From Hymenobacter chitinivorans DSM 11115 (lineage in GTDB: Bacteria; Bacteroidota; Bacteroidia; Cytophagales; Hymenobacteraceae), in the NCBI RefSeq assembly GCF_002797555.1, contig NZ_PGFA01000003.1, positions 62,001 to 126,000 of the forward strand: a stretch of 64,000 nt of DNA, written 5' to 3'. Positions 1 through 64,000 of this stretch are shown here, in pieces. Numbering within the stretch: the stretch's first letter is position 1; every line of letters starts with the position of its first letter. The notes below the pieces were generated by a model. The model saw only the letters and a list, made by a program, of their open reading frames with translations, did no database searches and was not told where the DNA came from. Position numbers and translations under genes: made by a program.

Positions 1-482
1 GGCCGAGTACACCGGGCGGGCCGGGGAGTTGGAATATACCGGGCGGCGTACCTGGGCTTGGGCTACTGAAAACGACGAGGAAAGCAACAGCGCGGCTACA
101 GCCAAGCGCCCGAAAAGGCTTTTGGAGTTCATGGCAAAAGGGAAAACAGGAGGGAGATGTCTAAAGAAAGGGGCCGGCCGCAGCGGGGCGCGCGTTGCTG
201 CAGCGGGCGTTCTGAGGAGCATACATTACAAAACCGTGCCAGTTGGCTACCATGGCACCTGGTCCTTGCGCTGGCGGCTCATGCCGTTTCTGAAAATCAG
301 TCACTTAGCTTTTTGCCGCATCGACCAAATCCGGCAAACTCCCGACCGGAGGGCCGGAAGCCGCCGGGTAGTGCAGCGCGCTGAGCCGCGGCCCGGCATT
401 ATGAATTGGGTGGGCTCGACAGCTGTTTGGTGGCGGTTTGCGTACACCGTTTCCCAACCATTCACCCCAAATACCCCGCGCT
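1..482. other. left-edge region without a supportable gene
   Basis: One plus frame stays open from the left edge to 508, but it runs out of frame into the dodecin gene and has no recognisable domain, so I treat it as chance openness in GC-rich DNA. The first 50 bases hold a short imperfect direct repeat (ACACCGGGCGG near 9-19 and ATACCGGGCGG near 36-46). The end of an upstream gene could lie in the first 70 to 165 bases, since two other plus frames stop there, but I cannot choose between them. Confidence 0.4.
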
Positions 483-866
483 ATGAGCACAATCAAGAAA
501 GTAATTGAGGTTTTGGCCTCCTCGGAAAAGAGCTTCGAAGATGCCCTGCAACGCGCCCTGACCGAAGCCAGCACTACCGTCAAAGGCATCCGGTCCATCT
601 ATATTAAAGACCAGAGCTGCCGCGTGCGCGACAATAAGATTGTGGAGTACCGCATTACGGCCAAGATTAGCTTCGAGGTGATGCACAAGTGGGACCCCAG
701 CGCCCAACACCAGCCCGCCGCGGCCATCGACACGCCCACTCCCGCCGGCGACGGCAGCCCCGACTACAGCCAGGTACAGGTGAAAACCCAGCCCGACCTG
801 CCCCGCGACGTGGAGCCCGGCGGCAGCGCCACCGAGCCCCAGAGCGGCGGCGGCTACAGCGGCTAG
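483..866 (+). CDS. dodecin-like protein with a disordered C-terminal tail
   Basis: Residues 1-66 match the dodecin family: small proteins that form hollow dodecamers and store flavin or CoA. Visible family features are the KKVIEV first strand, the helix EKSFEDALQRAL, and the closing strands EYRITAKISFEV. The family is usually about 65-75 residues. This one has 127, because a Pro/Gln/Gly-rich tail ending in GGGYSG follows residue 67. The tryptophan that stacks on flavin in archaeal and thermophile dodecins (DWFEV) is replaced here by RSIYI, so flavin binding is uncertain. The ATG at 483 is chosen because the core begins there; an in-frame ATG at 438 would add unrelated residues. The gene converges on the anti-sigma gene, with a repeat element between them. 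Confidence 0.85.
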   Translation: MSTIKKVIEVLASSEKSFEDALQRALTEASTTVKGIRSIYIKDQSCRVRDNKIVEYRITAKISFEVMHKWDPSAQHQPAAAIDTPTPAGDGSPDYSQVQVKTQPDLPRDVEPGGSATEPQSGGGYSG

Positions 867-880
867 ATTTCCCATCGGTT

Positions 881-1032
881 ATCCTGAGGCGGAACGAAGA
901 CTCTTCCTCCCTCTGTAAACAGCGTAATTAAACGTGAAAAGCCCTTTCCTGCCTGCGTGGGAAAGGGCTTTTGTACGTTGTAGAGTCCTTAGTGGGGTAG
1001 GCGAGGAAGGTCCTTCGGCTCCGCCTCAGGAT
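881..1032. repeat. REP-like inverted-repeat element around a conserved hairpin core (copy 1)
   Basis: The outer arms at 881-909 (ATCCTGAGGCGGA ... CTTCCTC) and 1003-1032 (GAGGAAGG ... CCTCAGGAT) are near-perfect reverse complements. Between them, at about 935-973, sits the hairpin AGCCCTTTCC / GGAAAGGGCT with an A-rich 5' and T-rich 3' flank. It lies between two convergent genes and could act as a terminator in both directions. Related cores occur at 15379-15414, 27641-27680 and 30016-30055. Confidence 0.8.
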
Positions 1033-1080
1033 GACAGATGAGAAAAGAGCCCGAACGAAAAACTCACCATTTCACCACTG

Positions 1081-2214
1081 CTAAAACGTGACGTTAATGT
1101 CTACGACCTGGTCGGCGCGGCGGCCGTTGGCGGCGCCGGGCTGCCAGGCAGGTCCTTCGCAGAGCAGGCGGATGGCTTCCTGGTCGTAGTCGCGGCGCAG
1201 GCCCCGCAGGATTTTGAAGTTGTCGAGCGTGCCGTCGGCTTTCACCGTGAAGCGCACCCGCACGCTGCCCGAGAGCGGCGGGGCCGGGTACTCGGGCCGG
1301 AACATGGCCTCGCGCCGCAGGTATTCGCGCAGCTTAAGGTAGCCTTCCACCGGCTGGGGGCTGATAACAGGGGCGGGTGGCAACGCGGCTTGGCGCTTAG
1401 CACTTTCCTCGGCCGTGGGCACCGGGGCCTTGGCCACGGCAGGCGGGCCAGCCACCGTATCGGCGGCTTTGCTAGCCAGCAATACCCGGCTCTGCATGGT
1501 CTTCAGGTCGGCAGACTCGCTACGACTGGGAGCTGCCGCTACGGGAGCCTGCATGGCTACCGAACCCGATGCCACTTTGTCGCCGGGCACGGCCGCCGGG
1601 GCCGCAGCCGGCGGGCGGGTAGCGGCCACCACCGGCCGGCGCCGAGTATACCGCGCCGGAGCCGCCGCCCGCCGGCTGGCCGAGGCCGGGGCCGCCGCTG
1701 CTGGTGCTGCCGGAGTTTCGGGCACAGCGGCACTTTCGGCCGCGGCTACGGCCGGCTCGGGTGCAGCCGCGGCCGGATCCGGCGAAACTGCTGAAGGAGA
1801 AGGCGGGGTGGGCAGTTGCACGGCTACGGACCCTGGCTCGGGAGCCGGGGCGGCGGGGCGGCGCAGGCCCCACCACAGGGCGGTGCTCACCAGCAGCAAG
1901 GCCAGCACGGCGGCCACCGCCTGCCATGCGCGGGCGGCGGACCGTGGGGCGTGCTCCGGCTGGGTTACGCGCTGGTGCAGGCGGCTGCGCAGCTCGCTCA
2001 GGGCCTGGTCAGTGACGGCGGGGCTCGACATTTCCAGGCCCTCCAGCACTTCGGCGCAGCGCGGGCAGCCCAGGGTGTGGGCCTCCACGCGGTGCTGCTC
2101 GGCGGCGGGCAGGGCTCCGGCCACGTACTGCCGCAGCAGTGGCAGCGGCAGGTGCCCGGCCGCATTGGGGGCCGGGGGCTGGGGTGGAACAGGAGGCTGG
2201 TTAGCGGGCCGCAT
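1081..2214 (-). CDS. anti-sigma factor with TonB-like C-terminal domain
   Basis: Membrane anti-sigma factor predicted to hold the sigma factor encoded just upstream. In order: a zinc-finger-like HxxxCxxC motif (His46, Cys50, Cys53), one transmembrane helix at about 99-116, a long Ala/Pro-rich periplasmic linker (about 120-290), and a C-terminal domain of about 85 residues that looks like the TonB energy-transducer fold (SVRVRFTVKADGTLDNFKIL, ending DINVTF). Its start overlaps the end of the sigma gene by 14 bases, so the two are probably translationally coupled. The stop codon is followed by the word tail GTGGTGAAATGGTGAGTT (1062-1079). The TonB-like end suggests sensing through an outer-membrane receptor, but that is inference. 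Confidence 0.85.
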   Translation of the reverse strand: MRPANQPPVPPQPPAPNAAGHLPLPLLRQYVAGALPAAEQHRVEAHTLGCPRCAEVLEGLEMSSPAVTDQALSELRSRLHQRVTQPEHAPRSAARAWQAVAAVLALLLVSTALWWGLRRPAAPAPEPGSVAVQLPTPPSPSAVSPDPAAAAPEPAVAAAESAAVPETPAAPAAAAPASASRRAAAPARYTRRRPVVAATRPPAAAPAAVPGDKVASGSVAMQAPVAAAPSRSESADLKTMQSRVLLASKAADTVAGPPAVAKAPVPTAEESAKRQAALPPAPVISPQPVEGYLKLREYLRREAMFRPEYPAPPLSGSVRVRFTVKADGTLDNFKILRGLRRDYDQEAIRLLCEGPAWQPGAANGRRADQVVDINVTF

Positions 2215-2818
2215 TGGGAGCTGAGTCGAGGTAACGTTTGAGGTTGCGCTTGCCGTTTTGCAGGTGGCTTTTCACGAGGCCCAGGTCAAAGCCGGTGAGG
2301 TCGGCAATGTCGCGGTAGCACTTCTTTTCGAGGTAAAACAGCTCCAGGCAGCGGCGCTGCCCCGCGGGCAGATCGGCCAGGGCGTGCTCCAGGGCCTGGA
2401 GGCGGGCTTCGGTAAGGTCTTGTTCTTCAGTAGCATCACCTGCCTGATGCAGAACGCCCGCCGATTCCATATCGGCCGCATCAGGAAAATGCAGAACCAG
2501 GGCGCCCTCGGGGCCGGCCCGCTGCCGGGCCCGCAGGATCATCAGGCAGTGGTTGCGGGCCGTGGTCTGAAGCCAGGCCGGAAAGTTCTCTACCTCGTGG
2601 CGGCGCAGCGTATCGAGAAGCTTCTCGAAGAGCTGCATCACCGCGTCCTGGGCGTCTTCGTCGGGGCGCAGGTACTTGCGGCACACGGCAAACACCAGGG
2701 GCATGTGCCGCTCGTAGAGCACGCCCAGGTCGGCCACCGCCCCGTCGAGGCGGTAGCGCGTGAGCAGCTCCTGATCGGAGAGCTCATGGGGCGAGGTAGG
2801 GCGGCGTTTGAAAAACAT
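2201..2818 (-). CDS. ECF-type RNA polymerase sigma factor
   Basis: A 205-residue sigma-70 family protein. Region 2 spans about residues 28-70 (ERHMPLVFAVCRKYL, then DAVMQLFEKL), and region 4 about 150-200 (LPAGQRRCLELFYLEKKCYRDIA, followed by the recognition helix with LVKSHLQNGKRNL). It directs transcription of an unknown regulon, and release from the downstream anti-sigma factor is the expected control. The ATG at 2818 is chosen because sequence upstream in the same frame is only the translated 21-bp repeat array. A possible -7 box, TATCTTGG, lies at about 2853-2860 on the minus strand. Confidence 0.88.
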   Translation of the reverse strand: MFFKRRPTSPHELSDQELLTRYRLDGAVADLGVLYERHMPLVFAVCRKYLRPDEDAQDAVMQLFEKLLDTLRRHEVENFPAWLQTTARNHCLMILRARQRAGPEGALVLHFPDAADMESAGVLHQAGDATEEQDLTEARLQALEHALADLPAGQRRCLELFYLEKKCYRDIADLTGFDLGLVKSHLQNGKRNLKRYLDSAPNAAR

Positions 2819-2887
2819 AGCAACGGGAGGGGCGGGCCGATTTGGCCAGGGGCCAAGATACGGCATCGGGGCGTTATCGGGCGCTTT

Positions 2888-2971
2888 GCGACTCCAAGCC
2901 GCGACATTGCGACTCGAGGACGCAACGTCGCGACTCGGAGCGGCGACTTCCCGACTCGGAGCCGCGAGGCT
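2888..2971. repeat. 21-bp degenerate tandem repeat array 1 (4 units)
   Basis: Four consecutive 21-base units start at 2888, 2909, 2930 and 2951. Each begins [GC]CGACTC and carries an (A/G)GCSGCGAC-like block in its second half. The array sits in the intergenic region between the divergent sigma factor and vWA genes, upstream of the sigma start. Its translation gives heptads in all frames simply because 21 is a multiple of three. Confidence 0.8.
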
Positions 2972-2983
2972 GCGGCAAAATAA

Positions 2984-3016
2984 CGCGTCCGCCCGGTGCA
3001 GGACCGGGCGGACGCG
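2984..3016. other. perfect 13-bp-stem hairpin beside array 1
   Basis: CGCGTCCGCCCGG (2984-2996) is exactly complementary to CCGGGCGGACGCG (3004-3016), with a seven-base loop. On the minus strand the stem is followed by TTATTTT, so it may terminate transcription entering the sigma promoter region, or be an RNA structure tied to the array. The rest of this intergenic stretch (3017-3229) shows no gene. Confidence 0.6.
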
Positions 3017-3229
3017 GGTGCGCCAGGATGTAAACTGCTTGTGGCGCAAACTACACCGTTCGCGCTACTGCGCTATTGGACGAGTTGCCGAATTTCAGGG
3101 CTCCGCTGTAGTAGTCAGCAAGATAGAAGAATCCGGCCGGGGCCAAAATTTATTTGCGGGCGGTATGGAATCCGGGCCGGGTCGGCATCAGCACTGGTGA
3201 AACCTTCCTCATCACCGTCGTCTGATTGT

Positions 3230-5236
3230 ATGAACAAGATCCTCCTTCTCGGCCTGGGCGGCTTGCTGGCCCTGCCCGCCGTTGCGCAGCAGACTACCAC
3301 GCCGCCGGCCCCGCGCCCCCGGCAGTCGGCCCCGATAGCCACCCCGCGCACCCTCACGGGCCGCATCCTCGCCGACGGTACCAACCAGGGGCTGCCGGGG
3401 GCTACCATCGTGGTAAAAGGCACGAATGTGGGAGCGACAAGCAACTCTGCGGGCACGTATCGACTCCTTATGCCAGCGGGCCACGATACGCTGGTGGTCA
3501 GCGCCCTGGGCTACCAGTCCCGGCAGGTGCGCGCGCCGAAAAAGGGCCCGCTCACCATTCGTCTGACCCACGAAGGCACGCAATTGAGTGAAGTCGTCGT
3601 TACGGGGTATGGCACCGAGCAAGTTCGGCGGTCCGTAAGCGGCTCCGTGTCGCAGGTACAGGGGTTGGAAGGCAAGGTAGCCGGGGTGGTCATTCAGCAA
3701 CAGCCATCGGCGGGGAGGATGCGGAAAAGTAAAGCCCAACGGAATGCACCTGTTGCAGCAGATGTATTCTACGATTCGGCGCCTCCCCGCCCTGCGCCGG
3801 GCCCGGGCGAGTCGTACGCCGCCATCCACGACAACGGCTTCCACTCGGCCCAGCAAGAACCCCTGAGCACGTTTTCCATCGACGTGGACGCGGCCAGCTA
3901 CTCCAACGTGCGACGCTTCCTCAACCAGGGCCAGCGTCCACCCCAGGACGCGGTGCGGGTGGAGGAAATGCTCAACTACTTCCATTACGACTATCCCCAG
4001 CCCACCGGCCCCGACCCGGTTTCCATCACCACCGAGCTGGCCGTCTGCCCCTGGAACCCCGACCACCAGCTGCTGCACGTGGCCCTGCAGGGCCGGCAGG
4101 TGAGTACTGCGAAGCTGCCGCCCGCCAACCTGGTATTTCTGGTGGATGTATCGGGCTCCATGGCTGAACCAGCTAAGCTGCCGCTGGTGCAGGCCGGTCT
4201 GCGCCAGCTGGTGCACGAGCTGCGGCCCCAGGACAAGGTAGCCCTGGTGGTGTACGCCGGGGCGGCCGGCCTGGTGCTGCCCGCCACCCCCGGCAACCAG
4301 CAGGAAACCATTCTGGCCGCGCTGGACCGGCTGGAGGCCGGCGGCTCCACGGCCGGCGGCCAGGGCCTACGCCTGGCGTATCAGGTAGCCCGGCAGCAGT
4401 TTCAGAAAGAAGGTAACAACCGCGTGATTCTGGCTACCGACGGCGACTTCAACGTGGGGGAAAGCAGCGACGAGGCCATGGAGCGGCTTATTACCGAGGA
4501 GCGGGAATCGGGCGTGTTCCTGACCGTGCTGGGCGTGGGCCAGGGCAACTTGCAGGACAGTAAGATGGAGCGGCTGGCTGATAAGGGCAACGGCAATTAT
4601 GCCTACCTCGACAACCTCGACGAAGCCCGGCGGGTGCTGGTCCGGCAGTTCGGCGGCACACTCTTCACCCTGGCCAAGGACGTGAAGCTGCAGCTCGAGT
4701 TCAACCCCGCCCGGGTGCAGCAATACCGCCTCATTGGCTACGAAAACCGTGCCCTGGCCGATGAGGACTTCAACAATGACCGCAAAGACGCCGGGGAGCT
4801 GGGAGCGGGTCACACCGTCACGGCCCTCTACGAGCTGATTCCGCCCGGTGCCCCCACCGGCCTCGACCCGCTCAAGTACCAGCCCAACCCCGCGCCCGCG
4901 CCGCCTGCCCCCGCCTCGGCCGACCTGATGACGGTAAAGCTGCGCTACAAGGAACCCCAGGGCAACACCAGCAAGCTGCTGGAGCGCACCCTGCGCGGTG
5001 CGGCCGTACCCGTGGCTCAAGCCTCCGCCAATCTACGCTTCGCCGCCGCCGTGGCCCAGTTCGGCATGCTGCTGCGCCAGTCGGACTACCGCGGCACGGC
5101 TACCTACGACAGCACTGCCAAACTGGCCCAGCAGGCCCGCGGCCAGGATGCCGACGGCTACCGCGCCGAGTTTGTGCGCCTGGTCAAGCTGGCCGAGGGG
5201 CTGAGTCTGGTCACGGGCACCGTGGGCGTGCGTTAA
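3230..5236 (+). CDS. vWA-domain (YfbK-like) protein with CarboxypepD_reg and plug-like N-terminus
   Basis: A 668-residue exported protein. Order: signal peptide (about 1-20, ending AVAQQ), a CarboxypepD_reg-like beta-sandwich (about 40-118), a short stretch resembling the start of a SusC/TonB plug (VVVTGYGTEQVRRSVSG, about 121-160) with no barrel behind it, the vWF_A N-terminal region (PLSTFSIDVDAASYSNVRRF), a vWA domain with the metal-site motif DVSGSM at about residue 305, and a YfbK-type C-terminal region. It probably mediates metal-dependent protein contacts at the cell surface; the partner is unknown. The ATG at 3230 gives a clean signal peptide. It is paralogous to the lipoprotein at 6658 and lies divergent from the sigma/anti-sigma pair, a common Bacteroidota neighbourhood. 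Confidence 0.85.
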   Translation: MNKILLLGLGGLLALPAVAQQTTTPPAPRPRQSAPIATPRTLTGRILADGTNQGLPGATIVVKGTNVGATSNSAGTYRLLMPAGHDTLVVSALGYQSRQVRAPKKGPLTIRLTHEGTQLSEVVVTGYGTEQVRRSVSGSVSQVQGLEGKVAGVVIQQQPSAGRMRKSKAQRNAPVAADVFYDSAPPRPAPGPGESYAAIHDNGFHSAQQEPLSTFSIDVDAASYSNVRRFLNQGQRPPQDAVRVEEMLNYFHYDYPQPTGPDPVSITTELAVCPWNPDHQLLHVALQGRQVSTAKLPPANLVFLVDVSGSMAEPAKLPLVQAGLRQLVHELRPQDKVALVVYAGAAGLVLPATPGNQQETILAALDRLEAGGSTAGGQGLRLAYQVARQQFQKEGNNRVILATDGDFNVGESSDEAMERLITEERESGVFLTVLGVGQGNLQDSKMERLADKGNGNYAYLDNLDEARRVLVRQFGGTLFTLAKDVKLQLEFNPARVQQYRLIGYENRALADEDFNNDRKDAGELGAGHTVTALYELIPPGAPTGLDPLKYQPNPAPAPPAPASADLMTVKLRYKEPQGNTSKLLERTLRGAAVPVAQASANLRFAAAVAQFGMLLRQSDYRGTATYDSTAKLAQQARGQDADGYRAEFVRLVKLAEGLSLVTGTVGVR

Positions 5237-5288
5237 GCCGCGGCCCCGCTTTTTCCATCCTGGTTTTCTGATGAGTTAAGCTATTCGT

Positions 5289-6071
5289 ATGCGCCCCTCT
5301 GCCGTTTCCCTCCGTATTTCCGAGCCCTGCGCCCAGCCCTGGGCCCTGATGACGCCCCAGGGCGCCGGCCGCCACTGCGCCGCCTGCCAGAAGGTAGTTA
5401 TTGACTTCACTCAGAAAACCGATGCCGAAATCCTGGCGGTGCTGGCGGCCACGGCGGGCCAGGCCTGCGGGCGGTTTGGAGGCAGTCAGCTGAATCGGCC
5501 GCTGCAGCCACTGGTGGTAGCTCCACCCCGGGCCGGCGGGTGGTGGCGCCCGGCCGTAGCGGCCACGGTGGCCCTGCTCGGCTTCCGCACCCTGCTGCCC
5601 CAAGCCGCTCAGGCCCAGCACCCCACCAGCCAGCACCCCAGCGCCAGCCGCCGCACTGACCAGCCAGAATCAAGGGCCGAAGCCAAACCCGTTGATAGGG
5701 ACGAGCGGATCAGCGACAACTCCAGGCTGCTCACCGGCCGGGTCGTGGATAAGACGAACGGGGAAGGTGTGCCCGGGGTGACGGTGCTGGTAAAGGGCAC
5801 GACCAACGGCGTGTCGACCAACTCGGACGGGACTTTCTCCCTGCGCGTGGCCGCCGACCAGCAAAACCTGCTCTTGACATTCGCGACTATTGGCTACCTC
5901 TACCAAGAGCTTCCGATGCCTACCGGACCTCAAGCCCAGAACATGCATGTGGGGCTGAATATGGAGGTATTAGGAGGTGTTTGGTACTCTCCTATCTACA
6001 CTCCGCGGGGCGTGTGGCAACGGCTGAGCAGCGTTCCACGGCGCGTCTGGTACGCCTTTCAGCGCGACTAG
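5289..6071 (+). CDS. CarboxypepD_reg-like membrane protein with N-terminal cysteine motif
   Basis: A 260-residue protein. Residues 10-45 carry a Cys pattern (EPCAQPW then HCAACQKVVIDFT, plus another Cys near 60), a type seen at the N-terminus of many Cytophagales proteins. A hydrophobic segment at about 84-100 could be a membrane anchor. Residues about 148-215 form a carboxypeptidase regulatory-like domain (LLTGRVVDKTNGEGVPGVTVLVKGT). It starts 52 bases after the vWA gene in the same direction, so it is probably co-transcribed. Its function is not known. The sandwich domain resembles the one in the neighbouring vWA protein, which suggests a shared surface assembly. Confidence 0.75.
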   Translation: MRPSAVSLRISEPCAQPWALMTPQGAGRHCAACQKVVIDFTQKTDAEILAVLAATAGQACGRFGGSQLNRPLQPLVVAPPRAGGWWRPAVAATVALLGFRTLLPQAAQAQHPTSQHPSASRRTDQPESRAEAKPVDRDERISDNSRLLTGRVVDKTNGEGVPGVTVLVKGTTNGVSTNSDGTFSLRVAADQQNLLLTFATIGYLYQELPMPTGPQAQNMHVGLNMEVLGGVWYSPIYTPRGVWQRLSSVPRRVWYAFQRD

Positions 6072-6276
6072 TCATGAGAAGCTCTGCCCTTCTCACTTCC
6101 GGCTGGCGGCGCCTGCTGGCCGCCGGCCGAATCACCGTCTGGGCCGCGCGGCTGCTACCTAATGGCAGCAAGTGGCCCGGGCACCGCCGCGGCCGGGCTC
6201 CGGCCTGCAGGGCGCCACCCGGGGCGGGTCGGTTCGGCGGGTAACCGCTTTCCCGCCCACGAACCAACCTTGGAGG

Positions 6277-6316
6277 AACTCCTGACCGGTGGGCGACTGG
6301 TCAGGAGTTTTGGTTT
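6277..6316 (+). terminator. rho-independent terminator
   Basis: AACTCCTGACC (6277-6287) pairs exactly with GGTCAGGAGTT (6299-6309), followed by TTGGTTTT. It closes the transcription unit of the vWA and CarboxypepD_reg genes. Confidence 0.85.
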
Positions 6317-6657
6317 TAGGCGCGGCCGCCAACGTTTCGCCTCGCCTTATTATTATGCAATTAACCCTGATTTATTTTTGCCCGAATTTTATTAGAAAAA
6401 GTCTGCCGTTGCCGGGTTACGTATTACCAGCTTTAGGTATAAACAACCACTAAGCGGCGCTGCTTTCGTTTACTTGCCCGTACAACCGGCTCTGCCAGCA
6501 GAGTCCTGCTGCCCCGTTCTCAGGCCGCGCCGCTCGCGACGGACGCTCCTGGCCACGCGCTTCTTTTCCCGGAAAAGTTCTGAATTCGAGTTTGTGAGTT
6601 CAGCGGCGGCAGCATGGCTTTTCGGGTCGTTTTTTCTCCTCTAGCCTTTCTCTTCCC
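6317..6657. other. intergenic region upstream of the second vWA gene
   Basis: About 340 bases, locally AT-rich at 6345-6440, which is where a promoter would be expected. I could not find a convincing TTTG / TAnnTTTG pair. No gene is supported here. Confidence 0.4.
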
Positions 6658-8289
6658 ATGTCGATATTCCGCTTGCGCCCCCTGTGGCTGCTGGCCGGCG
6701 GCTTGCTGCTGCCCGCCTGCCAACAAAAACAATCTACCGAGCCTCTCGAGCAGGCCAGCGTTTACGAGCAGCTGCCCCCGGCCGAGCCCCAGCTGGATGA
6801 AGCTCCGCCCGCGCCGGCCAACGCCGAAACCTACGCCCGGCTGCCCGAAAACCGCTTCGAGGACGTGCGCCAAACGCCGCTGAGCACCTTCGCCATCGAC
6901 GTAGACCCAGCCTCTTATAGTAATGTGCGGCGCTTCCTGACCCAGAACCGCCAGCTGCCCCCGCCCGAAGCCGTGCGGGTCGAGGAGCTCATCAACTACT
7001 TTCACTACGACTACCCCCAGCCCCGCTCCTCCGACGCCCCGGCCACGCTGAACGCCGAAGTGGCCCGCTGCCCCTGGAACCCCGCCCACCGGCTGGTACT
7101 GGTGGGGGTGCAGGGCCGCGAAGTAGCCACCCGGGCACTGCCGCCGGCCAACCTGGTTTTCCTGCTCGACGTGTCGGGCTCGATGAACGACGAGGACAAG
7201 CTGCCCCTGCTCAAGGCCAGCCTGCGCCAGCTGGTGCACACGCTGCGGCCCCAGGACTACGTTTCTATTGTAGTATATGCCGGGGCGGCGGGCCTGGTGC
7301 TGCCGCCCACGCCCGGCAGCCAGCCCCAGCAGATCCTGGCAGCCCTGGATAATCTGGAAGCCGGCGGCTCCACGGCGGGCGGCGAAGGGCTGCGTCTGGC
7401 CTACCAGGTGGCCCGGCAGCAGGCCCGCCCCGGCTCCAACACCCGCATCATCCTGGCCACCGACGGCGACTTCAACGTGGGAGAAAGCTCGGACGAGGCC
7501 ATGGAGCAGCTCGTGACCCAGGAGCGGCAGTCGGGCGTGTTTTTGTCGGTGCTGGGCTTCGGGGAAGGCAACCTGCAGGACAGCAAGATGGAGGTGCTGG
7601 CCGACAAAGGCAACGGCAACTATGCCTACATCGACAACCTGAACGAGGCCCGGCGGGTGCTGGTCCAGCAATTTGGCGGCACGCTATTTACCCTGGCCCA
7701 GGACGTGAAAGTGCAGGTCGAGTTCAACCCCGCCCAGGTAGCGCAGTACCGCCTCATCGGCTACGAAAACCGCCTGCTGGCCGCCGAGGATTTCAACGAC
7801 GATACCAAGGATGCCGGGGAGCTGGGCGCGGGCCAGCAAGTCACGGCCCTCTACGAAATTGTGCCCGCCAACACCCGCCCCGCCGTCGACCCGCTCAAGT
7901 ACCAGTCTTCCCCGGGCGTTGCTACTGATTACGGCCCAGTTTCCGCCGCCAGCGCCGAGCTGCTTACCGTAAAGCTGCGCTACCAGGAACCCCAAGGCAG
8001 TGTTAGCCGCCTGCTCAAGCTGCCCGTGCGCAATTCCGACACCGGCGTGGAGCAGGCCTCCGACAACCTGCGCCTGGCCGCGGCCGTGGCCGAGTTTGGG
8101 CTGCTGCTGCGGCAGTCGGAACACCGGGGCACGGCCAGCTACGCGGCGGCCGGGCAGCTGGCGCAGTCGGTGCGCGGCCGGGACGCGGACGGCTCCCGCC
8201 GGGAATTTGCGGAGCTGGTGCGGCAGGCTGGTGAGCTAAGCAGTGAAGTCGCCCAAGCCTTGCCCGAGGAGCAGTGGAGCTACCGGTAA
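6658..8289 (+). CDS. vWA-domain (YfbK-like) lipoprotein
   Basis: A 543-residue lipoprotein: the signal peptide ends in a lipobox (LLLPAC, Cys at about 20), followed by a Pro/Glu-rich linker, the vWF_A N-terminal region (PLSTFAIDVDPASYSNVRRF), a vWA domain with DVSGSM at about residue 171, and a YfbK-type C-terminal part. It is clearly paralogous to the protein at 3230, with shared blocks such as GNGNYAY, RRVLVQQFGGTLFTLA and DAGELGAG. Unlike that paralogue it has no CarboxypepD_reg or plug-like section and uses a lipid anchor. Probably a surface or periplasmic binding protein; the ligand is unknown. Confidence 0.87.
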   Translation: MSIFRLRPLWLLAGGLLLPACQQKQSTEPLEQASVYEQLPPAEPQLDEAPPAPANAETYARLPENRFEDVRQTPLSTFAIDVDPASYSNVRRFLTQNRQLPPPEAVRVEELINYFHYDYPQPRSSDAPATLNAEVARCPWNPAHRLVLVGVQGREVATRALPPANLVFLLDVSGSMNDEDKLPLLKASLRQLVHTLRPQDYVSIVVYAGAAGLVLPPTPGSQPQQILAALDNLEAGGSTAGGEGLRLAYQVARQQARPGSNTRIILATDGDFNVGESSDEAMEQLVTQERQSGVFLSVLGFGEGNLQDSKMEVLADKGNGNYAYIDNLNEARRVLVQQFGGTLFTLAQDVKVQVEFNPAQVAQYRLIGYENRLLAAEDFNDDTKDAGELGAGQQVTALYEIVPANTRPAVDPLKYQSSPGVATDYGPVSAASAELLTVKLRYQEPQGSVSRLLKLPVRNSDTGVEQASDNLRLAAAVAEFGLLLRQSEHRGTASYAAAGQLAQSVRGRDADGSRREFAELVRQAGELSSEVAQALPEEQWSYR

Positions 8290-8353
8290 GCGGCTGTTTT
8301 TGTGCGGATTGTATTACCGGTCAGAAGTTCGGAAACAAGCTGGCTACCGAACG

Positions 8354-8412
8354 TTTGTTCGTATAACCCGGCAAAATTTAATTTGGAATTACCAGAACCT
8401 GGTCCCACCTTG
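8354..8412 (+). promoter_or_regulatory. candidate Bacteroidota promoter(s) for the aromatic operon leader
   Basis: TTTG at 8354-8357 is followed after 21 bases by TAATTTG (8379-8385). That TTTG (8382-8385) in turn lies 20 bases before CACCTTG (8406-8412). Either pair approximates the TTTG / TAnnTTTG promoter, and the second would start RNA about 20 bases before the first leader peptide. Neither is a perfect match. Confidence 0.4.
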
Positions 8413-8435
8413 CCCTCACAAAGCACCTGATTCTC

Positions 8436-8495
8436 ATGTCGCAGCACACCGGCCGCTTCTTTTTTAGCTATTACTTCTACTACGCCCACGCGTAG
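8436..8495 (+). CDS. aromatic leader peptide 1 (attenuator)
   Basis: A 19-codon open frame, MSQHTGRFFFSYYFYYAHA, contains four Phe and four Tyr in a run of nine residues, the signature of a transcription-attenuation leader for Phe/Tyr synthesis genes. Its stop codon overlaps GTCGAG (8495-8500), which can pair with CTCGAC (8542-8547) in the 5' half of the downstream terminator. Ribosome position on the aromatic codons could therefore decide whether the terminator forms. The operon downstream makes phenylalanine and tyrosine, which supports the assignment. Translation is inferred. Confidence 0.8.
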   Translation: MSQHTGRFFFSYYFYYAHA

Positions 8496-8534
8496 TCGAG
8501 CGGCCCTCCTGTAGCTTTTCCAACCGAAACTCTC

Positions 8535-8569
8535 AGCGCCTCTCGACAACCTCGGGAGGCGCTTTTTTT
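8535..8569 (+). terminator. attenuator terminator 1
   Basis: AGCGCCTC (8535-8542) pairs with GAGGCGCT (8556-8563), and the last T begins a run of seven T (8563-8569). It lies 40 bases after the stop of leader peptide 1, and its 5' arm overlaps the competing pairing segment CTCGAC. Confidence 0.85.
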
Positions 8570-8590
8570 ACGCTTACTTTTCCGCTTCAC

Positions 8591-8671
8591 ATGCCCGCTT
8601 CCGTCTTCTTTTATTACGGCTACTATTACTTCTTCTTTACGAAGAAGCGGGGCCCCGTTTGCCAGAGCTGA
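8591..8671 (+). CDS. aromatic leader peptide 2 (attenuator)
   Basis: A second open frame, 26 codons long, starts MPASVFFYYGYYYFFFT and holds five Phe and five Tyr within eleven residues. It lies between terminator 1 and terminator 2, so transcripts that escape the first attenuator meet a second one. Within its 3' part, GCGGGGCC (8647-8654) is exactly complementary to GGCCCCGC (8700-8707) in the 5' arm of terminator 2: a textbook antiterminator pairing. Two aromatic leaders in series are unusual. Translation is inferred. Confidence 0.8.
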   Translation: MPASVFFYYGYYYFFFTKKRGPVCQS

Positions 8672-8698
8672 CCGAAGCGCAGCACCAGAAGCAAAACC

Positions 8699-8726
8699 AG
8701 GCCCCGCACTCCGGAGGCCTTTTTTT
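8699..8726 (+). terminator. attenuator terminator 2
   Basis: AGGCC (8699-8703) pairs with GGCCT (8716-8720), and CCG (8704-8706) pairs with CGG (8712-8714) across one bulged A; seven T follow (8720-8726). It ends 24 bases before the preferred pheA start. GGCCCCGC in its 5' arm can instead pair with GCGGGGCC at 8647-8654. Confidence 0.8.
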
Positions 8727-8750
8727 ATGTCTTTCCCTAGCACCCGCACC

Positions 8751-9584
8751 ATGCTTTCCACCGTCGCCATTCAGGGCTTTGAAGGTAGTTTCCACCAGAT
8801 TGCCGCCCGCCACTACTTCGGCCCCACGGCCCTGACGACGCCCTGCGCCACGTTTGGGGAAGTGGTGCGGCAAGTGAGCAGCGGCACGGCCGGGCACGGA
8901 CTCATGGCCATTGAAAACTCCATTGCCGGCAGCATTTTGCCCAACTACAACCTGCTGCGCCAAGCCGGCCTGCGCGTGACCGGGGAAGTGTACCTGCAGA
9001 TCCGCCAGCACCTGATGGCCTTGCCCGGCCAGCAGCTCGACGATATCCGGGAGGTGCACTCCCACCCCATGGCCCTGCTGCAGTGCGCCGACTTTCTCAA
9101 CCAGCACGGCCCCTGGCGCCTGGTCGAAACCGAGGACACGGCCCTGAGTGCCCAGCGCATCCGGGAAGGGCTGCGCACCGGCACCGCCGCCGTGGCCGGC
9201 AAGCTGGCCGCCGAGCTGTTCGACCTCGAAATCCTGGCCAAGGACATTCACTCCGAAAAGAAAAACTACACCCGCTTCCTGGTGGTGGACCGGCCCGAAA
9301 ACGCGGCGGCCGTGGAAGCACCCAATAAGGCCTCGCTCTACTTCCACACTACCCACGCCCAGGGCAGCCTGGCCCAGGTTCTGATCCGCATTGCCGACCA
9401 GGGCATCAACCTCTCCAAGCTCCAGTCCTTCCCGATTCCGGCCAAAACCTGGCACTACTACTTCCACGCCGACCTTGAATTCGACGACCCGGCCCAGCTC
9501 GAAGCTGCTTTGCAGGCCATGAAGCCGGTAACCGAAGGCCTCGAAGTGCTGGGCATCTACCACAAAGGCACCACGCACAAGTAA
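8751..9584 (+). CDS. pheA: prephenate dehydratase
   Basis: A 277-residue cytoplasmic enzyme that converts prephenate to phenylpyruvate. The catalytic domain shows IQGFEGSFHQIAA, the substrate-binding ENSIAGS and the TRFLVVDR motif. An ACT domain follows from about residue 190 (SLYFHTTHAQGSLAQVL). The usual ESRP feedback motif is QSFP here (NLSKLQSFPIP), so Phe inhibition may differ. I prefer ATG 8751 to ATG 8727, because 8727 begins at the T-tract of terminator 2 and adds only MSFPSTRT. It is the first gene of the aromatic operon and is preceded by the double attenuator. Confidence 0.9.
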   Translation: MLSTVAIQGFEGSFHQIAARHYFGPTALTTPCATFGEVVRQVSSGTAGHGLMAIENSIAGSILPNYNLLRQAGLRVTGEVYLQIRQHLMALPGQQLDDIREVHSHPMALLQCADFLNQHGPWRLVETEDTALSAQRIREGLRTGTAAVAGKLAAELFDLEILAKDIHSEKKNYTRFLVVDRPENAAAVEAPNKASLYFHTTHAQGSLAQVLIRIADQGINLSKLQSFPIPAKTWHYYFHADLEFDDPAQLEAALQAMKPVTEGLEVLGIYHKGTTHK

Positions 9585-9626
9585 GCCCGAATCGAAAGAA
9601 CGTCAGCAAATAAGAACATCGGTAAG

Positions 9627-9728
9627 AACGTCATGCTGAGCTTGCCGAAGCATCTCTACCGCTTCGTTACCAGAGTAATATAATTACCACTTCGGTAGAG
9701 ATGCTTCGGCAAGCTCAGCGTGACGGTT
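9627..9728. repeat. REP-like inverted repeat (GTCATGCTGAGC family)
   Basis: AACGTCATGCTGAGC ... GAAGCATCTCTACCG at 9627-9660 is the reverse complement of 9693-9728, with a 32-base centre. It sits between pheA and the aminotransferase gene. The copy at 11950-12050 is more diverged. The word GTCATSCTGAGS is shared with the arms of the elements at 881 and 15320. Confidence 0.85.
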
Positions 9729-9766
9729 AAGAATAAGCAACCAACCCCAGAAACACCCCAAACCCC

Positions 9767-10951
9767 ATGCAAGTCTCCGTAGCCAGCCGCCTCCAGCACA
9801 CCCAGGAGTATTACTTCTCCCGCAAGCTGCGCGAAATCGACGCTATGAACAAGGCCGGGGCCCAGGTTATCAACCTCGGTATCGGCAGCCCCGACATGCC
9901 GCCCCACCCGCGGGTAATTGCGGCCCTGAATCAGGCTGCCACTCAGCCCAACACTCACGCCTACCAGAACTACAAGGGCGTGCCGGCCCTGCGCCAGGCC
10001 ATGGCCGGCTGGTATGAGCGCAGCTACGGCGTCACGCTGGACCCCGAAACGGAAGTGCTGCCCCTGCTGGGCTCCAAGGAAGGCATCATCCACGTGAGCA
10101 TGACTTTCCTGGAAGCCGGCGACGAAGTGCTGATTCCCAACCCCGGCTACCCCGCCTACCGCGCCGCCGCCCACCTGGCCGGCGCCACGCCCGTCGACTA
10201 CGACCTGACGGCCGAAAACAACTGGCTGCCCGACCTGGAGCAGTTGGCCCAGCGCGACCTAAGCCGGGTGAAGCTGATGTGGGTCAACTACCCCCACATG
10301 CCCACCGGCACCCCGCCCGACGCCGCTTTCTTTGTCCGACTGGTGGCCTTTGCCACCGAGCATAATATCCTGCTGGTCCACGATAATCCTTACAGCTTCA
10401 TCCTCAACCAGGAGCCGGCCCAGAGTCTGCTGGCCGTGCCCGGGGCCCGGGAAGTGGTGCTGGAACTCAACTCGTTGAGCAAGTCGCACAATATGGCCGG
10501 CTGGCGCGTGGGCATGCTCCTGGGCCGCGCCGACCTATTGCAGGAAGTGCTGCGCTTCAAGAGCAACCTCGACTCGGGCATGTTCCTGCCGGTGCAGCTG
10601 GCCGCCGTGGAAGCCCTGAGCCTCGATGAAACCTGGTACCAGGAGCTCAACGCCCACTACGCCGCCCGCCGGGAGCTGGTCTTTGAGCTGCTCGACACCA
10701 TCGGCTGCCGCTACGAGCGAAACCAGGTGGGCCTCTTCGTGTGGGCTGCTATTCCGGCCGGCTACCCCGACGGCTACGCCCTGAGCGACGAGCTTCTGCA
10801 CGCGGCCAAGGTCTTCCTTACTCCCGGCGGCATCTTCGGCTCCAACGGCAACGGCTTCATCCGCGTCAGCCTCTGCCAAACCACTGCGGTACTGGAACAA
10901 GCTTTAACCCGAATCAAAGGTGAAATGGTGAGTGGTGAGATGGTGAGTTGA
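9767..10951 (+). CDS. class I/II PLP-dependent aminotransferase of the aromatic operon
   Basis: A fold-type I aminotransferase of 394 residues, cytoplasmic. The PLP lysine lies in NSLSKSHNMAGWR, and the N-terminal NLGIGSPDMPPHP and NPGYPAYR segments match the family. Relatives include LL-diaminopimelate and aromatic aminotransferases; its place between pheA and tyrA suggests transamination of phenylpyruvate or 4-hydroxyphenylpyruvate (inference). The last codons (GEMVSGEMVS) are encoded by the iterated word GGTGAAATGGTGAGTGGTGAGATGGTGAGT, so the natural C-terminus was probably near RIKG and has been extended by repeat sequence. Confidence 0.85.
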   Translation: MQVSVASRLQHTQEYYFSRKLREIDAMNKAGAQVINLGIGSPDMPPHPRVIAALNQAATQPNTHAYQNYKGVPALRQAMAGWYERSYGVTLDPETEVLPLLGSKEGIIHVSMTFLEAGDEVLIPNPGYPAYRAAAHLAGATPVDYDLTAENNWLPDLEQLAQRDLSRVKLMWVNYPHMPTGTPPDAAFFVRLVAFATEHNILLVHDNPYSFILNQEPAQSLLAVPGAREVVLELNSLSKSHNMAGWRVGMLLGRADLLQEVLRFKSNLDSGMFLPVQLAAVEALSLDETWYQELNAHYAARRELVFELLDTIGCRYERNQVGLFVWAAIPAGYPDGYALSDELLHAAKVFLTPGGIFGSNGNGFIRVSLCQTTAVLEQALTRIKGEMVSGEMVS

Positions 10952-11028
10952 CGTTTTTAATGCGCGGTTCTGCGCCAGTCGAACATCAAACTCACCATTT
11001 CACCAGTTCACCATCTCACCACTTCACA
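10918..11028. repeat. word-repeat inverted pair (GGTGARATGGTGA)
   Basis: The left arm, 10918-10950, is built of GGTGAAAT / GGTGAGTG / GGTGAGAT words. The right arm, 10989-11028, is the reverse-complement kind (CTCACCATTTCACC, CACCATCTCACC). The left arm contains the aminotransferase stop; the right arm ends at the tyrA start. Confidence 0.75.
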
Positions 11029-11871
11029 ATGGTAGTAACGATAATAGGCCTAGGATTAATCGGCGGCTCGTTGGCCATCAGCCTCAAGGCTAAGGGCCTG
11101 GCCCAGCACGTCATCGGTGTGGACCACAGCCCCGAAAACCTCCGCAAAGCCCAGGACCTACACCTCATCGACGAAGGCACTACCGACCTGCCCGAAGCCG
11201 TGCGCCGCGCCGACCTGGTAGTCGTAGCCGTGCCCATGGATGCCATGCTCACCGTGCTGCCCCAGGTGCTCGACGAAGCCGACCAGCAGGTCGTCATCGA
11301 CGTGGGCTCCACCAAATCCATGCTGCTGGCGGCCGTGGCCCAGCACCCGTGCCGGGGCCGCTTCGTGGCCGTGCACCCCATGGCCGGCACCGAGTACTCC
11401 GGCCCCGAAGCCGCCGTGCCCGAGCTGTTTACCGATAAAACCCTGGTCATCTGCGACGCCGAGCAGAGCGACGCCGATGCCGTCAACAAGGTACAGCGCC
11501 TGTTCGAGCAGCTCCAGATGCGCATCGAATACCTCGACGCCGCCGCCCACGACCTGCACACGGCCTACGTCTCGCACATTTCGCACATTACCTCCTTTGC
11601 CCTGGCCCTCACCGTGCTGGAAAAGGAAAAAGAAGAGCAGCAGATCTTTGCCCTGGCCAGCGGCGGCTTCGCCTCCACCGTGCGCCTGGCCAAAAGCTCC
11701 CCCGACATGTGGGTGCCCATCTTCCGCCAAAACCGCGTCAACGTCCTCGACGTGCTCGACGAGCACATCCACCAGCTCCAGCACCTGCGCCACCTCATCG
11801 CCCAGGAAGACTACCCCGCCGTCTACCAGCAAATCCAGCAAGCCAACCTGATAAAGAAGATTCTGAAGTAA
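11029..11871 (+). CDS. tyrA: prephenate dehydrogenase
   Basis: A 280-residue NAD(P)-dependent enzyme that oxidises prephenate to 4-hydroxyphenylpyruvate. The N-terminal Rossmann motif is GLGLIGGS (residues 7-14), and the prephenate dehydrogenase motif HPMAGTEYSGP lies near residue 120. The helical C-terminal domain (TAYVSHISHITSFAL) matches the family. ATG 11029 directly precedes VVTIIGLG; the open frame upstream is only translated word repeat. No ACT domain is visible. Third gene of the aromatic operon. Confidence 0.92.
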   Translation: MVVTIIGLGLIGGSLAISLKAKGLAQHVIGVDHSPENLRKAQDLHLIDEGTTDLPEAVRRADLVVVAVPMDAMLTVLPQVLDEADQQVVIDVGSTKSMLLAAVAQHPCRGRFVAVHPMAGTEYSGPEAAVPELFTDKTLVICDAEQSDADAVNKVQRLFEQLQMRIEYLDAAAHDLHTAYVSHISHITSFALALTVLEKEKEEQQIFALASGGFASTVRLAKSSPDMWVPIFRQNRVNVLDVLDEHIHQLQHLRHLIAQEDYPAVYQQIQQANLIKKILK

Positions 11872-11880
11872 CAGAACGAA

Positions 11881-12115
11881 ACTCCCCTCCTTGTTGAAAG
11901 GAGGGGTGCCCGAAGGGCGGGGTGGTCCAATCGTTGAACGACCAAAAAGAACGTCATGCTGAGCGAAGCCGAAGCATCTCTACCGCAGTAGTAATCAATC
12001 GGCTTGCTCAATGAAGCGGTAAAGATGCTTCGACAAACTCAGATGACAGCCTAAGTAAACAACGAGTAACCACCCCGGCCTTCGGCCACCCCTCCTTTCA
12101 ACAAGGAGGGGAACT
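11881..12115. repeat. nested inverted repeats between tyrA and the DAHP synthase gene
   Basis: The outer arms 11881-11926 (ACTCCCCTCCTTG ... GGGTGGT) and 12069-12115 (ACCACCCC ... AAGGAGGGGAACT) are near-perfect reverse complements. Each also contains its own CCCCTCCTT / AAGGAGGGG stem. Inside lies a REP-like inverted repeat (11950-12050; GTCATGCTGAGC ... GAAGCATCTCTACCGC). The result is one hairpin-forming element inside another. Confidence 0.85.
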
Positions 12116-12163
12116 AGCATAGCCTCCCTCTCAACAACGCAAAAACATAACCCCCTCATAACC

Positions 12164-13234
12164 ATGCAATCCGCACTCTTCAACCGCCAGCCCGACGACA
12201 AGCCCTACCTCATTTCCGGCCCGTGCTCGGCCGAAACCGAGGAGCAGGTTCTCGAAACCTGCCAGCGCCTGGCCGCCACCGGCAAGGTGCAAGCCCTGCG
12301 CGCCGGCATCTGGAAGCCCCGCACCAAGCCCGGCGGCTTCGAAGGCATCGGCACCAAAGGCCTGCCCTGGCTCAAGAAAGCCGGCGAACTGACCGGCCTG
12401 CCCATTGCTGTGGAAGTGGCCACGGCCAAGCATGTGGAAGACTGCCTGGCTTTCGGCGTCGATATTCTGTGGGTAGGCGCCCGCACCACCGGCAACCCCT
12501 TCTCGGTCCAGGAAATTGCCAACGTGCTGCGCGGCGTCCAGGTACCGGTGCTCGTCAAGAACCCGATTCACCCCGAGCTCGAGCTCTGGGCCGGGGCCGT
12601 GGAGCGCCTCCAAAAGGCCGGTCTGAGCCAGGTGGGCCTCATTCACCGGGGCTTCAGCTCCTACGGCAACACCGATTTCCGCAACGCCCCGATGTGGCAC
12701 CTGCCCATCGAAATGAAGCGCCGCCACCCCGACCTGCCCCTGCTCTGCGACCCCAGCCACATCTGCGGCCGCCGCGACACCCTGGCCGCCGTGGCCCAGC
12801 AGGCCCTCAACCTGGGCTTCGACGGCAACATGATTGAAAGCCACATCGACCCCGACAACGCCTGGAGCGACGCCAAGCAGCAAATCACCCCCGAGGTGCT
12901 CCGCGACCTGATCCGGGACCTGGTGTGGCGCCACGAAACCACCAACCAGCGCGAATTCCTGACGGCCCTCTCCAGCCTGCGCGAGCAAATCAACCAGCTC
13001 GATGCCGAAATCATCCAGCTCCTGGGCCGCCGCATGGCCGTGGCCGAGAAAATCGGGGTCTACAAGAAGGAAAACGACATCACCATCCTCCAGACCGGCC
13101 GCTGGAACGAGGTCCTGGAGCGGGCCCAGCGCCAGGGCAGCTCCGTCGGCCTCACCCCGGAGTTTATCGAGCAGTACTTTGCCGCCGTCCACCTGGAGTC
13201 CATCAACCACCAGAACAAGGTGATGGAAGGCTAA
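12164..13234 (+). CDS. bifunctional DAHP synthase / chorismate mutase
   Basis: A 356-residue cytoplasmic enzyme. Residues about 1-260 are a type I-beta DAHP synthase (first shikimate-pathway step, from PEP and erythrose-4-phosphate), with ISGPCSAE, GIWKPRTKPGGFEG and the metal-site DPSHICGRRD. Residues about 265-350 are an AroQ-type chorismate mutase (LREQINQLDAEIIQLLGRRM ... IGVYKKEN), which converts chorismate to prephenate. Entry to the pathway and the branch toward Phe/Tyr are therefore in one protein, at the end of the pheA-tyrA operon. This fusion is common in Bacteroidota. Confidence 0.92.
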   Translation: MQSALFNRQPDDKPYLISGPCSAETEEQVLETCQRLAATGKVQALRAGIWKPRTKPGGFEGIGTKGLPWLKKAGELTGLPIAVEVATAKHVEDCLAFGVDILWVGARTTGNPFSVQEIANVLRGVQVPVLVKNPIHPELELWAGAVERLQKAGLSQVGLIHRGFSSYGNTDFRNAPMWHLPIEMKRRHPDLPLLCDPSHICGRRDTLAAVAQQALNLGFDGNMIESHIDPDNAWSDAKQQITPEVLRDLIRDLVWRHETTNQREFLTALSSLREQINQLDAEIIQLLGRRMAVAEKIGVYKKENDITILQTGRWNEVLERAQRQGSSVGLTPEFIEQYFAAVHLESINHQNKVMEG

Positions 13235-13368
13235 CCAGGGCCGCGTTGTGCACGCTCATGTGGAGACGCAACCTCGCCTCTCCCCGTTGAACAACTCTGC
13301 CAGCAGGAATAGGGTAGGATGATTCAGCTCCGCCCGACCGACAAGACGCAACCATGCGTCGCTACCCC

Positions 13369-13406
13369 AAGCCGCCCTTCGCTGCCCGCCAGCGAAGGGC
13401 GGCTTT
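13369..13406 (+). terminator. terminator of the aromatic operon
   Basis: AAGCCGCCCTTCGCTG (13369-13384) is exactly complementary to CAGCGAAGGGCGGCTT (13390-13405) around a five-base loop. Only TTT then CC follows, so the tail is short but the stem is very strong. Confidence 0.8.
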
Positions 13407-13451
13407 CCTATAGAAGGGCCCACCCCGACCTGTTCGAAGCCCGCTCAAAAC

Positions 13452-13682
13452 CCTTAGGAGCCGCCCTTCAGGCTTTAGGAACCGTACTTCAGCCTTTAGG
13501 AGCCGTACTTCAGGCTTTAGGAATCATACTTCAGCCTTTAGGAACCATACTTCAGGCTTTAGGAGCCTCACTTCAGCCTTTAGGAACCGCACTTCAGGCG
13601 TTAGTAGCCCTACTTCAAGCTTTAGGAACCGCACTTCAGGCTTTAGGAGTCCCGTCAACGACTTTAGGAGCCTTACCAACGC
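13452..13682. repeat. 21-bp degenerate tandem repeat array 2 (11 units)
   Basis: Eleven units of exactly 21 bases start at 13452 and every 21 bases to 13662. The consensus is CTTTAGGA, five variable bases, then ACTTCAGG or ACTTCAGC. The last base alternates G and C over the first seven units, so the true period may be 42. The final two units diverge in their second half. The array follows the aromatic operon terminator and ends 210 bases before the acyltransferase start. No cas genes are nearby, and the unit is too short for CRISPR. Confidence 0.92.
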
Positions 13683-13892
13683 TCTACAAATCGGGCTCAG
13701 GCCGGCAGATTGCGGGTAAAAAGTCGTTTTGTTAGACATATACTCCCCGCGCTTCAGAAAGGAATTGCTGGTTTTATGGCCAGACAGCGCCCAAACCGCC
13801 CTCCTAGCGTCAGACTTTTCAAAAACCGCCCACCCACCGCCTATCCGGCCCGTTTCATTGTCCGGCTCCGAGAATTGGCCGTACTTAGGCCC

Positions 13893-15284
13893 ATGCTCTT
13901 CTACACTGTTGTAAAGCCCGTGGTGCAGCTTGCCCTGCGCGTGTTTTTCCGCCGCCTCGAAATCCGCCACCACGAGCGGCTGGAAGCCCCGGGCCCCATG
14001 CTCATCGTCTCCAACCACCCCAATACCCTCATGGACCCGCTGGTGGTGGCCGCCAACCGCCGCGCCCCCATTGCCTTCCTGGCCAAGAGCACCTTTTTCA
14101 AGAACCCCATTTCCCGGGCCATCTTCCTCTCCGGCAACTGCATTCCCATCTACCGCCGCCAGGATGCCGAAAGCGGCGACTCCGGCGTGACGCCCGAGGA
14201 GCTGGCCGCCCGCAACGAGGCCGCCTTCGGTCAGTGCTACAACTACTTCGACAAGGGCGGCACCATCCAGATTTTCCCCGAGGGCACCAGCGTGAGTGAG
14301 CGGCGCCTGCGCCCCCTCAAAACCGGGGCGGCCCGCATCAGCCTCGGCGCCGAGGCCCGCCACGACTTCCAGCTGGGCCTCACCATCCTGCCCATCGGCA
14401 TCAACTACTTCGACCCCAGCCGCTTCCGCTCCGACGTCTTCGTCAACATCGGTAAGCCCATCGTGGTGGCCGACTATGCCGACGCCTTCCGCACCGACCC
14501 CGAAGCTGCCGCCGACGCCCTGACCGAGGAAATCCGGCGGCGGCTGGAGCAGCGCCTGGTCATCACCCGCGACGCGGCCGAGGACGAGCTGGTGCTCCAG
14601 ATTGAGCGCACCTTCGGCGAGCACCTCATCCCCGACGACGAGGAAACCCTCTACGACAACTTTCAGCTCAGCCGGGCCCTGCTGGAGGCCGTGCCCTACT
14701 TCGAGCAGCACGACCCCGCCCGCCTGCTCCAGGTGCGCGAGCAGCTCAGCGCCTACCTCCTCGACCTGGACCGCCTCCGCCTCACCGACGAGGCCCTCGA
14801 ATCGAGCAAGGGCCGGGGGCAGCGCTGGGCCCGGGCCTCGGTTTCGGGTCTGAAGCTGGTGCTGGGCTTCCCGCTCTATATATATGGGCTGCTAAACAAC
14901 TACGTTCCCTACATTCTGCCCTCCATGATTGCCAAGCGGGCCACCAAGGACCTGGAGTTCGTGGCGCCCATCATGTTCGTCACCGGCATCCTGACCTTTG
15001 GTATCTGCTACGCCCTGCAGATTGGCCTAGTCCACCACTTCACCCAAAACTGGCTCTGGACCCTGCTCTACGCCCTGAGTCTGGCCCCCAGCGGCTTCTA
15101 TGCCCTCAGCTACTGGAACAACCTGCGGGCCCGCCTGCTCCGCCTGCGCGCCCTGAAGCTGTTCCGCACCAAGCGCCCGGTCATGGAAGATTTGCTGCGC
15201 CAGCGCCAGGCCATTATCAAGCTGCTCGGCGAAGCCCGCACCGCCTTCCTGGCCGCCACCGGCCTCCAACGCCAGGCCGGGTAG
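13893..15284 (+). CDS. PlsC-like glycerolipid acyltransferase
   Basis: A 463-residue membrane-associated acyltransferase. The LPLAT signature appears as SNHPNTLMD near residue 35, and FPEGTS near 128 is followed by LKTGAARI. The C-terminal third has three hydrophobic segments (KLVLGFPLYIYGLL, MFVTGILTFGICYAL, WTLLYALSLAPSGFYAL). It probably acylates a glycerol-phosphate-type lipid precursor; the exact substrate cannot be read from sequence. ATG 13893 (MLFYTVVKPV) is preferred, since upstream sequence in this frame is low-quality intergenic translation. Array 2 lies in its upstream region. Confidence 0.8.
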   Translation: MLFYTVVKPVVQLALRVFFRRLEIRHHERLEAPGPMLIVSNHPNTLMDPLVVAANRRAPIAFLAKSTFFKNPISRAIFLSGNCIPIYRRQDAESGDSGVTPEELAARNEAAFGQCYNYFDKGGTIQIFPEGTSVSERRLRPLKTGAARISLGAEARHDFQLGLTILPIGINYFDPSRFRSDVFVNIGKPIVVADYADAFRTDPEAAADALTEEIRRRLEQRLVITRDAAEDELVLQIERTFGEHLIPDDEETLYDNFQLSRALLEAVPYFEQHDPARLLQVREQLSAYLLDLDRLRLTDEALESSKGRGQRWARASVSGLKLVLGFPLYIYGLLNNYVPYILPSMIAKRATKDLEFVAPIMFVTGILTFGICYALQIGLVHHFTQNWLWTLLYALSLAPSGFYALSYWNNLRARLLRLRALKLFRTKRPVMEDLLRQRQAIIKLLGEARTAFLAATGLQRQAG

Positions 15285-15319
15285 ACGGTAAATAGATGAA
15301 CAGAACATTCCTTCCTCTG

Positions 15320-15486
15320 TCCTCCTGAGCCCCGCGAAGGACCTTCCTCGCCTATGTGACAAGCATGATTAAATGCACCAAAGCCCTTTCCTGCCGGCGC
15401 GGGAAAGGGCTTTTGCACGTTGGTAAAGGCCGCAGCGGGGTAGGTGAGGAAGGTCCTTCACTCTGCTTCACTCTGCTCAGGATGAC
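15320..15486. repeat. REP-like inverted-repeat element around the conserved hairpin core (copy 2)
   Basis: The left arm CCTCCTGAGCCCCGCGAAGG ... CTTCCTC and the right arm GAGGAAGGTCCTTC ... CTCAGGATGACGG are imperfect reverse complements. The right arm carries an internal duplication of CTTCACTCTG. The core AGCCCTTTCC / GGAAAGGGCT is at 15379-15414. It lies between convergent genes, like copy 1. Confidence 0.8.
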
Positions 15487-15509
15487 GGTTTTGGAACCGG
15501 CAAACCTTC

Positions 15510-16142
15510 CTAAAAATCGGCTTTTACGCCCAACCCCAGCACCAGAATCTGGCCCAGGCTCAGGCCTTTGGTATTCGTGACGTAGCTCTGCAGGTACAGG
15601 TCGTTGGTGCTCAAATCGTAGTACACCGACACGGTGCGGGGCCGGCCGTTGGCTTTGGCGGGCCGCGCGTAGGTTACCCGCCCCCCGGCCAGTGGCCCGT
15701 AGCGCGTATCCGACGACCACCAGTAGTAGTCCTTGGTATACTGCCCGCGCTCCTCGTCGTTGAGCGTGCCGTGGGTGTAGCTGAAGTAGGCGCCCACCGA
15801 TACGGGCTTCACCTGCCACTTATCCGAAATGCGGACCGTGAAGGGCGAGTAGATAAACTTGGCCGAGGCCAGGGTGAGCGTGGAGCCGGCAAACTTCTTG
15901 GGCACGTAGCCCAGCAGGATGTCGGTGTCAATCTTGTCCTGGGCGTAGGTGTAGCCGGCCCCGGCCGATACCATGCCCAGGCCCCCGGCGGTTTGCAGTA
16001 CCAGGTGGCGGGGCCGGTACCAGGGATGGGGGGTATCGGCGGCGGGTAAAGCGGGAGCGTCGGGCTCGGAAGCCGCCTGGGCGAAGGAAGGAGCAAGCAG
16101 AGCTGCGGCCAGCGCCACGAAGGGTAAAAAGCGCTGTTTCAT
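15510..16142 (-). CDS. predicted outer-membrane beta-barrel protein, unknown function
   Basis: A 210-residue protein with a clear signal peptide (FALAA-type hydrophobic core, cleavage after SFAQA at about 23). The mature part is rich in alternating aromatic/polar strands (SAGAGYTYAQDK, SVGAYFSYTHG, RTVSVYYDLS) and ends in VKADF, with the terminal Phe usual for barrel proteins. Its start shares one base with the stop of the metallophosphoesterase gene (TAATG on the minus strand), so the two are translationally coupled and probably act together. I do not recognise a named family. Confidence 0.65.
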   Translation of the reverse strand: MKQRFLPFVALAAALLAPSFAQAASEPDAPALPAADTPHPWYRPRHLVLQTAGGLGMVSAGAGYTYAQDKIDTDILLGYVPKKFAGSTLTLASAKFIYSPFTVRISDKWQVKPVSVGAYFSYTHGTLNDEERGQYTKDYYWWSSDTRYGPLAGGRVTYARPAKANGRPRTVSVYYDLSTNDLYLQSYVTNTKGLSLGQILVLGLGVKADF

Positions 16143-16972
16143 TAGAATTTGATCTGTTTAACGCGGAACTGCTTGTCGCCCCACACCGAGACAACCATGT
16201 ACTGCCGCTCGGAAAAGGCGTCGGAGTTGACGTACCACACCCCGTCCTTGAAGGGTTGGGTGATGCTGGAGCTGTGGCGGTGCCCGTTCATCTCGAAGAC
16301 CAGGTTCTTGGCCTCGCGCAGGGCCTGGGCGTAGGGCGCCGACACGGCCGGGTCGAAGTCTTCATCCTGGGGTGGCACGTGTGAAATCACCACCTGGCGC
16401 CGGGCGCCCTGCAAGTTGCCGACCTGCTGATTGAGCCAGGGCATGTCCGGAATGTGGCCGTCGAAGTTGTACTCCCGGCCGTTGGTATCGACCATGATAA
16501 ACTTCGTGTCGCCGTAGATGAAGCTGTAGTTTAGGGGCCCGAAGATTTCCTTGTAGGCTTCGCGGCCGTTGCCCACCGAGTCGTGGTTGCCGATAACCGT
16601 CACGTAGGGCACCTTTAGCTTGCGCAGCTTCTCATTCACCCAGCGCATTTCCTTGGAAAAGCCGAAGTCGGAAATGTCGCCGGCCACGACCATAAAGTTG
16701 ATGCCGGGCTGCTTGTTCACGCTTTCCACCAGGCCGTCGGCCTCGTCGTAAAAGCGTTGAGAGTCGCCGGTGAAGACGAAGCGCAGGGTGTCGCCGGCGG
16801 GCAGGGGTGTCTGCTGGAGGCGGGCCAGGTTTTTCTCCGTGAGCTGGCGCTCATCGGCGGGGGCCCGGTAGTCGTTGGGACTAAACTCGAGCAGGTCGCA
16901 GCTGCCCAGGCCCAGGGCCGCGGCAACAAGCAATAGGGAAGAGGTGGGGCGGAAGCGTAACGCTCGGAACAT
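16142..16972 (-). CDS. metallophosphoesterase lipoprotein
   Basis: A 276-residue calcineurin-like phosphoesterase. A lipoprotein signal ends in GLGSC (about residue 25). The metal-binding motifs appear in order: FTGDSQ, VVAGDISDFG, VIGNHDS, then ISHVP and EMNGHRHSS. It probably hydrolyses a phosphoester in the periplasm or at the outer membrane; the substrate is unknown. ATG 16972 is preferred over a GTG four codons upstream. It ends with a one-base overlap on the beta-barrel gene, so the pair forms an operon. Confidence 0.85.
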   Translation of the reverse strand: MFRALRFRPTSSLLLVAAALGLGSCDLLEFSPNDYRAPADERQLTEKNLARLQQTPLPAGDTLRFVFTGDSQRFYDEADGLVESVNKQPGINFMVVAGDISDFGFSKEMRWVNEKLRKLKVPYVTVIGNHDSVGNGREAYKEIFGPLNYSFIYGDTKFIMVDTNGREYNFDGHIPDMPWLNQQVGNLQGARRQVVISHVPPQDEDFDPAVSAPYAQALREAKNLVFEMNGHRHSSSITQPFKDGVWYVNSDAFSERQYMVVSVWGDKQFRVKQIKF

Positions 16973-17222
16973 GGCACTCGGCACTGGTACAGCAAAAGAC
17001 TCCTATCCAACTTCGAATAGGTTTGGCGCTATATACTGTGCCGTGCCGCGGCGTGTTGCCGGCTTAGAGCTCAACGGGAGCGGGGCCGGAGGGAATCGTT
17101 TCCATCTGGGCCCGCCCAATGCTGGTTTTCACCCGGTGAAGCCCGTTTTTGTGCGCCGGGCCAATCCTGTTCTTTTTCTGAGTTTCCTCGAAAATAGTCC
17201 ACCGAGAGCCTCCAGCCCCCGC

Positions 17223-18878
17223 TTATTCATCCAGGTACTGGTGCACAAACTTGATGGCCATCGAGCCTTCGCCCACCGCCGAGGCCACCCGGGCCATGGC
17301 TCCGGCCCGACTGTCGCCGGCGGCAAAGATGCCGGGCACGCAGGTTTCGAGCAGGTAGGGCTCCCGGTTATGCTTCCAGCTGGTGGCGTAGCGCGGGTCG
17401 GCTACCAGGTCGCGGCCAGTGAGCAGGAAGCCCTTGGCGTCGCAGAGGGCCAGGTCGCAGATCCACTCGGTGCTGGGCTTGGCCCCGATGAAGACGAACA
17501 GCGCCCGGGCCGGCCGGGCCTCGCGCTGGCCATTGTTGTCGATTACGACTTCCTCGAGGTGGTCCTGCCCGCGCACTTCTTTCACCTGGGTGAAGGGCAG
17601 AATCTCGATGTTGGGCGTCTGGCGGATCTGCTCGATGAGGTAGGCCGACATGGACGCGGCCAGCGACTCGCCCCGAATGAGGATGAACACCTTGCGGGCG
17701 TAGGTGGCCAGATACATGGCCGCCTGCCCGGCCGAGTTGCCCCCGCCCACAATGTAAACGTCCTGCTGGTCGCAGGAGCGGGCCTCGGTGCGGGCTGCCC
17801 CGTAGTACACGCCCGCGCCGGTGAGCTGGTCGATGCCGGGCACTTCCAGGGTGCGGTAGCTCACGCCCATGGTCAGGACCACGGCCCGGGTCCGGATTTC
17901 GCTGCCGTTGCTCAGGGTCAGGACCTTATAGCCGTCTTGCACGCAGAGGCTTACTACTTCCTGGGGGGCCAGCATTTCGGCCCCGAGCCGGATGGCCTGG
18001 CTCCAGGCGCGGTGGGCCAGCTCGGCCCCGCTCAGGCCGGTGGGGAAGCCCAGGTAGTTTTCGATGCGGGAGCTGGTACCGGCCTGCCCGCCCGGCGACT
18101 GGCGCTCCACAATCAGGGTCCGGAGCCCTTCGGAGGCCCCGTACACGGCCGCTGCCAGCCCGGAAGGTCCGGCCCCGATAACGACGACGTCGTAGAGCTC
18201 CTGGGAAGCCTTGGAAGCCAGGCCCATTCGCGCGGCCACGGCCCCGCGCTCGGGCCGGGAAAGGGCCGTGCCGTCTTCGAAGACCACCACGGGCAGGTCC
18301 TGGGCCGTAAAGCCGGTGCTGGTTAGCAGCAGCTGAGCCTCGGGGTTGACTTCAAAGTCGAGCCACTGGTAGGCGGCCATGTAGCCGGCCAGGAAGTCCT
18401 TGAGTTCGTGGGACAAGGGCGACCATTGAAACCCAATCAGGCGCAAACCCTGGAAGCGGGGCCGGTACTGGGCCTGCCAGGCGGCCAGCAAGTCGTGAAT
18501 GGTAGGAAAGAGCAGCTCCTGGGGCGGGTCCCAGGGCTTCATGAGGTAATGGTCGAGGCGGGCGTTGTTGATGGCCCGGATGGCGGCTTCGGTGTCGGCG
18601 TAGGCGGTGAGCAGCACGCGCTTGGCATCGGGGTAGATACGGCGGGCCTGCTCCAGAAACTCCACGCCTTCCATTTCGGGCATGCGCTGGTCGGCCAGGA
18701 TCAGGGCCAGGGCCTCGTTGCGGGCCTTGAGCTCGTGCAGGGTGGCCAGGGCCTCGGCCCCGGAGGAAGCCCGCAGCACCCGGTAGTCGCGCCGAAATTC
18801 ACTGCGCAGGTCCCGGTCGATGGCCCCCAGCACCTGGGGGTCGTCATCAACGGCAAGTAAGACGGGTTTCTTTTCCAT
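17223..18878 (-). CDS. response-regulator receiver fused to a thioredoxin-reductase-like flavoprotein
   Basis: A 551-residue cytoplasmic protein. Residues 1-125 are a CheY-like receiver (acidic pair at 11-13, phospho-acceptor Asp63 in LADQRMP, then LLTAYAD and LMKPWDP). Residues about 130-215 are a linker domain. Residues about 225-551 form an FAD/NAD(P) oxidoreductase of the thioredoxin-reductase type (GAGPSGLAAAVYGASEGL, SPGGQAGTSSRIENYLG, VGGGNSAGQAAMYLA, IFAAGDSR). The redox-active CxxC of true thioredoxin reductases is absent: GAGVYYGAARTEA stands where CATCD is expected. The upstream gene is a histidine kinase in the same direction, a likely partner. Phosphorylation may gate flavoprotein activity (inference). 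Confidence 0.85.
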   Translation of the reverse strand: MEKKPVLLAVDDDPQVLGAIDRDLRSEFRRDYRVLRASSGAEALATLHELKARNEALALILADQRMPEMEGVEFLEQARRIYPDAKRVLLTAYADTEAAIRAINNARLDHYLMKPWDPPQELLFPTIHDLLAAWQAQYRPRFQGLRLIGFQWSPLSHELKDFLAGYMAAYQWLDFEVNPEAQLLLTSTGFTAQDLPVVVFEDGTALSRPERGAVAARMGLASKASQELYDVVVIGAGPSGLAAAVYGASEGLRTLIVERQSPGGQAGTSSRIENYLGFPTGLSGAELAHRAWSQAIRLGAEMLAPQEVVSLCVQDGYKVLTLSNGSEIRTRAVVLTMGVSYRTLEVPGIDQLTGAGVYYGAARTEARSCDQQDVYIVGGGNSAGQAAMYLATYARKVFILIRGESLAASMSAYLIEQIRQTPNIEILPFTQVKEVRGQDHLEEVVIDNNGQREARPARALFVFIGAKPSTEWICDLALCDAKGFLLTGRDLVADPRYATSWKHNREPYLLETCVPGIFAAGDSRAGAMARVASAVGEGSMAIKFVHQYLDE

Positions 18879-19080
18879 GGTAGTATGTATGTAGATGCCC
18901 GAGGCAATCTTGTTTTAGTTCAAATTTTACACGGAGCCCACGTCAATGTAGTCGATTAACTCCCGTATAGCGTCCGTATAGGCAGTGTATAGGCAGCCTT
19001 TACCCAACCGAAAAGGAAGCTCCTGAGAGAAATACTATTGGGCGGCTAGTCCATTACTATGCTGATAACTCACCATTTCA

Positions 19081-20481
19081 CTATCTCACCACTTCACCGA
19101 CGGGCAACCAGGCGCAGAACTCGGTGTGGCCGGGCTGGGAGTGCACCTCCAGCCGACCGCCGTGGTTGCGGATGATGCGCTGGGCAATGTCGAGGCCCAG
19201 GCCCGTGCCGTCGCCGGCCTGCTTGGTGGTGTAGAAGGGCTCAAAGATATGGGGCAACACTTCGGGTTTGATGCCGGGGCCGTTGTCGAGGATGAAGACC
19301 CGCAGGAAGTCGCCCTCCAGCCGGGTGCGCACGGTGATTTCGCCGCCCGGGGGCAGGGCGTCAATGGCGTTGTCGAGCAGGTTGGTCCAGACTTGGTTGA
19401 GGCTGCTGACCTGCCCCCGGATGGCGGGCAATGGCTCGGTGTAGTCGCGCACGAGGCGGATGTTCTTGGCCCGCAGCTGAAAGCCCAGCATATTTAGGGT
19501 GCTTTCGAGGCCGGCCTTCACGTCGAGCAGGGCGTAGTCGCCGCCCCGGTCCATGTGGGAGTAGGTTTTCACGTTCTGGACCAGGGTGCTGATGCGGGCC
19601 CCGCTTTCCTGCACGTCGTGAATCAGGCGCAGCATGGTGAGCTGGCCTTCGAGCCAGGCAAAAGCCGCCGGCAAGGCGGCCGGGGGCAGTGCCGCCCCCA
19701 CCGGCTCGAGCTGCTCCATCGTCAGGCCGGCTTCCATCAGACCGGCGGCCAGGCGGTAGCCGTCGGGCACGCCCTGGTCTTCGAGCCAGGTAGCAATTTC
19801 GTCTTCCCGGTCGGCGCACACCAGGGCCGACAGCACATGCACTGGCGACTCGCCGGGCACGGCCAGGGCGGCCAAGGCGGCCAGGGCGTCGGGCTCGGGG
19901 CAGTGGCGCACCAAATCCAGCAGCAGGCCGGGCTTGGCGGCGGCCCGCTCCTGCAGGGCCTGGGCGCCGCGGGCAATGGCGGCGGCGGGGTTGTTGAGCT
20001 CGTGGGCTAGGCCGGCCGAGAGCTTGCCCAGGGCCCGCAGCTTCTCGTCGCGCTCCTGCCCGCGGGCCTCGTCGCGGGCCCGGTCGCTCATCAGGCTCAC
20101 CAGGCGCTGCACCAGCTCGGGGCTGGCCTGCTCGAGCTGGGGGAATAAGTCGCGGTGCAGCAAGTACAGCACCGTATGGCCCACGGCCAGGCCGTAGGCA
20201 CTCGCGGTGCGCAGGCGGGAGTAGGGCAGCACCCCGCTCACCTGGCCAGCTTCCTGGCGGAAAATCGGCTCCCGCTGCCCGTTGCGCACGGCGTAGTATT
20301 GCAGGCCCCCGGCCAGAATGGCCATCATGTATTGGGCCTCGTCGCCGGGCTGGAGCACGGTTTCGTTGGGAGCATAAGCCCGCCGCTCGCCGTGGGCAAT
20401 AAGCCAGTCGAGGGTTTCGGGCGGCAAGCCCACGAAGGTAGGAACGGCCAGCAGGTCGGCAGCGGTCAGGGTAGCAGTCAT
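19081..20481 (-). CDS. histidine kinase with N-terminal cyclic-nucleotide-binding-type domain
   Basis: A soluble 466-residue sensor kinase with no membrane segment. Residues about 10-130 resemble a Crp/cNMP-binding domain (ETVLQPGDEAQYMMAILAGGLQYY). The H-box is GKLSAGLAHELNNP with His160. The catalytic domain has the N-box NLLDNAIDALP, DNGPGI and GTGLGLDIAQRI. The ATG at 20481 starts the domain; an upstream extension in frame is not supported. It precedes the receiver-flavoprotein gene by about 200 bases, so phosphotransfer to Asp63 of that protein is plausible. Its C-terminal codons (VGEVVR) and stop fall inside a GGTGAAGTGGTGAGATAG word tail. Confidence 0.87.
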   Translation of the reverse strand: MTATLTAADLLAVPTFVGLPPETLDWLIAHGERRAYAPNETVLQPGDEAQYMMAILAGGLQYYAVRNGQREPIFRQEAGQVSGVLPYSRLRTASAYGLAVGHTVLYLLHRDLFPQLEQASPELVQRLVSLMSDRARDEARGQERDEKLRALGKLSAGLAHELNNPAAAIARGAQALQERAAAKPGLLLDLVRHCPEPDALAALAALAVPGESPVHVLSALVCADREDEIATWLEDQGVPDGYRLAAGLMEAGLTMEQLEPVGAALPPAALPAAFAWLEGQLTMLRLIHDVQESGARISTLVQNVKTYSHMDRGGDYALLDVKAGLESTLNMLGFQLRAKNIRLVRDYTEPLPAIRGQVSSLNQVWTNLLDNAIDALPPGGEITVRTRLEGDFLRVFILDNGPGIKPEVLPHIFEPFYTTKQAGDGTGLGLDIAQRIIRNHGGRLEVHSQPGHTEFCAWLPVGEVVR

Positions 20482-20618
20482 GGGGGCCGGGGCGTTAGGG
20501 AAGGGGAATATAGGGGAAACCGCGTAGAAGAAGGCTGGTTTGCGCCGGATAGAAATATCGTAGCTGGCGACTTTTCTCCCTAAATTTCGACCATTCCTTC
20601 TTATACCAACTGTTGTGT

Positions 20619-23144
20619 ATGCGTCCAACTCTTACCTGTAAACTGCTGGCTATTCTGCTCGTAAGCTGGCTTAGCAACTGCTTTTCTGCCCAGGCCCAGT
20701 CCCTGGACCTGACCTTTAAGCCCACGATACTGAAAACGCCGCTGGCGGTGGGCAATCTGCAAGCCGTGAATGCACTGGCCGTGCAGGCCGACGGAAAAAT
20801 CCTGGTGGGCGGGGGCATCGACTTCGTGAACGGCAACCTCACGGGCAAGCTTTTGCGGCTCAACCCCGATGGCACGCCCGACCCGGCTTTTAACGCGAAT
20901 GGCCTGGGTGCCAACGGCTACGTATCGGCGGTACTGGTGCAGCCCGACGGCAAAATCCTAGTGGGCGGGGGGTTCACGACCTTCAATGAGCAGGCCCGCA
21001 GCATGGTGGTGCGGCTCAACGCTGACGGTTCGCTCGACAATACGTTTACGTTTGGGTCGGCCGCTTCCGTGCGCCAGATCGGCAGCCTGGCGTTGCAGCC
21101 CGACGGCAAGATTCTGGTGGGTGGGGGCCCAAGCTTGCAGAATACTCCCCCAACCGGCGGCCTAGTGCGCCTGAACTCCAACGGCTCCCTGGACTCCTCG
21201 TTCAGCGTAGCGGGCACGCTGGTGCAGGGGGAAATGGTTTGGGCCATCGTGGTGCAAGCCGATGGCAAGATCGTGGTCGGCGGCACCTTCACGAATCTCA
21301 ACGGCCAGAATATTGCCTCGCTTGCTCGCCTAACCAGCAGCGGAGCCATTGACCCCACCTTCTATACCGCTAACCTCAATACGACGGTGGGCCCCGTGTC
21401 GACGCTGGCCCAGCAGCCCGACGGCAAGCTGCTCGTGGGCGGGAGCTTCACGCAGCTGGGTGGCCAACCCGTTAGCCGCATAGCCCGCCTTTTGCCCGAC
21501 GGTACCTACGACAGCTCTTTTCAGCCGGGCACCGGCGCTAATGGGACCGTGCGGGCCCTGTATCTGGAGCCCAGCGGCAGCATTCTAATTACGGGGTCCT
21601 TTACGCAGGTAAACGGGGTGAGCCGGGGCCGAGTAGCCCGCCTGACGGCTACCGGCAGCCTGGATGCCGGCTTCGCAACCGGTGCTGGCGTTAATAACGC
21701 CACCAATGCCCTGGCGGTACTGCCCACCGGGCAAGTACTGCTGGCCGGGGGCTTCACGCAGTACGACGGAGCCAACTACAGCGGGCTGGTACGCCTTAAT
21801 ATGGCTACGGGCCAGGCCGAAGCAGCTTTTGCCCCAACTATCGAAGCCCGCGGTACCTTGAGCCAGGTGGTGCCATTGCCCAGCGGGCAGCTGCTGGTCA
21901 GCGGCAACTTCACCCAGCTCAATGGGCAGGCCGTGGCTGGAGCAGCCAACGCCGTGCGCCGCCTCAATCCTGACGGCAGCCTGGACGGCAACTTCACGGC
22001 ACTAGCCACCGGAGCGCTGCAGGAGGTGCAGGCCAATGGCAGCTTCTACGTCATAAACGGCACTACGCTACGCCACTACCTGGCCGACGGTACCCTGGAC
22101 AACACCTTTACCGCCCAGACGTTTGGCTCGGGCCTGGTCATTTTGCAGGGCGTAACGGTGCTGACCAATGGGCAACTGTTTGCCTACGGCATCTTTACCA
22201 GCTACGGCAGCCGCACCGGCCTGAGCGGACTAGTACGCCTCAACGCCGACGGCAGCCTGGACAATACCTTCGTCCCGGCCAGTGCCCCCACCGACCGGCG
22301 CGTGCTGCAAGTGCTGACCCAGCCCAGCGGCAAGCTGGTCGTGGTGGCCGATGTCGTGAACACCTTCGTCACCACCGTAACCCGCCTCAACGCCGATGGC
22401 AGCGCCGACAACAGCTTCTCGGTGGGCAGCGCTGCCGGCTCCGGGGCCAGCTACCAGGTACTGATGCAGCCCGACGGCAAGCTGCTAGTAAGCGGCACCT
22501 TTACCAGCTTCAACGGGCAGGCCGCCCCCTACGGTCTCGTACGCCTGACGACCGAAGGCGCCCCCGACCCCACCTACTCGGGCGTAACGAGTTATTATGT
22601 TCCGCGCCTAGTGCAGCCCGATGGCCGTCTGCTGGCTCTGCGGGACAACACGCCTTCACCCGGGGCCAACGCCGCGCTGGTGCGCCTTACTGCTGATGGC
22701 AGTCTGGATACTGGTTTCAGCCCGGTGGCCGTACCCCACTCCATTTTTACCAATGACGGTATCGTAACGGGCATCAAGCTGCAGCCCGCCGACAGCAAAA
22801 TCCTGCTCTACGGCTCCTTCCGCTACGTGGCCGGGCAGGTGCGTATTGGCCTGGCCCGCCTCACCAACACCACGCTGGCCACGCGCAATGCGGTGGCTAC
22901 GCAGCCGCTCACAGTCTACCCCAACCCCACCCACGAAGCCGTAACCGTGCAGCTGCCCACGGCCCTTGAGGCCCGGCCCGCCACCCTGCTCGACCTGCAG
23001 GGCCGCCCGGTACGCACCTGGACGGTGCCCGCTGGCCAGGCTGCTACTCGGCTAAGCCTGCAGGCCGTGCCCGCCGGCCTCTATTTGCTGCAAGTGCAGG
23101 ACGCCGGCGGCTTGTACCAGCAGAAAGTAGTGGTTACGCCCTAA
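20619..23144 (+). CDS. secreted delta-60 repeat protein with T9SS sorting domain
   Basis: An 841-residue protein: signal peptide (to SAQAQ, about 27), then many delta-60 repeats of roughly 50-60 residues with the pattern QPDGKILVGG ... VVRLNADGSLDNTF, which should fold as a beta-propeller. The last 75 residues are a type A T9SS C-terminal sorting domain (VYPNPTHEAVTVQLP ... GLYLLQVQD). It is expected to be exported by type IX secretion and attached to the surface; the ligand is unknown. The start is the ATG at 20619, since the frame upstream has only a TTG two codons earlier. Confidence 0.9.
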   Translation: MRPTLTCKLLAILLVSWLSNCFSAQAQSLDLTFKPTILKTPLAVGNLQAVNALAVQADGKILVGGGIDFVNGNLTGKLLRLNPDGTPDPAFNANGLGANGYVSAVLVQPDGKILVGGGFTTFNEQARSMVVRLNADGSLDNTFTFGSAASVRQIGSLALQPDGKILVGGGPSLQNTPPTGGLVRLNSNGSLDSSFSVAGTLVQGEMVWAIVVQADGKIVVGGTFTNLNGQNIASLARLTSSGAIDPTFYTANLNTTVGPVSTLAQQPDGKLLVGGSFTQLGGQPVSRIARLLPDGTYDSSFQPGTGANGTVRALYLEPSGSILITGSFTQVNGVSRGRVARLTATGSLDAGFATGAGVNNATNALAVLPTGQVLLAGGFTQYDGANYSGLVRLNMATGQAEAAFAPTIEARGTLSQVVPLPSGQLLVSGNFTQLNGQAVAGAANAVRRLNPDGSLDGNFTALATGALQEVQANGSFYVINGTTLRHYLADGTLDNTFTAQTFGSGLVILQGVTVLTNGQLFAYGIFTSYGSRTGLSGLVRLNADGSLDNTFVPASAPTDRRVLQVLTQPSGKLVVVADVVNTFVTTVTRLNADGSADNSFSVGSAAGSGASYQVLMQPDGKLLVSGTFTSFNGQAAPYGLVRLTTEGAPDPTYSGVTSYYVPRLVQPDGRLLALRDNTPSPGANAALVRLTADGSLDTGFSPVAVPHSIFTNDGIVTGIKLQPADSKILLYGSFRYVAGQVRIGLARLTNTTLATRNAVATQPLTVYPNPTHEAVTVQLPTALEARPATLLDLQGRPVRTWTVPAGQAATRLSLQAVPAGLYLLQVQDAGGLYQQKVVVTP

Positions 23145-23169
23145 ACGACGTATATAGCTTCGCTTTACC

Positions 23170-23203
23170 AAGCCGGTCCGTCAGCAGACGGGCCGGCTTT
23201 TTT
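23170..23203 (+). terminator. rho-independent terminator
   Basis: AAGCCGGTCCGTC (23170-23182) pairs with GACGGGCCGGCTT (23187-23199) with one G-T wobble, followed by TTTTT. It terminates the delta-60 gene before radA. Confidence 0.88.
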
Positions 23204-23294
23204 GGTGGTGGCGCGTGGCCTCGTAAAAAGTCCGTTCTTGCCAAACTATTTAGCCGCCCCGCGCATTCTTTAGTATTCCTGCTACCTTGTTTTC

Positions 23295-24680
23295 ATGGCC
23301 AAGCTTAAGACTCTTTATTTCTGTCAAAAATGTGGGGCCCAGTCCGCGAAATGGATTGGCCGCTGCCCGTCCTGCGGGGAGTGGAATACCTACGTGGAGG
23401 AAGTTATCCAGAAGGACGACACCCAGGCGGCTGGCTCCTGGAAGCCGCCCACGGCCAGCCCCGGCGGCAAAACGGTGAGCAAGCCCCGGCCCATCGGCGA
23501 AATTCACTACGAGGAAGAATCCCGCTTCGACACCAATGATGGGGAGCTGAACCGGGTGCTGGGCGGGGGCCTCGTGCCGGGCTCCCTGGTGCTGATTGGC
23601 GGGGAGCCGGGCATCGGCAAAAGCACGCTCATGCTCCAGATTGCCATGAGCCTGCAGCAGATGAAGGTGCTCTACATCTCGGGCGAGGAAAGTGAGCAGC
23701 AGATCAAGATGCGGGCCGAGCGGCTGGGGCCCCAGCACCCGCAGTGCTACATCCTGACCGAAACCAACACCCAGAATATCTTCAAGCAGATTGACCAGCT
23801 TCAGCCCAACGTGGTCATCGTCGACTCGATTCAGACCCTGCATTCGGGGCTGGTGGAGTCGGGGGCGGGCTCGGTGAGTCAGGTGCGGGAGTGCACGGCC
23901 GAGCTGCTCAAGTTTGCCAAGGAAACCGGCGTGCCGGTGCTCATCATCGGCCACATCACCAAGGATGGCTCCATTGCCGGCCCCAAGATCCTGGAGCACA
24001 TGGTCGATACGGTTTTACAGTTTGAGGGCGACCGGCACCTGAGTTACCGCATCCTGCGCACGACCAAGAACCGCTTCGGATCAACTTCTGAGTTAGGTAT
24101 TTACGAAATGCAGGGCACCGGCCTGCGCCAGGTTTCGAACCCCTCGGAGATTCTGCTCAGTCAGCGCACCGAAAGCCTGAGCGGTATGGCCATCGGGGCC
24201 ACGCTGGAAGGCAACCGGCCCCTGCTGGTGGAAGTGCAGGCCCTGGTGACGCCCGCCACCTACGGCACGCCCCAGCGCTCGGCCACCGGCTTCGATGCCA
24301 AGCGCCTGAACATGCTGCTGGCCGTGCTCGAAAAGCGCAGCGGCCTGCGCCTGGGCCAGCACGACGTGTTCCTCAACATTGCCGGCGGCCTGCGCCTCGA
24401 CGACCCCGCCCTGGACGTGGCCGTGTGCGCGGCGGTGGTGTCGTCCTTGAACGATTTGCCGATTCCGGGCAACGTGTGTTTGGCGGCCGAAGTGGGCCTG
24501 AGCGGGGAAATCCGGGCGGTGAGCCGGCTGGATCAGCGCCTGTCGGAGGCTGAGAAGCTGGGGTTTCGAGAAATGTACATCTCCCAGTTCAACGCCCGCG
24601 GATTAGACTTGGCCCGCTACGGAATTAGGGCTCAACCGGTAGGCCGGCTGGATGAAGTCCTAAGCGGATTATTCGGGTAA
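23295..24680 (+). CDS. radA: DNA repair protein RadA
   Basis: A 461-residue RecA-like ATPase that drives branch migration during recombinational repair. The N-terminal C4 zinc finger uses Cys10, Cys13, Cys24 and Cys27. The Walker A is GGEPGIGKST near residue 100, the RadA signature KNRFGST lies near 258, and a Lon-protease-like domain fills the C-terminus (VCAAVVSSLNDLPIP, EVGLSGEIRAV). Full length for the family. A partial -7-like box (TACCTTGT) sits just before the ATG. Confidence 0.95.
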   Translation: MAKLKTLYFCQKCGAQSAKWIGRCPSCGEWNTYVEEVIQKDDTQAAGSWKPPTASPGGKTVSKPRPIGEIHYEEESRFDTNDGELNRVLGGGLVPGSLVLIGGEPGIGKSTLMLQIAMSLQQMKVLYISGEESEQQIKMRAERLGPQHPQCYILTETNTQNIFKQIDQLQPNVVIVDSIQTLHSGLVESGAGSVSQVRECTAELLKFAKETGVPVLIIGHITKDGSIAGPKILEHMVDTVLQFEGDRHLSYRILRTTKNRFGSTSELGIYEMQGTGLRQVSNPSEILLSQRTESLSGMAIGATLEGNRPLLVEVQALVTPATYGTPQRSATGFDAKRLNMLLAVLEKRSGLRLGQHDVFLNIAGGLRLDDPALDVAVCAAVVSSLNDLPIPGNVCLAAEVGLSGEIRAVSRLDQRLSEAEKLGFREMYISQFNARGLDLARYGIRAQPVGRLDEVLSGLFG

Positions 24681-24878
24681 AACCTTCAAAACGTTGGCTC
24701 TGAGGGCCCGTTACGAAAAAAGCCAAAATCTGGATTGGACTTTCTCAACCCGAATGCCGTATCTTCGGTATAAGAATTGGCTTTTCCCGCGAAATCCTAT
24801 GGCTGCTCGGCTTTTGTCAACGCCGCCTAGGTCAAAGCTGATTCTTCGAATGACTAGCGCTTGATACCACCTCTACCG

Positions 24879-26348
24879 ATGGCATATTCTTTTCGCTCCT
24901 GTATACCTAGCCTGCTCGTGGGTGCGCTGCTATCCTTGCCCTTGCTGGGCCGGGCGCAGGGCACCGTGATGCTGACTGGCAAAATCAGTAATAAGACCAA
25001 CGATACGGTGGCCGTGTCCGTGCGCGAAAGTCCGTTGGATCCCAAGGAGCAGATTACCTATGCCAAGGTCGACAACCGCGGGGAGTTTCGGCTGGCCGTG
25101 ACCGTGAACGGTCCTACCAAGGCCGACCTGGTATACGGCGACGACGTAGCCAGCCTGTTTCTGGAACCCGGCAACGCCATGGAAATTCGCTTTAAGGGCA
25201 AAGACCTGTCCTCATCAGTGAGCTTTAAGGGCAAGGGCGCGGAGGCCAACACCTACCTGGCCGAGCTCGATGAGCGGTTCGTGGAAAACGACGGGTTCCA
25301 GGTCTTGCCCGACAATATCAACCTGTACGAAGCGCCCTTCCTGTCCTTTCTGGACTACCGGCGCAAGGAGGAAAAGAAGTTTTTCGACAACTACGCCCAG
25401 GACAACCAGCTTAGCCCCGCTTTCAAGGAGTACGCCAAAGCCGAAATCGACTACAGCTACGCCAACGACCGGCTCACCTTCCAGGATTTGCGCGAGCAAG
25501 TGGTGGCCACCGAGGGCCGGCTGAAGATGACGCCGACCTACTACGACTTCCTCAATGACAAAGCCTTGGTTAACAACCCGGCGGCGTTGCAGAACGAGCA
25601 GTACCAGGAGTTCCTGATCAACTACGTGCACCACCTGGCCGTGGCCAGCAACCACCAGCGCTCCGACCCCGACTTCTACCAGGTGTGCTACGACATGGCC
25701 AAAAACCAGCTCACCGACCCCGTGCGGGCCATAATTATGGGCCGGGTGCTGCAGGAGTCATTCCGCTTCGGGCACGTAAAGCAGTCGGCGGCCATGCTGC
25801 AGAACTACCGCAGCATCGATACCAAGAACGAGTATTACCCCGTGCTCCAGCACGACTTCGAAACCCACAAGGCCTTTGCCATTGGGGCCCCGGCCCCGGA
25901 TTTTAAGCTCATTTCCTCGACCGGCGACAGTGTAAGCCTGCATAGCCTGCGCGGCAAGCTGGTGTACATCAACTTCTGGCGCACGACCAGCGGCCTGAGC
26001 CTGCGGGACCTGCCCTACGCGGCCGAGCTGGCCAAGAAGTTTGACGGCAAGCCCATCGTGTTTCTCAACGTGGCCCTCGACGAGAACGAGCCGGCCTGGA
26101 AGCAGCTGGTTATTGGTAAAAAGCTGGCGGGCACCCACGTGCGGGCTGCCGGCGGTATGCGCTCCGCCATTGCCCGGGCCTACGCCATCCAGGACGTGCC
26201 GGCGTATTTCCTGCTGGCCGAGGACGGCACGTTTCTCAACACCAAGCCCAAGCGCCTGAGCAGCCGCGCCGCCGTGGATGAAATCAAGGAGTCGTTCGGC
26301 AAAGCCTCTACCTACAGCAGCACGCTGCCCTCGTCGGCCGGTAAATAA
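24879..26348 (+). CDS. TlpA-like thioredoxin-fold protein without the catalytic cysteines
   Basis: A 489-residue exported protein: signal peptide to GRAQG (about 27), an N-terminal domain of about 300 residues typical of Bacteroidota TlpA proteins, and a thioredoxin-fold C-terminus (GAPAPDFKLISSTGDSVSLHSLRGK, then YINFWRTTSGLSLRDLP). Where disulfide reductases have WCxxC, this protein reads RTTSGLSL, with no cysteine. It keeps the cis-Pro region (DVPAYFLL). It is therefore unlikely to be a thiol oxidoreductase and more likely a binding or scaffold protein (inference). ATG 24879 gives the signal peptide. A possible promoter box TATCTTCG lies at about 24760. Confidence 0.82.
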   Translation: MAYSFRSCIPSLLVGALLSLPLLGRAQGTVMLTGKISNKTNDTVAVSVRESPLDPKEQITYAKVDNRGEFRLAVTVNGPTKADLVYGDDVASLFLEPGNAMEIRFKGKDLSSSVSFKGKGAEANTYLAELDERFVENDGFQVLPDNINLYEAPFLSFLDYRRKEEKKFFDNYAQDNQLSPAFKEYAKAEIDYSYANDRLTFQDLREQVVATEGRLKMTPTYYDFLNDKALVNNPAALQNEQYQEFLINYVHHLAVASNHQRSDPDFYQVCYDMAKNQLTDPVRAIIMGRVLQESFRFGHVKQSAAMLQNYRSIDTKNEYYPVLQHDFETHKAFAIGAPAPDFKLISSTGDSVSLHSLRGKLVYINFWRTTSGLSLRDLPYAAELAKKFDGKPIVFLNVALDENEPAWKQLVIGKKLAGTHVRAAGGMRSAIARAYAIQDVPAYFLLAEDGTFLNTKPKRLSSRAAVDEIKESFGKASTYSSTLPSSAGK

Positions 26349-26371
26349 GCGGCATTGTTTTAACAGAACCC

Positions 26372-26406
26372 AAAACGCCTTCCCGTTCGCTGGAAGGCGT
26401 TTTTTC
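26372..26406 (+). terminator. rho-independent terminator
   Basis: AAAACGCCTTCC pairs with GGAAGGCGTTTT around an eight-base loop and ends in a run of T (to 26405). Confidence 0.9.
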
Positions 26407-26528
26407 TTTGTAGTAGGTTCTGCCTTCGGTTTGCGGCGCTGGCCGGCGGCATTCGTTGGGCAAACTCTTTCCCCGGGCTTGGGGTTACTTGCCGCACTTC
26501 GGCTCTTGTTGCCGACCTTTGCTCCCGC

Positions 26529-27548
26529 ATGGCTTCTACTCTTACCGACGGTCTGAATTTCCTGAGCAAGCTCACCCCGCGCCGGGCCCTGAACACGGCC
26601 CAGGTGGTAGGTGGCTACGCCCTGAGCAAGCTCACGGGCCGGGCCCGGCACTGGGGTTTGCCCCTGGCCCTGAGCTTCGAGCCCACCACCAGCTGCAACC
26701 TGCGCTGCCCGGAGTGCCCCAGCGGCCTGCGCAGCTTCACGCGGCCCACCGGCATGCTGCCCGACGAGCTCTTCAAACGCACCATTGACGAGCTGCACCA
26801 ACGCCTGTGGTACCTGATTTTCTACTTCCAGGGCGAACCATACCTGCACCCCAACTTCCTGGACCTGGTAAAGTACGCCGCCGACAAGGGCATTTACACC
26901 GCCACCAGTACCAACGCCCACTACCTCAACGACCACAACGCCCGGCGCACGGTGGAGTCGGGCCTCGACCGGCTCATTATTTCCCTCGACGGCACCACCC
27001 AGGAAGTGTACCAGCAGTACCGGGTGGGCGGCAAGCTGGACAAAGTGCTGGAAGGCACCAAGAATATTGTCAAGTGGCGTAAAGAGTTGAAATCCAGCAC
27101 GCCGCGCATCATCTTCCAGTTTCTGGTGGTACGGCCCAACGAGCACCAGATTGAGGATGCCAAGCAACTGGCCAAGGACCTGGGCGTGGACGACGTGTGG
27201 TTTAAAACGGCCCAGATCTACGACTACGAACAAGGCTCCCCGCTCATTCCCACCATCGACTACTACTCGCGCTACGAGAACAACAACGGCACCTGGAGCA
27301 TCAAGAACAAGCTCCTGGACCACTGCTGGAAGATGTGGCACAGCTGCGTTATCACCTGGGACGGTCTGGTGGTACCCTGCTGCTTCGACAAAGACGCCGA
27401 GTACCGCCAGGGGGACCTCAAAACCGAAACCTTCCGCCAGCTCTGGCACGGCCCCAAGTACCAACAGTTTCGCGCCTCCCTGCTCAAAGGCCGGGACCAG
27501 ATAGAAATGTGCCGCAACTGCACCGAAGGCACCAAAGTGTGGGGGTAG
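26529..27548 (+). CDS. radical SAM / SPASM protein
   Basis: A 339-residue radical SAM enzyme. The 4Fe-4S motif is Cys56-x3-Cys60-x2-Cys63 (SCNLRCPEC). A SPASM-like C-terminus holds further cysteines (DHCWKMWHSC, VVPCCFDKD, MCRNCTEG) for auxiliary clusters. Such proteins perform radical modification of peptides or small molecules; no precursor peptide gene is visible nearby, so the substrate is unknown. The protein starts MASTLTDGLN, just after a GACCTTTG box. The stop codon is the first base triplet of the long inverted repeat at 27546-27795. Confidence 0.85.
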   Translation: MASTLTDGLNFLSKLTPRRALNTAQVVGGYALSKLTGRARHWGLPLALSFEPTTSCNLRCPECPSGLRSFTRPTGMLPDELFKRTIDELHQRLWYLIFYFQGEPYLHPNFLDLVKYAADKGIYTATSTNAHYLNDHNARRTVESGLDRLIISLDGTTQEVYQQYRVGGKLDKVLEGTKNIVKWRKELKSSTPRIIFQFLVVRPNEHQIEDAKQLAKDLGVDDVWFKTAQIYDYEQGSPLIPTIDYYSRYENNNGTWSIKNKLLDHCWKMWHSCVITWDGLVVPCCFDKDAEYRQGDLKTETFRQLWHGPKYQQFRASLLKGRDQIEMCRNCTEGTKVWG

Positions 27549-27795
27549 CGGTGAATGAGTGAGTTGTCGTTCGATGGCGCCTGTCCTTGTGAGACGCAGA
27601 TGCAGTAACCCGTCCTCTGAAATATGCTGCGGTTGATAATGTGAAAAGCCCTTTCCCACATGCGTAGGAAAGGGCTTTCTTGTAAAAGAGCGTTGGTCAC
27701 TACCAGATGAAAGATTGACGCCGCTTAATGCGTGGATGTCCTCCGTACTCGCAAGGACAGGTGCCACTGAACGACAACTCACTCAATCACCGCTA
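27546..27795. repeat. long nested inverted repeat anchored on two convergent stop codons (core copy 3)
   Basis: The left arm, beginning at the radical SAM stop (TAGCGGTGAATGAGTGAG ...), pairs at 25 of 26 positions (27547-27572 with 27769-27794) with the right arm that contains the stop of the erythromycin esterase homologue. A second pairing, CTGTCCTTG / CAAGGACAG, continues inward, and the centre holds the hairpin AGCCCTTTCC / GGAAAGGGCT (27641-27680). It probably serves as a bidirectional terminator or structured 3' end. Confidence 0.9.
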
Positions 27796-29091
27796 TTCCG
27801 CCCACGGGTACATATCCGGGGGCGTGTGTTGGGCTACTTCGGTGGGCAGGGGGTGGAGGGCCTGGGTGTGGTCAATGAACAGGAAGGCGTCGTAGCGCTC
27901 AGCCATGAGGGAGGGCACGTAGTTGCCGAACTGCTCAAACTCGGGGCGGTAGACCACGCCGATGGCCCGGTGGCCGAAGGTTTGCTTCAGGGCAGCTGTG
28001 CCTTTGAGTTCCGGGGAAAGCAGCAGGGCGTTTTCGCCTTGTAGCTGGTTGTGCAGCAGCTCTTCCCAGGAGCCGCGGATGGCGCGCGGCACGGGCATTA
28101 CCTCCCAGGGCGCCCCCCACTTTTTGCCCGCAATAACGCTGCCCTGGTAAGAGCCGAAACCGACGGCAAACACCTGGTTCCGGCCGTACATCTGCCGGGC
28201 CAGCTGCCCGATGTTCACGGTGTTGTCGCGGGCCATGTCGGTGTAGCGGGCGTCGCCGATATGGGTGTTGTGCTCCCAGATAATAGCCTTGCTGTCGGGG
28301 CCGTGCAGGTCGAGCAGGCGGGTAAGGGTTTCCATCATGTGGCCGTCGCGCACGTTCCAGGAGGCGGGGCCGCCGCTAATCATGGCCCGGTAGTAGCGCT
28401 CGGCATTCACGGCCACCAGGGCGTTTTGCTCGGCGGCAAAGGCAGTTTCCCGCTCCAGCCCGGCCGGCGGGGTACTCGTGCGCAGCTGCCGCCGTAGGCT
28501 TTGCAGCATGTGGGTCACCTCGTCCTCGCAGTCATCCGACACGAAAGCCACGTGCTGGGCGTACTCCTGGGGGTCGTCGCCGTAGGGCTCGAAGCACTTA
28601 AAGGCCTGGTGAGCCGCGGCCACGGCCCCGTCGCCCTGCTTATTCACGAAGTGTAGAATTTCCTGCAGCGACTCCCAGAGGCTGTATACGTCGAGGCCGT
28701 AGAAGCCCACCCGCTCGGGCAGGGGCCGCTGCTGGTTGTGGCGGTGCAGCCAGTCGATGAGGGCCGCTATTTCCCAGTTGCCCCACATCCAGGTCGGCCA
28801 GCGGTTAAAGGTTTGCAGCAGCCGGGCCGCGCTGCCGTACTCCGGCTGGTCCTGCTTGATGGCGCAGTTCACCTCGAAGCAGTCGGGCCAGTCGCCTTCC
28901 ACGGCCATAAACTGGAAGCCTTTCTCCTGAATCAGGCGCTTGGTCAGGGCCGTGCGCCAGGTATAGTACTCGTGGGTGCCGTGGGAAGCTTCGCCGAGCA
29001 GCACGATACGAGCGTCGCCGATGGCCGCCATAAGCGGGTCGAGGTCGGCGGCAGAGCGGAGCGGGTGGGTGGGGAGGGAGGAAGTCTTCAC
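27793..29091 (-). CDS. erythromycin esterase family protein
   Basis: A 432-residue member of the erythromycin esterase / succinoglycan biosynthesis superfamily, with VLLGEASHGTHEYY near residue 31, the VEGDWPDC segment near 65 and WEHNTHIGDARY near 270, which supply the family's Glu/His active-site residues. Characterised relatives hydrolyse macrolide lactones, but most chromosomal homologues have unknown substrates, so a resistance role is not implied. The start is a GTG at 29091; no ATG gives the conserved N-terminus. Confidence 0.85.
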   Translation of the reverse strand: MKTSSLPTHPLRSAADLDPLMAAIGDARIVLLGEASHGTHEYYTWRTALTKRLIQEKGFQFMAVEGDWPDCFEVNCAIKQDQPEYGSAARLLQTFNRWPTWMWGNWEIAALIDWLHRHNQQRPLPERVGFYGLDVYSLWESLQEILHFVNKQGDGAVAAAHQAFKCFEPYGDDPQEYAQHVAFVSDDCEDEVTHMLQSLRRQLRTSTPPAGLERETAFAAEQNALVAVNAERYYRAMISGGPASWNVRDGHMMETLTRLLDLHGPDSKAIIWEHNTHIGDARYTDMARDNTVNIGQLARQMYGRNQVFAVGFGSYQGSVIAGKKWGAPWEVMPVPRAIRGSWEELLHNQLQGENALLLSPELKGTAALKQTFGHRAIGVVYRPEFEQFGNYVPSLMAERYDAFLFIDHTQALHPLPTEVAQHTPPDMYPWAE

Positions 29092-29115
29092 GGTTCAGGT
29101 TGGGTGGGGTGAAAA

Positions 29116-29148
29116 CGCAAAAACGCGCCTTGGCTGGGCCAAAGCGCG
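29116..29148 (-). terminator. terminator after the 113-residue protein gene
   Basis: On the minus strand, AGCGCGCTTTGGCC and GGCGCGTTTTT form a GC-rich stem followed by TTTTTGCG. It separates the 113-residue gene from the esterase homologue downstream. Confidence 0.75.
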
Positions 29149-29181
29149 CTCCGTTGAGCTTAAAGGGGGTAAGCGCAACGC

Positions 29182-29523
29182 TTACTTATGGGCTTTCTTC
29201 AGGTTCTTGCCCAGGTCCTCCACTTTCTGGAGAAACGCGTCGGTATCGGCGTCGGCGTAGGTACCGTAGGCGTTGGAAATCGTGCCCCGGACCCCATCAA
29301 CGCACTCAATGGCGTAGAGAATCGACATGTCGTCGGGGTCACTCTCGCCTTCGAAGCGGTAAAAATCCACGATGGTTACTTCCTCGGGAGCGTAGCTTCT
29401 CTTGGATTCATTATTAATCGTTTCCAACCGACCGGCTCGCACGTCGAAATCCTGCGTGAAGCCATCGGCGCTAAGCTTTTTCTCAACATTTATCAGGGAG
29501 CGTTCTTCTTCTTTGTCTTGCAT
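29182..29523 (-). CDS. conserved small protein, function unknown
   Basis: A 113-residue soluble, acidic protein with no signal peptide or membrane segment. The N-terminal half is charged (DKEEERSLINVEKKL). The middle, EEVTIVDFYRFEG followed by SILYAIECVDGVRGTI, looks like a small beta domain, and a Lys-rich helix ends it (FLQKVEDLGKNLKKAHK). I recognise similar small proteins in Bacteroidota but no established function. It has its own terminator and is probably monocistronic. Confidence 0.7.
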   Translation of the reverse strand: MQDKEEERSLINVEKKLSADGFTQDFDVRAGRLETINNESKRSYAPEEVTIVDFYRFEGESDPDDMSILYAIECVDGVRGTISNAYGTYADADTDAFLQKVEDLGKNLKKAHK

Positions 29524-29575
29524 GGTCGTAGGGGTTCAGGTTGGTAGGGCAGCGTTTGGTGAGTGGAAGGGAGCC

Positions 29576-29621
29576 GAAAAACGAAGCCCCCGTGCCCGCT
29601 ATACGCAGCGGGCACGGGGGC
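29576..29621 (-). terminator. terminator after the FeoB-associated protein gene
   Basis: GCCCCCGTGCCCGCT (29586-29600) is exactly complementary to AGCGGGCACGGGGGC (29607-29621). On the minus strand it is followed by TTCGTTTTT. Confidence 0.88.
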
Positions 29622-29653
29622 AGGTTGTCCGAAGTTGAGCAGTACGGGGCTCC

Positions 29654-29851
29654 TTACCGGGCCGCAGCCTGGGTTGTCGCCTTTTCAATGGTCCGCTGCA
29701 GGCGGTCCACATCAATAGTGGAGCAGGCGCCGCCGCAGCCCTTGGCGCAGCCGCTGGCCGTTTTGACGAAGAAGGCTCGCCAGAAAATACGGCCGACGTA
29801 GAACGTAGCGGCCAAGAAGAGCAGGGCAATGATGAGGTATTGCAGATTCAT
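29654..29851 (-). CDS. FeoB-associated Cys-rich membrane protein
   Basis: A 65-residue protein: one N-terminal transmembrane helix (LQYLIIALLFLAATFYVG) then a Cys cluster GCAKGCGGACSTID. This matches the small Cys-rich proteins that accompany the ferrous iron transporter FeoB in Bacteroidota. No feoA or feoB lies in the window, so here it is an orphan. ATG 29851 (MNLQYL) fits the helix start. Confidence 0.8.
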   Translation of the reverse strand: MNLQYLIIALLFLAATFYVGRIFWRAFFVKTASGCAKGCGGACSTIDVDRLQRTIEKATTQAAAR

Positions 29852-29884
29852 AACAGGCACAAAACTACGGAGAAGCGGGAAAAG

Positions 29885-30160
29885 TTTGAGTCTAATATGC
29901 TAATGTGGGGAATGGGCTCAGGTGCTAATGTGATTAATGTGCAGAATGTGGGGTGAATGTGTCCTTGCGAGCTTGCGAAGCAACCCGTCTGCTGAAATGC
30001 GCCAAGTATCCTTACGTGAAAAGCCCTTTCCCACGCATGCAGGAAAGGGCTTTCTGGTAAAAGGGCAGGTCGTACTGCGCAGAGGACGGATGGCCACGGC
30101 TGCGCCTCGCAAGGACAGACGATTAGCACATCAGCACATTCCTCCCCATTCGCACCTTAA
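29885..30160. repeat. nested inverted-repeat element with word repeats (core copy 4)
   Basis: The outermost part carries iterated GTGCTAATGTG-type words (29885-29945), answered by AGCACATCAGCACATT and CCCCATTCGC at 30124-30157. Inside are GTCCTTGCGAG (29960-29970) and CTCGCAAGGAC (30107-30117), and in the centre the hairpin AGCCCTTTCC / GGAAAGGGCT (30016-30055). It lies between suhB and the FeoB-associated gene, both on the minus strand; no gene is present in this stretch. Confidence 0.8.
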
Positions 30161-30969
30161 CGCCAGAACTCCCCAATGGTCTGCTGCATTTCTTTGTGGA
30201 CGCGGCCGTTGCTGGCTACTACCTGACGGCCGAAGAGGGGGTCACCGTCTTGCAGGAACTGGGTGACTTTGCCGCCGGCTTCGCGCACGAGCAGGATGCC
30301 GGCGGCCACGTCGTAGGAGTTGAGGTTGAACTCGAAGAAGCCCTCGAAGCGGCCGGCGGCCACCCAGGCCAGGTCGGCGGCGGCCGAGCCTACCCGGCGC
30401 ACCCCGTGGGAGCGTTGCATAAAGGCCCCCAGAATTTGGAGGTAGTCCTGGAGCTGGCCGAACTGGGTGTAGGGAAAACCGGTGGCAATCAGGCTCTGGC
30501 CCAGCGTGGCGGCGTCGGAGACGCGGATGGGCCGCTCGTTGCAGAAGGCCCCGCCCCCGCGCACGGCCCGGAAGGTTTCGTCCCGGGTTACTTCATATAC
30601 TACGCCGGCGGCCAGCTCCCCTCCGTGCAGCAAGCCCACGCTCACGCAGTAGCAGGGCAAGCCGTGGATGAAGTTGGTGGTGCCGTCGAGCGGGTCGATA
30701 ATCCAGGTGTACTCGGTATCAGCGCTGGTGGCCAGGCTGTTGCCGCCGGTGGTGCCTTCCTCGGTGATAAAGCCCGCCGCGGGCAGCAGCTCCCGCAGCC
30801 CGGCCACGAGCAGGCGCTCCGCTTCCTGGTCGACGTACGACACCAGGTCGTGCACGCCCTTGGTTTCGACGCGGCTGCGGTCGAAAGAGGCGGCTTCCTG
30901 GCGAATAAACTGGCCGGCGCGGCGGCATACTTCGGCCAGGCCGAGGCTGAGTTGGGTGAGGTCGGTCAT
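30157..30969 (-). CDS. suhB: inositol monophosphatase family protein
   Basis: A 270-residue Mg-dependent phosphatase of the SuhB/IMPase type. Motif 1 is WIIDPLDGTTNFIHG (metal ligands), ITEEG near residue 75 supplies another metal ligand, and the C-terminal NSYDVAAGILLVREAGG corresponds to the WDxAAG motif with Ser-Tyr in place of Trp. It probably dephosphorylates inositol-1-phosphate or a similar sugar phosphate. ATG 30969 (MTDLTQ) is used; upstream sequence is not homologous. Confidence 0.88.
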   Translation of the reverse strand: MTDLTQLSLGLAEVCRRAGQFIRQEAASFDRSRVETKGVHDLVSYVDQEAERLLVAGLRELLPAAGFITEEGTTGGNSLATSADTEYTWIIDPLDGTTNFIHGLPCYCVSVGLLHGGELAAGVVYEVTRDETFRAVRGGGAFCNERPIRVSDAATLGQSLIATGFPYTQFGQLQDYLQILGAFMQRSHGVRRVGSAAADLAWVAAGRFEGFFEFNLNSYDVAAGILLVREAGGKVTQFLQDGDPLFGRQVVASNGRVHKEMQQTIGEFWR

Positions 30970-31013
30970 GAGCAGGAATACTGCGGCGCGGGCGCCGGGT
31001 TGCAAAAGCGGGG

Positions 31014-31232
31014 TTAGAGCGTGGCCCGCAGCTGGAGCAGGAGCAGGGCAGTGTAGGCCACGGAAACGATAATAATGGCCCGGCGCAAGGTGCGGCCCGT
31101 GGTAGAGCGCCAAGCTTCATCCACTTGCTGCCGGGGCTTGCCGAGCACGGTTTTGCCTTCCGTCAGGCGGTAAAACCAGAGCATGATGGTATAGAAAATC
31201 AGCGGCAGCAGCCACGGGGGCACAAGTTCCAT
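31014..31232 (-). CDS. small two-helix membrane protein, unknown function
   Basis: A 72-residue protein with hydrophobic helices at about 5-22 (PWLLPLIFYTIMLWFYRL) and 50-68 (RAIIIVSVAYTALLLLQL), separated by a basic loop. It lies between lnt and suhB on the same strand, 44 bases before suhB, so it is probably in that transcription unit. No family recognised. Confidence 0.6.
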   Translation of the reverse strand: MELVPPWLLPLIFYTIMLWFYRLTEGKTVLGKPRQQVDEAWRSTTGRTLRRAIIIVSVAYTALLLLQLRATL

Positions 31233-31288
31233 AGGGTCAGTTGAGGATAGCCGGACTTTATCAGGTCGGTCGGCGCGGGGGGCGCGAA

Positions 31289-33007
31289 CTACAAAGCTCG
31301 CGCTACAGCTTGCTCAGCCGCGGCGGGCTGGCCGGCAAAGCGCCGGTTCAGGCCCCTAATCAGGGTGCCGAGCAGTAGCAGCACGGCCAGCACCTGCATG
31401 CCGGGGCCCAGCAGCTCGCCGTGGCGCACGTAGAAGGTCAGCTCCTCGTTGAGGCGCACGGTATAGCGGCGGCCGGCCTGAATCCACCAGCCGGTCTGGG
31501 TTTGGATGCGGCCCTTCTGGTCGATAAAGGCGGAAATGCCGGTGTTGGCCGAGCGGGCAATGTCGCGGCGGGTTTCGATGGCCCGCAGCGTGGCGTACTG
31601 CAGGTGCTGGTTGTGGCCGGGTGAGTCGCTCCACCACCCGTCGTTGGTGATGATGCCAATCAGCGTGGCCCCGTTCTGAATGTACTGGTTCACAAAGTCG
31701 CCGTACACCGATTCATAGCAAATCACCGGGGCCACGCGCAACGTGGAGTCGGCGGCGGCCATGCGGTACACGGTGCGCTCCTTTTGGCTGCCCAGGCCGC
31801 CGGCCGTGCCGCCCAGGTCGATGGTGGCGGCCTTCACCCAGTTGGGCACGCCTTCTACCCCCGGCACCAGCCTCGACTTATGGTAGAACCCGGCCCGGCC
31901 CGTGGCGCTGGGGAAGTGCACGGCCGTGTTGAAGAAGTCGTAGTAGCCCAGGTCGTCGCGGAAGCGGGCCGTTTCGCTGGCCGTTTCCTTGCTGGGGTAG
32001 GCCACCACGCTGGTCACGCCCGTAATGAGCTCCAGCCCCGGGTGCATACTCAGGAATTGCCGCACGCGCTGCACCTTGGGGTAGCTTTCGAAGTTGGCTT
32101 CCCAGTAGGGCTCGTCCAGGGCCGTTTCGGGCCAGAGCACCAGCCGCGTCTGGGGCGACAGCTGCTTCTCGGTGAGCTGAATCAGGCGGGTGAGCTGCTC
32201 GTCGTAGGAAATGAAGTTGGCCGTGCCCTCAAACTTCTCCTGGAAGGGGTCCACGTTGGGCTGAATCACCAGCACTTCCACCGGCTTGCCTTTTTCCTGG
32301 TAGGTGCTGCCAACCAGCAACGAGAGGCCGATGGGCAGCACCGTGGCCAGCAGCGGCGCAGCCCAGCGGCGCAGAGGTGCGGCAGGTGCGGAGCTTTCGG
32401 TTTTGGAGCCCAACCCAAACAGGGCTTTGAACACCAGAATATTGACCACCCAAATCCAGAGCGAGCCGCCCAGAAAGCCGGTGTACTCATACCACTGAAT
32501 CAGCTGGTTGGCCTGGGCAAAGCCGTTGCCCAGCGTAAGCCAGGGCCAGGTGAAGTCCCAGTGCAGGTGGAGCTGCTCGAAGGCAATCCAGTAGATGGGC
32601 AAGGAAATATAGCCCAGCACCGGGCCCGCCAGCCGCTTAGTGTGGTAAAAGGCCATGGTGGGCAAACACATCAGCAAGGCGTTGAGCACCACGGCCGTGA
32701 CGCCGCCGCCCACCGTGCTGTAGCTCACCCAGTAGGTCACAAACAAATTCCAGAGCACCAGCGTGAGGTAGGTGTAGCGAAACACCTTCCAGCCGCTGCT
32801 GCCCCGCTGCACCAGCACCTGCTCCAGGCGCAGGTAGGGCACCCAGGCCACCAGCAGGAGCAGGGCCAGGGGCGCAGGGTGCACCGGCCAGCCTACCCAT
32901 AACAATGCCGCGGTGAGGAAAGCCAGCCCCGCCGGCCCCCACTTGCTATTCCCGATTTCCTTGAACGACGACAACGATTTCTCCTTTAATGGCTGCACGA
33001 CCCGCAA
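31289..33007 (-). CDS. lnt: apolipoprotein N-acyltransferase
   Basis: Inner-membrane enzyme that adds the third acyl chain to lipoproteins. The N-terminal half has about six to eight transmembrane helices. The nitrilase-like domain carries the catalytic Glu (LWPETAL), Lys (FYHKSRLVPGVEGVP) and Cys (PVICYESVYG); a final helix closes the protein. Length (572 at most) fits the family. The frame begins with a TTG at 33007 inside the end of rsmI and has no early ATG, so the true start is uncertain by about 10-25 codons. It overlaps rsmI, which implies coupling. Confidence 0.9.
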   Translation of the reverse strand: MRVVQPLKEKSLSSFKEIGNSKWGPAGLAFLTAALLWVGWPVHPAPLALLLLVAWVPYLRLEQVLVQRGSSGWKVFRYTYLTLVLWNLFVTYWVSYSTVGGGVTAVVLNALLMCLPTMAFYHTKRLAGPVLGYISLPIYWIAFEQLHLHWDFTWPWLTLGNGFAQANQLIQWYEYTGFLGGSLWIWVVNILVFKALFGLGSKTESSAPAAPLRRWAAPLLATVLPIGLSLLVGSTYQEKGKPVEVLVIQPNVDPFQEKFEGTANFISYDEQLTRLIQLTEKQLSPQTRLVLWPETALDEPYWEANFESYPKVQRVRQFLSMHPGLELITGVTSVVAYPSKETASETARFRDDLGYYDFFNTAVHFPSATGRAGFYHKSRLVPGVEGVPNWVKAATIDLGGTAGGLGSQKERTVYRMAAADSTLRVAPVICYESVYGDFVNQYIQNGATLIGIITNDGWWSDSPGHNQHLQYATLRAIETRRDIARSANTGISAFIDQKGRIQTQTGWWIQAGRRYTVRLNEELTFYVRHGELLGPGMQVLAVLLLLGTLIRGLNRRFAGQPAAAEQAVARAL

Positions 33008-33644
33008 AATCGGCCGCCAGCTCAGCCAGCGTCCCGTTCACGGTTTCTTCAAATAACTTGGTCAGCTCCCGGCTTACCGAGGCCAGCCGCTCGGGCCCGA
33101 AGGCCTCGGCCAGCTGCTCCAGGGTCTTGACGATGCGGTGGGGCGACTCGTAAAAAATCATGGTGCGCTGCTCCTGCTGTAGCTCCCGGATGCGGGTTTG
33201 CCGGCCTTTCTTGACCGGCAGAAAGCCCTCAAACGTGAACCGCTCCGCCCCGAAGCCCGATTTGAGCAACGCCGGCACGAAGGCCGTGGCCCCGGGCAAA
33301 CACTCCACTTTCAGCCCTTTAGCCAGGCACTCGCGCACCAACAAAAACCCGGGGTCGGAAATTCCGGGCGTACCCGCATCCGACACCAAGGCCATCTTCT
33401 CGCCCTTCTCCAGGCGGTCCAGCACCCGCTGCACGGTCTGGTGCTCGTTGTGCAGATGGTAGCTCAGCATGGGCTTTTTCAAACCCAAATGCTGCATCAG
33501 CCGGCCGCTGGTGCGGGTGTCTTCGGCCAGCACCACATCCACTTCGCCCAGAATTCGGATGGCCCGCAGGGTGATATCCTCCAGGTTGCCGATGGGCGTG
33601 GGCACGAGGTACAGAACGGTAGGCGTTTCAGACGAGTCAGACAT
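32946..33644 (-). CDS. rsmI: 16S rRNA (cytidine1402-2'-O)-methyltransferase
   Basis: A 232-residue SAM-dependent tetrapyrrole-methylase-fold enzyme that methylates the 2'-OH of C1402 in the ribosomal P site. Signature segments: VPTPIGNLEDITLRA, LAEDTRTSG, SDAGTPGISDPG, LPGATAFVPAL and IFYESPHR. The ATG at 33644 gives the standard N-terminus. The 3' end overlaps lnt. The long 21-bp repeat array 3 lies directly upstream. Confidence 0.94.
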   Translation of the reverse strand: MSDSSETPTVLYLVPTPIGNLEDITLRAIRILGEVDVVLAEDTRTSGRLMQHLGLKKPMLSYHLHNEHQTVQRVLDRLEKGEKMALVSDAGTPGISDPGFLLVRECLAKGLKVECLPGATAFVPALLKSGFGAERFTFEGFLPVKKGRQTRIRELQQEQRTMIFYESPHRIVKTLEQLAEAFGPERLASVSRELTKLFEETVNGTLAELAADFAGRAAIKGEIVVVVQGNRE

Positions 33645-33649
33645 AGAGG

Positions 33650-33657
33650 CAAAGGTA
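33650..33657 (-). promoter_or_regulatory. candidate -7 box of rsmI
   Basis: TACCTTTG on the minus strand matches the TAnnTTTG -7 element exactly and sits 5 bases upstream of the rsmI ATG. No TTTG is present at the usual -33 distance, so transcription may be leaderless or the match may be fortuitous. Confidence 0.35.
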
Positions 33658-33723
33658 ACACGCGGCGTCACTCCTGGCGGAAGCTTACTAGCCCAGCCAC
33701 TTTCACTACCTCCTCCGTGCTAG

Positions 33724-34083
33724 ATATGCATATGGAAGGTATAGATACATAGTAAGGCAAACTCGATAGGTTGACGAAACTGATAGATATATCCTCATGC
33801 TTCATATATCTACAGCGAGGCTCCATATATTCATCGAAGAGCTTCTTATATCTACCGAAGCGGCTTTTCTATCCATCAAAGAGGTCTTTATATGCACCGA
33901 AGAGGTTGCACTATGCATCGCAAGGATATTTCTATGCATCGAAGAGGACCTTCTATTCATCGAAGAGAAACTTCTATTCATCGAAGGGAAATTTCTATTC
34001 ATTGAAGAGATATATCTATCCATTGAAGATAACTTTCTATACACAGACAAGAAGTTTCGATACAGAGATGCCCTTTCTCGATA
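33724..34083. repeat. 21-bp degenerate tandem repeat array 3 (about 17 units)
   Basis: Units of exactly 21 bases run from about 33724 to 34080, best conserved from 33808. The consensus is AT(T/G)CATCGAAGAG, then four or five variable bases, then CTTCT; early and late units keep mainly the AT start and the register. Several units can form a small GAAG / CTTC stem. The DNA is clearly more AT-rich than its surroundings. The array fills the gap between rsmI and the pterin dehydratase gene. Several frames on both strands are open, a by-product of the 21-base period. Confidence 0.92.
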
Positions 34084-34087
34084 CTCG

Positions 34088-34699
34088 TTAGCCCACCCCG
34101 TAGCGGGCGGCTGCGGCGTCGATGGCGGCGGCCAGGCGGTGGTCCCGCTTGGTGACGGTGTTGCCCGCGTCGTGGGTGCGCAGACGAAATTCCACCCGGC
34201 CGTACTCGTTGGCCCACCAGGGGTGATGGTCGAGGCGCTCGGCTTCGGCGGCCACTTCGCTCATAAAGGCCCAGGCCGTTTTGAAATCGGCGAATTGAAA
34301 GCTGCGGCAGAGGCTGTTGTCCTGTTCGGTCCACGTAGTTTCAGCGAGACGGTGCATTTTGGCCTGTTCCCAGCTAAGGCCAACCCATTCTGGTATCCGC
34401 CGAGGGGATGTTAAAGGCACATCTATCTGAATTGCTCCACCCAGCTGCTCTAATACGAATATAGCTGTAAGCCCTAGGTATCTAACGTTACCCTCTGTTG
34501 AGTTAAAAGCCGTGACATAATAACTGCGCTTTTTTATGTCCAAATCCAGGTCAATATGACGCCCTATTTCCTTGCTACTTAGAATAAATGTTTCTGGGTC
34601 AAAGCTTAATTCATGCCCTACGACACTACTGATTCTGCTGATAACAGTATCAAAAGCGGGTGGTACTGCCGGAAATTTTAGCGTGACATGGCTCAGCAT
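34088..34699 (-). CDS. pterin-4a-carbinolamine dehydratase with an extra N-terminal domain
   Basis: A 203-residue protein. Residues about 120-200 are a 4a-hydroxytetrahydrobiopterin dehydratase domain (FADFKTAWAFMSEVA, LDHHPWWANEYGRVEFRLRTHD, NTVTKRDHRLAAAID), which recycles the pterin cofactor of aromatic amino acid hydroxylases. The family is normally 75-110 residues. Here about 105 extra residues precede it (MLSHVTLKFPAV ... QIDVPLTS); I do not recognise this part. It is encoded by visibly more AT-rich DNA (about 34400-34699) than the dehydratase part, suggesting fusion by recombination. Array 3 abuts its stop codon. Confidence 0.8.
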   Translation of the reverse strand: MLSHVTLKFPAVPPAFDTVISRISSVVGHELSFDPETFILSSKEIGRHIDLDLDIKKRSYYVTAFNSTEGNVRYLGLTAIFVLEQLGGAIQIDVPLTSPRRIPEWVGLSWEQAKMHRLAETTWTEQDNSLCRSFQFADFKTAWAFMSEVAAEAERLDHHPWWANEYGRVEFRLRTHDAGNTVTKRDHRLAAAIDAAAARYGVG

Positions 34700-34717
34700 A
34701 GGATGTTTTTATGATGT

Positions 34718-35311
34718 CTATTTGATTTCAGGTATATGATCTGAACCAGTCAGCAGGTCGCGCACTTGCATTAGGGCAAAGCCCAGCAGGTTAAGCCCAC
34801 GCCATGTAGCTGGGTTGGCAGCGGCGGCGTGGTCCTGGGCCAGGCCAATACCCCAGATGGCGTCCACGGGGCTGGCCTCGACCAGCACTTGCTGGCCGGT
34901 GTTCAGCAGAAACTCCCGCAGCGCGGGGTGTTGGCTGAACTTGGCCGCGTTGGCGCGCACCACAATGTCGAAGCGGGCGGCCAGCCAGGCGGCCTCCTCG
35001 AAGTTCTGGATTTGCCGGCCCAGCTTTTTGGCGTCGTTGGGACTCTTGGCGGCCAGAATAGCGGCCCGGGTAGCTTCGTCCTGAAAGAGCCGGGCTTTTT
35101 CGGCCATCATGTAGTGCTCGGCCGTGGGGTAGCTGTGGCCTTCCAGCTCGAAAGCGGCCGGGTACCACTGGCTGAAGCACTCCTTGCCCACGGCACCCGG
35201 CTTGGGCGTGTGGCCCCAAAAATAGAGGTACTCGAACGACTGCCCGGCGGCCAGGGCGGCGCGGAGGGAATCCAGGGAATAAATAGGGGCGGAGGAAGCG
35301 GAGTTCGTCAT
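34718..35311 (-). CDS. NADAR domain protein (DUF1768/YbiA-like)
   Basis: A 197-residue protein of the NADAR family. Family segments: EYLYFWGH, EGHSYPTAEHYMMAEKARLF, NDAKKLGRQIQNF and the C-terminal DAIWGIGLAQD. Characterised members are N-glycosidases acting on riboflavin-pathway intermediates or removing ADP-ribose from modified bases; which applies here cannot be read from sequence. It ends 19 bases before the pterin dehydratase gene on the same strand, so they may be co-transcribed. Confidence 0.88.
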   Translation of the reverse strand: MTNSASSAPIYSLDSLRAALAAGQSFEYLYFWGHTPKPGAVGKECFSQWYPAAFELEGHSYPTAEHYMMAEKARLFQDEATRAAILAAKSPNDAKKLGRQIQNFEEAAWLAARFDIVVRANAAKFSQHPALREFLLNTGQQVLVEASPVDAIWGIGLAQDHAAAANPATWRGLNLLGFALMQVRDLLTGSDHIPEIK

Positions 35312-35419
35312 AGCAGGCGCAGTTTACGGCCTTTCCCGCAACCGCCCAGCAAAACCCTATTCCGCAAAACCTAGTACACTTCCCTACCACCCTATCAACC
35401 TAACCCCCAACCGACCCCC

Positions 35420-35923
35420 ATGGCTATTAACCCAAATAACCGCCCTGTGCGGGTGATAAACGACGACACGACCAACGAGGAGTTTCAGGCCGGCCACATC
35501 ATTCCCGACGCGGATCCGCCCAAGAACGAAGCCGCCCGCGGGGGCTTCGGCAACCGCGAAGGCAAGGAAGGCTACGGCACCGACAGCGGTACGGGCAGCA
35601 CGGCCGTTTCGGTCAACGAAGACGCTGACCGCCCCGACCACCCCGCCGACAACTTCCGCACCGCCGACGAAGGCGCCGACCAGCGCCCCAACCAGGACCT
35701 GCCCGCCGACGATGATATGGACGAGCGCCGCGTAGCGCCCCCGATGGATGAGCTCGAAGCCGACGACCGTCGGGGCCGCGACGAAATGCAAAACCCCAAC
35801 TCCCGCGTGGGCATGGGCCAGATGGAGCAGATTCAGCCCGACCCTTCCAAAGTAGGCGCCTCCACCCAGACCAACGCCGAACTAACCGACCCCAACGCCA
35901 CCGACACGGCTATTGACCAGTAA
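35420..35923 (+). CDS. acidic disordered hydrophilic protein
   Basis: A 167-residue protein with almost no hydrophobic core. It is rich in Asp, Glu, Asn, Pro and Gly (DADRPDHPADNF, PADDDMDERR), with no cysteine, signal peptide or membrane segment. Composition suggests an intrinsically disordered, possibly desiccation- or stress-related protein. It is followed 97 bases later by another disordered protein, a likely functional pair. No named family. Confidence 0.7.
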   Translation: MAINPNNRPVRVINDDTTNEEFQAGHIIPDADPPKNEAARGGFGNREGKEGYGTDSGTGSTAVSVNEDADRPDHPADNFRTADEGADQRPNQDLPADDDMDERRVAPPMDELEADDRRGRDEMQNPNSRVGMGQMEQIQPDPSKVGASTQTNAELTDPNATDTAIDQ

Positions 35924-36019
35924 GGCCGCGGGGCCGCCGCTACCCACGCGGCAGCCCTGGTGCCCGGTGGTTTATTTTTTCTATTGCATTGCTTTTCAAC
36001 CTTTAACCCGAAGAACGCC

Positions 36020-36235
36020 ATGCCTTACAAGAGCAATAACACCAACCAGCAGTCCAAGGAAAACCACGGCAGCCCCTCCCAGTCGGAGCAGCCCAAAGGC
36101 GCCGGCAACCTGCCGGTGAACATGCAGGACGAGGAAACCGAAAACCGCTTGGAGCAGGAAGCCCAGGATGCGCCCCAGCGCCATCCCAACCGCAACCTCG
36201 AAAAGCCCGACCTCGACAAGCCGCCCTACAGCTAG
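36020..36235 (+). CDS. small disordered hydrophilic protein
   Basis: A 71-residue protein rich in Asn, Gln, Glu, Lys and Pro (KSNNTNQQSKENHG, ETENRLEQEAQDAPQ), ending KPDLDKPPYS. No hydrophobic segment. ATG 36020 is used; earlier codons in frame belong to intergenic DNA. It is similar in character to the upstream 167-residue protein. A strong terminator follows. Function unknown. Confidence 0.7.
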   Translation: MPYKSNNTNQQSKENHGSPSQSEQPKGAGNLPVNMQDEETENRLEQEAQDAPQRHPNRNLEKPDLDKPPYS

Positions 36236-36263
36236 GCTAGTCTGACTTCCTTCTTACCAGTAC

Positions 36264-36313
36264 CCCGGCGCCCGGCCCACGACTCTGTTTCGTAGGCCGG
36301 GCGCTGGTTTGTT
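36264..36313 (+). terminator. rho-independent terminator
   Basis: CCCGGCGCCCGGCC and GGCCGGGCGCTGG form a long GC stem around a loop of about 17 bases, followed by TTTGTT. It ends the unit encoding the two disordered proteins. Confidence 0.75.
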
Positions 36314-36441
36314 ATACAAGTTAGGAGGCGCTTCAATGGGGCCCGTTAATCCCTGCCTGCAAGGAGGAGCAAACCGGAAGCCGCGGCGGTACCGTATAGA
36401 ACTAATTCGGCCCAACCTCCTGGGCTGGCTTCCATTTCTGC

Positions 36442-37140
36442 ATGGCCCGCTACGTCACCACTGATATCCACGGTTGCTTACACACCTTCCGACACCTAGT
36501 CGAGAAAGTGTTGGCGTTGCGGCCGCAGGATGAGCTTTACCTGCTGGGCGACTACGTCAACAAGGGCCCCGACAGCCGCGGCCTGCTCGATTACCTGATG
36601 CAGCTCACGGCCCAGGGCTACCAGGTGCAGAGCCTGCGCGGCAACCACGACCAGGAGCTGCTCGACGCGGCCCGGGGGCGGACTCACCTCTCGTGGGCTT
36701 CCCAGGCCGACCGCAGCCTGACGCTCAAAAGCTTCGGCGTGCCCGACTGCCAGGCCATTCCGGAACCCTACCTGCAGTGGCTGGAGGCGCTGCCCTACCA
36801 GCTCGATATTGAGGGCTTTACGCTGGTCCACGCCGGCTTCAACTTCCGCCTGCCGCCCGAGAAGATGCGCACCGACTGGCACACGATGCTCAATACCAAG
36901 CAGTTTACCTTCGATGCTTCCCGCCTGCAGGGCCGGCGCCTGCTGCACGGCCACGTGCCCACGCCCACGGCCCAGGTAAAGCAGAAAGTGAAGCTGAAGG
37001 CCGGGGCCATCGGCCTAGATACGGGCTGCGTGTACCGGCTCAACCCCGAGCTTTCCCACTTGGCCGTGCTGGAGCTGGATTCGTTTGAGCTCACGCTGCA
37101 GCCCAATATCGAGCCGCCCTACTTTATCACGCAGCGCTAA
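36442..37140 (+). CDS. PPP-family serine/threonine phosphatase-like protein
   Basis: A 232-residue cytoplasmic metallophosphatase: TDIHGCL, LGDYVNKGPDSRG and LRGNHDQEL give the metal ligands, and GHVPTPT the later His. In the eukaryotic-type signature GDxVDRG, the Asp-Arg pair contributes to catalysis and phosphate binding; here it is Asn-Lys (VNKG), a variant I associate with a bacterial subgroup. Protein or bis-nucleoside phosphate substrates are both possible. It converges on the sigma/TPR pair. Confidence 0.85.
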   Translation: MARYVTTDIHGCLHTFRHLVEKVLALRPQDELYLLGDYVNKGPDSRGLLDYLMQLTAQGYQVQSLRGNHDQELLDAARGRTHLSWASQADRSLTLKSFGVPDCQAIPEPYLQWLEALPYQLDIEGFTLVHAGFNFRLPPEKMRTDWHTMLNTKQFTFDASRLQGRRLLHGHVPTPTAQVKQKVKLKAGAIGLDTGCVYRLNPELSHLAVLELDSFELTLQPNIEPPYFITQR

Positions 37141-37160
37141 CCAGTGCCCTCGGGGCCGGC

Positions 37161-37955
37161 TTAATCTTCGTCCCGCAGCACGTTGGCCCGCAGCACCTGC
37201 TGGGCAGCGCGCCGGTACGGGTTGAGCGAGTCGATGGCAACTTCGCGAAAGGCGGCGCGGGCTTCGGGCCACTGCTGGGCCGCCCAGTGGGCCACGGCCA
37301 GGTGGTAGCGGGCCTTGCGTGACAACAACGAGCCGGGCTGCTGAATCACGCGGCGCAGGTAGGGGCGAGCCGCGCGGCCATCCCCGGCGCTGAGTAGGAA
37401 AACCCCGTTGTAGTAGAGCATCGTGTCGGGGCCCAGGTTGTCGGTAGGCACCCGGCGCAGGGCGTGCAAAGCGGCCGGGTAGTGGCCCTGCCGGTACTGC
37501 TCCATGGCTTCGGCCAGCAGCGGCCGGTGCTCATCCAGCGTGGCCGACTGCGGCAGACCCGGGTCGGCTACGTAGTAGGTGCTCCAGGCTTTGTCGGCCG
37601 GCCGGCCGCCGGGCCGCAGCACAAACCAGAGCCCGAGCAACACCACGACCAGCACCGTAAACACGGTGCCCCAGCGCGTCTGGGCCCGCCGCTGCCGCCG
37701 CTTGATGCGCACCAGAGCCGTTTGGCGCTGGTCGAGCCGCCGGTCGAGGGCCAGCAGGCGGTGGCGCAGGGTTTCGTGCCCGGCCACCCAGCGCAGGTCA
37801 GCCGTCACCTGCTCGTAGGTTTCGTAAGCTTCCCGCAAATGCGGGTCCCGCTGCAGGCGCTCCTCGAAGGCATCCTGCTCGATAGTCGTCATTTGGCCGT
37901 CGGCAAAGCGTTCCAGCTCATCCAAAAACGGGCGCAGCTCAGCGGGCGACATCAT
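37161..37955 (-). CDS. membrane TPR-containing protein, probable anti-sigma partner
   Basis: A 264-residue protein: a cytoplasmic N-terminus (about 1-92) shaped like an anti-sigma domain but without zinc-binding cysteines (FADGQMTTIEQDAFEERL), one transmembrane helix at about 97-112 (VFTVLVVVLLGLWFVL), and a periplasmic part with TPR-like helices (EAMEQYRQGHYPAALHAL, KARYHLAVAHWAAQ). It follows the sigma-factor gene by about 60 bases on the same strand. That order and topology suggest it restrains the sigma factor (inference). Confidence 0.7.
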   Translation of the reverse strand: MMSPAELRPFLDELERFADGQMTTIEQDAFEERLQRDPHLREAYETYEQVTADLRWVAGHETLRHRLLALDRRLDQRQTALVRIKRRQRRAQTRWGTVFTVLVVVLLGLWFVLRPGGRPADKAWSTYYVADPGLPQSATLDEHRPLLAEAMEQYRQGHYPAALHALRRVPTDNLGPDTMLYYNGVFLLSAGDGRAARPYLRRVIQQPGSLLSRKARYHLAVAHWAAQQWPEARAAFREVAIDSLNPYRRAAQQVLRANVLRDED

Positions 37956-38018
37956 GCAGGTTCAAGCAAAGAAAAGGCGGAAGTAAATAACGGTAACGAG
38001 GCGCTAAGCTACGCAGAA

Positions 38019-38543
38019 TCAGACGGCAGCGGCCGGGGTGTCGTTCGGGTCCAGGGCCCGGGCCCGCAGCTCGATGAGCTTGCGCAGGCAGCTGGCTTTC
38101 TGCAAGCGGGCCACGGTAGCATTGGCGAAGCCCATCTTGCCGGCCACCTTCTCAAAATTGTAGCCCCGGAAGTAGAAGTACATGAGCACCTGCTGGCAGT
38201 CGGCACCCAGCTGGGTGAACACCTTGAGCAGCTGCTGGCGGCGGCCGGCTTCCACCTGGGGCAGCTCGGCGGTAGTTTTCTGGGCCTGAATCTGCTCCTG
38301 GGCCATGCCGTAGAGGTAGTTGCGCAAATCGGGCGGTAGCTTGGTCACCCGGCCGTCGGCCACCTGGTCGTAGAAGTCGACCAGCACGGCGCGCAGCAGC
38401 TCGTGGGCGGCGGCGGGCTCCAACTGGTGCTGCCGGCGGGCCCACCGGGCAAAATGGTCCCGCTGGGCCTCGTAAAACGTAATCAAAAACGTCTGATTTC
38501 CCATCCGCAGATGGGTCAGGGCTTCGGCCAGAGGCTGGTTCAT
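38019..38543 (-). CDS. RNA polymerase sigma factor, sigma-70/ECF type
   Basis: A 174-residue ECF-like sigma factor. The region 2-like helix set is at the N-terminus (FLITFYEAQRDHFARWARRQ, HELLRAVLVDFYDQV), and region 4 is near the C-terminus (LGADCQQVLMYFYFRGYNFEKVAGKMGF, ANATVARLQKASCLRKL). It is more divergent than the sigma factor at 2201. The TPR membrane protein downstream is its likely regulator. Target genes unknown. Confidence 0.8.
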   Translation of the reverse strand: MNQPLAEALTHLRMGNQTFLITFYEAQRDHFARWARRQHQLEPAAAHELLRAVLVDFYDQVADGRVTKLPPDLRNYLYGMAQEQIQAQKTTAELPQVEAGRRQQLLKVFTQLGADCQQVLMYFYFRGYNFEKVAGKMGFANATVARLQKASCLRKLIELRARALDPNDTPAAAV

Positions 38544-38706
38544 GCTTCAAGTAACAACGAATGGATGACAATACGAGCGAAGCCGGCAAAAAGCCGAGCC
38601 CGGCATTCCTGCGCCCACTCTCGTAAGTTCGCACCGCCAAGCAGCCCGTCGGGGCTGCCCCGCCGATTGTTGCCGGCCGGATGTTCCCTGATAAACGATT
38701 CACCCG

Positions 38707-38714
38707 TACCTTTG
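38707..38714 (+). promoter_or_regulatory. candidate -7 box of glyA
   Basis: TACCTTTG matches TAnnTTTG exactly and ends 5 bases before the glyA ATG. The -33 region (about 38684) is a poor match to TTTG. Confidence 0.35.
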
Positions 38715-38719
38715 AACCT

Positions 38720-40012
38720 ATGGAAACTCGCACTGCCCCCATTGCACAGGACACGGTCCTGTTCGACCTCATCCGCCAGGAAAAGGAACGTCAGACCCAC
38801 GGTATTGAACTGATTGCCTCGGAAAACTACGTTTCCGAGCAAGTGATGCGGGCGCAGGGCTCCATCCTGACCAACAAATACGCCGAGGGCCTACCCGGCA
38901 AGCGCTACTACGGCGGCTGCGAAATTGTGGACCAGGTCGAGCAGCTGGCCATCGACCGGGCCAAGGAGTTGTTCGGCGTGGAGTGGGTGAACGTGCAGCC
39001 CCACTCCGGGGCCCAGGCCAATGCGGCCGTCATGCTGGCCATTCTGAACCCCGGCGACAAAATCCTGGGCTTCGACCTGAGCCACGGCGGCCACCTCACC
39101 CACGGCTCCCCGGTAAACTTCTCGGGCAAGCTCTACCAGCCCAGCTTCTACGGCGTGGAGCCCGAAACCGGCCTGATCGACTGGGAGAAAGTAAAGGAAA
39201 CGGCCCGCCGCGAGCAGCCCAAGCTCATCATCTGCGGGGCCTCGGCCTACTCCCGCGACTGGGACTACAAAGCCCTGCGCGAAGCCGCCGACGAAGTAGG
39301 TGCCCTGCTGCTGGCCGATATTTCCCACCCCTCGGGCCTGATTGCCAAGGGCTTGCTCAACTCGCCCTTCGAGCACTGCCACATCGTAACGACGACCACC
39401 CACAAAACCCTGCGCGGCCCCCGCGGCGGCCTGATCATGCTGGGTAAGGACTTCGAAAACCCCTTCGGCCTGAAAACGCCCAAGGGCGAGCTGCGCATGA
39501 TGTCGGCTTTGCTCGACTCGGGCGTATTTCCCGGCACCCAGGGCGGCCCGTTGGAGCACGTCATCGGAGCCAAGGCCGTGGCCTTTGGTGAATGCCTCTC
39601 AGACGCCTATACCGAGTACACCCACCAGGTAATCCGCAACGCCCAGGCCCTGGCCAAAGGCTTCGTGGACCGCGGCTACCAGATTATCAGCGGCGGCACC
39701 GACAATCACCTGATGCTCATCGACCTGCGCAGCAAGGGTCTGACCGGCAAGCTGGCCGAAAACACCCTCATCAAGGCCGACATCACCATCAACAAGAACA
39801 TGGTGCCCTTCGATGATAAGTCGCCCTTCGTAACCAGCGGCATGCGCATCGGCTCGGCCGCCGTCACGACCCGCGGCCTGCGCGAGGCCGACATGGCCCG
39901 CATCGTGGAGTTTATCGACGACGTGCTGATGCACCACAGCGACGAGGCCCACCTGCTCAAAGTGCGCGGCCAGATCAACGAATGGATGCAGCAGTACCCA
40001 CTTTTTGCCTAA
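38720..40012 (+). CDS. glyA: serine hydroxymethyltransferase
   Basis: A 430-residue PLP enzyme that interconverts serine and glycine with tetrahydrofolate, supplying one-carbon units. Motifs: [25 protein letters not shown], the PLP lysine in [14 protein letters not shown] and the C-terminal [16 protein letters not shown] 38720 (METRTAPI) matches the family N-terminus. The stop is followed by GAATGAGT word repeats. Confidence 0.95.
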
Positions 40013-40014
40013 TT

Positions 40015-40160
40015 CAATGAGCGAATGAGTGAATGCGTAAATGAGTGAATTGACTTGTAAAAACCAGCCGGGTAGCATCCTGAACCCGTTCGTTTTCGTT
40101 TGTCTTTTGTTATTCATTCCACGCTCGGCTCACTCATTTACTCATTCACTCATTCACTGC
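40015..40160. repeat. word-repeat inverted pair (GAATGAGT) between glyA and tatC
   Basis: AATGAGCGAATGAGTGAATG ... AAATGAGTGAATT (40017-40052) is answered by TCACTCATTTACTCATTC and ACTCATTCACTG (about 40129-40159). The arms flank about 75 bases with no gene. Confidence 0.75.
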
Positions 40161-40164
40161 TTCC

Positions 40165-41025
40165 TTGAATACTGACCAACCCACTGTGGGTGAAGTACAC
40201 GAAATGTCCTTCATCGACCATCTGGAGGCCTTGCGGTGGCACATTATCCGCTCGGCCATCTCGATTGTCGTGTTTGCGACGGCCGCGTTTTTTGCCAAAG
40301 ACTTCCTGTTTCACGACCTGATTCTGGGCCCCTCACGGGCCGACTTCTGGACTTACCGCATGTTCTGCCGGTTTGGCCAGTGGATCGGGGCCCCGGATTT
40401 GTGCATGGACAAGGTGGGCTTCATCATCCAGAACCGGGAGATGAGCGGGCAGCTCACGATGCACATCAGCACCTCGTTTATGGTGGGGCTGGTGCTGGCC
40501 TTCCCCTACACATTCTGGGAAATCTGGCGCTTTATCAAGCCCGGCCTCTACCCGCACGAGCAGAAAAACTCCCAGGGCGCGGTATTCTTCGTCTCGGTGC
40601 TGTTTGCGTTGGGCCTGCTGTTTGGCTACTACATTGCCGCCCCGCTGAGCATCAACTTCCTGGCTTCGTACACCGTCGACCCGACCATCGAAAACCAGAT
40701 TGACCTGCAGAGCTACCTGAGCACGCTCACCACGATGTCCATTTCCACGGCCTTCGTGTTTGAGCTGCCCATGATAGTGTTCTTCCTGGCCAAGGCCGGC
40801 CTGATTACGCCCGAAATCATGCGCCTTTACCGCAAGCACGCCATTGTGGTCATCCTCATTGTGGCGGCCGTCATTACGCCCCCCGACATTTCGGCTCAGA
40901 TCATCGTCACCATCCCGATTTTGATTCTCTACGAGCTCAGCATCAACATTGCCCGCGTAGTAGCCCGGGGCCGCACCGCCGCCCTGAACGCCCAGCTGGC
41001 CGAAAACGACGGAGTATCTTCTTAA
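40165..41025 (+). CDS. tatC: Sec-independent translocase subunit TatC
   Basis: A 286-residue integral membrane protein, the twin-arginine receptor component. The N-terminal signature is EMSFIDHLEALRWHI, and six transmembrane helices follow (for example SAISIVVFATAAFF, FMVGLVLAFPYTFW, GAVFFVSVLFALGLLFGYYI, HAIVVILIVAAVITPPDISAQ). The frame begins with TTG at 40165; an ATG at 40204 would start directly at SFIDHLEA. The longer form fits relatives that have about a dozen residues before EMSF. No tatA/B in the window. Confidence 0.92.
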   Translation: MNTDQPTVGEVHEMSFIDHLEALRWHIIRSAISIVVFATAAFFAKDFLFHDLILGPSRADFWTYRMFCRFGQWIGAPDLCMDKVGFIIQNREMSGQLTMHISTSFMVGLVLAFPYTFWEIWRFIKPGLYPHEQKNSQGAVFFVSVLFALGLLFGYYIAAPLSINFLASYTVDPTIENQIDLQSYLSTLTTMSISTAFVFELPMIVFFLAKAGLITPEIMRLYRKHAIVVILIVAAVITPPDISAQIIVTIPILILYELSINIARVVARGRTAALNAQLAENDGVSS

Positions 41026-41166
41026 TGTGCTGATGTACTAATGCGGGTAATGTGCTAATGGTCAGACCAACTTCTTTCGGGAGGCAGCACATTACCCGCA
41101 TTTTTCACATTCGCACATTACCCAAACATTCGCACATCAGCACATTCAACCCACAATCAGCACATT
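41023..41166. repeat. word-repeat inverted pair (GTGCTAATG) between tatC and rpiB
   Basis: Starting at the tatC stop, ATGTGCTGATGTACTAATGC and GGTAATGTGCTAATGG are answered by AGCACATTACCCGC, TTCACATTCGCACATTACCC and CACATCAGCACATTC, up to the rpiB start. The right side has more copies than the left. No gene is present. Confidence 0.78.
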
Positions 41167-41170
41167 AGCT

Positions 41171-41599
41171 ATGAAACTTGCCATTGGTTCGGACCACGCC
41201 GGCTTTGCGTACAAGGAAATGCTGGCCCACTGGCTGCGCGACAACGGCTACGAGGTGAAGGACTTCGGTACTCATTCCGCTGATTCCGTGGACTATCCGG
41301 ACTTTGTGCACCCCGTAGCCAACGCCATTACGGCCGGCGAGTTTGAGCAGGGCATTCTGGTCTGCGGCTCGGCCAACGGCGTAGCCATTACGGCCAACAA
41401 GCACAAGGGCATCCGGGCGGCCATTGCCTGGCAGCCCGAGCTGGCCGAGCTGGCCCGGCAGCATAATAACGCCAACATTATCTGCGTGCCCGAGCGGTTC
41501 GTGAGCGAAGAAACTGCCCGCGCCATCGTCAGCAAGTTCCTGAACACCACCTTCGAAGGGGGCCGCCACCAAAACCGCGTCAGCAAGATTGACTGCTAG
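41171..41599 (+). CDS. rpiB: ribose-5-phosphate isomerase B
   Basis: A 142-residue cytoplasmic enzyme of the RpiB/LacAB type (ribose-5-phosphate to ribulose-5-phosphate). Motifs: IGSDHAGFAYKE, the catalytic Cys in GILVCGSANGVAITANK, and NNANIICVPERFVS. Full length. The stop is followed directly by GCGGTGAATGAGTGAATGAG. Confidence 0.93.
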   Translation: MKLAIGSDHAGFAYKEMLAHWLRDNGYEVKDFGTHSADSVDYPDFVHPVANAITAGEFEQGILVCGSANGVAITANKHKGIRAAIAWQPELAELARQHNNANIICVPERFVSEETARAIVSKFLNTTFEGGRHQNRVSKIDC

Positions 41600-41670
41600 C
41601 GGTGAATGAGTGAATGAGTGAAGTGTTCAATTGGCACGGTACTGCGCCGTAGGCTACTTCACTCATTCAC
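41597..41670. repeat. word-repeat inverted pair spanning two convergent stop codons
   Basis: TAGCGGTGAATGAGTGAATG ... from the rpiB stop is answered by CTTCACTCATTCAC (41657-41670), which contains the stop of the convergent membrane-protein gene. Between them, TACTGCGCCGTAGGC forms a small inner hairpin. Confidence 0.78.
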
Positions 41671-43082
41671 TTCTTGCGCTGGTACACTTTCGGAATGCGG
41701 GTGAGCTGGTAGCGGGCAAATACGGCGGGCACTTTGTATTGGAGCTCGGGCACGAGGCCGGCTTCGTCGATGATGTACTCCGGGGGTAGCTGGGCAAAGT
41801 TGTGGGCCAGGCGGAAGATGGCGCCGTACTCGTTCAGGTGCCCGAAATCGACCTGGGCCAGGCGCCAGTCGAGGTAGGGCGTGGCCAGGCGGTTGTAGAG
41901 GTAGGAACGCCGGTCGGGCCCCAGCACCAGCAGGCGGTGGCCCTGCAAGGACGCATAGGCGGGGTTGGGCTGCACGGCGTAACGCTGCTCGGCCGGAATC
42001 TGAATCACGGTTTCCAGGCCCAGCGTGGTGCGGTAGCGCACCAGCACCACGGCCCCGATAACGAGCAGCAGCAGTAGCTCGGGTACCCAGGCCCGGGACG
42101 CTTTCTGCCACAGATACAGGCAGAAATAGGTGATGGGCGGCAGTACGAGCACCATCGTACCCGGCGCCATGCCCCGGCCCGCCGCCGCCATAGCCACGGC
42201 TACCAGCAGCCACACCAGCATCAGCTGCTGAAACTTGACCTGAAACACCAGGCCCAGGGAGGTGGTGAACGAGCGGAACAAGGCCAGCACCAGCACGATA
42301 CCGGGCAGAATCAGCAGGCGTAGCTGCACAAACAGCGGCATTCCATCGGTGCCCGCCACCAGGCCGCTCAGCGTGGGCTTAAAGTGAAACTGGGAGAAGT
42401 TAGGCAACGACTCGGTGTAGAGAAAGAAGGTGCCCACGGCTGCGTACGGGAACAGAAAGCCGCAGAGCAGCAGCAGAAAGCTCCGGAACGAGTTGGCTGC
42501 AAAGATGATAACGGCAAACAAGCCCACCAGCAGAAACAGCGCCAGCGGCAGGTAGCACAAGGCCGCCACGCCCATCAGGAAGCCCGCCCGAAACAGGCGC
42601 CGGTTGTCGTAGCCTTCCCGCGAGGTCGGCAGCAGGGCGCTCAGGGCCGTGATGATAAACGTGTGCCCGATAAGCAGGGGCGAGAGGGTATCAAGGTCGG
42701 TGGTGAGGCTGGCCAGCAGCAGATAGGTAAGCGCTGCCACGAAGCCCCGGTCGGGGTGCACGTCGGCGCGGTTGAGCACCAGGTTCAGGCGCAGGGCCTG
42801 AAACAGCAGCAGCACCAGGGCCAGAATCCGGTAGAGCCAGAGCGGCCGGCCCAGCACGGCGTTGAGGGCTCCGAAGAGCAGGGCCGCCAGCGGGGCGGTG
42901 CTGTCGTAGATGTCGCGGTAGAGCAGGGCGCCTTCATTCAGCCGTTCACCAATGAGCAGGGCGCGCAGCTCGGCGGCCGTAAGCGGAACTCCCAGCCAGA
43001 GCAGCGGCAGGCGCAAAGCCAGCACCAGCAGCAGCAAAGCCACCAGGCGCGTCGGGAGCGGACTTTTAAAGAAACGAAGCAC
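41667..43082 (-). CDS. multi-pass membrane protein, possible GT-C-type glycosyltransferase
   Basis: A 471-residue protein with about 10-12 hydrophobic segments and a soluble C-terminal part of about 110 residues. The first loop after helix 1 reads GALLYRDIYDSTAPLAAL, similar to the acidic first loop of GT-C / PMT-type lipid-linked sugar transferases. That resemblance is weak, so the function is tentative. The start appears to be GTG at 43082 (MLRFFKS). It is divergent from rbfA and convergent with rpiB. Confidence 0.65.
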   Translation of the reverse strand: MLRFFKSPLPTRLVALLLLVLALRLPLLWLGVPLTAAELRALLIGERLNEGALLYRDIYDSTAPLAALLFGALNAVLGRPLWLYRILALVLLLFQALRLNLVLNRADVHPDRGFVAALTYLLLASLTTDLDTLSPLLIGHTFIITALSALLPTSREGYDNRRLFRAGFLMGVAALCYLPLALFLLVGLFAVIIFAANSFRSFLLLLCGFLFPYAAVGTFFLYTESLPNFSQFHFKPTLSGLVAGTDGMPLFVQLRLLILPGIVLVLALFRSFTTSLGLVFQVKFQQLMLVWLLVAVAMAAAGRGMAPGTMVLVLPPITYFCLYLWQKASRAWVPELLLLLVIGAVVLVRYRTTLGLETVIQIPAEQRYAVQPNPAYASLQGHRLLVLGPDRRSYLYNRLATPYLDWRLAQVDFGHLNEYGAIFRLAHNFAQLPPEYIIDEAGLVPELQYKVPAVFARYQLTRIPKVYQRKK

Positions 43083-43265
43083 AGCGGGAGCGGGGTTCTA
43101 GGAAGCTCGAAGACAAGCAGCGGCAAAGGTACGCGCATCCGGGCAAGCCGCACGGCCGCTTTTCCGGGTTTCCCGGCGGGTCGTTGGCCCACCCAAACCG
43201 GAGTCCGTATCTACGGCTGAAAAATCTAAGTCCGAAGTTCCTAAGTCCCCAAGCCCCCAACTTCC

Positions 43266-43273
43266 TATCTTTG
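43266..43273 (+). promoter_or_regulatory. candidate -7 box of rbfA
   Basis: TATCTTTG matches TAnnTTTG exactly, 9 bases before the rbfA ATG. Upstream are three CCTAAGTCC / CCCAAG-like short repeats (43220-43260) but no clear TTTG at -33. Confidence 0.4.
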
Positions 43274-43282
43274 CTGATTCTT

Positions 43283-43726
43283 ATGGAAAGTAAACGACAG
43301 CAAAAGTTTGCCAGCCTCCTGCAGCAGGACCTGGCAGCCGTCTTTCAACGCGACTTACCGCACCTGTTTCCCGGCCTACCGCCGGGCATCAGCACCATCC
43401 GGGTGTCGCCCGACTTGGGCGTGGCCCGCGTGTACCTGAGCAGCCTGCTGGCCAACACTGGCCCGGCCCTGCTCGAACTGGTGCGTGACAACAGCAAGGA
43501 AATCCGCCAGGCCCTGGCCAAGCGGATTCGCCAGCAGGTGCGCATCATCCCCGAACTGGTTTTCTTCCTCGACGACAGCGCCGAGTACGCCGCCCACATG
43601 GACGCCGTGCTGGGCAAGCTCGACATTCCGGCTGAAACGCCCGAGGACCCCACCGACCCCAAAACCACCGACGAGCCCAAAGGCCCCGCCCGCCCCAAGC
43701 TCTTCGCCGACGAGGATAGTGAATGA
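43283..43726 (+). CDS. rbfA: 30S ribosome-binding factor A
   Basis: A 147-residue protein. Residues 1-112 are RbfA (RQQKFASLLQQDLAAVFQRD, IRVSPDLGVARVYLS, VRIIPELVFFLDDSAEYAAHMD), which assists 16S rRNA maturation in the 30S subunit. A 35-residue Pro/Asp/Lys-rich tail follows (PEDPTDPKTTDEPKG). ATG 43283 is used; upstream codons are intergenic. The last codons and stop (GATAGTGAATGA) run into GAGTGAGTGAATGAGTG word repeats. Confidence 0.9.
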   Translation: MESKRQQKFASLLQQDLAAVFQRDLPHLFPGLPPGISTIRVSPDLGVARVYLSSLLANTGPALLELVRDNSKEIRQALAKRIRQQVRIIPELVFFLDDSAEYAAHMDAVLGKLDIPAETPEDPTDPKTTDEPKGPARPKLFADEDSE

Positions 43727-43837
43727 GTGAGTGAGTGAATGAGTGAAGCAGCCTACGGCGCCGGACCGCGCCAATTGAACACTTCACTTATTCACCCACT
43801 CACCACCTCACTCATTCACCATTTCACTCCTTCACTG
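43718..43837. repeat. word-repeat inverted pair (GAATGAGT) between rbfA and a methyltransferase gene
   Basis: GTGAATGAGTGAGTGAGTGA and ATGAGTGAAG (43719-43747) are answered by CTTCACTTATTCACCCACTC and CCTCACTCATTCACCATTTC (43783-43837). It begins within the rbfA end and finishes just before the TTG start of the next gene. CCTACGGCGCC is shared, inverted, with the 41597 element. Confidence 0.78.
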
Positions 43838-43839
43838 CT

Positions 43840-44649
43840 TTGTATTACGACCCGATTAAGAAGTCACTGGGCCAGGTATTTAACCGGACGCCGTGGCTGC
43901 GCCGCCTGTTTTATACCCTGCTCGATTTGCTGCTGCTGCGCACCTGGCACGTGCACCGCGAGCTGCGCCAGTGGGCCGCCGGCCGCCAGGATGAGAACCT
44001 AACCATTCTGGACGCCGGCTCGGGCTACGGGCAGTACACCTACTGGCTGTCGGGCCTAAGCAAGAAGTGGAACATCCTGGCCGTCGACGTAAAGGACGAG
44101 CAGATTGCCGACTCCAACCAGTTCTTCCGCCAGATCGGGCGCACCAACGTGCAGTTTGCCGTCCAGGACCTGGTTTTGTACCAGGAGCCCAACTCGTTTG
44201 ACCTGGCTTTGTCGGTCGACGTAATGGAGCACATTCTGGAAGACGTGGAAGTGTTCCGCAACATCCACGCCTCGCTCAAGGACGGGGGCATGCTGCTCAT
44301 TTCGACGCCCAGTGACCAGGGCGGCTCCGACGTGCACGCCGACGGCGAGACGAGCTTTATCGAAGAGCACGTGCGCGACGGCTACAACATCCACGAGATT
44401 CAGCAGAAGCTGCGCACCGCCGGCTTCGAGCGGATTGAGGCCCGCTACAGCTACGGCGAGCCGGGCCAGGTATCGTGGCGCCTGAGCATGAAATACCCGA
44501 TTCTGATGCTGGGCATCTCGAAGTGGTTTTTCATCCTGTTGCCCTTCTATTACCTCATCACCTTCCCCTTCTGCCTGCTGCTGAACTGGATTGACTCCAC
44601 GGCCAAGCACGACTCGGGCACGGGCCTGATTGTCAAAGCCTGGAAATAA
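43840..44649 (+). CDS. class I SAM-dependent methyltransferase
   Basis: A 269-residue methyltransferase. The SAM-binding glycine loop is ILDAGSGYGQYTYWL near residue 56, followed by ILAVDVKDEQI, and LALSVDVMEHILEDVEVF near 125. Two hydrophobic stretches near the C-terminus (YPILMLGISKWFFILLPFYYLI, FPFCLLLNW) suggest membrane attachment, perhaps to act on a lipid or quinone; the substrate is unknown. The start is a TTG (MYYDPIKKSLG); no ATG is available, and the N-terminus looks intact. Confidence 0.85.
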   Translation: MYYDPIKKSLGQVFNRTPWLRRLFYTLLDLLLLRTWHVHRELRQWAAGRQDENLTILDAGSGYGQYTYWLSGLSKKWNILAVDVKDEQIADSNQFFRQIGRTNVQFAVQDLVLYQEPNSFDLALSVDVMEHILEDVEVFRNIHASLKDGGMLLISTPSDQGGSDVHADGETSFIEEHVRDGYNIHEIQQKLRTAGFERIEARYSYGEPGQVSWRLSMKYPILMLGISKWFFILLPFYYLITFPFCLLLNWIDSTAKHDSGTGLIVKAWK

Positions 44650-44826
44650 CGTCGGGCCACCCGAAGTAAGCGGGCTACCGTGGGGCTTAATTGCCCGGGG
44701 CCCGTTATCTTGCCTGCTAATTCTCCGGGGCCCGCAGCCAGTAAACACGGCTTTCTGCGGCTTCTTTCGTACAAGTGCTTCGTGTTGTCGACCTTCTCCT
44801 TCCTCCAACCCTAAACAGCGCCCTGC

Positions 44827-46056
44827 ATGAACGTGTCCCTGCTCATCGCCCGGCGTTATTTCTCGTCCAAGAACAAGCGGAACATCATCAGCATCATCTC
44901 CAACATCTCGATGGTGGGGGTGGCCGTGGGCACCATGGCGCTGATTATCGTCCTGTCGGTGTTCAACGGGCTGGAGGACCTGGTCCGCACGCTCTACGGC
45001 AAGTCGGACCCCGATTTGCTCATTACCGCCGTGCAGGGTAAGTCCTTCGAAACCAACGAGCAACTGATGCAGCGCATCCGCAGCACGGCCGGCGTGGGGT
45101 TGCTTACCGAGGTAATCGAGGACAACGCCCTGCTACAGTACCACGACCGGCAGATGGTCGTCAAGATGAAGGGCGTCAGTGAGAACTACTTTGCCCAGAG
45201 CGACATCGACTCGGCCATTGTGGAAGGTGACCACCGCCTGGTGCGCGGCGGCGAAAACTACGCCCTGCTCGGGGCCGGCGTGCAGCACGAGCTCAGCATT
45301 GCCCTCGACAACCGCTTTGCGCCCCTGCACCTGCTCTACCCGCGCAACACGGGCAAGAAAACGTTGTCGATGAACCCGGAAACGGCCTTCAGCCAGCAAA
45401 CCATCATTGCCGGCGGCGTCTTCCTGATCGAGCAGCACATCGACGACAGCTACATTTTCGTGCCCATCGACTTTGCCCAGAGCCTGCTCAACTACGGCAA
45501 CCGCCGCACGGCCCTGGAAGTCAAGGTCGGAGCCAGTCGCACGATTGAGGAAGTAAAGCAGGACTTACAGCACGTGCTGGGCAACAAGTTCTACGTGCAC
45601 GACTCCGACGAGCAGCACGTGAGCCTGCTCAAGGCCATTAAGGTCGAGAAGATGTTCGTCTTCATCACCTTCGCCTTCATCCTGCTCATTGCTTCGCTCA
45701 ATATCTTCTTCTCACTCTCGATGCTAGTGCTGGATAAGAAGAAGGACGTGGCCATTCTGCTGGCCATGGGCGCCACCAGCCGCATGGTGCGCAACATCTT
45801 CCTGCTCGAAGGCGCCATTGTGGCTCAGGTCGGGGCCATTACCGGCCTCACGCTGGGCGTGGCCATCTGCTGGGCTCAGCAGACCTTCCATATTGTATCG
45901 ATGGGCATGGCCACGAGCGTAGTCGACTCATACCCAGTGAAGATGCAGCTGACCGATATTGTACTTACCGGCATTGCTATTATCGTCATTACTATCACCG
46001 TTTCCATCCGCCCGGCCCTGAATGCGGCCCGCTTGGATTTGCGTGAGAACTTGTAA
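44827..46056 (+). CDS. LolC/E-like ABC transporter permease (FtsX family)
   Basis: A 409-residue inner-membrane permease with an N-terminal helix (ISNISMVGVAVGTMALIIVLSVF), a large periplasmic domain (about 50-270) and three C-terminal helices (VFITFAFILLIASLNIFFSL, AQVGAITGLTLGVAICW, LTGIAIIVITITVSI). It fits the LolE/MacB-type permeases that pull lipoproteins or other substrates from the membrane. The ATPase partner is not adjacent. Substrate inferred from family only. Confidence 0.87.
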   Translation: MNVSLLIARRYFSSKNKRNIISIISNISMVGVAVGTMALIIVLSVFNGLEDLVRTLYGKSDPDLLITAVQGKSFETNEQLMQRIRSTAGVGLLTEVIEDNALLQYHDRQMVVKMKGVSENYFAQSDIDSAIVEGDHRLVRGGENYALLGAGVQHELSIALDNRFAPLHLLYPRNTGKKTLSMNPETAFSQQTIIAGGVFLIEQHIDDSYIFVPIDFAQSLLNYGNRRTALEVKVGASRTIEEVKQDLQHVLGNKFYVHDSDEQHVSLLKAIKVEKMFVFITFAFILLIASLNIFFSLSMLVLDKKKDVAILLAMGATSRMVRNIFLLEGAIVAQVGAITGLTLGVAICWAQQTFHIVSMGMATSVVDSYPVKMQLTDIVLTGIAIIVITITVSIRPALNAARLDLRENL

Positions 46057-46168
46057 CCCTTTCGCGGTTACTATAGTAGTTCATCTACTCATAAGCATCG
46101 TTCGTCCCCTGGTTGCACTACTTATGTCTTCATAATTTCACTATTTCAATAATAAATTTTACTTTTCT

Positions 46169-46188
46169 CTAAATACCGTGGTATTTAG
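46169..46188. promoter_or_regulatory. palindrome upstream of the SNF2 helicase gene
   Basis: CTAAATACC and GGTATTTAG are perfect 9-base inverted repeats separated by GT, in an AT-rich stretch 46 bases before the helicase ATG. The size and symmetry suit a dimeric repressor operator. No regulator gene is adjacent. Confidence 0.45.
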
Positions 46189-46234
46189 GATTTGTCCTTA
46201 ATTTCAATGCCTTATTCAGGCTTCTCATCCGACT

Positions 46235-49207
46235 ATGAAGGTTTCCACTTCACAGCCTTTTCAGATTGTCTATTCGCTGCTTGAGCACGAGTATTTAGGC
46301 TATCTATTTGAGTCTTACGTGGTTCAGCGTAACGCCAAAGGCCAACTCACGCTCCAGCACCAGACAGTCTCGGCCAAAAATGCGCCGGAATTCGCGGATG
46401 GCCTGGATGAAATCGACTTCGAGCTCATTGCCCTGACCGACCAAATCCAGCAGGATGCGGTGATTAAGGAGTTCTGGGCGAAAAAAACGACGCCCGCCGA
46501 CTTTTTCTTCAAGATTTACGACCCCGAAAAGGGCGACAAAGGCCTGCAGGACGCCATCTGCCGCTACGTGCAGGACCGCATGGGCCAGATTCTGGAGCGC
46601 CTGCAGGGCAAGTGCGTCTTTATCATGGGCAAGGACGGGGAGCCGACCTGGAAGGAAATCGGGGTGGCTCCGGAGCCGGCTTCGGTCTTGTTTCACTTCC
46701 GCCGCAACGAGGACAGTACCCATTATTTCCCCACCATTCAGTACCAGGGCCAGAAGCTCGACTTCCAGTTTAAGAACGCCGTAATGGTGTGCTTCCAGCC
46801 TGCTTGGATGCTGCTCAACGACGTGCTGCACAACTTCCGCAACGATGTGGATGGCAAAAAGCTGCAGCCGTTTCTGAATAAGAAGTTTATCGTCATTCCG
46901 CGCCAGGTCGAGGACAGCTACTTCCAGCGCTTCGTAGCTCCCTTGGTAGAGTCGTTCGACGTGCACGCCCGGGGCTTCGACATTCGCTCGGAGCGCTACG
47001 TGGCCCGGCCCCAGCTCACGTTTACCGACGTGCCCGGCGCCGTGGTGGTGGCCGACGAGGACCGCAGCCGCCCCGCCGCCGTGCGCCGCAACGGCAGCAG
47101 CGACTCGGGGACGACGGCCGTGCTGGCTGCGCCTTCCGAGCATATTCACTTTGACCTGTCGTTCCGCTACGGCGACCATACCGTGCACAACAGCTACGAC
47201 AAGCGGGTGTGCGTGAAGCTGGAAAAGAACGAGGACTCCTACATCTTCCACCGCCTCATCCGCAACCTGGACCGGGAGCAGGAAATCATCCGGGAGCTGG
47301 CCGACCGGGCCCTGGAAGTGCGCAACGGCCGCGCGGTGCTCGAAAAAGCCACCGCCTTCCGCTGGCTGCACAGCCACGCCGAGGAGCTGGCCCGCATGGG
47401 CTTTACGGTGCAGCAGGGCACTTCCTCCAGCAAGGACTACTTCATCGGCGCCGTAACGGTGCAGGTGGGCATCACCGAGGGCAACGACTGGTTTGACGTG
47501 CACGGCACGGTGAGCTTCGGGGAGTTTGAAATACCGTTTATTAAGCTGCGGCCCTACATCTTGGGGCGGCGCCACGAGTTCCGCCTGCCCAACGGGCAGA
47601 TTGCCATCATTCCCGAGGAGTGGTTTACGCAGTACCTGGAGCTGTTTGCCTTTGCCGAGGAGCACCATTCTACCCTGACCTTGCGCAAGCACCACCTGGC
47701 GCTGGTGTCGGATTTGCAGAACGGCAACCTGGCCACCGTGACTATGTCGCGGAAGCTGGAACGGCTGCGAGGCTTCGAAACCGTGGAAGACCAGCCCATG
47801 CCGGCCGGCTTCATGGGCGAGCTGCGACCCTACCAGAAGGCGGGCTACAACTGGCTGCACTTCGTGAAAGACTACCACTTCGGCGGCTGTCTGGCCGACG
47901 ATATGGGCCTGGGCAAGACCGTGCAAACGTTGGCGTTGCTGCTGCAGCGCAAGGAAAGCGGGGAGTCGAAAGGCGCGGCTTCTTTGCTGGTCATGCCCAC
48001 TTCGCTGGTGTACAACTGGCTGAGCGAGGCTACCAAGTTTACGCCCGGCCTGCGCATCCTGACCTACACCGGCACCTACCGCGACAAAAACGTGGAGCAG
48101 TTTGCCGACTACGACGTGGTGCTGACCAGCTACGGCATTGTGCGCCTGGATGCGGAGCTGCTGCGCTCCTACGGCTTCGACTACGTGATTCTGGACGAGT
48201 CGCAGGCTATTAAGAACCCGAGTTCCACGACGTCCCAGGCCGTGCGGGGCCTCCGCTCCCGCCACCGCCTGATTTTGACCGGGACGCCGGTGGAAAACAG
48301 CACGATGGACTTATGGTCCCAGATGTCGTTTATCAACCCCGGCTTGCTGGGCACCCAAACGTTTTTCCGTAAGGAGTTTCTCAAGCCCATTGAGAAGGGC
48401 AAGGACGAGGTGCGCACCCGCAAGCTGCACGCCCTGATTAAGCCCTTTATTCTGCGTCGGCACAAAGCCCAGGTAGCTAAGGAATTGCCAAGCAAGATTG
48501 AGCACCTGAGCTACTGCCCCATGACCGAGGAGCAGGCCCAGTGCTACGAGGAAACCAAGAGCTACTACCGCAACAAGATCCTGAAGAACATTGAGGAGCA
48601 CGGTACGGCCGGCACCCAGTTTATGCTCTTGCAGGGCCTGACCAAGCTGCGCCAGATTGCCAACCACCCGCGCATGGCCCACGAGGACTACGAGCACGAG
48701 TCGGGCAAGCTGCGGGAGGTGATTCGCATGATTCGCAGCGTAGTTTCGGAAGGCCACAAGGTATTGGTGTTCAGTCAGTTTGTAAAACACCTCGACATCG
48801 TGCGGGCTTCGCTCGATGAAAAGCAGGTGGAGTACGCCTACCTCGACGGCAACACCCGGGACCGGCACAAGGAAGTGACCCGCTTCCAGGAAACCGAGGA
48901 GCTGCGGGTGTTCCTGATCAGCCTGAAAGCGGGCGGCGTGGGCCTCAACCTCACCGCTGCCGACTACGTCTTCATCCTGGACCCCTGGTGGAACCCCGCC
49001 GTGGAAGCCCAGGCCGTGGACCGGGCCCACCGCATCGGGCAGCAGCGCACAGTATTCACCTACAAGTTCATCACTAAGAACACGGTGGAGGAGAAAATCC
49101 TGGCCCTGCAGAACAAGAAGATTCAGCTGGTAACCGACCTGATAACCACCGACGAAGCCATTATCAAGAGCCTGACCAAGGAGGACATTGAGGAGCTGCT
49201 GGGGTAA
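46235..49207 (+). CDS. SNF2-family DEAD/DEAH-box helicase
   Basis: A 990-residue Swi2/Snf2-type ATPase that translocates on DNA, probably remodelling DNA-protein complexes or RNA polymerase. The N-terminal 500 residues are a family-specific region. Walker A is DDMGLGKTVQ near 555, motif II is LDESQAIKN near 652 (DESQ rather than DEAH), and the helicase C domain has LISLKAGGVGLNLTAADYVF and QAVDRAHRIGQ near 925. No SWIM zinc finger is evident. Its stop shares one base with the ATG of the next gene (TAATG). Confidence 0.92.
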   Translation: MKVSTSQPFQIVYSLLEHEYLGYLFESYVVQRNAKGQLTLQHQTVSAKNAPEFADGLDEIDFELIALTDQIQQDAVIKEFWAKKTTPADFFFKIYDPEKGDKGLQDAICRYVQDRMGQILERLQGKCVFIMGKDGEPTWKEIGVAPEPASVLFHFRRNEDSTHYFPTIQYQGQKLDFQFKNAVMVCFQPAWMLLNDVLHNFRNDVDGKKLQPFLNKKFIVIPRQVEDSYFQRFVAPLVESFDVHARGFDIRSERYVARPQLTFTDVPGAVVVADEDRSRPAAVRRNGSSDSGTTAVLAAPSEHIHFDLSFRYGDHTVHNSYDKRVCVKLEKNEDSYIFHRLIRNLDREQEIIRELADRALEVRNGRAVLEKATAFRWLHSHAEELARMGFTVQQGTSSSKDYFIGAVTVQVGITEGNDWFDVHGTVSFGEFEIPFIKLRPYILGRRHEFRLPNGQIAIIPEEWFTQYLELFAFAEEHHSTLTLRKHHLALVSDLQNGNLATVTMSRKLERLRGFETVEDQPMPAGFMGELRPYQKAGYNWLHFVKDYHFGGCLADDMGLGKTVQTLALLLQRKESGESKGAASLLVMPTSLVYNWLSEATKFTPGLRILTYTGTYRDKNVEQFADYDVVLTSYGIVRLDAELLRSYGFDYVILDESQAIKNPSSTTSQAVRGLRSRHRLILTGTPVENSTMDLWSQMSFINPGLLGTQTFFRKEFLKPIEKGKDEVRTRKLHALIKPFILRRHKAQVAKELPSKIEHLSYCPMTEEQAQCYEETKSYYRNKILKNIEEHGTAGTQFMLLQGLTKLRQIANHPRMAHEDYEHESGKLREVIRMIRSVVSEGHKVLVFSQFVKHLDIVRASLDEKQVEYAYLDGNTRDRHKEVTRFQETEELRVFLISLKAGGVGLNLTAADYVFILDPWWNPAVEAQAVDRAHRIGQQRTVFTYKFITKNTVEEKILALQNKKIQLVTDLITTDEAIIKSLTKEDIEELLG

Positions 49208-49785
49208 TGCCAGCAGCTCCTTATTACAGTTTACTCTTTTGCAGTCGATGGCAGCGAGTAGCGCCAATAGTATTTTGCTGTCTGTTATTCTCCTGTAATC
49301 AGGAAGGTCAACGCAAATACAAGCCCGAGCAGTCCTACGGATACAGATACCGCCTTATGTTGCGAGTAGGGCAAACAGAATATTGGCTCCGAAGAAGGAG
49401 CTGGCGCTTTCTTAACTTCAAGAACGAAGAGCTGCCAAGCAATGCTGTAATGCTCGGTTATTTGATCAAGCCGCGTGTAGATGCACACCACGATTACTGG
49501 AGCACCTCACAATACGACACCCTCGAGGTAGCCGTTACTGCACTTCAGGCAGACAGCCTATTTATGCTTACCAACAGGTGTCTTCGCTCTATGTCCTTTT
49601 CAGATATTGATACTGATATTGATACTGGTGAACCGACACTCATTCACACTGATCCGGTATCACAAACACTGATGCTAGATCATCTTGGGCGGCAAGTGAC
49701 AGTCGATCAATGGATTTCGGGGAGAGAATATCCCCCTTTCAACCAACTGGAAAATTGTTTTGCCCGATTGTTCCCGGCTAAATAG
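49207..49785 (+). CDS. predicted lipoprotein, unknown function
   Basis: A 192-residue protein. An N-terminal hydrophobic stretch ends in LLFSC, a likely lipobox (Cys at about 30), though the leader is long and an internal start is possible. The rest is soluble, with an Asp-rich repeat (DIDTDIDTGEPT). Base composition is noticeably more AT-rich than the helicase gene it overlaps by one base, which suggests later acquisition. No family recognised. Confidence 0.6.
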   Translation: MPAAPYYSLLFCSRWQRVAPIVFCCLLFSCNQEGQRKYKPEQSYGYRYRLMLRVGQTEYWLRRRSWRFLNFKNEELPSNAVMLGYLIKPRVDAHHDYWSTSQYDTLEVAVTALQADSLFMLTNRCLRSMSFSDIDTDIDTGEPTLIHTDPVSQTLMLDHLGRQVTVDQWISGREYPPFNQLENCFARLFPAK

Positions 49786-49828
49786 CCCACATACATTGTA
49801 GTGAACTACAACTGTTATTCAGCTCCGC

Positions 49829-50833
49829 CTACCACTTGCTAATCTCGGCCAGCAGCTCGTAGGAGCGCAGGCGGGCCGCGTGGTCGTAGATGTGGGCCAC
49901 GGCCAGCAACTCATCGACCTGGGTGGCGCCCAGAAAGTACTGCAGCTGCTTCTGCACCGTGGCCGGGGAGCCAATAAACGAATAGGCCATCATATGCTGC
50001 ACGGCTTCTTCCTCCATTTCATTCCACAAGCCGTCCATGCTGGGTACCGGGGCCTGCAAAGGGCGGGAAGTGCCGCGGATGATGTTCAGGGCAAACTGGT
50101 GAAAGGACGTGGCCAGCTGCTGGGCCTGCTCGTCGGTATCGGCCAGGATGACGTTGACGCAGGCCGCAGCGTAGGGCTTTTGCAAGTGCTCGGAGGGTTG
50201 GAAGGAAGAGCGGTAGAGGTGCAGGGCGGCTTGCAGGTGGGTGGGGGCAAAGTGGCTGGCAAAGGCAAAGGGTAAGCCCAGCATGCCCGCCAGCTGGGCG
50301 CTGTAGGTGCTGGAGCCCAGCAGCCAGATGGGAATATCCAGCCCTTCGCCGGGCACGGCCCGCACCTTGTTCACCCGGTTTTCTGCGGACAAGTACTGCT
50401 GTAGTTCCTGGACCTGGTCGGGGAAATCGGTGCCGGCGCCGAGCGTGTCGCGGCGCAGGGCCCGGGCCGTGGTGGGGTCGGTGCCCGGGGCGCGGCCCAG
50501 ACCCAGGTCGATGCGGCCGGGGTAGAGCGAGGCCAGGGTGCCAAACTGCTCGGCCACCACCAACGGGGCGTGGTTGGGCAGCATAATGCCGCCCGAGCCC
50601 ACCCGAATAGTGGAAGTGCCGCCGGCAATGTGGCCGATGAGTACCGCCGTGGCCGAGCTGGCAATGCTGGCCATGTTGTGGTGCTCAGCCAGCCAGTAGC
50701 GCTGGTAGCCCCACTGCTCGGCGTGGCGGGCTAGGTCCAGGCTGTTGCGGAAAGTATCGGCGGGCGTGGCGCCTTCGGTAATGGCGGCCAGGTCAAGAAT
50801 GGAAACGGGTACTCGGGAGCTATGGTCAGGCAT
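49829..50833 (-). CDS. LLM-class flavin-dependent oxidoreductase
   Basis: A 334-residue luciferase-like monooxygenase (TIM barrel, FMN-dependent). Typical segments: [14 protein letters not shown] near residue 40, [21 protein letters not shown], and [17 protein letters not shown] near 105. Substrate unknown; relatives oxidise small organic compounds with reduced flavin and oxygen. It is followed on the opposite-facing side by no obvious flavin reductase. Confidence 0.9.
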
Positions 50834-50934
50834 TGGTTTCGGCGTAAGGCTCTAAAACCGCTAGGGCCGCCGGGTTGTTTCCCGGCACCAAACTTCTGGC
50901 CCAGACGCCGGCTGCCGCTGCCTTATCTACTCGT

Positions 50935-51657
50935 TTACTCCAGCGCCGATACCAGGCTGCAAGAACTATTGAAGTGCAGCAGTTCGGGCGTGGTTTTGAA
51001 GCCCCGGCCCCCGAAGCCCTTGCCATACAATTCGATGTCGGCCGATTGGCCGTAGCCGCCGGAGCTGCTTTCGGGGCTCGACGAGTCGCTGGCTTCGAGC
51101 ACCGCCCCGCGCTTCACGTTCAGGGCCGCGCACATCTTGTCGGCGGTTTTGGCCGCGTCCCGCAGGGCCAGCACATCGGCCTCGCGGCGCAGGCTGTCGG
51201 CCCGGGTGTGGCCGTAGCTCAGGTCCTTGATGCGGCTGATGCGGGTGGCCAGCAGCTCTTCCAGGTACGGCGTCAGCCGCTTCAAATCGGTGATGCGCAC
51301 CGTGACGGACTGCGTGGAGTTGAAGCCGGCGAATACCTCCTTGCCCCGTGCGTAGGTGAATTCCTTGTTCGACGAAGTGCTGCTCACCCGCACGTCGTCG
51401 GGTCCCGGCGCGTAGCGCTTCGACAGCGCCAGCACTTGGTCTACGACGCCCTGCACCTCGGCTACGGCATCCTTGAGCCGGGGCCGGGTAAAGGCCGCAT
51501 CCACGGTCAGCACGGCATAGTCGGGGTACACCGTGACGCTGCCGTAGCCTACGCTTTTCACCTGCCGGGGCATGGCCGTGGCCGCGGGCCCCGACTGGCA
51601 GGAAGCCAGGCCGGCAAGAACAAGGATAGGAGCTGCGAAGTGGAAAAGACGGGGCAT
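50935..51657 (-). CDS. SIMPL-domain (DUF541) lipoprotein
   Basis: A 240-residue protein: a lipobox LASC at about residue 20, then a SIMPL domain (SVGYGSVTVYPDYAVLTVDAAF ... VRVSSTSSNKEF). The family is periplasmic and widespread; oxidative-stress roles have been proposed for some members, with no known catalytic activity. Residues near 200 are Ser/Gly-rich (DSSSPESSSGGYG). Confidence 0.85.
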   Translation of the reverse strand: MPRLFHFAAPILVLAGLASCQSGPAATAMPRQVKSVGYGSVTVYPDYAVLTVDAAFTRPRLKDAVAEVQGVVDQVLALSKRYAPGPDDVRVSSTSSNKEFTYARGKEVFAGFNSTQSVTVRITDLKRLTPYLEELLATRISRIKDLSYGHTRADSLRREADVLALRDAAKTADKMCAALNVKRGAVLEASDSSSPESSSGGYGQSADIELYGKGFGGRGFKTTPELLHFNSSCSLVSALE

Positions 51658-51871
51658 GGAAGAGTTGTAAGAATAGGGTTGAGGCTATATAACTCGATTG
51701 AGGACGTTAGCAGTATAGAGCGTCCGGATTTTCTTTTTCCGGGGTAGTCCGTGGGTCACTGCTCCAAACGGGCACTTGGCTTAGAAATATACCCACAAGT
51801 AGGTATTGTAACGCCTTGCCTGCTGAAAGAGCTTTGTGCTGGTATTCACGCTCCGCATCTAACCTGATTCT

Positions 51872-53635
51872 ATGCGCAACTCCTTACTCACTCTAGGCCT
51901 GACCCTTGGTCTGGCAGTTTCCTCGGCTTACGCCCAAACGCCCTCCTGGCAGGGCGGCGCCCAAAACGTCAACCCAGCGCCCACCAACGACACCGAGTCG
52001 CAGGCCCTGGCTATCAGCGCCGATGCCAGCGGCAACGCCTACGTGGGCGGTACCCTTACCAACGGCCGCGGCAGCGGGGTACCGGGCGTCCGCAGCTTCG
52101 GCTCCACGGTGCTGACCAACGCCGGCAACGGCTTCGGCACGGGCTTTATCGGTAAGCTTTCGACTTCCCAGCAGTGGCAGTGGGCTGTGCCGGTGAGCAA
52201 CAATGGGGAAGGTACCTACATTACCCATACCGCTGCCACGCCGGCCGGCGACGTGTACGCCAGCGGCTTTATCGAAGAGCTAGGTAACACCACGCTTAAA
52301 GTAGGCAGCCTGACCCAGGCCGTAACGGCTACCTACGGGGCTTACTTCACCCGCCTCAACACCAGCGGCCAGCCCCAGTGGATAGCCGTGGCCTCGCTCA
52401 GCGGTGCTACCTCCACCAGCTCGGTTTCGGTTGTCAGCATGAACTGGGACGCTACCAACGGCAATTTGGTCGTAGTAGGCGAGTACGAAGGCGGAGCCAT
52501 GGTCTTCGGTAGCACTACGCTGCCCAGCGCGCCCAAAGGCGGTATTTTTGTGGCCAAGCTGAGTGCGGCGGGCCAGTGGCTGAGCGCCGTGGGCGTAGCC
52601 GCGACGGGAGCTTCGGCCAACTTGAATGTTGATGCCGCAGCCGCGGGCTACCAAGGCCAGGTAGCGGTGAGCTTTAGCCTTACGAACGGCAGCATTGCGT
52701 TAGGTAGTCTCTCCGTTACTTCGTCGTCATCGGCCGACGAGAAGAACACGGTAGCCCAGCTCAGCAGCACCGGGCAGTGGCAGTGGCTGGCCCAGCCTCA
52801 GGGCGTAACGGCCAGCTTTGAGCTCGACGACTTGACCTACGACCGGAACGGCAACATCTGGACGATGGGCAGTGCCAGCACCGGGGCCCAGTTGGGTACC
52901 AGCACTATTCCGGCCAACAGCGAGGAGTTTGTGGCCCGCCTGACTTCGGCCGGGCAGTGGGGTGCCGTCGGCAACATCGTGCGTCAGACCTCGGGACCCG
53001 GCTTCGCCATTGGCTCCCAGATTACGGCCGATGCCCAGGGTAACGTGCTTGTGGCCGGCGACCTGGAATATCGTACCAACAACGACACGTACGCCTTCGG
53101 TAGCACTACGCTCTCCACGGCCGGCAGCACCCGCAACTTTATGGCCCGCTTCAGCCCGGCCGGCCAGTGGCAGTTTGCTCAACTTTCGCCCGCCAGCCCC
53201 ACGGCTGCTGCCAGCAGCAATTACACCGTGGAAGACATGACTCTCGACGGTATCGGCAACCTGCTGACCGCCGGCCGCATCCGCCGCGGCAGCGTCACGT
53301 TTGACGTCACCACGCTGACCGGCTCGCAGGGCGGAGATGCCTACGTGGCCAAGCTCGCCAACGCCGGCGTACTCACGGTGCGCCAGGCTGCCAACGCCGC
53401 CCCGCTGGCTTTGTACCCCAACCCCACGCCGTCGGGCGCCGCCTTCACGTTACGTTTGTCGGCCGCCACTACCGGCACCCAGGCCGTGGTCCTGCGTGAT
53501 GCCCTGGGCCGGGTAGCCCGCCAGGTGACGCTGGTCGCCGGACAGTCTTCCGCCTCCATTTCGACGGCGGGCCTGACGCCGGGCCTCTACCTGGTGGAAG
53601 CCGGCGCCAGCCGGGCCCAGGTAGTGGTGGAATAG
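51872..53635 (+). CDS. secreted beta-propeller-like protein with T9SS sorting domain
   Basis: A 587-residue protein with a signal peptide (to AYAQ, about 22). The body has repeated units of roughly 60 residues of the type DASGNAYVGG ... FVARLTSAGQWQW, suggesting a propeller of SBBP-like repeats. The last 75 residues are a T9SS type A sorting domain (LALYPNPTPSGAAFTLRL ... GLYLVEAG). It should be secreted to the surface. Function beyond that is unknown. Confidence 0.88.
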   Translation: MRNSLLTLGLTLGLAVSSAYAQTPSWQGGAQNVNPAPTNDTESQALAISADASGNAYVGGTLTNGRGSGVPGVRSFGSTVLTNAGNGFGTGFIGKLSTSQQWQWAVPVSNNGEGTYITHTAATPAGDVYASGFIEELGNTTLKVGSLTQAVTATYGAYFTRLNTSGQPQWIAVASLSGATSTSSVSVVSMNWDATNGNLVVVGEYEGGAMVFGSTTLPSAPKGGIFVAKLSAAGQWLSAVGVAATGASANLNVDAAAAGYQGQVAVSFSLTNGSIALGSLSVTSSSSADEKNTVAQLSSTGQWQWLAQPQGVTASFELDDLTYDRNGNIWTMGSASTGAQLGTSTIPANSEEFVARLTSAGQWGAVGNIVRQTSGPGFAIGSQITADAQGNVLVAGDLEYRTNNDTYAFGSTTLSTAGSTRNFMARFSPAGQWQFAQLSPASPTAAASSNYTVEDMTLDGIGNLLTAGRIRRGSVTFDVTTLTGSQGGDAYVAKLANAGVLTVRQAANAAPLALYPNPTPSGAAFTLRLSAATTGTQAVVLRDALGRVARQVTLVAGQSSASISTAGLTPGLYLVEAGASRAQVVVE

Positions 53636-53697
53636 TTTTCCTCCTGCCATCCCGCTCAAAACGGGTAATCGAGTTTACAAAAGAGCTTTTTACGCCG

Positions 53698-53735
53698 CCA
53701 GCCGCCTCCCTTACCGGGGGCGGCTGGTTTGTTTT
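53698..53735 (+). terminator. rho-independent terminator
   Basis: CCAGCCGCC (53698-53706) pairs with GGCGGCTGG (53719-53727), followed by TTTGTTTT. Confidence 0.85.
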
Positions 53736-53824
53736 CGGGCGGGTTGACTCGCATCACACCAAGGTGAGCAGCCGCGGGTTTGTAGCAGAAAAAGCTCGTC
53801 ATTTACGGAAACTATCCGGTTCGT

Positions 53825-55099
53825 ATGCGTCCTTATCTACTACTGTTTCTAGTGTTCTTTGCCTGTATTGTGAGCGTACGGGCCCAAACCATCGAGCCGG
53901 GTTACTTAGTACTCAGCAGCGGCGACACGCTGCGGGGTGAGGTGGAAAACGACTTTTGGGAAGACCCACCCACGGCGGTTCGGTTCCGGCCCACACCCAC
54001 GACCGCCCTAACGACGTACTCGACGCTGCAGCTGCGGGGCCTGGGGCTGGGCAGCGGCCGGCGACTACGCCTGGAGCTGCTCCCCCTCGACCGTAGCGCC
54101 ACCACCACCGTGGGCCACCTACCCAGCAGTGCGCGCAGCTTCCAGAAGCCCGAGCAGGTGCTGGCCGACGTGCTGGTAGAAGGCCCGGCTTCGCTGTTGG
54201 GCGTTACGCTGCAGGGCGTCCACCATTTTTTCGTGCGGCGCGAAGCGCAGCCCTACTTCGAGATGACCGAGCGCAACTACCTGAAGCTCCAAAACGGCGT
54301 GCAGGTTGTGGCCGATGCCAACAACTACCAAGGCCAACTGCTGCTCTACTTCGGGGACTGCCCCGCCGCTACGGCCGCCACCGCCCGGGCTCCATTCACG
54401 GCGGCCGGCCTCACCACGGTGGTGCAGGCCTACAACCGCGAATGTTCGGCCACGCGCCAAGCTGGTCAGGAGCTGGCCGCCGACAAGGTGCCCGCCAACC
54501 GCACTATCATACGAGCGGGCCTGCTGGCCGGGGTGCGCTACAACTCCTTCCAATTCGACGGGGCGCCGGGCGCCGCCACCGACGTAGCGGGCCTCAATGC
54601 CGATGGCCGGGTGCACGCGCAGTTCGGAGCTTACGCCGATGTGGTGGGGGGCGGGCGGCGGCTGGCGCTGCACACGGCGCTGCTGGCGTCGCGGTTTGGC
54701 CACGCCCAGCCGGTCAGCTTGCGCTACAGTAAAGGAACCGGCTCGTTTATCTACCGCGGCACGCTGCTCAACCTGCAGGTCGGGCTGCGCCGCTTCGTAG
54801 CCCTGAGCCCCACCACCCAGTTTATCTACGGCGGCGGCTACGAAATCAACGGCTACCTCAGGCCCGAGTCGGAAATAACGTACGGCGCCAGCAAGGACGA
54901 CTTTCTGGTTGGCTTCCGGGGCACGGCGCTGCCCTACCTGGAAGTTGGCCTTGTGCACCACCGCTTCGGCCTGCAGGTGCACAGCCGCCTTTACCAGGAC
55001 CAGTACTACGCCGACTACCGCGTCAGCGTGTGGGCCCTGGGCGCGGTGCTCAGCTACCGGCTCAGCGCCGATACCGACCAACCGGCAGCCGGCAAGTAG
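53825..55099 (+). CDS. predicted outer-membrane beta-barrel protein
   Basis: A 424-residue protein: signal peptide (to SVRAQT, about 21); an N-terminal soluble region of about 190 residues with GYLVLSSGDTLRGEVEN; then barrel-like strands (RAGLLAGVRYNSFQF, GAYADVVGGGRRLALHTALLAS, QFIYGGGYEINGYL, GLQVHSRLYQDQYYADYRVSV). Resembles Bacteroidota PorT-like barrels preceded by a small sensor domain, but no specific name is warranted. Confidence 0.72.
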   Translation: MRPYLLLFLVFFACIVSVRAQTIEPGYLVLSSGDTLRGEVENDFWEDPPTAVRFRPTPTTALTTYSTLQLRGLGLGSGRRLRLELLPLDRSATTTVGHLPSSARSFQKPEQVLADVLVEGPASLLGVTLQGVHHFFVRREAQPYFEMTERNYLKLQNGVQVVADANNYQGQLLLYFGDCPAATAATARAPFTAAGLTTVVQAYNRECSATRQAGQELAADKVPANRTIIRAGLLAGVRYNSFQFDGAPGAATDVAGLNADGRVHAQFGAYADVVGGGRRLALHTALLASRFGHAQPVSLRYSKGTGSFIYRGTLLNLQVGLRRFVALSPTTQFIYGGGYEINGYLRPESEITYGASKDDFLVGFRGTALPYLEVGLVHHRFGLQVHSRLYQDQYYADYRVSVWALGAVLSYRLSADTDQPAAGK

Positions 55100-55235
55100 C
55101 CGCTACTGAAGTCGCGCCCCATCGATTCATCTGACGGCTGGCAAGTGCTTAGTAAGCCTGTTTTCGGTTCGCCACAAGCCCTCGGCGTCTGATTGAGTGA
55201 ATTCGGCAATCAACGTTTGCCCGGCACCGGTAGTC

Positions 55236-55493
55236 TTACCGCATGATCTTGCCGCGCAAGTCCCAGTGGCTGGACTTTACGGCCCGCCCGTCGGGCTCCC
55301 GCTTGATAGTGCGGGTATACCGCTCCCCGGCAATGAGCCCGTCGGGGCGGCGCTTGCCAAAAAACAGGGTCATCGGCTCCCCGTGCTCGTTGGTCACGAA
55401 GGTGATGTCGTAGCCTTTAAATACGTCGTTAATGCTGGTCGAAGCCTCGTAGATCTTGCTCAGCTTCTTGTCGAGTTCGGGGTGAAGAGGCAT
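55236..55493 (-). CDS. conserved small protein, unknown function
   Basis: An 85-residue soluble protein (MPLHPELDKKLSKIYEAST ... WDLRGKIMR) with mixed charge, no cysteine and no membrane segment. The middle (DITFVTNEHGEPMTLFFGKRR) looks like a small beta sheet. Coding potential is supported by typical codon use and a compact globular-like sequence. No family recognised. Confidence 0.6.
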   Translation of the reverse strand: MPLHPELDKKLSKIYEASTSINDVFKGYDITFVTNEHGEPMTLFFGKRRPDGLIAGERYTRTIKREPDGRAVKSSHWDLRGKIMR

Positions 55494-55635
55494 TGGGCTG
55501 GGAAAATAGGTCCGGCTTTTTTACGGTCCTTATTTGCTTACCGGTGGCTTCGCAAGCCAAAAAAATACCAGGCCCGACCAGTACCGCGGCCTCCGGCTGA
55601 AAACCAAAGCCCCCAAGTCCGGGTTAGCACGGCCT

Positions 55636-56076
55636 ATGCACGTCACCCTTCGCACGCCCGTGGCCCAGTCGCCCGCTCAGGTGTTTGCCGGCTTCACCCG
55701 GGAGCTGTTTCTGGCCCTGGCCCCGCCGTTTCCCCGGCTGAAGCTCCACCGCTTCGACGGCTGCCAGCGTGGCGACCGGGTGGAGATTGAGCTCGTCAGC
55801 GGGCCGCTGCGCCAGCGTTGGACCAGCCTTATTACCGACCACGGCGTGCAGCCCGACGGCACTCATTTCTTCATCGACGAGGGCCAGATCCTGCCCGCCC
55901 CGCTACGGTTTTGGCGGCACCGCCACCTCATCGAGCCCGGCCCCGGGGGCGGCAGCGTCATTGTGGATGCCCTGGAGTTTCGCACGGCTTCCCGCATGCT
56001 CGACGCGCTGCTTTACCCGCTCATGTGGGCCCAGTTTGCTTACCGCAAGCCCATTTACCGGCGCGTATTCGCCTAA
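55636..56076 (+). CDS. SRPBCC-type ligand-binding protein
   Basis: A 146-residue protein with the START-like / SRPBCC outline: MHVTLRTPVAQSPAQVFAGF at the N-terminus, a central sheet (GDRVEIELVSG, RQRWTSLITDH), and a C-terminal helix (SRMLDALLYPLMWAQFAYRK). Members bind hydrophobic ligands or act as cyclases; the ligand is unknown. ATG 55636 is used. It lies about 75 bases upstream of rlmI. Confidence 0.78.
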   Translation: MHVTLRTPVAQSPAQVFAGFTRELFLALAPPFPRLKLHRFDGCQRGDRVEIELVSGPLRQRWTSLITDHGVQPDGTHFFIDEGQILPAPLRFWRHRHLIEPGPGGGSVIVDALEFRTASRMLDALLYPLMWAQFAYRKPIYRRVFA

Positions 56077-56151
56077 TCGGCCGGCCATAACGCGGGCTGG
56101 CCGGGTTTGGCGTACTTTTGTAGTTCGTACCGCCACTTAGCTTCTCTTGTT

Positions 56152-57339
56152 ATGCCCGCCATTGTCACGCTCAAACCTGGTAAAGACCAATCCTTGCGCC
56201 GCCGCCACCCCTGGGTGTTTTCGGGCGCCATCGGCCGCATGCAGGGCGAGGTGCTGGAAGGCGAAGTGGTGATGGTGCAGGCCGCCAACGGCGAAGTGCT
56301 GGGCATGGGCCACTACGCCCCCGGCTCTATTGCCGTGCGCATGCTCGACTTCGGGACCGAGGCCCAGCTGCCCGACGCGGCCTTCTGGGAAAGCCGCATC
56401 CGCAATGCCTACGAGTTGCGCAAAGGCCTGCAACTCACCGGTCAGGGTAATACCAACGTGTACCGCCTGGCCCACGCCGAGGGCGACGGCCTGCCCGGCC
56501 TCATCATCGACGTGTACGGCGACGTGGCCGTGGTGCAGGCCCACAGCGCGGGCATGTACAAGGCCCGCCCGCTGATTGCGGCGGCATTGCAGGCCGTCAT
56601 TCCGGGCTTGCGGGCCATTTACGACAAGAGTGCCGAAACCGTGCCCGCCAAGGCCGCGCCCGGCGCCCAGAACGGCTACCTGTTTGGGGAAAGCAACGGG
56701 CAGGAGCACATTGTGCACGAAAACGGCCACCCCTTCGCCGTGGATTGGGAAACGGGTCAGAAAACCGGCTTCTTCATCGACCAGCGCGACAACCGCAGCC
56801 TGCTGGCCCGCTACGCCCCCGGCCGCCGCGTGCTGAATACCTTTTGCTACACCGGCGGCTTCAGCTCCTACGCCCTGCAGGCCGGCGCCGAACTGGTGCA
56901 TTCGGTGGACAGCTCCAAACGCGCCATTGAGCTGACCGAGCGCAACGCGGCCCTCACCGGCCTCGAAAGCAAGCACGAAGCCTACGCCCAGGACGTGTTC
57001 AGCTTCCTCAAGGACCGCCACAACCAGTACGACCTCATCGTACTCGACCCGCCGGCGTTTGCCAAGCACCTCTCGGCCCGCCACAACGCCCTGATGGGCT
57101 ACAAGCGCCTGAACGTGGCCGGTATCAAGCAGATTGCCCCCGGCGGCCTGCTCTTCACCTTCAGCTGCTCCCAGGTTGTGTCGGCCGAGCTGTTTGAGGG
57201 CGCCGTGCTGGCGGCGGCCATCGAAGCCGGCCGCCCGGCCCGCATCCTGCACCGCCTCACCCAGCCCGCCGACCACCCCGTGAGCCTGTTCCACCCCGAG
57301 GGCGAATACCTGAAGGGCCTGGTGCTGGCCGTGGAATAA
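56152..57339 (+). CDS. rlmI: class I rRNA methyltransferase, RlmI-like
   Basis: A 395-residue enzyme. An N-terminal PUA domain (KPGKDQSLRRRHPWVFSGAI) is followed by a central EEHUD-like part and a C-terminal Rossmann methyltransferase (VLNTFCYTGGFSSYAL, DLIVLDPPAFAKH, FTFSCSQ). It matches the family that methylates cytosine C5 in 23S rRNA (m5C1962 in E. coli). The ATG at 56152 follows a TACTTTTG box at 56113. Confidence 0.88.
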   Translation: MPAIVTLKPGKDQSLRRRHPWVFSGAIGRMQGEVLEGEVVMVQAANGEVLGMGHYAPGSIAVRMLDFGTEAQLPDAAFWESRIRNAYELRKGLQLTGQGNTNVYRLAHAEGDGLPGLIIDVYGDVAVVQAHSAGMYKARPLIAAALQAVIPGLRAIYDKSAETVPAKAAPGAQNGYLFGESNGQEHIVHENGHPFAVDWETGQKTGFFIDQRDNRSLLARYAPGRRVLNTFCYTGGFSSYALQAGAELVHSVDSSKRAIELTERNAALTGLESKHEAYAQDVFSFLKDRHNQYDLIVLDPPAFAKHLSARHNALMGYKRLNVAGIKQIAPGGLLFTFSCSQVVSAELFEGAVLAAAIEAGRPARILHRLTQPADHPVSLFHPEGEYLKGLVLAVE

Positions 57340-57349
57340 GGCCCGCAGC

Positions 57350-57799
57350 ATGACCGAGCCGCCCGTTGACGCCTGGAATTTCCCGAGCTGCTTTCCGGCG
57401 CCCGGGCGGCCGCAGGCAATGTACTACGGCCCACTGCACGAATTCGGGCAGGGCAGCCCGGTATGGGCCCCAGGTTATTGGGTTTCAGCAGGGCAGCCCG
57501 TGCTTTTGTTGCACAAACGGTGCGGCGGTCCACCCGTGTGGGAGCCCAGTGGGCAAAGAGTGGCTTTTCCCATCTGGGAGCGAAACTGGCTGGGTAGTAT
57601 CCTGGCCCGAATCGGAATTCTGGATACCGTAGCGGCCGAGCTGCGGGTGCTGGCGCCCCGGTTTCGGGTACTCCAGCTCGAACAATTTGACGGGCAGTTT
57701 GTGAAAGGTATTGACAGTCCCGTATTCGGGCCGCGGGCCTTTACGGTGGACGTTACCACCGCCCGGCGCAAACGCACCGTTTCCCTGCTTCACCTATAA
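57350..57799 (+). CDS. hypothetical protein downstream of rlmI
   Basis: A 149-residue protein, start ATG 57350, 10 bases after the rlmI stop. Hydrophobic and aromatic residues are spread through it (PVWAPGYWVSAGQPVLLLH, FPIWERNWLGSILARIG) without a signal peptide. No family recognised. It ends 9 bases before the crtD start, so it bridges rlmI and the carotenoid genes in one apparent operon. Confidence 0.6.
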   Translation: MTEPPVDAWNFPSCFPAPGRPQAMYYGPLHEFGQGSPVWAPGYWVSAGQPVLLLHKRCGGPPVWEPSGQRVAFPIWERNWLGSILARIGILDTVAAELRVLAPRFRVLQLEQFDGQFVKGIDSPVFGPRAFTVDVTTARRKRTVSLLHL

Positions 57800-57808
57800 C
57801 TCCCCGCT

Positions 57809-59305
57809 TTGGCCCGCAAACCCAAGTCCAGCAGCTCCCTCAAGCCCGCCGTTGCCGTTATTGGGGCCGGTATTGCCGGTATTGCCGCCGCCCTGCGCCT
57901 GGCTTTGAAAGGCCACGCCGTGACGGTGTTTGAAGCCCAGGACACGTTTGGGGGCAAGATGTACCAGTTCGACCTGCCCGGTGGCTACCGCTTCGACGCC
58001 GGCCCCTCGCTCTTTACCCTGCCGGCCCTGGTGGATGAGCTGTTCCGGCTGGCCGGCCGCCGCCCCCAGGACCACTTCCGCTACGAGCGGCTCGACCCGA
58101 TTACCCAGTACTTTTTCGCCGACGGCACCCGCCTCACCGCCTGGGCCGACGAGGAAAAGTTTGCTGACGAAGTCGAGGCCAAGCTGGGCGTGCCGGCGGC
58201 CCAGGTCACGCAATTTCTGCAACGCAGCGGCGCGGCTTACCAGGCCACCGAAAGCACGTTTCTGCATAAGTCCTTGCACAAGCTGGGTACTTACCTGAGC
58301 AAGGACGTGCTGGGCGCCCTGGCGGCCCTGCCCAGTCTGGGCCTGACGGGCACCATGCACCAGCGCCACGCCAAGGCCTTCCCTGACCCGCGCCTGGTGC
58401 AGCTCTTCGACCGGTTTGCCACCTACAACGGCTCCGACCCCTACCAGGCCCCGGCCACGCTGAGCCTTATTCCGCACCTGGAGCACGGCATCGGCGCATT
58501 TTACCCCGAAGGCGGCATTCACAGCATTGCCCGCAGCCTGGTAGAGCTGGCCGAGGAACTGGGCGTGGAATTCCGCTACCAGGAGCCAGTGGAGGAAATT
58601 CTGACGGCCGGCGGGCAGGTAACCGGGGTGCGCACGGCCCGGGACATCTACGATTTCGGCGTGGTCGTCAGCAACATGGACGTGGTGCCGACCTACCGCC
58701 GCCTGCTGCCCACCCAGCCCGCCCCCGAGCGGACCCTGGGCCAGCCCCGCTCGTCCTCGGCCCTGATTTTTTACTGGGGCGTGGCCCGCCGCTTCCCCGA
58801 GCTGGACCTGCACAACATCTTCTTCAGCCAGGATTACCGCCGGGAGTTCCAGGCCATTTTCGAGGAGAAAACCGTCAGCGACGACCCGACGGTGTACGTG
58901 AACATTACGGCCAAGAAAACGCCCACCGACGCCCCGGCCGGCCACGAAAACTGGTTTGTGATGGTGAACGTGCCCCACAACCAGGGCCAGGACTGGGACG
59001 CGCTGATCCAAAAGACCCGGCGGGCCGTACTGGCTAAAGTAGGCCGGGCCCTGGGCACGGAGCTGGAGCCCCTGCTGCGGGCCGAGCAGGTCTGGGACCC
59101 GCGCGGTATTGAGCAGCGCACTTCCTCCTTTGGCGGGGCCCTTTACGGCAGCTCCTCCAACAACGCGCTGGCGGCGTTTCTGCGCCACCCCAACTTTTCG
59201 GGGAAGCTGCAAGGACTGTACTTTTGCGGCGGCAGCGTCCACCCCGGCGGCGGAATTCCGCTGAGCCTGCTCTCGGCCAAGATTGTGGCTGATTTAATCA
59301 ATTAG
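57809..59305 (+). CDS. crtD: CrtI/CrtD-type carotenoid desaturase
   Basis: A 498-residue FAD-dependent phytoene-desaturase-family enzyme. The N-terminal dinucleotide-binding motif is VIGAGIAGIAAALRLALKGH with FEAQDTFGGKM, then RFDAGPSLFTLP; the C-terminal GGSVHPGGGIPLSLLSAK is typical. Pairing with a CruF-like gene directly downstream suggests CrtD (3,4-desaturation of hydroxylated carotenoids, toward flexixanthin-type pigments) rather than CrtI, though sequence alone does not settle it. The start appears to be TTG at 57809. Confidence 0.85.
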   Translation: MARKPKSSSSLKPAVAVIGAGIAGIAAALRLALKGHAVTVFEAQDTFGGKMYQFDLPGGYRFDAGPSLFTLPALVDELFRLAGRRPQDHFRYERLDPITQYFFADGTRLTAWADEEKFADEVEAKLGVPAAQVTQFLQRSGAAYQATESTFLHKSLHKLGTYLSKDVLGALAALPSLGLTGTMHQRHAKAFPDPRLVQLFDRFATYNGSDPYQAPATLSLIPHLEHGIGAFYPEGGIHSIARSLVELAEELGVEFRYQEPVEEILTAGGQVTGVRTARDIYDFGVVVSNMDVVPTYRRLLPTQPAPERTLGQPRSSSALIFYWGVARRFPELDLHNIFFSQDYRREFQAIFEEKTVSDDPTVYVNITAKKTPTDAPAGHENWFVMVNVPHNQGQDWDALIQKTRRAVLAKVGRALGTELEPLLRAEQVWDPRGIEQRTSSFGGALYGSSSNNALAAFLRHPNFSGKLQGLYFCGGSVHPGGGIPLSLLSAKIVADLIN

Positions 59306-59416
59306 TAATGAGTAATTAGTAATTAATAATTGAGCGTGTGTTATGCCAGTCGGCAGCTTCGCCGGGGCCAAAACCACTCTTAGATATTAACTGCTGATTC
59401 CTAATTCCCTTCTTAA

Positions 59417-60106
59417 GTGTCTGCTTCCGAATCTACCCAACACCTGCCCGCCCCGCCGGTAGTGCCCGACACCAACCCGCGCCGCCTGCGCGTGGCCCAG
59501 GGCATTCTGCTGCTGTTTCACGTCACGGGCTTTCTGGGGCTGGCCTTTTCCAAGGACCCGGACTTCTACCTGCAGTTTGTGCCCCTGAACCTGCTGCTGA
59601 CGGCCGTGCTGCTCTTTGCCTTCCAGCGCGACCGGGGCTTTGCCTTCCTCGGCTTCTGCATCACGACGATGGCCGTGGGCTTTTTCGTGGAAGTGGTGGG
59701 CATTCAGACTGGTAAGCTCTTCGGCCAGTATTCTTACGGGGCCACGCTGGGGCCCAAGTGGCTGGGGGTACCGTTGCTCATTGGTCTCAACTGGTTGATG
59801 CTGACGTATATGGCCGGTATTCTGGCCCGCTATTTACCCGTGGGCGGATTTTTGCGGGCCGTGGCGGCGGCCCTGCTGCTGGTGGGCATGGATATTTGCC
59901 TGGAGCCCGTGGCCGTGCAGTACGACTTCTGGACCTGGGCCTACGACGTCATTCCGCTTCAGAACTTTAAGGGCTGGTTTGCGGTGGCCCTGATTCTGCA
60001 GGTGTACTTCAACCGGACCGACTTTGAAAAGCGTAACCCGCTGGTTCCCTTTGTGTACTTGCTGCAGCTGCTGTTTTTCTTCGGCCTTGGCTGGTTTATT
60101 CGCTAA
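59417..60106 (+). CDS. cruF: CruF-like carotenoid 1',2'-hydratase
   Basis: A 229-residue membrane protein with about six or seven helices (LLFHVTGFLGLAF, FVPLNLLLTAVLLFAF, FLGFCITTMAVGFFVEVVGI, LLIGLNWLMLTYMAGILA). The segment FFVEVVGIQTGKLFGQYSYG is characteristic of the carotenoid hydratase family. It probably adds water at the psi-end of an acyclic carotenoid end. The start is GTG at 59417, preceded by AGTAATTAGTAATT-type words (59306-59330). Gene order with crtD supports a joint pathway. Confidence 0.82.
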   Translation: MSASESTQHLPAPPVVPDTNPRRLRVAQGILLLFHVTGFLGLAFSKDPDFYLQFVPLNLLLTAVLLFAFQRDRGFAFLGFCITTMAVGFFVEVVGIQTGKLFGQYSYGATLGPKWLGVPLLIGLNWLMLTYMAGILARYLPVGGFLRAVAAALLLVGMDICLEPVAVQYDFWTWAYDVIPLQNFKGWFAVALILQVYFNRTDFEKRNPLVPFVYLLQLLFFFGLGWFIR

Positions 60107-60136
60107 CTTTCGTGAGTTCCACTCCGACGGCCCGCT

Positions 60137-60751
60137 ATGAACCCAACGTTACGCAATACCTTACTCGAAGAAGCCATTCAGCTCTTTCAAGCCCGGGGCA
60201 TCTCGGACCTGTCGTTGGAGCAGATCATGCAGGCTCTGGACATTTCGCCGGCCACGTTCCGGGAAATGTTCCGCGACAAGGAGGATCTGGTACTGCAAGT
60301 CACCCAGCACGATATTGAGCGCCAGAAGCGGGAGCACGCCGAGCTTTACCAGCGCGTCGATAATGCCGTGGCCCGCCTGCTAAGCCTGCTGGAAATGGGC
60401 ATCCGGGACCTGCGTAAGGTGAAGTCGCCCCAGTACTTCTCCGACCTGATTCAGGACTTCCCCCAGGCCTGGGAAATGGGGCAGCAGCACCTGGCCGAGT
60501 ACTCCATGCCCCAGATTCACAACCTGCTCAACGAGGCTATTCTGCACAAGAGCATGCGCGGCGACATCAACATTGCGTTGGTCAGCAAAATCATCATCGA
60601 GCAGCTCTACATGGTGCTCAACGAGCAGATTTTCCCGCCCAGTCGCTACGACGTGGCCGAGGTGTTCCGCAGTGTGTACCTGTACTATATCCGGGGCCTG
60701 TGCACCGAAGAAGGGCTCAAAGCCGCTTCCTCCTACTTTGCCCGCATGTAA
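60137..60751 (+). CDS. TetR/AcrR-family transcriptional regulator
   Basis: A 204-residue regulator. The N-terminal helix-turn-helix is at about 22-50 (LSLEQIMQALDISPATFREMF) and the rest is an all-helical ligand domain (LLSLLEMGIRDLRKV ... AEVFRSVYLYYIRGL). It starts 30 bases after cruF and may control the pigment genes, but no operator is apparent. A strong terminator follows. Confidence 0.88.
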   Translation: MNPTLRNTLLEEAIQLFQARGISDLSLEQIMQALDISPATFREMFRDKEDLVLQVTQHDIERQKREHAELYQRVDNAVARLLSLLEMGIRDLRKVKSPQYFSDLIQDFPQAWEMGQQHLAEYSMPQIHNLLNEAILHKSMRGDINIALVSKIIIEQLYMVLNEQIFPPSRYDVAEVFRSVYLYYIRGLCTEEGLKAASSYFARM

Positions 60752-60778
60752 GTCGGCAACGACCTGCCCCGAAACCAC

Positions 60779-60807
60779 AAGAGGAGCCCCGCGGGGCTCC
60801 TCTTTTT
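60779..60807. terminator. bidirectional rho-independent terminator
   Basis: AAGAGGAGCCCC is directly followed by its complement GGGGCTCCTCTT (centre CG), with TTTTTC on the plus strand. It lies between the convergent tetR and 80-residue protein genes. Confidence 0.9.
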
Positions 60808-60832
60808 CATTATGCAGCTATGTAGCAGCTGG

Positions 60833-61075
60833 TTAGCTGATAGACACGCGCACTTTCTTGGTGTACTCGCGCAGGGCGTCCTTGAACTCGGCGCCGCTAT
60901 CCTTCATGTGGTTCAGGATGAAGATGGCGGCAAACACGTGGGTCAGCTTTTCGCCTTCGTCCTCGCCTTCCACCTCGAAAGCGGGCTGCTGCTCCTCGAG
61001 CAGGGCTTCTTCGGCGGCCACGAGGCTCTCCAGAGTCTGCGTCTCCACCAAGCGCTTGATTACGGGTATTTTCAT
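60833..61075 (-). CDS. small conserved protein (DUF6952-like), unknown function
   Basis: An 80-residue, mostly helical acidic protein (KIPVIKRLVETQTLESLVAAEEALL, EGEDEGEKLTHVFAAIFIL). It resembles small Bacteroidota proteins that I associate with the label DUF6952, often next to thioredoxin. It starts 14 bases after the thioredoxin stop on the same strand, so the two are co-transcribed. The stop is followed by AGCTG-rich words (60812-60834). Confidence 0.68.
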   Translation of the reverse strand: MKIPVIKRLVETQTLESLVAAEEALLEEQQPAFEVEGEDEGEKLTHVFAAIFILNHMKDSGAEFKDALREYTKKVRVSIS

Positions 61076-61089
61076 GACGGGAGCGGGCC

Positions 61090-61407
61090 TTAGTTCAGGC
61101 GGTTAATCAAGTCGGCTACGGCTTCTTCCTTGCTGGCCGAAACGGTGTCGACCAATTCGCCATCCTTGAAAATGGCGAAGAAAGGCAGCGTGGTTACGTT
61201 GGCCAGCTTACGGGCCGCCGGGCTGGTTTCGGCATTCACGTCCACAAACTTGATGTTCTGGTTCTGCTCGGCCTGGGCCATACGCTTAAACTTGGGCGAG
61301 AACAGGCGGCAGTTGCCACACCAGTCGGCGTAGTATTTCACCACTACTTTCTCATGGGTTTCGAGCAGTTGCTGGAAGTCGGAATCAGTTGCTTTCGTAA
61401 CGGACAT
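61090..61407 (-). CDS. thioredoxin family protein
   Basis: A 105-residue cytoplasmic thioredoxin with active site WCGNC (Cys30, Cys33), the cis-Pro in TTLPFFAIF, and the usual fold order (VVVKYYADWCGNC, IKFVDVNAE). GN replaces the canonical GP between the cysteines, which changes redox behaviour modestly in known variants. It is co-transcribed with the 80-residue protein. Confidence 0.92.
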   Translation of the reverse strand: MSVTKATDSDFQQLLETHEKVVVKYYADWCGNCRLFSPKFKRMAQAEQNQNIKFVDVNAETSPAARKLANVTTLPFFAIFKDGELVDTVSASKEEAVADLINRLN

Positions 61408-61425
61408 TATGCGGAAGGAAATTGA

Positions 61426-61467
61426 GTAAACAAGAAGAAGCCAGATAAGAACGATTCTTATCTGGCT
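61426..61467 (-). terminator. terminator after the T9SS protein gene
   Basis: On the minus strand AGCCAGATAAGAA and TTCTTATCTGGCT form a perfect 13-bp stem with a three-base loop, followed by TCTTCTTGTTT. Confidence 0.8.
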
Positions 61468-61531
61468 GCAAATCTAAAGCACGAAAGCGGCAAAAAGGTT
61501 TATTCGGTCATTAATTTCCCAAACTCTTTTT

Positions 61532-63055
61532 CTATTCCCGCACCAGGCGGGCCCGCAGCACCTGCCCGTCGATGACGGCCGTGAGCAGGTACACGCCCAC
61601 GGGCTGGCTGGCCTCGAAGGCAGTGGGCAGCTGGTTTTCGCCGGCCTGCAGTGCCACCGGCGCCTGACTAACGATGCGGCCCAGGGCGTCATACATGGTC
61701 AGCTGCACGGTCTGGGCTTTGGCGGCCGTCAGGCGCACGGTGTAGGCCCGGTCGGTGGGGTTGGGGAAGGCGCTCAGGCTGGCGGCCAGCTTGCTCTGGG
61801 TAAAGCTGACGGTGCGCACCGGCGAGTAGGTATCGGTGCCCTCGGCCGTGTCGTGCTGGCGTAGACGGTAGTACTGCAGGCTGCCGCGGCGGGCGGCACC
61901 GACATCGGTGAAGCGGTACTGCTGGGCAATATTAGTAGTGCCCTTGCCCGCCACGAAGCCCACGCGCTGGAAGGTTTTGCTGTCCACGCTGACTTCCACG
62001 AAGAAGCCTTCATTGTTCAGCTCCGAGGCCGTGGTCCAGCTCAGCACAGCATCAGTTTCCTTAGCCTGAGCCGTAAACTCGCGCAGTTCCACTGGCAGGG
62101 GATTGTTCTGGTCGGCCCCGGTAAAAATGCCGTAGGTGTTCTGCAGGTCCGAGGTCAGCGTATTGTTGGGCACGCTTACGTTGCCCTGGGGGCTTTCCCA
62201 GGCGCTGCCGTTCCAGCGCTGCAGGCGTAGGCGCCCTTCGGTGATATTGTTGGGAGCAGTGTTGAACTCCGAAGTGAGGTAGCCAAACGTCAGGGTGGAA
62301 GTAGGCGCCAGCGTGTAGTTGTTGGTCTGCACAATCCAGTACCGGTCCAAGGCGTAGATGGAGTTGCCGCGCAGCGAAGTCACGCCCGTGGGTAGGGGCA
62401 GGTTGTCGGGGCCGGTGCTGTAGGTCGCAAACGACAGGCCGCCACTACTGTTGCCCCCGGCCGTGATGTTGGCCGTCATGGGCACGTCAGTAGTACCGCT
62501 GCTCAGCGGCACGGTGTAGGTTCCGGTGTTGGAGCCGATAACCCAGTTCAGGCGCCCGTAGCCCGCCGTCGAGTTGGTTTCGCTCACCAACGAGCCGGTG
62601 GTGCGGCTGATGGCCGAGGTAGCGCCGTTGTTGAGCGTCAGCACGTGGGTATTGAGTTGCAACTTATTGGCCCCCAGCGTGAGCAGGCCGCTGCTGTTGC
62701 CCACCGAAATATCGGCCGTCAGCTGAGCGGCGCTGGTAGCCCCGCTCACGTCCAGGGTATGAAACGTAGTGGTGCCCGTGCCCCCAATCTGCTGGGTGGT
62801 AGTGCCCACGAGCTGCACCGTGCCGGTAGCGGGCGTGAGTACACCGCCGGTCGTGTTGTTGGTCCAGTTGCCGGTGAGGGAGAGGGTGCCGGCGTTATCG
62901 ATGGTACCGCCGTTGCTAACAGTAACATCACCGACTACCGCGAGCTGCGCCCCGGACTGAATGCTGATAACGGCGCCCTGGTTGGACAATCCCTGGCCCA
63001 GGGTTGGCAGAGCCGTCAGCAGAAATAGAGACCCAAGTGGTAAAGAATGTTTCAT
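61532..63055 (-). CDS. secreted protein with T9SS sorting domain
   Basis: A 507-residue protein with a signal peptide (to TLGQG, about 21). The N-terminal part is Thr/Gly/Asn-rich with beta-helix-like repeats (ISIQSGAQLAVVGDVTVSNGGTIDNAGTLSLTGNWTN-like pattern of short strands). A middle domain contains VELREFTAQAKETDAVLSWTT, and the last 75 residues are a T9SS sorting domain (LSAFPNPTDRAYTVRL ... VGVYLLTAVI). Expected to be exported by type IX secretion; likely adhesive or structural (inference). Confidence 0.88.
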   Translation of the reverse strand: MKHSLPLGSLFLLTALPTLGQGLSNQGAVISIQSGAQLAVVGDVTVSNGGTIDNAGTLSLTGNWTNNTTGGVLTPATGTVQLVGTTTQQIGGTGTTTFHTLDVSGATSAAQLTADISVGNSSGLLTLGANKLQLNTHVLTLNNGATSAISRTTGSLVSETNSTAGYGRLNWVIGSNTGTYTVPLSSGTTDVPMTANITAGGNSSGGLSFATYSTGPDNLPLPTGVTSLRGNSIYALDRYWIVQTNNYTLAPTSTLTFGYLTSEFNTAPNNITEGRLRLQRWNGSAWESPQGNVSVPNNTLTSDLQNTYGIFTGADQNNPLPVELREFTAQAKETDAVLSWTTASELNNEGFFVEVSVDSKTFQRVGFVAGKGTTNIAQQYRFTDVGAARRGSLQYYRLRQHDTAEGTDTYSPVRTVSFTQSKLAASLSAFPNPTDRAYTVRLTAAKAQTVQLTMYDALGRIVSQAPVALQAGENQLPTAFEASQPVGVYLLTAVIDGQVLRARLVRE

Positions 63056-63074
63056 AGTAAGAAGGAGAAGCCGT

Positions 63075-63743
63075 TTACCCGCGCGGTGGGAAAATACCCT
63101 GCACGGCAATACAGTAGGTGAGCGTCAGGTAGGGCTGCCTGTTGTTGTGCGGCGTGGCTGTGCCCACGGCCCCGCTGGCCATATAGCCAGTGCCGGTAGT
63201 CCCATACTGGGGCTCACCGGAGCCATTGCTGGCTAAGTAAGCATTTTCGGGCGAACCTAACGTACCTAGCTCGGTGCTGTACGTCAGGGCTACCGTGTGC
63301 TGGTGGGCCGGCAGCTCAGTATCCAGCAAGGCCACGGTGGCGCTGCCCCCGGCCTGCCCCAGCTCGTAATTGCTGAGCCCCGGCCCCTGACCAGCCCCCA
63401 CGGCCACGCGGCCGTTCAGGTTGGGTAGGGCAAAGGTTGATTTACCATCTCCGCCGTAAGTGGTACCCAGCAAGGAAAACAAGGCCGTATTTTGGGAAAG
63501 GGGCAGAAGTTGCCCGTCGCAGCGCATGTAGCCTTTTGGTACGAAGTTGTCGAAAGGTAGCGTGATGATTTCCGCTAGAAATGGCCCGTCGCCACCCGTT
63601 AGCGTACCGGCAGTGGCGGGAGTGGCGCGGCCCAGCAGAGCCTGTAGAGGACCGGCCAGAAAGCTTCCGGCCACCACGCCCGACAAACGCTTGAGCAGGC
63701 TCCGGCGGGCCGGCTGGCTGGGAGAAGAATCAGCAGTAGACAC
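63075..63743 (-). CDS. phage-tail-collar-domain protein (microcystin-dependent-protein type)
   Basis: A 222-residue protein from a GTG at 63743 that follows the upstream gene by 12 bases. The N-terminus has PARRSLLKRLSGVVAGSFLAG, a twin-arginine or Sec-like signal. The collar domain shows GEI-type start AEIITLPFDNFVPKGYMRCDGQLLP, then FSLLGTTYGGDGKSTFALPNLNGRVAVG, and ends HNNRQPYLTLTYCIAVQGIFP. This domain occurs in tail fibres and in many non-phage Bacteroidota surface proteins. No other phage genes are present. Confidence 0.85.
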   Translation of the reverse strand: MSTADSSPSQPARRSLLKRLSGVVAGSFLAGPLQALLGRATPATAGTLTGGDGPFLAEIITLPFDNFVPKGYMRCDGQLLPLSQNTALFSLLGTTYGGDGKSTFALPNLNGRVAVGAGQGPGLSNYELGQAGGSATVALLDTELPAHQHTVALTYSTELGTLGSPENAYLASNGSGEPQYGTTGTGYMASGAVGTATPHNNRQPYLTLTYCIAVQGIFPPRG

Positions 63744-63754
63744 GGTTGGCACGG

Positions 63755-64000
63755 CTAGTTGGGGCTGGGGAAAATGCCTTGCAGGCAAATAACGTAATTA
63801 AGGCTGATATAGGGCTGCATGTTGTTGTGGGCCTGGCTGCCACCGATGGCACTCGACACGTTGACGGGCGGAGTGGCGGTGGGAGAGTTGGCCAGCTGGG
63901 TGTTTACATTGCCGCCGTACTGTGGCGCGCCCCCGCCGTTATCGGCCAGGTAGTGGTGCACCGTAGGACCCGAGGTGCCCGAAAGGTTGGTGGTGCCAGT
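63755..64000 (-). CDS. phage-tail-collar-domain protein, C-terminal part (runs off the window)
   Basis: Only the last 81 residues lie in the window, ending NNMQPYISLNYVICLQGIFPSPN. This is closely similar to the end of the neighbouring collar protein (NNRQPYLTLTYCIAVQGIFP), so the two are tandem paralogues. The frame stays open to the right edge, so the gene is truncated by the window, not broken. Confidence 0.8.
   Translation of the reverse strand, partial: TGTTNLSGTSGPTVHHYLADNGGGAPQYGGNVNTQLANSPTATPPVNVSSAIGGSQAHNNMQPYISLNYVICLQGIFPSPN

Follow-up and report, generated by a model that had tools for sequence, protein, structure and literature searches.

Introduction

The attenuators of enterobacteria (trpL, hisL and pheL) place a short leader ORF containing codons for the product amino acid, an intrinsic terminator and a competing antiterminator before a biosynthetic operon. 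Modelling indicates that single attenuators can be hyper-sensitive (PMC1183508). Two leader ORFs in series are described in Salmonella, where mgtM and mgtP both act on the transcription of one operon, mgtCBR (PMC3641672). These two gates respond to different signals, ATP and proline, and they lack hairpins resembling intrinsic terminators; their authors call this tandem arrangement a "singular example" (PMC3641672). The same article cites tandem riboswitches, for instance Bacillus clausii metE, which constitute two transcription-terminating RNA gates in series (PMC3641672). Among Bacteroidota, one general sentence in the main text of a study on Flavobacterium psychrophilum suggests leader-peptide attenuation ahead of amino-acid operons, and it describes no tandem arrangement (PMC9723704).

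We analyzed the region upstream of pheA in a 64 kb stretch of DNA (hereafter the window) that is part of contig C3 in the 5.87 Mb genome of Hymenobacter chitinivorans. Its sequence suggests that the leader at 8382-8750 is a tandem ribosome-mediated transcription attenuator, with two attenuators in series that would each sense a shortage of Phe and/or Tyr, a reading to which we assign a probability of roughly 0.87. The leader is built like those of trpL, hisL and pheL, but it contains two complete gates, mixes Phe and Tyr codons, carries its second antiterminator inside an ORF and has no match to the leader families of Rfam. The closest precedent that we found is mgtCBR, which likewise has two leader ORFs in series, but both gates of the pheA leader carry Phe/Tyr codons and intrinsic terminators. 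Whereas the aptamers of metE bind their ligands directly, translation of the leader ORFs would be the sensor here. The single Phe/Tyr leaders of pheA in Cytophagales and Chitinophagaceae share the gene, the operon and the kind of leader and terminator, but have one gate only. Since leader-peptide attenuation was already suggested in a member of the same phylum, what is new is the tandem arrangement of same-signal gates, both with an intrinsic terminator; our literature search, which missed most subscription journals, turned up no description of a pair of amino-acid attenuators that act in series on the same signal.

Results

Organization of the pheA leader

The features of the leader and of the operon are as follows, in window coordinates:

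8382-8413, + strand: likely promoter, with TTTGG at 8382-8386 (-33-like) and CACCTTGC at 8406-8413 (-7-like)
8436-8495, + strand: leader ORF 1, peptide MSQHTGRFFFSYYFYYAHA followed by a stop, with 4 Phe and 4 Tyr
8481-8495, + strand: small hairpin, TACGC/GCGTA, lying between the final Tyr codon and the leader-1 stop, possibly a pause or '1:2' hairpin
8491-8508, + strand: 5' arm of antiterminator 1, core GTCGAGCGGC at 8495-8504, overlapping the leader-1 stop codon and pairing with the 5' arm of terminator 1
8535-8569, + strand: intrinsic terminator 1, 12-bp stem at 8535-8563 (-21.5 kcal/mol) and T-tract to 8569
8591-8671, + strand: leader ORF 2, peptide MPASVFFYYGYYYFFFTKKRGPVCQS followed by a stop, with 5 Phe and 5 Tyr
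8646-8655, + strand: 5' arm of antiterminator 2, core GCGGGGCC at 8647-8654, inside leader ORF 2
8656-8696, + strand: inner helix of antiterminator 2, formed by TTTGC close to the leader-2 stop and GCAAA ahead of terminator 2
8699-8726, + strand: intrinsic terminator 2, stem AGGCCCCGCACTCCGGAGGCCT at 8699-8720 (-11.8 kcal/mol) and T-tract to 8726
8727-9584, + strand: pheA (prephenate dehydratase), ATG at 8727 or 8751, first gene of the controlled operon
9767-10951, + strand: aminotransferase gene, named from operon context and our reading of the sequence; gene order is the same in relatives
10948-11871, + strand: tyrA-like prephenate dehydrogenase, named in the same way
12164-13234, + strand: DAHP synthase/chorismate mutase, named in the same way

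The leaders, with their Phe/Tyr counts, match the first-pass annotation of this DNA base for base, and both terminators lie where it had placed them. The two pairings that it had singled out are exact complements: GTCGAG (8495-8500) with CTCGAC (8542-8547), which extends to GTCGAGcGGC/GCCtCTCGAC (9 pairs, one mismatch), and GCGGGGCC (8647-8654) with GGCCCCGC (8700-8707). The arm of antiterminator 2 begins 10 nt past the start of the last Phe codon and lies 23 nt ahead of the leader-2 stop. Apart from leaders 1 and 2, neither strand of the 64 kb window has an ATG ORF that combines a length of 30 aa or less with 8 or more Phe/Tyr. When positions 8354-8750 were shuffled 1500 times with dinucleotides preserved, such an ORF was found in 2 shuffles and an ORF with a terminator in 0.

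The pair formed by TTTGG and CACCTTGC, whose second box ends ~22 nt 5' of leader 1, is a more likely promoter than a TTTG at 8354: both boxes are kept across Hymenobacter loci, while the remaining upstream DNA drifts. We take this pair to be like the -33/-7 promoter of Bacteroidota; a scan for sigma-70 promoters returned no match, as expected for this phylum.

The operon is flanked by two other features. Upstream of the leader, the adjacent genes at 2996-5236 and 6658-8289 encode closely similar proteins (YSNVRRFL, DVSGSM and NGNYAY are shared) and are apparently tandem paralogs. Past the operon, an ORF at 13319-13735 contains a degenerate LGA/LQALGT repeat.

Distribution of the leader among relatives

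We identified pheA in 106 of 120 genomes of the same genus. The other 14 genomes (G001, G003, G006, G020 and 10 more) presented no match at E <= 1e-30, and they could either possess a different pheA or be Phe auxotrophs. The upstream regions of 104 loci from the genus and 4 from a neighbouring genus constitute our set of 108 loci, referred to as the Hymenobacter group. Leader ORFs rich in codons for the products of the operon (8 and 10 Phe/Tyr in the window) are a conserved trait of these 108 loci. Two complete leader-terminator modules were detected in 80/108 loci by automatic criteria and in 85/108 after inspection, which added three intact loci (L005, L031 and L095) and two with a damaged second leader (L045 and L104). 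A single module, always of the module-1 type, was found in 23/108 loci that form two groups, MLQPTARFFFSYYFYYLPGSRAAVL-like and MFSNRYFFGFYYFTPPA-like. H. amundsenii and H. piscis are species with one gate, and H. perfusus is a relative with two.

Two Phe/Tyr leaders were also found in all 30 Chitinophaga loci, where leader 1 usually contains one additional Trp codon; the terminator scan identified gate 1 in 23/30 of these loci and gate 2 in 12/30. A single Phe/Tyr leader is present in 27/28 other Chitinophagaceae, in other Hymenobacteraceae and in several Cytophagales. Hymenobacter and Chitinophagaceae loci of sufficient length retain the order pheA, aminotransferase, tyrA and DAHP synthase/chorismate mutase, with the exception of L189, in which tyrA was not detected. 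The idea of a two-gate attenuator governing the whole Phe/Tyr operon, first raised from the letters of the window, fits this conserved order. The prediction that aromatic codons and stem complementarity would be kept while other bases drift was borne out across the 108 Hymenobacter-group and 30 Chitinophaga loci.

Codon and RNA structure evolution

Nearly every unique sequence encodes Phe or Tyr at the aromatic positions of the leaders, and the two interchange freely. Column 10 of the 17-residue leader 1 contains 22 Tyr and 18 Phe, and column 16 of leader 2 contains 20 Phe and 13 Tyr. Other positions are more constrained: all 45 unique sequences of the 19-aa leader 1 have TAC as codon 16, and 31 of 33 sequences of leader 2 have Phe at column 15. 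The third positions of aromatic codons alternate between T and C, which are synonymous changes, and the N-terminal residues of the leaders drift. Together, the exchanges between Phe and Tyr, the third-position changes and the N-terminal drift indicate selection for aromatic codons and not merely for a U-rich RNA. The exchanges also favour the view that a shortage of either amino acid could trigger either gate.

We further analyzed the pairings of each gate. Terminator 1 was seen in nearly all loci, with compensatory changes at 6 pairs. Covariation reached 0.196 for the gate-1 terminator relative to 0.116 in shuffles and 0.119 for the gate-2 terminator relative to 0.074 (0/500 shuffles as high in both cases), with controls that, like the permutations below, remove the relatedness among loci only partly. 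For the antiterminators, one locus was retained per type of terminator arm, partners were permuted and duplex energies were averaged. The duplex of an antiterminator with its own terminator averaged -15.7 kcal/mol at gate 1 against -12.0 when permuted, and -16.2 against -14.7 kcal/mol at gate 2 (0/5000 permutations in both cases). The compensatory types seen among clades at gate 1 include GTCGAG/CTCGAC, AACGAG/CTCGTT, GTCGGG/CCCGAC and GCAGCGAGGCC/GCCTCCTGC. Antiterminator 1 was judged from duplexes and permutations and not from alignment columns, because MAFFT misplaces the gap between its types. For antiterminator 2, the inner helix pairs better with its own partner than with permuted ones (0/3000), and column-based covariation was weaker (4/500 shuffles; 75% of cells paired). 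The TACGC/GCGTA hairpin of leader 1 is paired in 89% of cells across 30 diverse loci, with little variation, and its counterpart in leader 2 yielded a weak signal.

Ribosome geometry

At both gates, a mutually exclusive antiterminator is positioned relative to the control codons. Its pairing starts mostly 10-16 nt past the first base of the last aromatic codon at gate 1 and mostly 10-13 nt past it at gate 2, which is where the leading edge of a stalled ribosome would lie. We folded only the RNA ahead of a ribosome positioned on the last aromatic codon (edge 15), and the probability of the antiterminator exceeded 0.5 in 79/80 loci at gate 1 and in 76/80 loci at gate 2. Folding with a masked ribosome, which allows pairs to form across the ribosome, gave an unrealistic result for gate 2 and was replaced by this procedure.

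The two gates differ with a ribosome at the stop codon. At gate 1 this ribosome covers 85% of the antiterminator arm, whereas at gate 2 it leaves ~67% of the arm uncovered behind it. Because the gate-2 arm lies inside the ORF, a ribosome that finishes translation would cross it and end between both arms, and with this much of the arm uncovered, termination would need steric or kinetic separation.

Leaders of other amino-acid operons

In the H. chitinivorans genome, the trp operon presents one leader, MTFHVTQQAWWWPLRNSGRENLCVR, and a terminator, GAAAGCCCGGCCGCCCGCCGGGCTTTT, ahead of trpE (L208; G000:C1, upstream of 1303912). One candidate His-rich leader ORF, ...RAAHHHLHGHHSS, ending in HHHLHGHHSS, precedes hisG (L203; G000:C1, upstream of 2162510), and similar His-rich ORFs are found ahead of hisG in relatives and in Chitinophaga. 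No leader of the threonine and ilvD operons was found with the filters used. The single trp and his leaders suggest that this organism makes general use of attenuation; of the operons checked, only pheA showed a doubled leader.

Origin of the tandem leader

The pheA proteins of Hymenobacter are 61-65% identical to those of Chitinophaga and about 36-47% identical to those of other Hymenobacteraceae, and this closer relatedness suggests a transfer between lineages. The pheA operon (window 8751-9584; L182-L185, L196) was likely transferred between orders and carried its leader with it. The tandem state corresponds to three changes on the pheA tree, which leaves the order of its deepest branches open. 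These changes would fit one gain on the branch of Chitinophaga and Hymenobacter and two losses inside Hymenobacter. The single Phe/Tyr gate found in the outgroups is the probable ancestral state.

Another gene of the operon varies in its own way. Between Hymenobacter species (L160-L164 and L171 relative to L165-L170 and L172), the identity of DAHP synthase/chorismate mutase (window 12164-13234) falls abruptly, from 93-97% to about 73%, while pheA differs gradually there. This jump possibly represents a gene replacement.

Discussion

Both gates are conserved in most of the genus and in Chitinophaga, and therefore transcription of the operon probably passes two amino-acid-sensing gates and not the usual one. 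RNA polymerase would meet the gates one after the other, and at each of them a ribosome would translate a leader rich in Phe and Tyr. A shortage of charged tRNA-Phe or tRNA-Tyr would stall the ribosome on the aromatic run with its leading edge just short of the antiterminator arm; the freed arm would then pair with the 5' arm of the terminator about to form, and the polymerase would read on. With both tRNAs plentiful, the ribosome of gate 1 would rest on the stop codon and cover the arm, while the ribosome of gate 2 would cross the arm within the ORF and reach a stop between the arms, so that the terminator of each gate would form. The operon would be expressed only when both gates are passed, which would multiply repression and sharpen the response. 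We see even odds for a fuller version of this proposal: a same-signal cascade of two stages unlike in design (stop-codon occlusion at gate 1, passage over an in-ORF arm at gate 2), which would multiply to an ultrasensitive and deeply repressible Phe/Tyr response, would be common to Chitinophaga and Hymenobacter together with the operon itself, and would have been cut to one gate twice within Hymenobacter.

The gates do not appear to sense different signals as those of mgtCBR do, since both leaders mix Phe and Tyr codons. It is nonetheless conceivable that they are specialised, with gate 1 responding mainly to Tyr (its run ends in FYY) and gate 2 mainly to Phe (FFF), and that the operon computes a logical combination of the two. 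The invariant TAC of leader 1 and the nearly invariant Phe at column 15 of leader 2 are what this would predict, but that TAC is also part of the conserved hairpin, the adjacent column 16 of leader 2 is split between Phe and Tyr, both runs mix the two residues, and exchange is common elsewhere. We consider such specialisation unlikely. It is less likely still, and in our view quite improbable, that one gate alone attenuates while the other is vestigial or terminates transcription constitutively. The 23 single-gate loci do manage with one gate, and the second leader is damaged in L045 and L104; however, most of the genus shows constraint on the leaders, terminators and antiterminators of both gates, Chitinophaga has both leaders throughout, and a second terminator that acted constitutively would keep the operon silent.

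The region could also be no attenuator at all but a conserved U-rich untranslated sequence, a small RNA or a source of small functional peptides. Our Rfam search identified no leader, T-box or riboswitch family and returned only sub-threshold matches to suhB, SNORA77 and isrD. The suhB (mmgR) match at 8496-8577, which spans terminator 1, could point to a small RNA, but it scores 32 bits relative to a gathering score of 41 and was rejected as a resemblance to a terminator hairpin with its U-tract. Moreover, this explanation accounts neither for the codon-wise Phe/Tyr exchanges and silent changes, nor for the position ahead of a Phe/Tyr operon, nor for the coevolution of the antiterminators, and we regard it as extremely improbable.

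If the pheA leader works as proposed, attenuators of the classical leader-peptide kind can be stacked, and such a stack is stable across two genera that belong to different orders. The relatives with one gate make the effect of the second gate directly testable, in terms of dynamic range, sharpness and discrimination between Phe and Tyr. More generally, these results put ribosome-mediated amino-acid attenuation in Bacteroidota on firm sequence evidence; the searchable literature barely describes it in this phylum.

Follow-up and report, generated by a model that had tools for sequence, protein, structure and literature searches.

In Hymenobacter, hundreds of intergenic gaps are filled by palindromes that often run right up to a stop or start codon, and comparison between species indicates that the two arms of such a palindrome stay matched to each other as their sequence changes completely from one species to the next. 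The inverted repeat at positions 27546-27795 of the window (i.e., the 64,000-nt stretch of the Hymenobacter chitinivorans DSM 11115 genome analyzed here) consists of two nested dispersed elements, a pair of outer arms and an inner REP-like dimer (Table 1). It seems moderately probable that these are REP/MITE-like intergenic palindromes with minisatellite arms that template switching keeps alike, while selection on the adjoining coding sequence sets their limits.

Table 1. Features of the inverted repeat and its flanking genes (window positions)
Feature	Position	Strand	Basis and remarks
SPASM/radical SAM gene	26529..27548	+	ORF, Pfam Radical_SAM and SPASM; ends in the TAG stop (27546-27548) with which the left arm opens
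Outer palindrome, left arm, type B, (GTGANNTR)n then GTCGTTC	27546..27581	+	Sequence, inverted-repeat search, family copies
Nested REP-like dimer, left half (TGTCCTTGTGAG...CCCGTCCTCTG)	27582..27619	+	Dispersed copies
Central hairpin AAAGCCCTTTCCCAC-ATGC-GTAGGAAAGGGCTTT	27645..27678	.	Best-conserved section of the dispersed core
Nested REP-like dimer, right half, ending CTCGCAAGGACA	27707..27759	-	Sequence, inverted repeat, dispersed copies
Outer palindrome, right arm, type B, ends CTA	27760..27795	-	Sequence, inverted repeat; closes with the TAG stop (27793-27795) of the esterase-like gene
Erythromycin-esterase-like gene, convergent neighbour	27793..29091	-	ORF, Pfam Erythro_esteras PF05139, E 2.7e-113

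The sequence-only reading had described a 250-bp nested inverted repeat reaching from stop to stop of two convergent genes, and this repeat is indeed present. Its 48-nt arms (27546-27593 and 27748-27795) show 90% complementarity and lie 154 nt apart; in their first 26 positions, read directly from the sequence, 25 of 26 are paired (TAGCGGTGAATGAGTGAGTTGTCGTT vs TAGCGGTGATTGAGTGAGTTGTCGTT), with both stops inside the arms as had been claimed. The central hairpin was also recovered (27645-27659/27664-27678, 15 nt, 93%). A second inverted pair that had been reported, CTGTCCTTG/CAAGGACAG, does exist but merely continues the same arms. Among 92 convergent gene pairs with a gap of at least 40 bp, drawn from contig C3 and 120 kb of contig C6, the stop-to-stop match at this locus had the top score (72, followed by 55), and the 99th percentile of shuffled controls was only 20. 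Arrays of this kind are of low complexity and some inverted matches are expected, yet chance or an artefact of composition is a vanishingly improbable explanation: the folding energy of the 250-nt repeat as RNA is -134.5 kcal/mol (z = -13, equalled by none of 200 shuffles), and inverted repeats scoring at least 50 were found in 210 of 1040 real intergenic regions but in none of 1040 dinucleotide shuffles. For the radical SAM protein, all nearest named relatives belong to Hymenobacter.

A genome search with the repeat returned 52 matches at approximately 50 places, mostly covering query positions 43-220, that is, the inside of the repeat and not its outer arms. Approximately 30 fetched copies of this core share the order TGTC(A/C)TTGCGAGG ... 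CCGTCCTCTG ... AAAGCCCTTTCC hairpin ... GGACGGATTG ... CTCGCAAGGACA, and most start with TGTC and carry GACA at the end. The core (27582-27759) resembles a REP-like head-head dimer of the CGTC/TGTC-tagged kind (Di Nocera and colleagues 2013, PMC3733652), with which it shares the terminal tag, the dispersed distribution and the head-head dimer arrangement. Core copies such as L013 and L017 form, by eye, stems of 5+4 bp with an internal loop and a 3-nt terminal loop, and the window copy is degenerate; the reference monomer of GTAG/CGTC REPs has a stem of 8-9 bp and a loop of 4-5 nt. Core copies are surrounded by short-period arrays of the AATGTG or GTGA type. Further AAAGCCCTTTCC hairpins in the window were found at ~938-980 and 15380-15410, both in convergent pairs and inside TCCTGAGC-type inverted repeats, and at 29960-30120, inside a TGTCCTTGCGAG dimer with AATGTG-type arrays on either side.

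Two types of outer array were distinguished, type B, the GTGA type with a degenerate 8-bp unit, (GTGANNTR)n, and type C, the GTTGTTAG type; the GTGA-type arms of the window copy read TAGCGGTGAATGAGTGAGTTGTCGTTC. The pattern GTGARNTRGTGARNTGGTGA matched the genome 113+124 times at no more than one mismatch, compared to 1+1 matches for the reversed control. The GTGA pattern is plentiful in many, but not all, Hymenobacter genomes; among the other genera in the family sample, it is plentiful in some members of one (g5: G136, G140, G148 and G152) and near background in four. Arm units form dispersed families, each specific to species: the GTTGTTAG pattern matched 338 times in this genome (G000), 144 times in G015 and once in G022, and the GGTTTTTGG pattern 31 times in G039, 23 times in G046 and 3 times in G000. 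Elsewhere in the window, a GTGA-type palindrome at 43719-43835 (C3:105719-105835) fills the gap of a tandem gene pair; on the left it overlaps the upstream stop, and on the right it comes to 4 nt from the predicted start. Single GTGA arrays are found on the minus strand at 10992-11027, ending 1 nt before an ATG start (TTCACA|ATG), and at 19070-19097. Unusually long one-sided arrays in G005 (C1:932717-932808, ~11 GTGARRTG units) and G022 (C49:178005-178076, ~10 GGTTTTT units) suggest active slippage of units.

The exact start at a stop codon is not peculiar to the radical SAM/esterase pair. With gene ends taken from a simple home-made Markov gene finder on 1.64 of the 5.87 Mb (28% of the genome), 47 of the 50 type B arrays beside a stop codon start no more than 4 nt from it (3.2 expected), as do 21 of the 25 type C arrays (2.9 expected), where the expectation is the crude one of uniform placement and the array patterns, but not the array positions, were defined after examples had been seen. 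Start codons lie within 4 nt of 19 of 41 type B arrays (3.2 expected on the same crude basis) and 5 of 25 type C arrays. Stop codon usage is shifted too. The genome uses TAA, TAG and TGA 647, 492 and 133 times, respectively; the stops beside type B arrays are TAG (21), TGA (16) and TAA (10), and those beside type C arrays are TAG (16), TAA (3) and TGA (2), so that usage moves to the codons supplied by the arrays, TGA and TAG for GTGA arrays and TAG for GTTGTTAG arrays. Taken together, genome-wide abutment and shifted stop usage indicate that the exact start at the stop is a property of the family. Abutting arrays take over the stop codon; the 339-aa end of the radical SAM gene is conserved in nearly all relatives examined. 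The proposal that gene ends are selected to be mutually complementary was not supported, since conservation of the coding ends does not depend on the presence of arms and the array takes over the stop. Truncation of C-termini by insertion was discarded, as the radical SAM, nuoG and metF products of close relatives have equal lengths with or without arms.

A functional 3'-end structure, i.e., a bidirectional terminator or an mRNA-stabilising stem whose arms are kept complementary by selection, would fit the strong predicted stem with its central AAAGCCC/GGGCTTT hairpin, the location of most arrays at gene 3' ends and the terminator-like hairpins that arm-less relatives carry in the same gap. 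This explanation nevertheless appears quite improbable. The arms turn over completely, in sequence and in presence, between close species, and palindromes of this family also occupy the junction of nuoG and nuoH, where an operon is expected, and reach up to start codons, which makes a dedicated terminator function unlikely. In addition, no intrinsic terminator (GC-rich stem plus T-run) was found in 27300-28100 by a scan whose loop limits may miss a long stem, a promoter scan at the locus found nothing, and an Rfam search of the repeat gave no match up to E = 1. Pairing of the two mRNAs at their 3' ends, which the sequence-only reading had also raised, is possible and would be expected for any transcripts overlapping here.

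Comparison of orthologous junctions showed different arms at the same site. At the 3' end of the radical SAM gene, GTGA arms begin 0-2 nt past the stop in nine relatives (G014, G015, G005, G046, G036, G020, G051, G112 and G039). The core is present at this locus in G000, G014, G015 (partial) and G039 (as a solo unit) and in none of the other arm-bearing species. Where the neighbour is a DUF gene, four species (G022, G021, G068 and G059) have a gap of ~90-98 bp with an ordinary terminator hairpin; in G005, G020 and G112, arms fill this gap and no trace of the terminator is left. Of 30 species compared at nuoG-nuoH, 7 have a junction of 0-4 bp (e.g., TAAtctgATG), and several close relatives have a palindrome of 89-104 bp there; the arm units look unrelated and number at least four, among them GTTGTTAG, GGTTTTTGG, GTTGCCAG and GTGCCTGG. 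In six species the palindrome's length is near-constant at 89-91 bp, which favours insertion of a unit over gradual growth. Mosaic arms were found in G022, G039 and G046; at nuoG-nuoH, the left arm of G022 still has the outermost 19 nt of its G000 counterpart, and the unit further inward differs on both arms, which looks like an existing element that was rewritten. A doxX-like junction is 5 bp long in 2 of 25 species and holds various palindromes in most others; in G014, a AACGTCATG... inverted repeat lies there between array-like edges, again a case of nesting. At metF, palindromes touch both ends of the gap in nine species, and ordinary gaps that contain a terminator-like hairpin were seen in other species.

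The main rival explanation, which we consider distinctly less probable than the favoured one although it accounts for much of the data, is repeated insertion of an ordinary mobile MITE/REP family beside stops, through target choice or survivor bias, with species-specific active subfamilies and an arm match that is simply that of the master copy, without rewriting in place. The dispersed and species-specific arm types, the near-constant 89-91 bp unit and the clean 0-5 bp junctions of some species all agree with insertion, and different family members inserting repeatedly could yield much the same picture. In other bacteria, too, REPs between convergent genes lie less than 20 bp from either 3' end, and the termini of GTAG REPs often provide the TAG stop (PMC3733652). 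Against insertion alone, the occupied and empty nuoG-nuoH and doxX sites showed no target-site duplication, no linked transposase was seen in an examination of two Y1_Tnp genes, ordinary terminator gaps are replaced without a remnant and not just added to, and the arms are mosaic in the three species named above.

A further point against this rival is that the two arms of an element resemble each other more than they resemble the arms of other elements, also when all the elements compared belong to one family of a single genome. At nuoG-nuoH, the mean score of arm matches in 11 species was 38 within an element and 17 between elements (p = 5e-5), and at the radical SAM/esterase locus it was 37 within and 27 between in nine species (p = 0.0015), in permutations that treat species as exchangeable. 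The same excess was found among the copies in this genome, for GTGA (n = 32) and GTTGTTAG (n = 17) elements (p = 5e-5 each). Identity to the relatives is 87-92% for the radical SAM coding sequence and 41-64% for the initial 40 nt of either arm. G015 and G036 show weak concordance at this locus, and no polarity of arm matching from the loop outward was found (outer third 85%, inner third, which includes loop sequence, 72%). The suggestion that the element is copied or repaired as one palindrome is therefore supported in part: arms match within the nine species at this locus, at nuoG-nuoH and across genome copies, but G039 (L050) and G025 (L076) carry the left arm alone at the radical SAM 3' end.

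Under the favoured explanation, copies would enter gene junctions as units of ~85-120 bp, and slippage in 8-10 bp units together with template switching between arms (quasi-palindrome correction) would rewrite both arms jointly. It is established that template switching creates and maintains stems (PMC8794818), and joint rewriting in place is what we infer from comparing species. Non-coding spacer would be lost or overwritten until the palindrome reaches selected sequence, i.e., a last codon, a start codon or a promoter; because the arrays contain stops in all three frames, the gene's own stop can join the arm, and in convergent pairs the outcome would be a palindrome exactly from stop to stop, as at 27546-27795. 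A bolder version, which we hold only tentatively and think rather unlikely, is that a very active and perhaps enzyme-driven process in Hymenobacter rewrites non-coding junctions into palindromic minisatellites, replacing junction DNA up to the codon and renewing both arms at once, with shape and position kept and sequence free. If the favoured explanation is true, "exact" coincidences of repeats and stop codons are explained, covariation in stems at gene ends does not necessarily imply a selected RNA structure, and the genus provides arm homogenisation in many natural replicates (the same site in close species, with matched arms and new sequence), so that template switching and REP-like spread could be tested via comparison alone.

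MITEs and similar elements (Correia, ERIC, RUP and BOX) are short, palindromic, dispersed, intergenic and without coding capacity, and the outer elements described here are like them in these respects. Unlike MITEs, which have conserved end sequences, the outer elements have minisatellite ends, and neither a target duplication nor, in an examination of two Y1_Tnp genes, a parent transposon was found. RAYT/TnpA-REP systems also involve palindromic repeats, and this genome has two Y1_Tnp genes; neither has an array or core motif within ~1.5 kb, which leaves a RAYT link of the arrays unsupported, and no transposase or mobilising enzyme for the arrays was identified from these two genes. One of them, the RAYT-like L107 (G000:C1:1282472-1282816), is flanked by an unrelated palindromic repeat, AAAGCCCCAGCGGGGCGA.

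The GTAG/CGTC-tagged REPs are dispersed palindromes that mostly occupy the intergenic space of convergent or tandem ORFs, in many cases beside 3' ends, and the CGTC type (TGTC also) forms head-head dimers, has no transposase association and occurs in Bacteroidetes (PMC3733652). Since known REPs adjoin 3' ends and can supply the stop (PMC3733652), exact abutment of repeat and stop has a precedent. The outer elements differ from these REPs in being ~85-120 bp long, in building each arm from repeat units of 8-10 bp, in having arm sequences that are not conserved between species and in that many fill a whole stop-to-start or stop-to-stop gap; the window arms, 36 nt each of (GTGANNTR)n, carry no tag, whereas these REPs have a GTAG or CGTC tag and a 20-40 bp unit. 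As far as we found, the filling of whole gaps by minisatellite arms of free sequence has no precedent, and the open-access literature on Hymenobacter repeats and other repeat papers described no such element. In quasi-palindromes corrected by template switching (PMC8794818; in E. coli, PMC7202029), arms are kept complementary via mutation and not selection, as is proposed here. Those cases concern RNA genes and reporter hotspots, whereas in Hymenobacter the process would affect hundreds of dispersed elements between genes and replace arms in their entirety.

Follow-up and report, generated by a model that had tools for sequence, protein, structure and literature searches.

A 21-bp tandem array between a phhB-like gene and rsmI in Hymenobacter chitinivorans and its relation to intergenic arrays of constant period and variable sequence

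The window analyzed here is a stretch of 64,000 nucleotides from Hymenobacter chitinivorans DSM 11115 (NZ_PGFA01000003.1, positions 62,001 to 126,000). A tandem array, array 3 (33721 to 34090, minus strand), lies in it between two genes on the minus strand. Downstream of the array is rsmI, of the tetrapyrrole-methylase family (32946 to 33644, start at 33644), and its other end coincides with the stop codon (34088 to 34090) of a phhB-like open reading frame (ORF; 34088 to 34699, minus strand), in which a Pfam Pterin_4a domain occupies residues 116 to 195 of 203. The N terminus of this ORF (34358 to 34699; ∼115 residues) has no Pfam match and a lower G+C content; because homologues from relatives align mainly to the C-terminal domain, it may represent an upstream piece that is separate or has decayed.

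Array 3 is made up of approximately 17 units of 21 bp that are most similar mid-array and degenerate at both edges. An earlier, sequence-only reading had proposed this unit number and length, and in addition to a listing of the units, three analyses agreed with it. TRF reported periods of 21/42/63 over 33828 to 34040, and cyclic-profile alignment fitted 17.2 units to ∼33724 to 34084, at a mismatch of 32% and with a single apparent indel. Within the phhB-rsmI gap, identity at lag 21 reached 0.85 to 0.87 over windows of 63 to 84 bp (shuffle mean, 0.37; 0/200 shuffles as high). The register had also been drawn from the phhB-like stop codon almost to rsmI; the first boundary holds, but the 21-bp phase starts near 33721, ∼77 bp ahead of the rsmI ATG. 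Similarly, the AT-richness emphasized in that reading is real for array 3 (G+C content, ∼0.40 versus ∼0.62 in the surroundings) but does not characterize the class, given that the other 21-bp-family arrays listed range from 0.44 to 0.68.

In the rsmI sense, the consensus unit of array 3 is TTCGATGAATAGAAAAATCTC. The best-kept units (33825 to 34047, minus strand) carry the core TCGATGNATAGAA once per 21 bp; allowing two or fewer mismatches, this core was matched 13 times in the window against 1.2 expected, with nine of the matches on the minus strand within this span. It also recurs in an array at G000:C2:477.5 kb. The alternation of kept and variable stretches resembles that of CRISPR arrays; however, the core of array 3 is ∼13 bp and the variable part, of ∼8 bp, is related between units. 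No cas genes were present among the flanking genes examined, the immediate flanks of array 3 being the phhB-like gene and rsmI. A repeat borne by a transposon or MITE was considered and rejected: a plasmid homology search with array 3 returned no match, and a DNA search of its own genome returned one further partial match only (67%), which is itself an array.

The window holds other arrays of this kind. Array 1 (2861 to 3019, plus strand) is a weaker array of 21-bp period flanked by an ECF-type sigma factor gene and a vWA gene, and array 2 (13443 to 13690, plus strand) has a period of 21 and a unit, CTTTAGGAACCGTACTTCAGG, that differs from that of array 3. A survey covering 2.06 Mb of the 5.87-Mb genome, in which genes were called with a codon model of our own and intergenic gaps of at least 110 bp were scanned at lags of 12 to 63, identified 42 intergenic tandem arrays, 30 of which (71%) had a lag of 21, 42, or 63. 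Periods of 18, 24, and 27 were nearly absent, and an initial round of block shuffles, on a subset of the survey data, yielded zero arrays. Extrapolation to the whole genome gives about 85 arrays at 21/42/63. Pairs of array consensus sequences were mostly related at chance level, with 8 pairs sharing at least 14 of 21 letters against ∼0.6 expected. The flanking genes had no common theme in the 20 cases examined, and none of them suggests an array-binding protein. A preference of the arrays for the 3′ ends of tandem genes, estimated by us from distances, was weak and not significant. In more distant Bacteroidota, long-period arrays were mostly of other periods or inside open frames.

Array 3 could be supposed to encode a heptapeptide repeat, since its 21-bp step is divisible by 3 and much of it is spanned by ORFs of 106 and 205 amino acids (plus strand) and 82 amino acids (minus strand). 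This is highly improbable: no Pfam match was obtained, no frame is open across the whole aligned span, and open frames over all arrays (24/33) were close to the column-permuted expectation (20.6/33). Coding repeats are also at odds with the scarcity of the other multiples of 3 among the periods.

Alignment of 33 arrays to their own consensus sequences gave 2743 mismatches and 39 apparent indels, and 18 of the 33 were indel free. This corresponds to ∼70 substitutions per apparent indel, compared with 9.8 in ordinary orthologous intergenic DNA of this genome and its close relative G051. Because a fixed-lag detector favors indel-free arrays, arrays were simulated at 25 to 30% divergence and passed to the detector and aligner used for the real ones. 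Under a neutral indel ratio, the simulated arrays retained 13 to 14 substitutions per indel, and 0/70 were indel free, whereas those simulated without indels gave 65 to 122 substitutions per indel, with 42/80 indel free. The observed arrays fit essentially no real indels, that is, a rigid phase with a drifting sequence, with the caveat that part of the mismatches could stem from the unit-making process and not from point mutation, which would spoil the indel comparison.

Most of the genus retains the phhB-rsmI order, and the two genes are separated by 26 to 588 bp. An array was found at this gap in 3 of ∼27 Hymenobacter species, and no convincing array was seen there in the ∼24 others; array 3 is therefore dispensable. 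A scan of genome contigs with RsmI returned only three Hymenobacter, the others being more distant Bacteroidota. The sequence-only reading had suggested checking relatives for an array of the same period but different sequence at this site, which most species lack. Such an array is carried by H. jeollabukensis (RsmI, 87% identity), which has ∼14 units of TTGGCTTGCTCGAAAGGTGTT in the gap, mostly different in sequence from array 3 and with a weak likeness to it on the same strand (13/300 permutations). In G051, the RsmI of which is 99% identical, the gap contains a short degenerate homologue of four in-phase units (lag-21 identity, 0.51; 0/200 shuffles). These units match the array 3 profile (0/300 column permutations), and therefore the long array either grew from a short homologue or was reduced to one in G051. 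An array orthologous to array 2 was also found in G051; through ten units, TAGGA(A/G) is repeated there at 21-bp steps, although drift has changed most of the other columns. No other single observation argues as strongly for retention of the core and the phase but not of the spacers. No array was seen upstream of the array 2 orthologue in G032, nor was a counterpart of array 1 seen in the aligned G051 gap.

A functionless minisatellite, in which slippage or unequal exchange amplifies a unit of 21 bp, the unit-making process sets its length, and decay proceeds from the edges, is possible but on balance unlikely. It accounts for units that are most alike in the middle of array 3, for lineage-specific arrays (17 units here, 4 in G051, and none in most species), and for an uneven density, with 30 arrays at 21/42/63 in the 2.06 Mb surveyed here, a single array in 0.4 Mb of G051, and none in the 0.28 Mb scanned of G032 and G020. 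However, slippage alone predicts many periods, and 71% of arrays fall at 21/42/63; indels are missing relative to substitutions; and the columns of array 2 in G051 decay unevenly, with the core retained.

The arrays at 21/42/63 occur in two forms. Twenty of the 30, array 3 among them, are arranged head to tail with a 21-bp step, and the remaining 10 repeat only at 42 bp, with significant dyad symmetry in 8 of these 10. The 42-bp dyad arrays amount to 21-bp halves of alternating orientation, and in the array at L029 (∼13361 to 13832) units are inverted in place with the phase intact. Six of the ten 42-bp arrays lie between convergent genes, compared with 108 of 955 background gaps, and the dyad-symmetric ones have a strong predicted RNA fold on both strands (mean z, −8.2); on these grounds, the 42-bp dyad arrays may act as terminators. 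In being alternately inverted, intergenic, and often between convergent genes, they resemble REP/BIME elements. They differ in having no palindrome common genome-wide, each array having its own sequence, and in a step of 21/42, while array 3 is head to tail and not palindromic and has a single partial counterpart in its own genome. Two 42-bp arrays between convergent genes have further features. Directly 5′ of the dyad-symmetric array at L003 is a near-perfect palindrome of ∼54 bp (L003:13749-13802) whose ends carry runs of A and T, as in a bidirectional terminator, and the array at L007:8170-8613 carries ACGTACGT / GTACGCGCGTAC palindromes in every second row.

These folds, together with the report that satellites of another bacterium are transcribed (PMC8625621), raise the idea of an RNA element, in which the transcribed array would act as a chain of small hairpins or serve as a precursor of small RNAs. 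This is improbable for array 3. The sequence-only reading had placed a GAAG/CTTC hairpin in every unit, but exact copies of the pair are present in two or three units only, and the consensus has no dyad above chance (12/21 versus a null mean of 12.0; P = 0.73). Against dinucleotide shuffles, array 3 had MFE z scores of −2.0 (rsmI-sense strand) and −0.75 (opposite strand), and no fold beyond column-permuted controls was found (−1.6 on both strands). The predicted fold is long range and not the proposed series of 17 small hairpins. An Rfam search of the window gave no match at gathering score, and head-to-tail arrays in general were mostly without RNA structure beyond column-permuted controls. 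Moreover, stems would not require an exact 21-bp step without indels.

Overall, the interpretation first offered is partly supported. Its suggestion of phased DNA sites along a single face of the helix is consistent with the lock at 21/42/63, the near absence of indels, and a core that stays in phase while spacers diverge. A DNA-level function is favored because coding and intrinsic bending are unlikely and RNA hairpins misfit the head-to-tail form. Intrinsic phased bending was considered and set aside, as no 10- to 11-bp sub-period was found in the letters or in A/T steps. Our preferred reading, held tentatively and at somewhat less than an even prospect, is that the arrays act at the DNA level, as sites in phase with two helical turns for a putative binding protein. 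Array 3 would be one of a set of genome-wide intergenic satellites with a step fixed at 21 bp, equal to two turns of B-DNA, and the sequence may vary by locus while the step stays constant. A short core in each unit (TCGATGNATAGAA in array 3) would be recognized by a putative DNA-binding protein or protein family at 21-bp intervals along one face of the helix, which could allow many copies to bind side by side. The result would be a phased nucleoprotein stretch between transcription units, possibly serving nucleoid organization, insulation between transcription units, or regulation; the binding, its cooperativity, and its purpose are what we infer from the pattern of the repeats. Supporting the reading are the fixed period, the near absence of indels, and the in-phase core with diverging spacers, as well as the presence of the array 3 core at a second locus, the lineage-specific expansion, the lack of a coding signal, and the lack of general RNA structure in head-to-tail arrays. 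As a counterpoint, a generator that advances by exactly 21 bp could lock the period in the absence of selection. A wider version, in which some 80 to 90 scattered arrays are read by a putative protein system through their spacing (21 bp, or 42 bp in the inverted form) more than their sequence, and would make up a chromosome-wide organizing or insulating system set by helical phase with a core that changes per locus, is speculative and rather doubtful.

In-phase direct repeats of ∼20 bp are known from plasmid iterons and partition-site repeats, which are protein-binding sites. Array 3 is similar in layout, but arrays of this kind occupy dozens of chromosomal loci with differing sequences, and array 3 itself is flanked by phhB-like and rsmI genes, not rep or par. 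The closest known system is that of Subirana and Messeguer, who described bacterial tandem repeats of constant size (20 to 23 or 52 nt) and variable sequence that are non-coding and species specific, with several sequence families per genome and short shared cores, and suggested either a protein that polymerizes on DNA and needs a constant repeat size or small RNAs (PMC8161180). The Hymenobacter arrays belong to these known satellites. They share with them a constant unit length at many loci with differing sequences (30/42 at 21/42/63 here), some related families among loci (the 8 similar pairs, and the unit common to array 3 and the array at C2:477.5 kb), and a non-coding nature (intergenic by gene call, with frames near the permuted expectation and without Pfam matches). 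They are likewise species specific and poorly conserved in position (3 of ∼27 Hymenobacter species), and a short core is present in the units (TCGATGNATAGAA in array 3 and TAGGA in array 2 of G051). The abstract of a 2020 survey by Subirana and Messeguer in J Bacteriol reportedly mentions satellites of 22/44 nt, which would parallel the 21/42 forms here. The Hymenobacter arrays differ in being exactly 21 bp and in having a 42-bp dyad sister form enriched between convergent genes; furthermore, the near absence of indels was measured and orthologous arrays were compared between species. A search of the available literature found no report of such arrays in Hymenobacter. What is added to the known satellites is the lack of indels, two orientation forms with a bias in gene context, and orthologous arrays that have diverged to different degrees.

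Some bacterial genomes contain unexplained satellites of constant length and variable sequence. The comparison of an array-rich species with relatives in which orthologous arrays stand at different stages provides quantitative evidence that helical phase is kept and sequence is not, and the rsmI gap and array 2 are defined loci at which to seek a binding protein. If a phase-reading protein exists, it would represent a new principle of bacterial chromosome organization; if not, the arrays would bring to light a process of replication or recombination whose step is fixed at 21 bp.

Repeats of other lengths were also observed. A small family of 41-bp repeats (L097:10140-10310, L146:18790-19040, and, in the close relative G051, L076:13980-14190) falls outside the 21-bp rule, and therefore 21/42 is not absolute in this genome. 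Its copies in H. chitinivorans have GAGGAATCCTCA palindromes at 41-bp intervals, separated by AACAATTGTT-like stretches, and related letters recur in G051. The window also contains scattered 8-bp repeats of GTGAATGA / TCACTCAT type on both strands (10919 to 11027, 40016 to 40158, 41602 to 41622, and 43718 to 43836), with a similar stretch in H. telluris (L173:2604-2748). Short arrays of 7-bp units (lag 14) were located at 59300 to 59331 of the window, at L178:7547-7697, and at other Bacteroidota loci.
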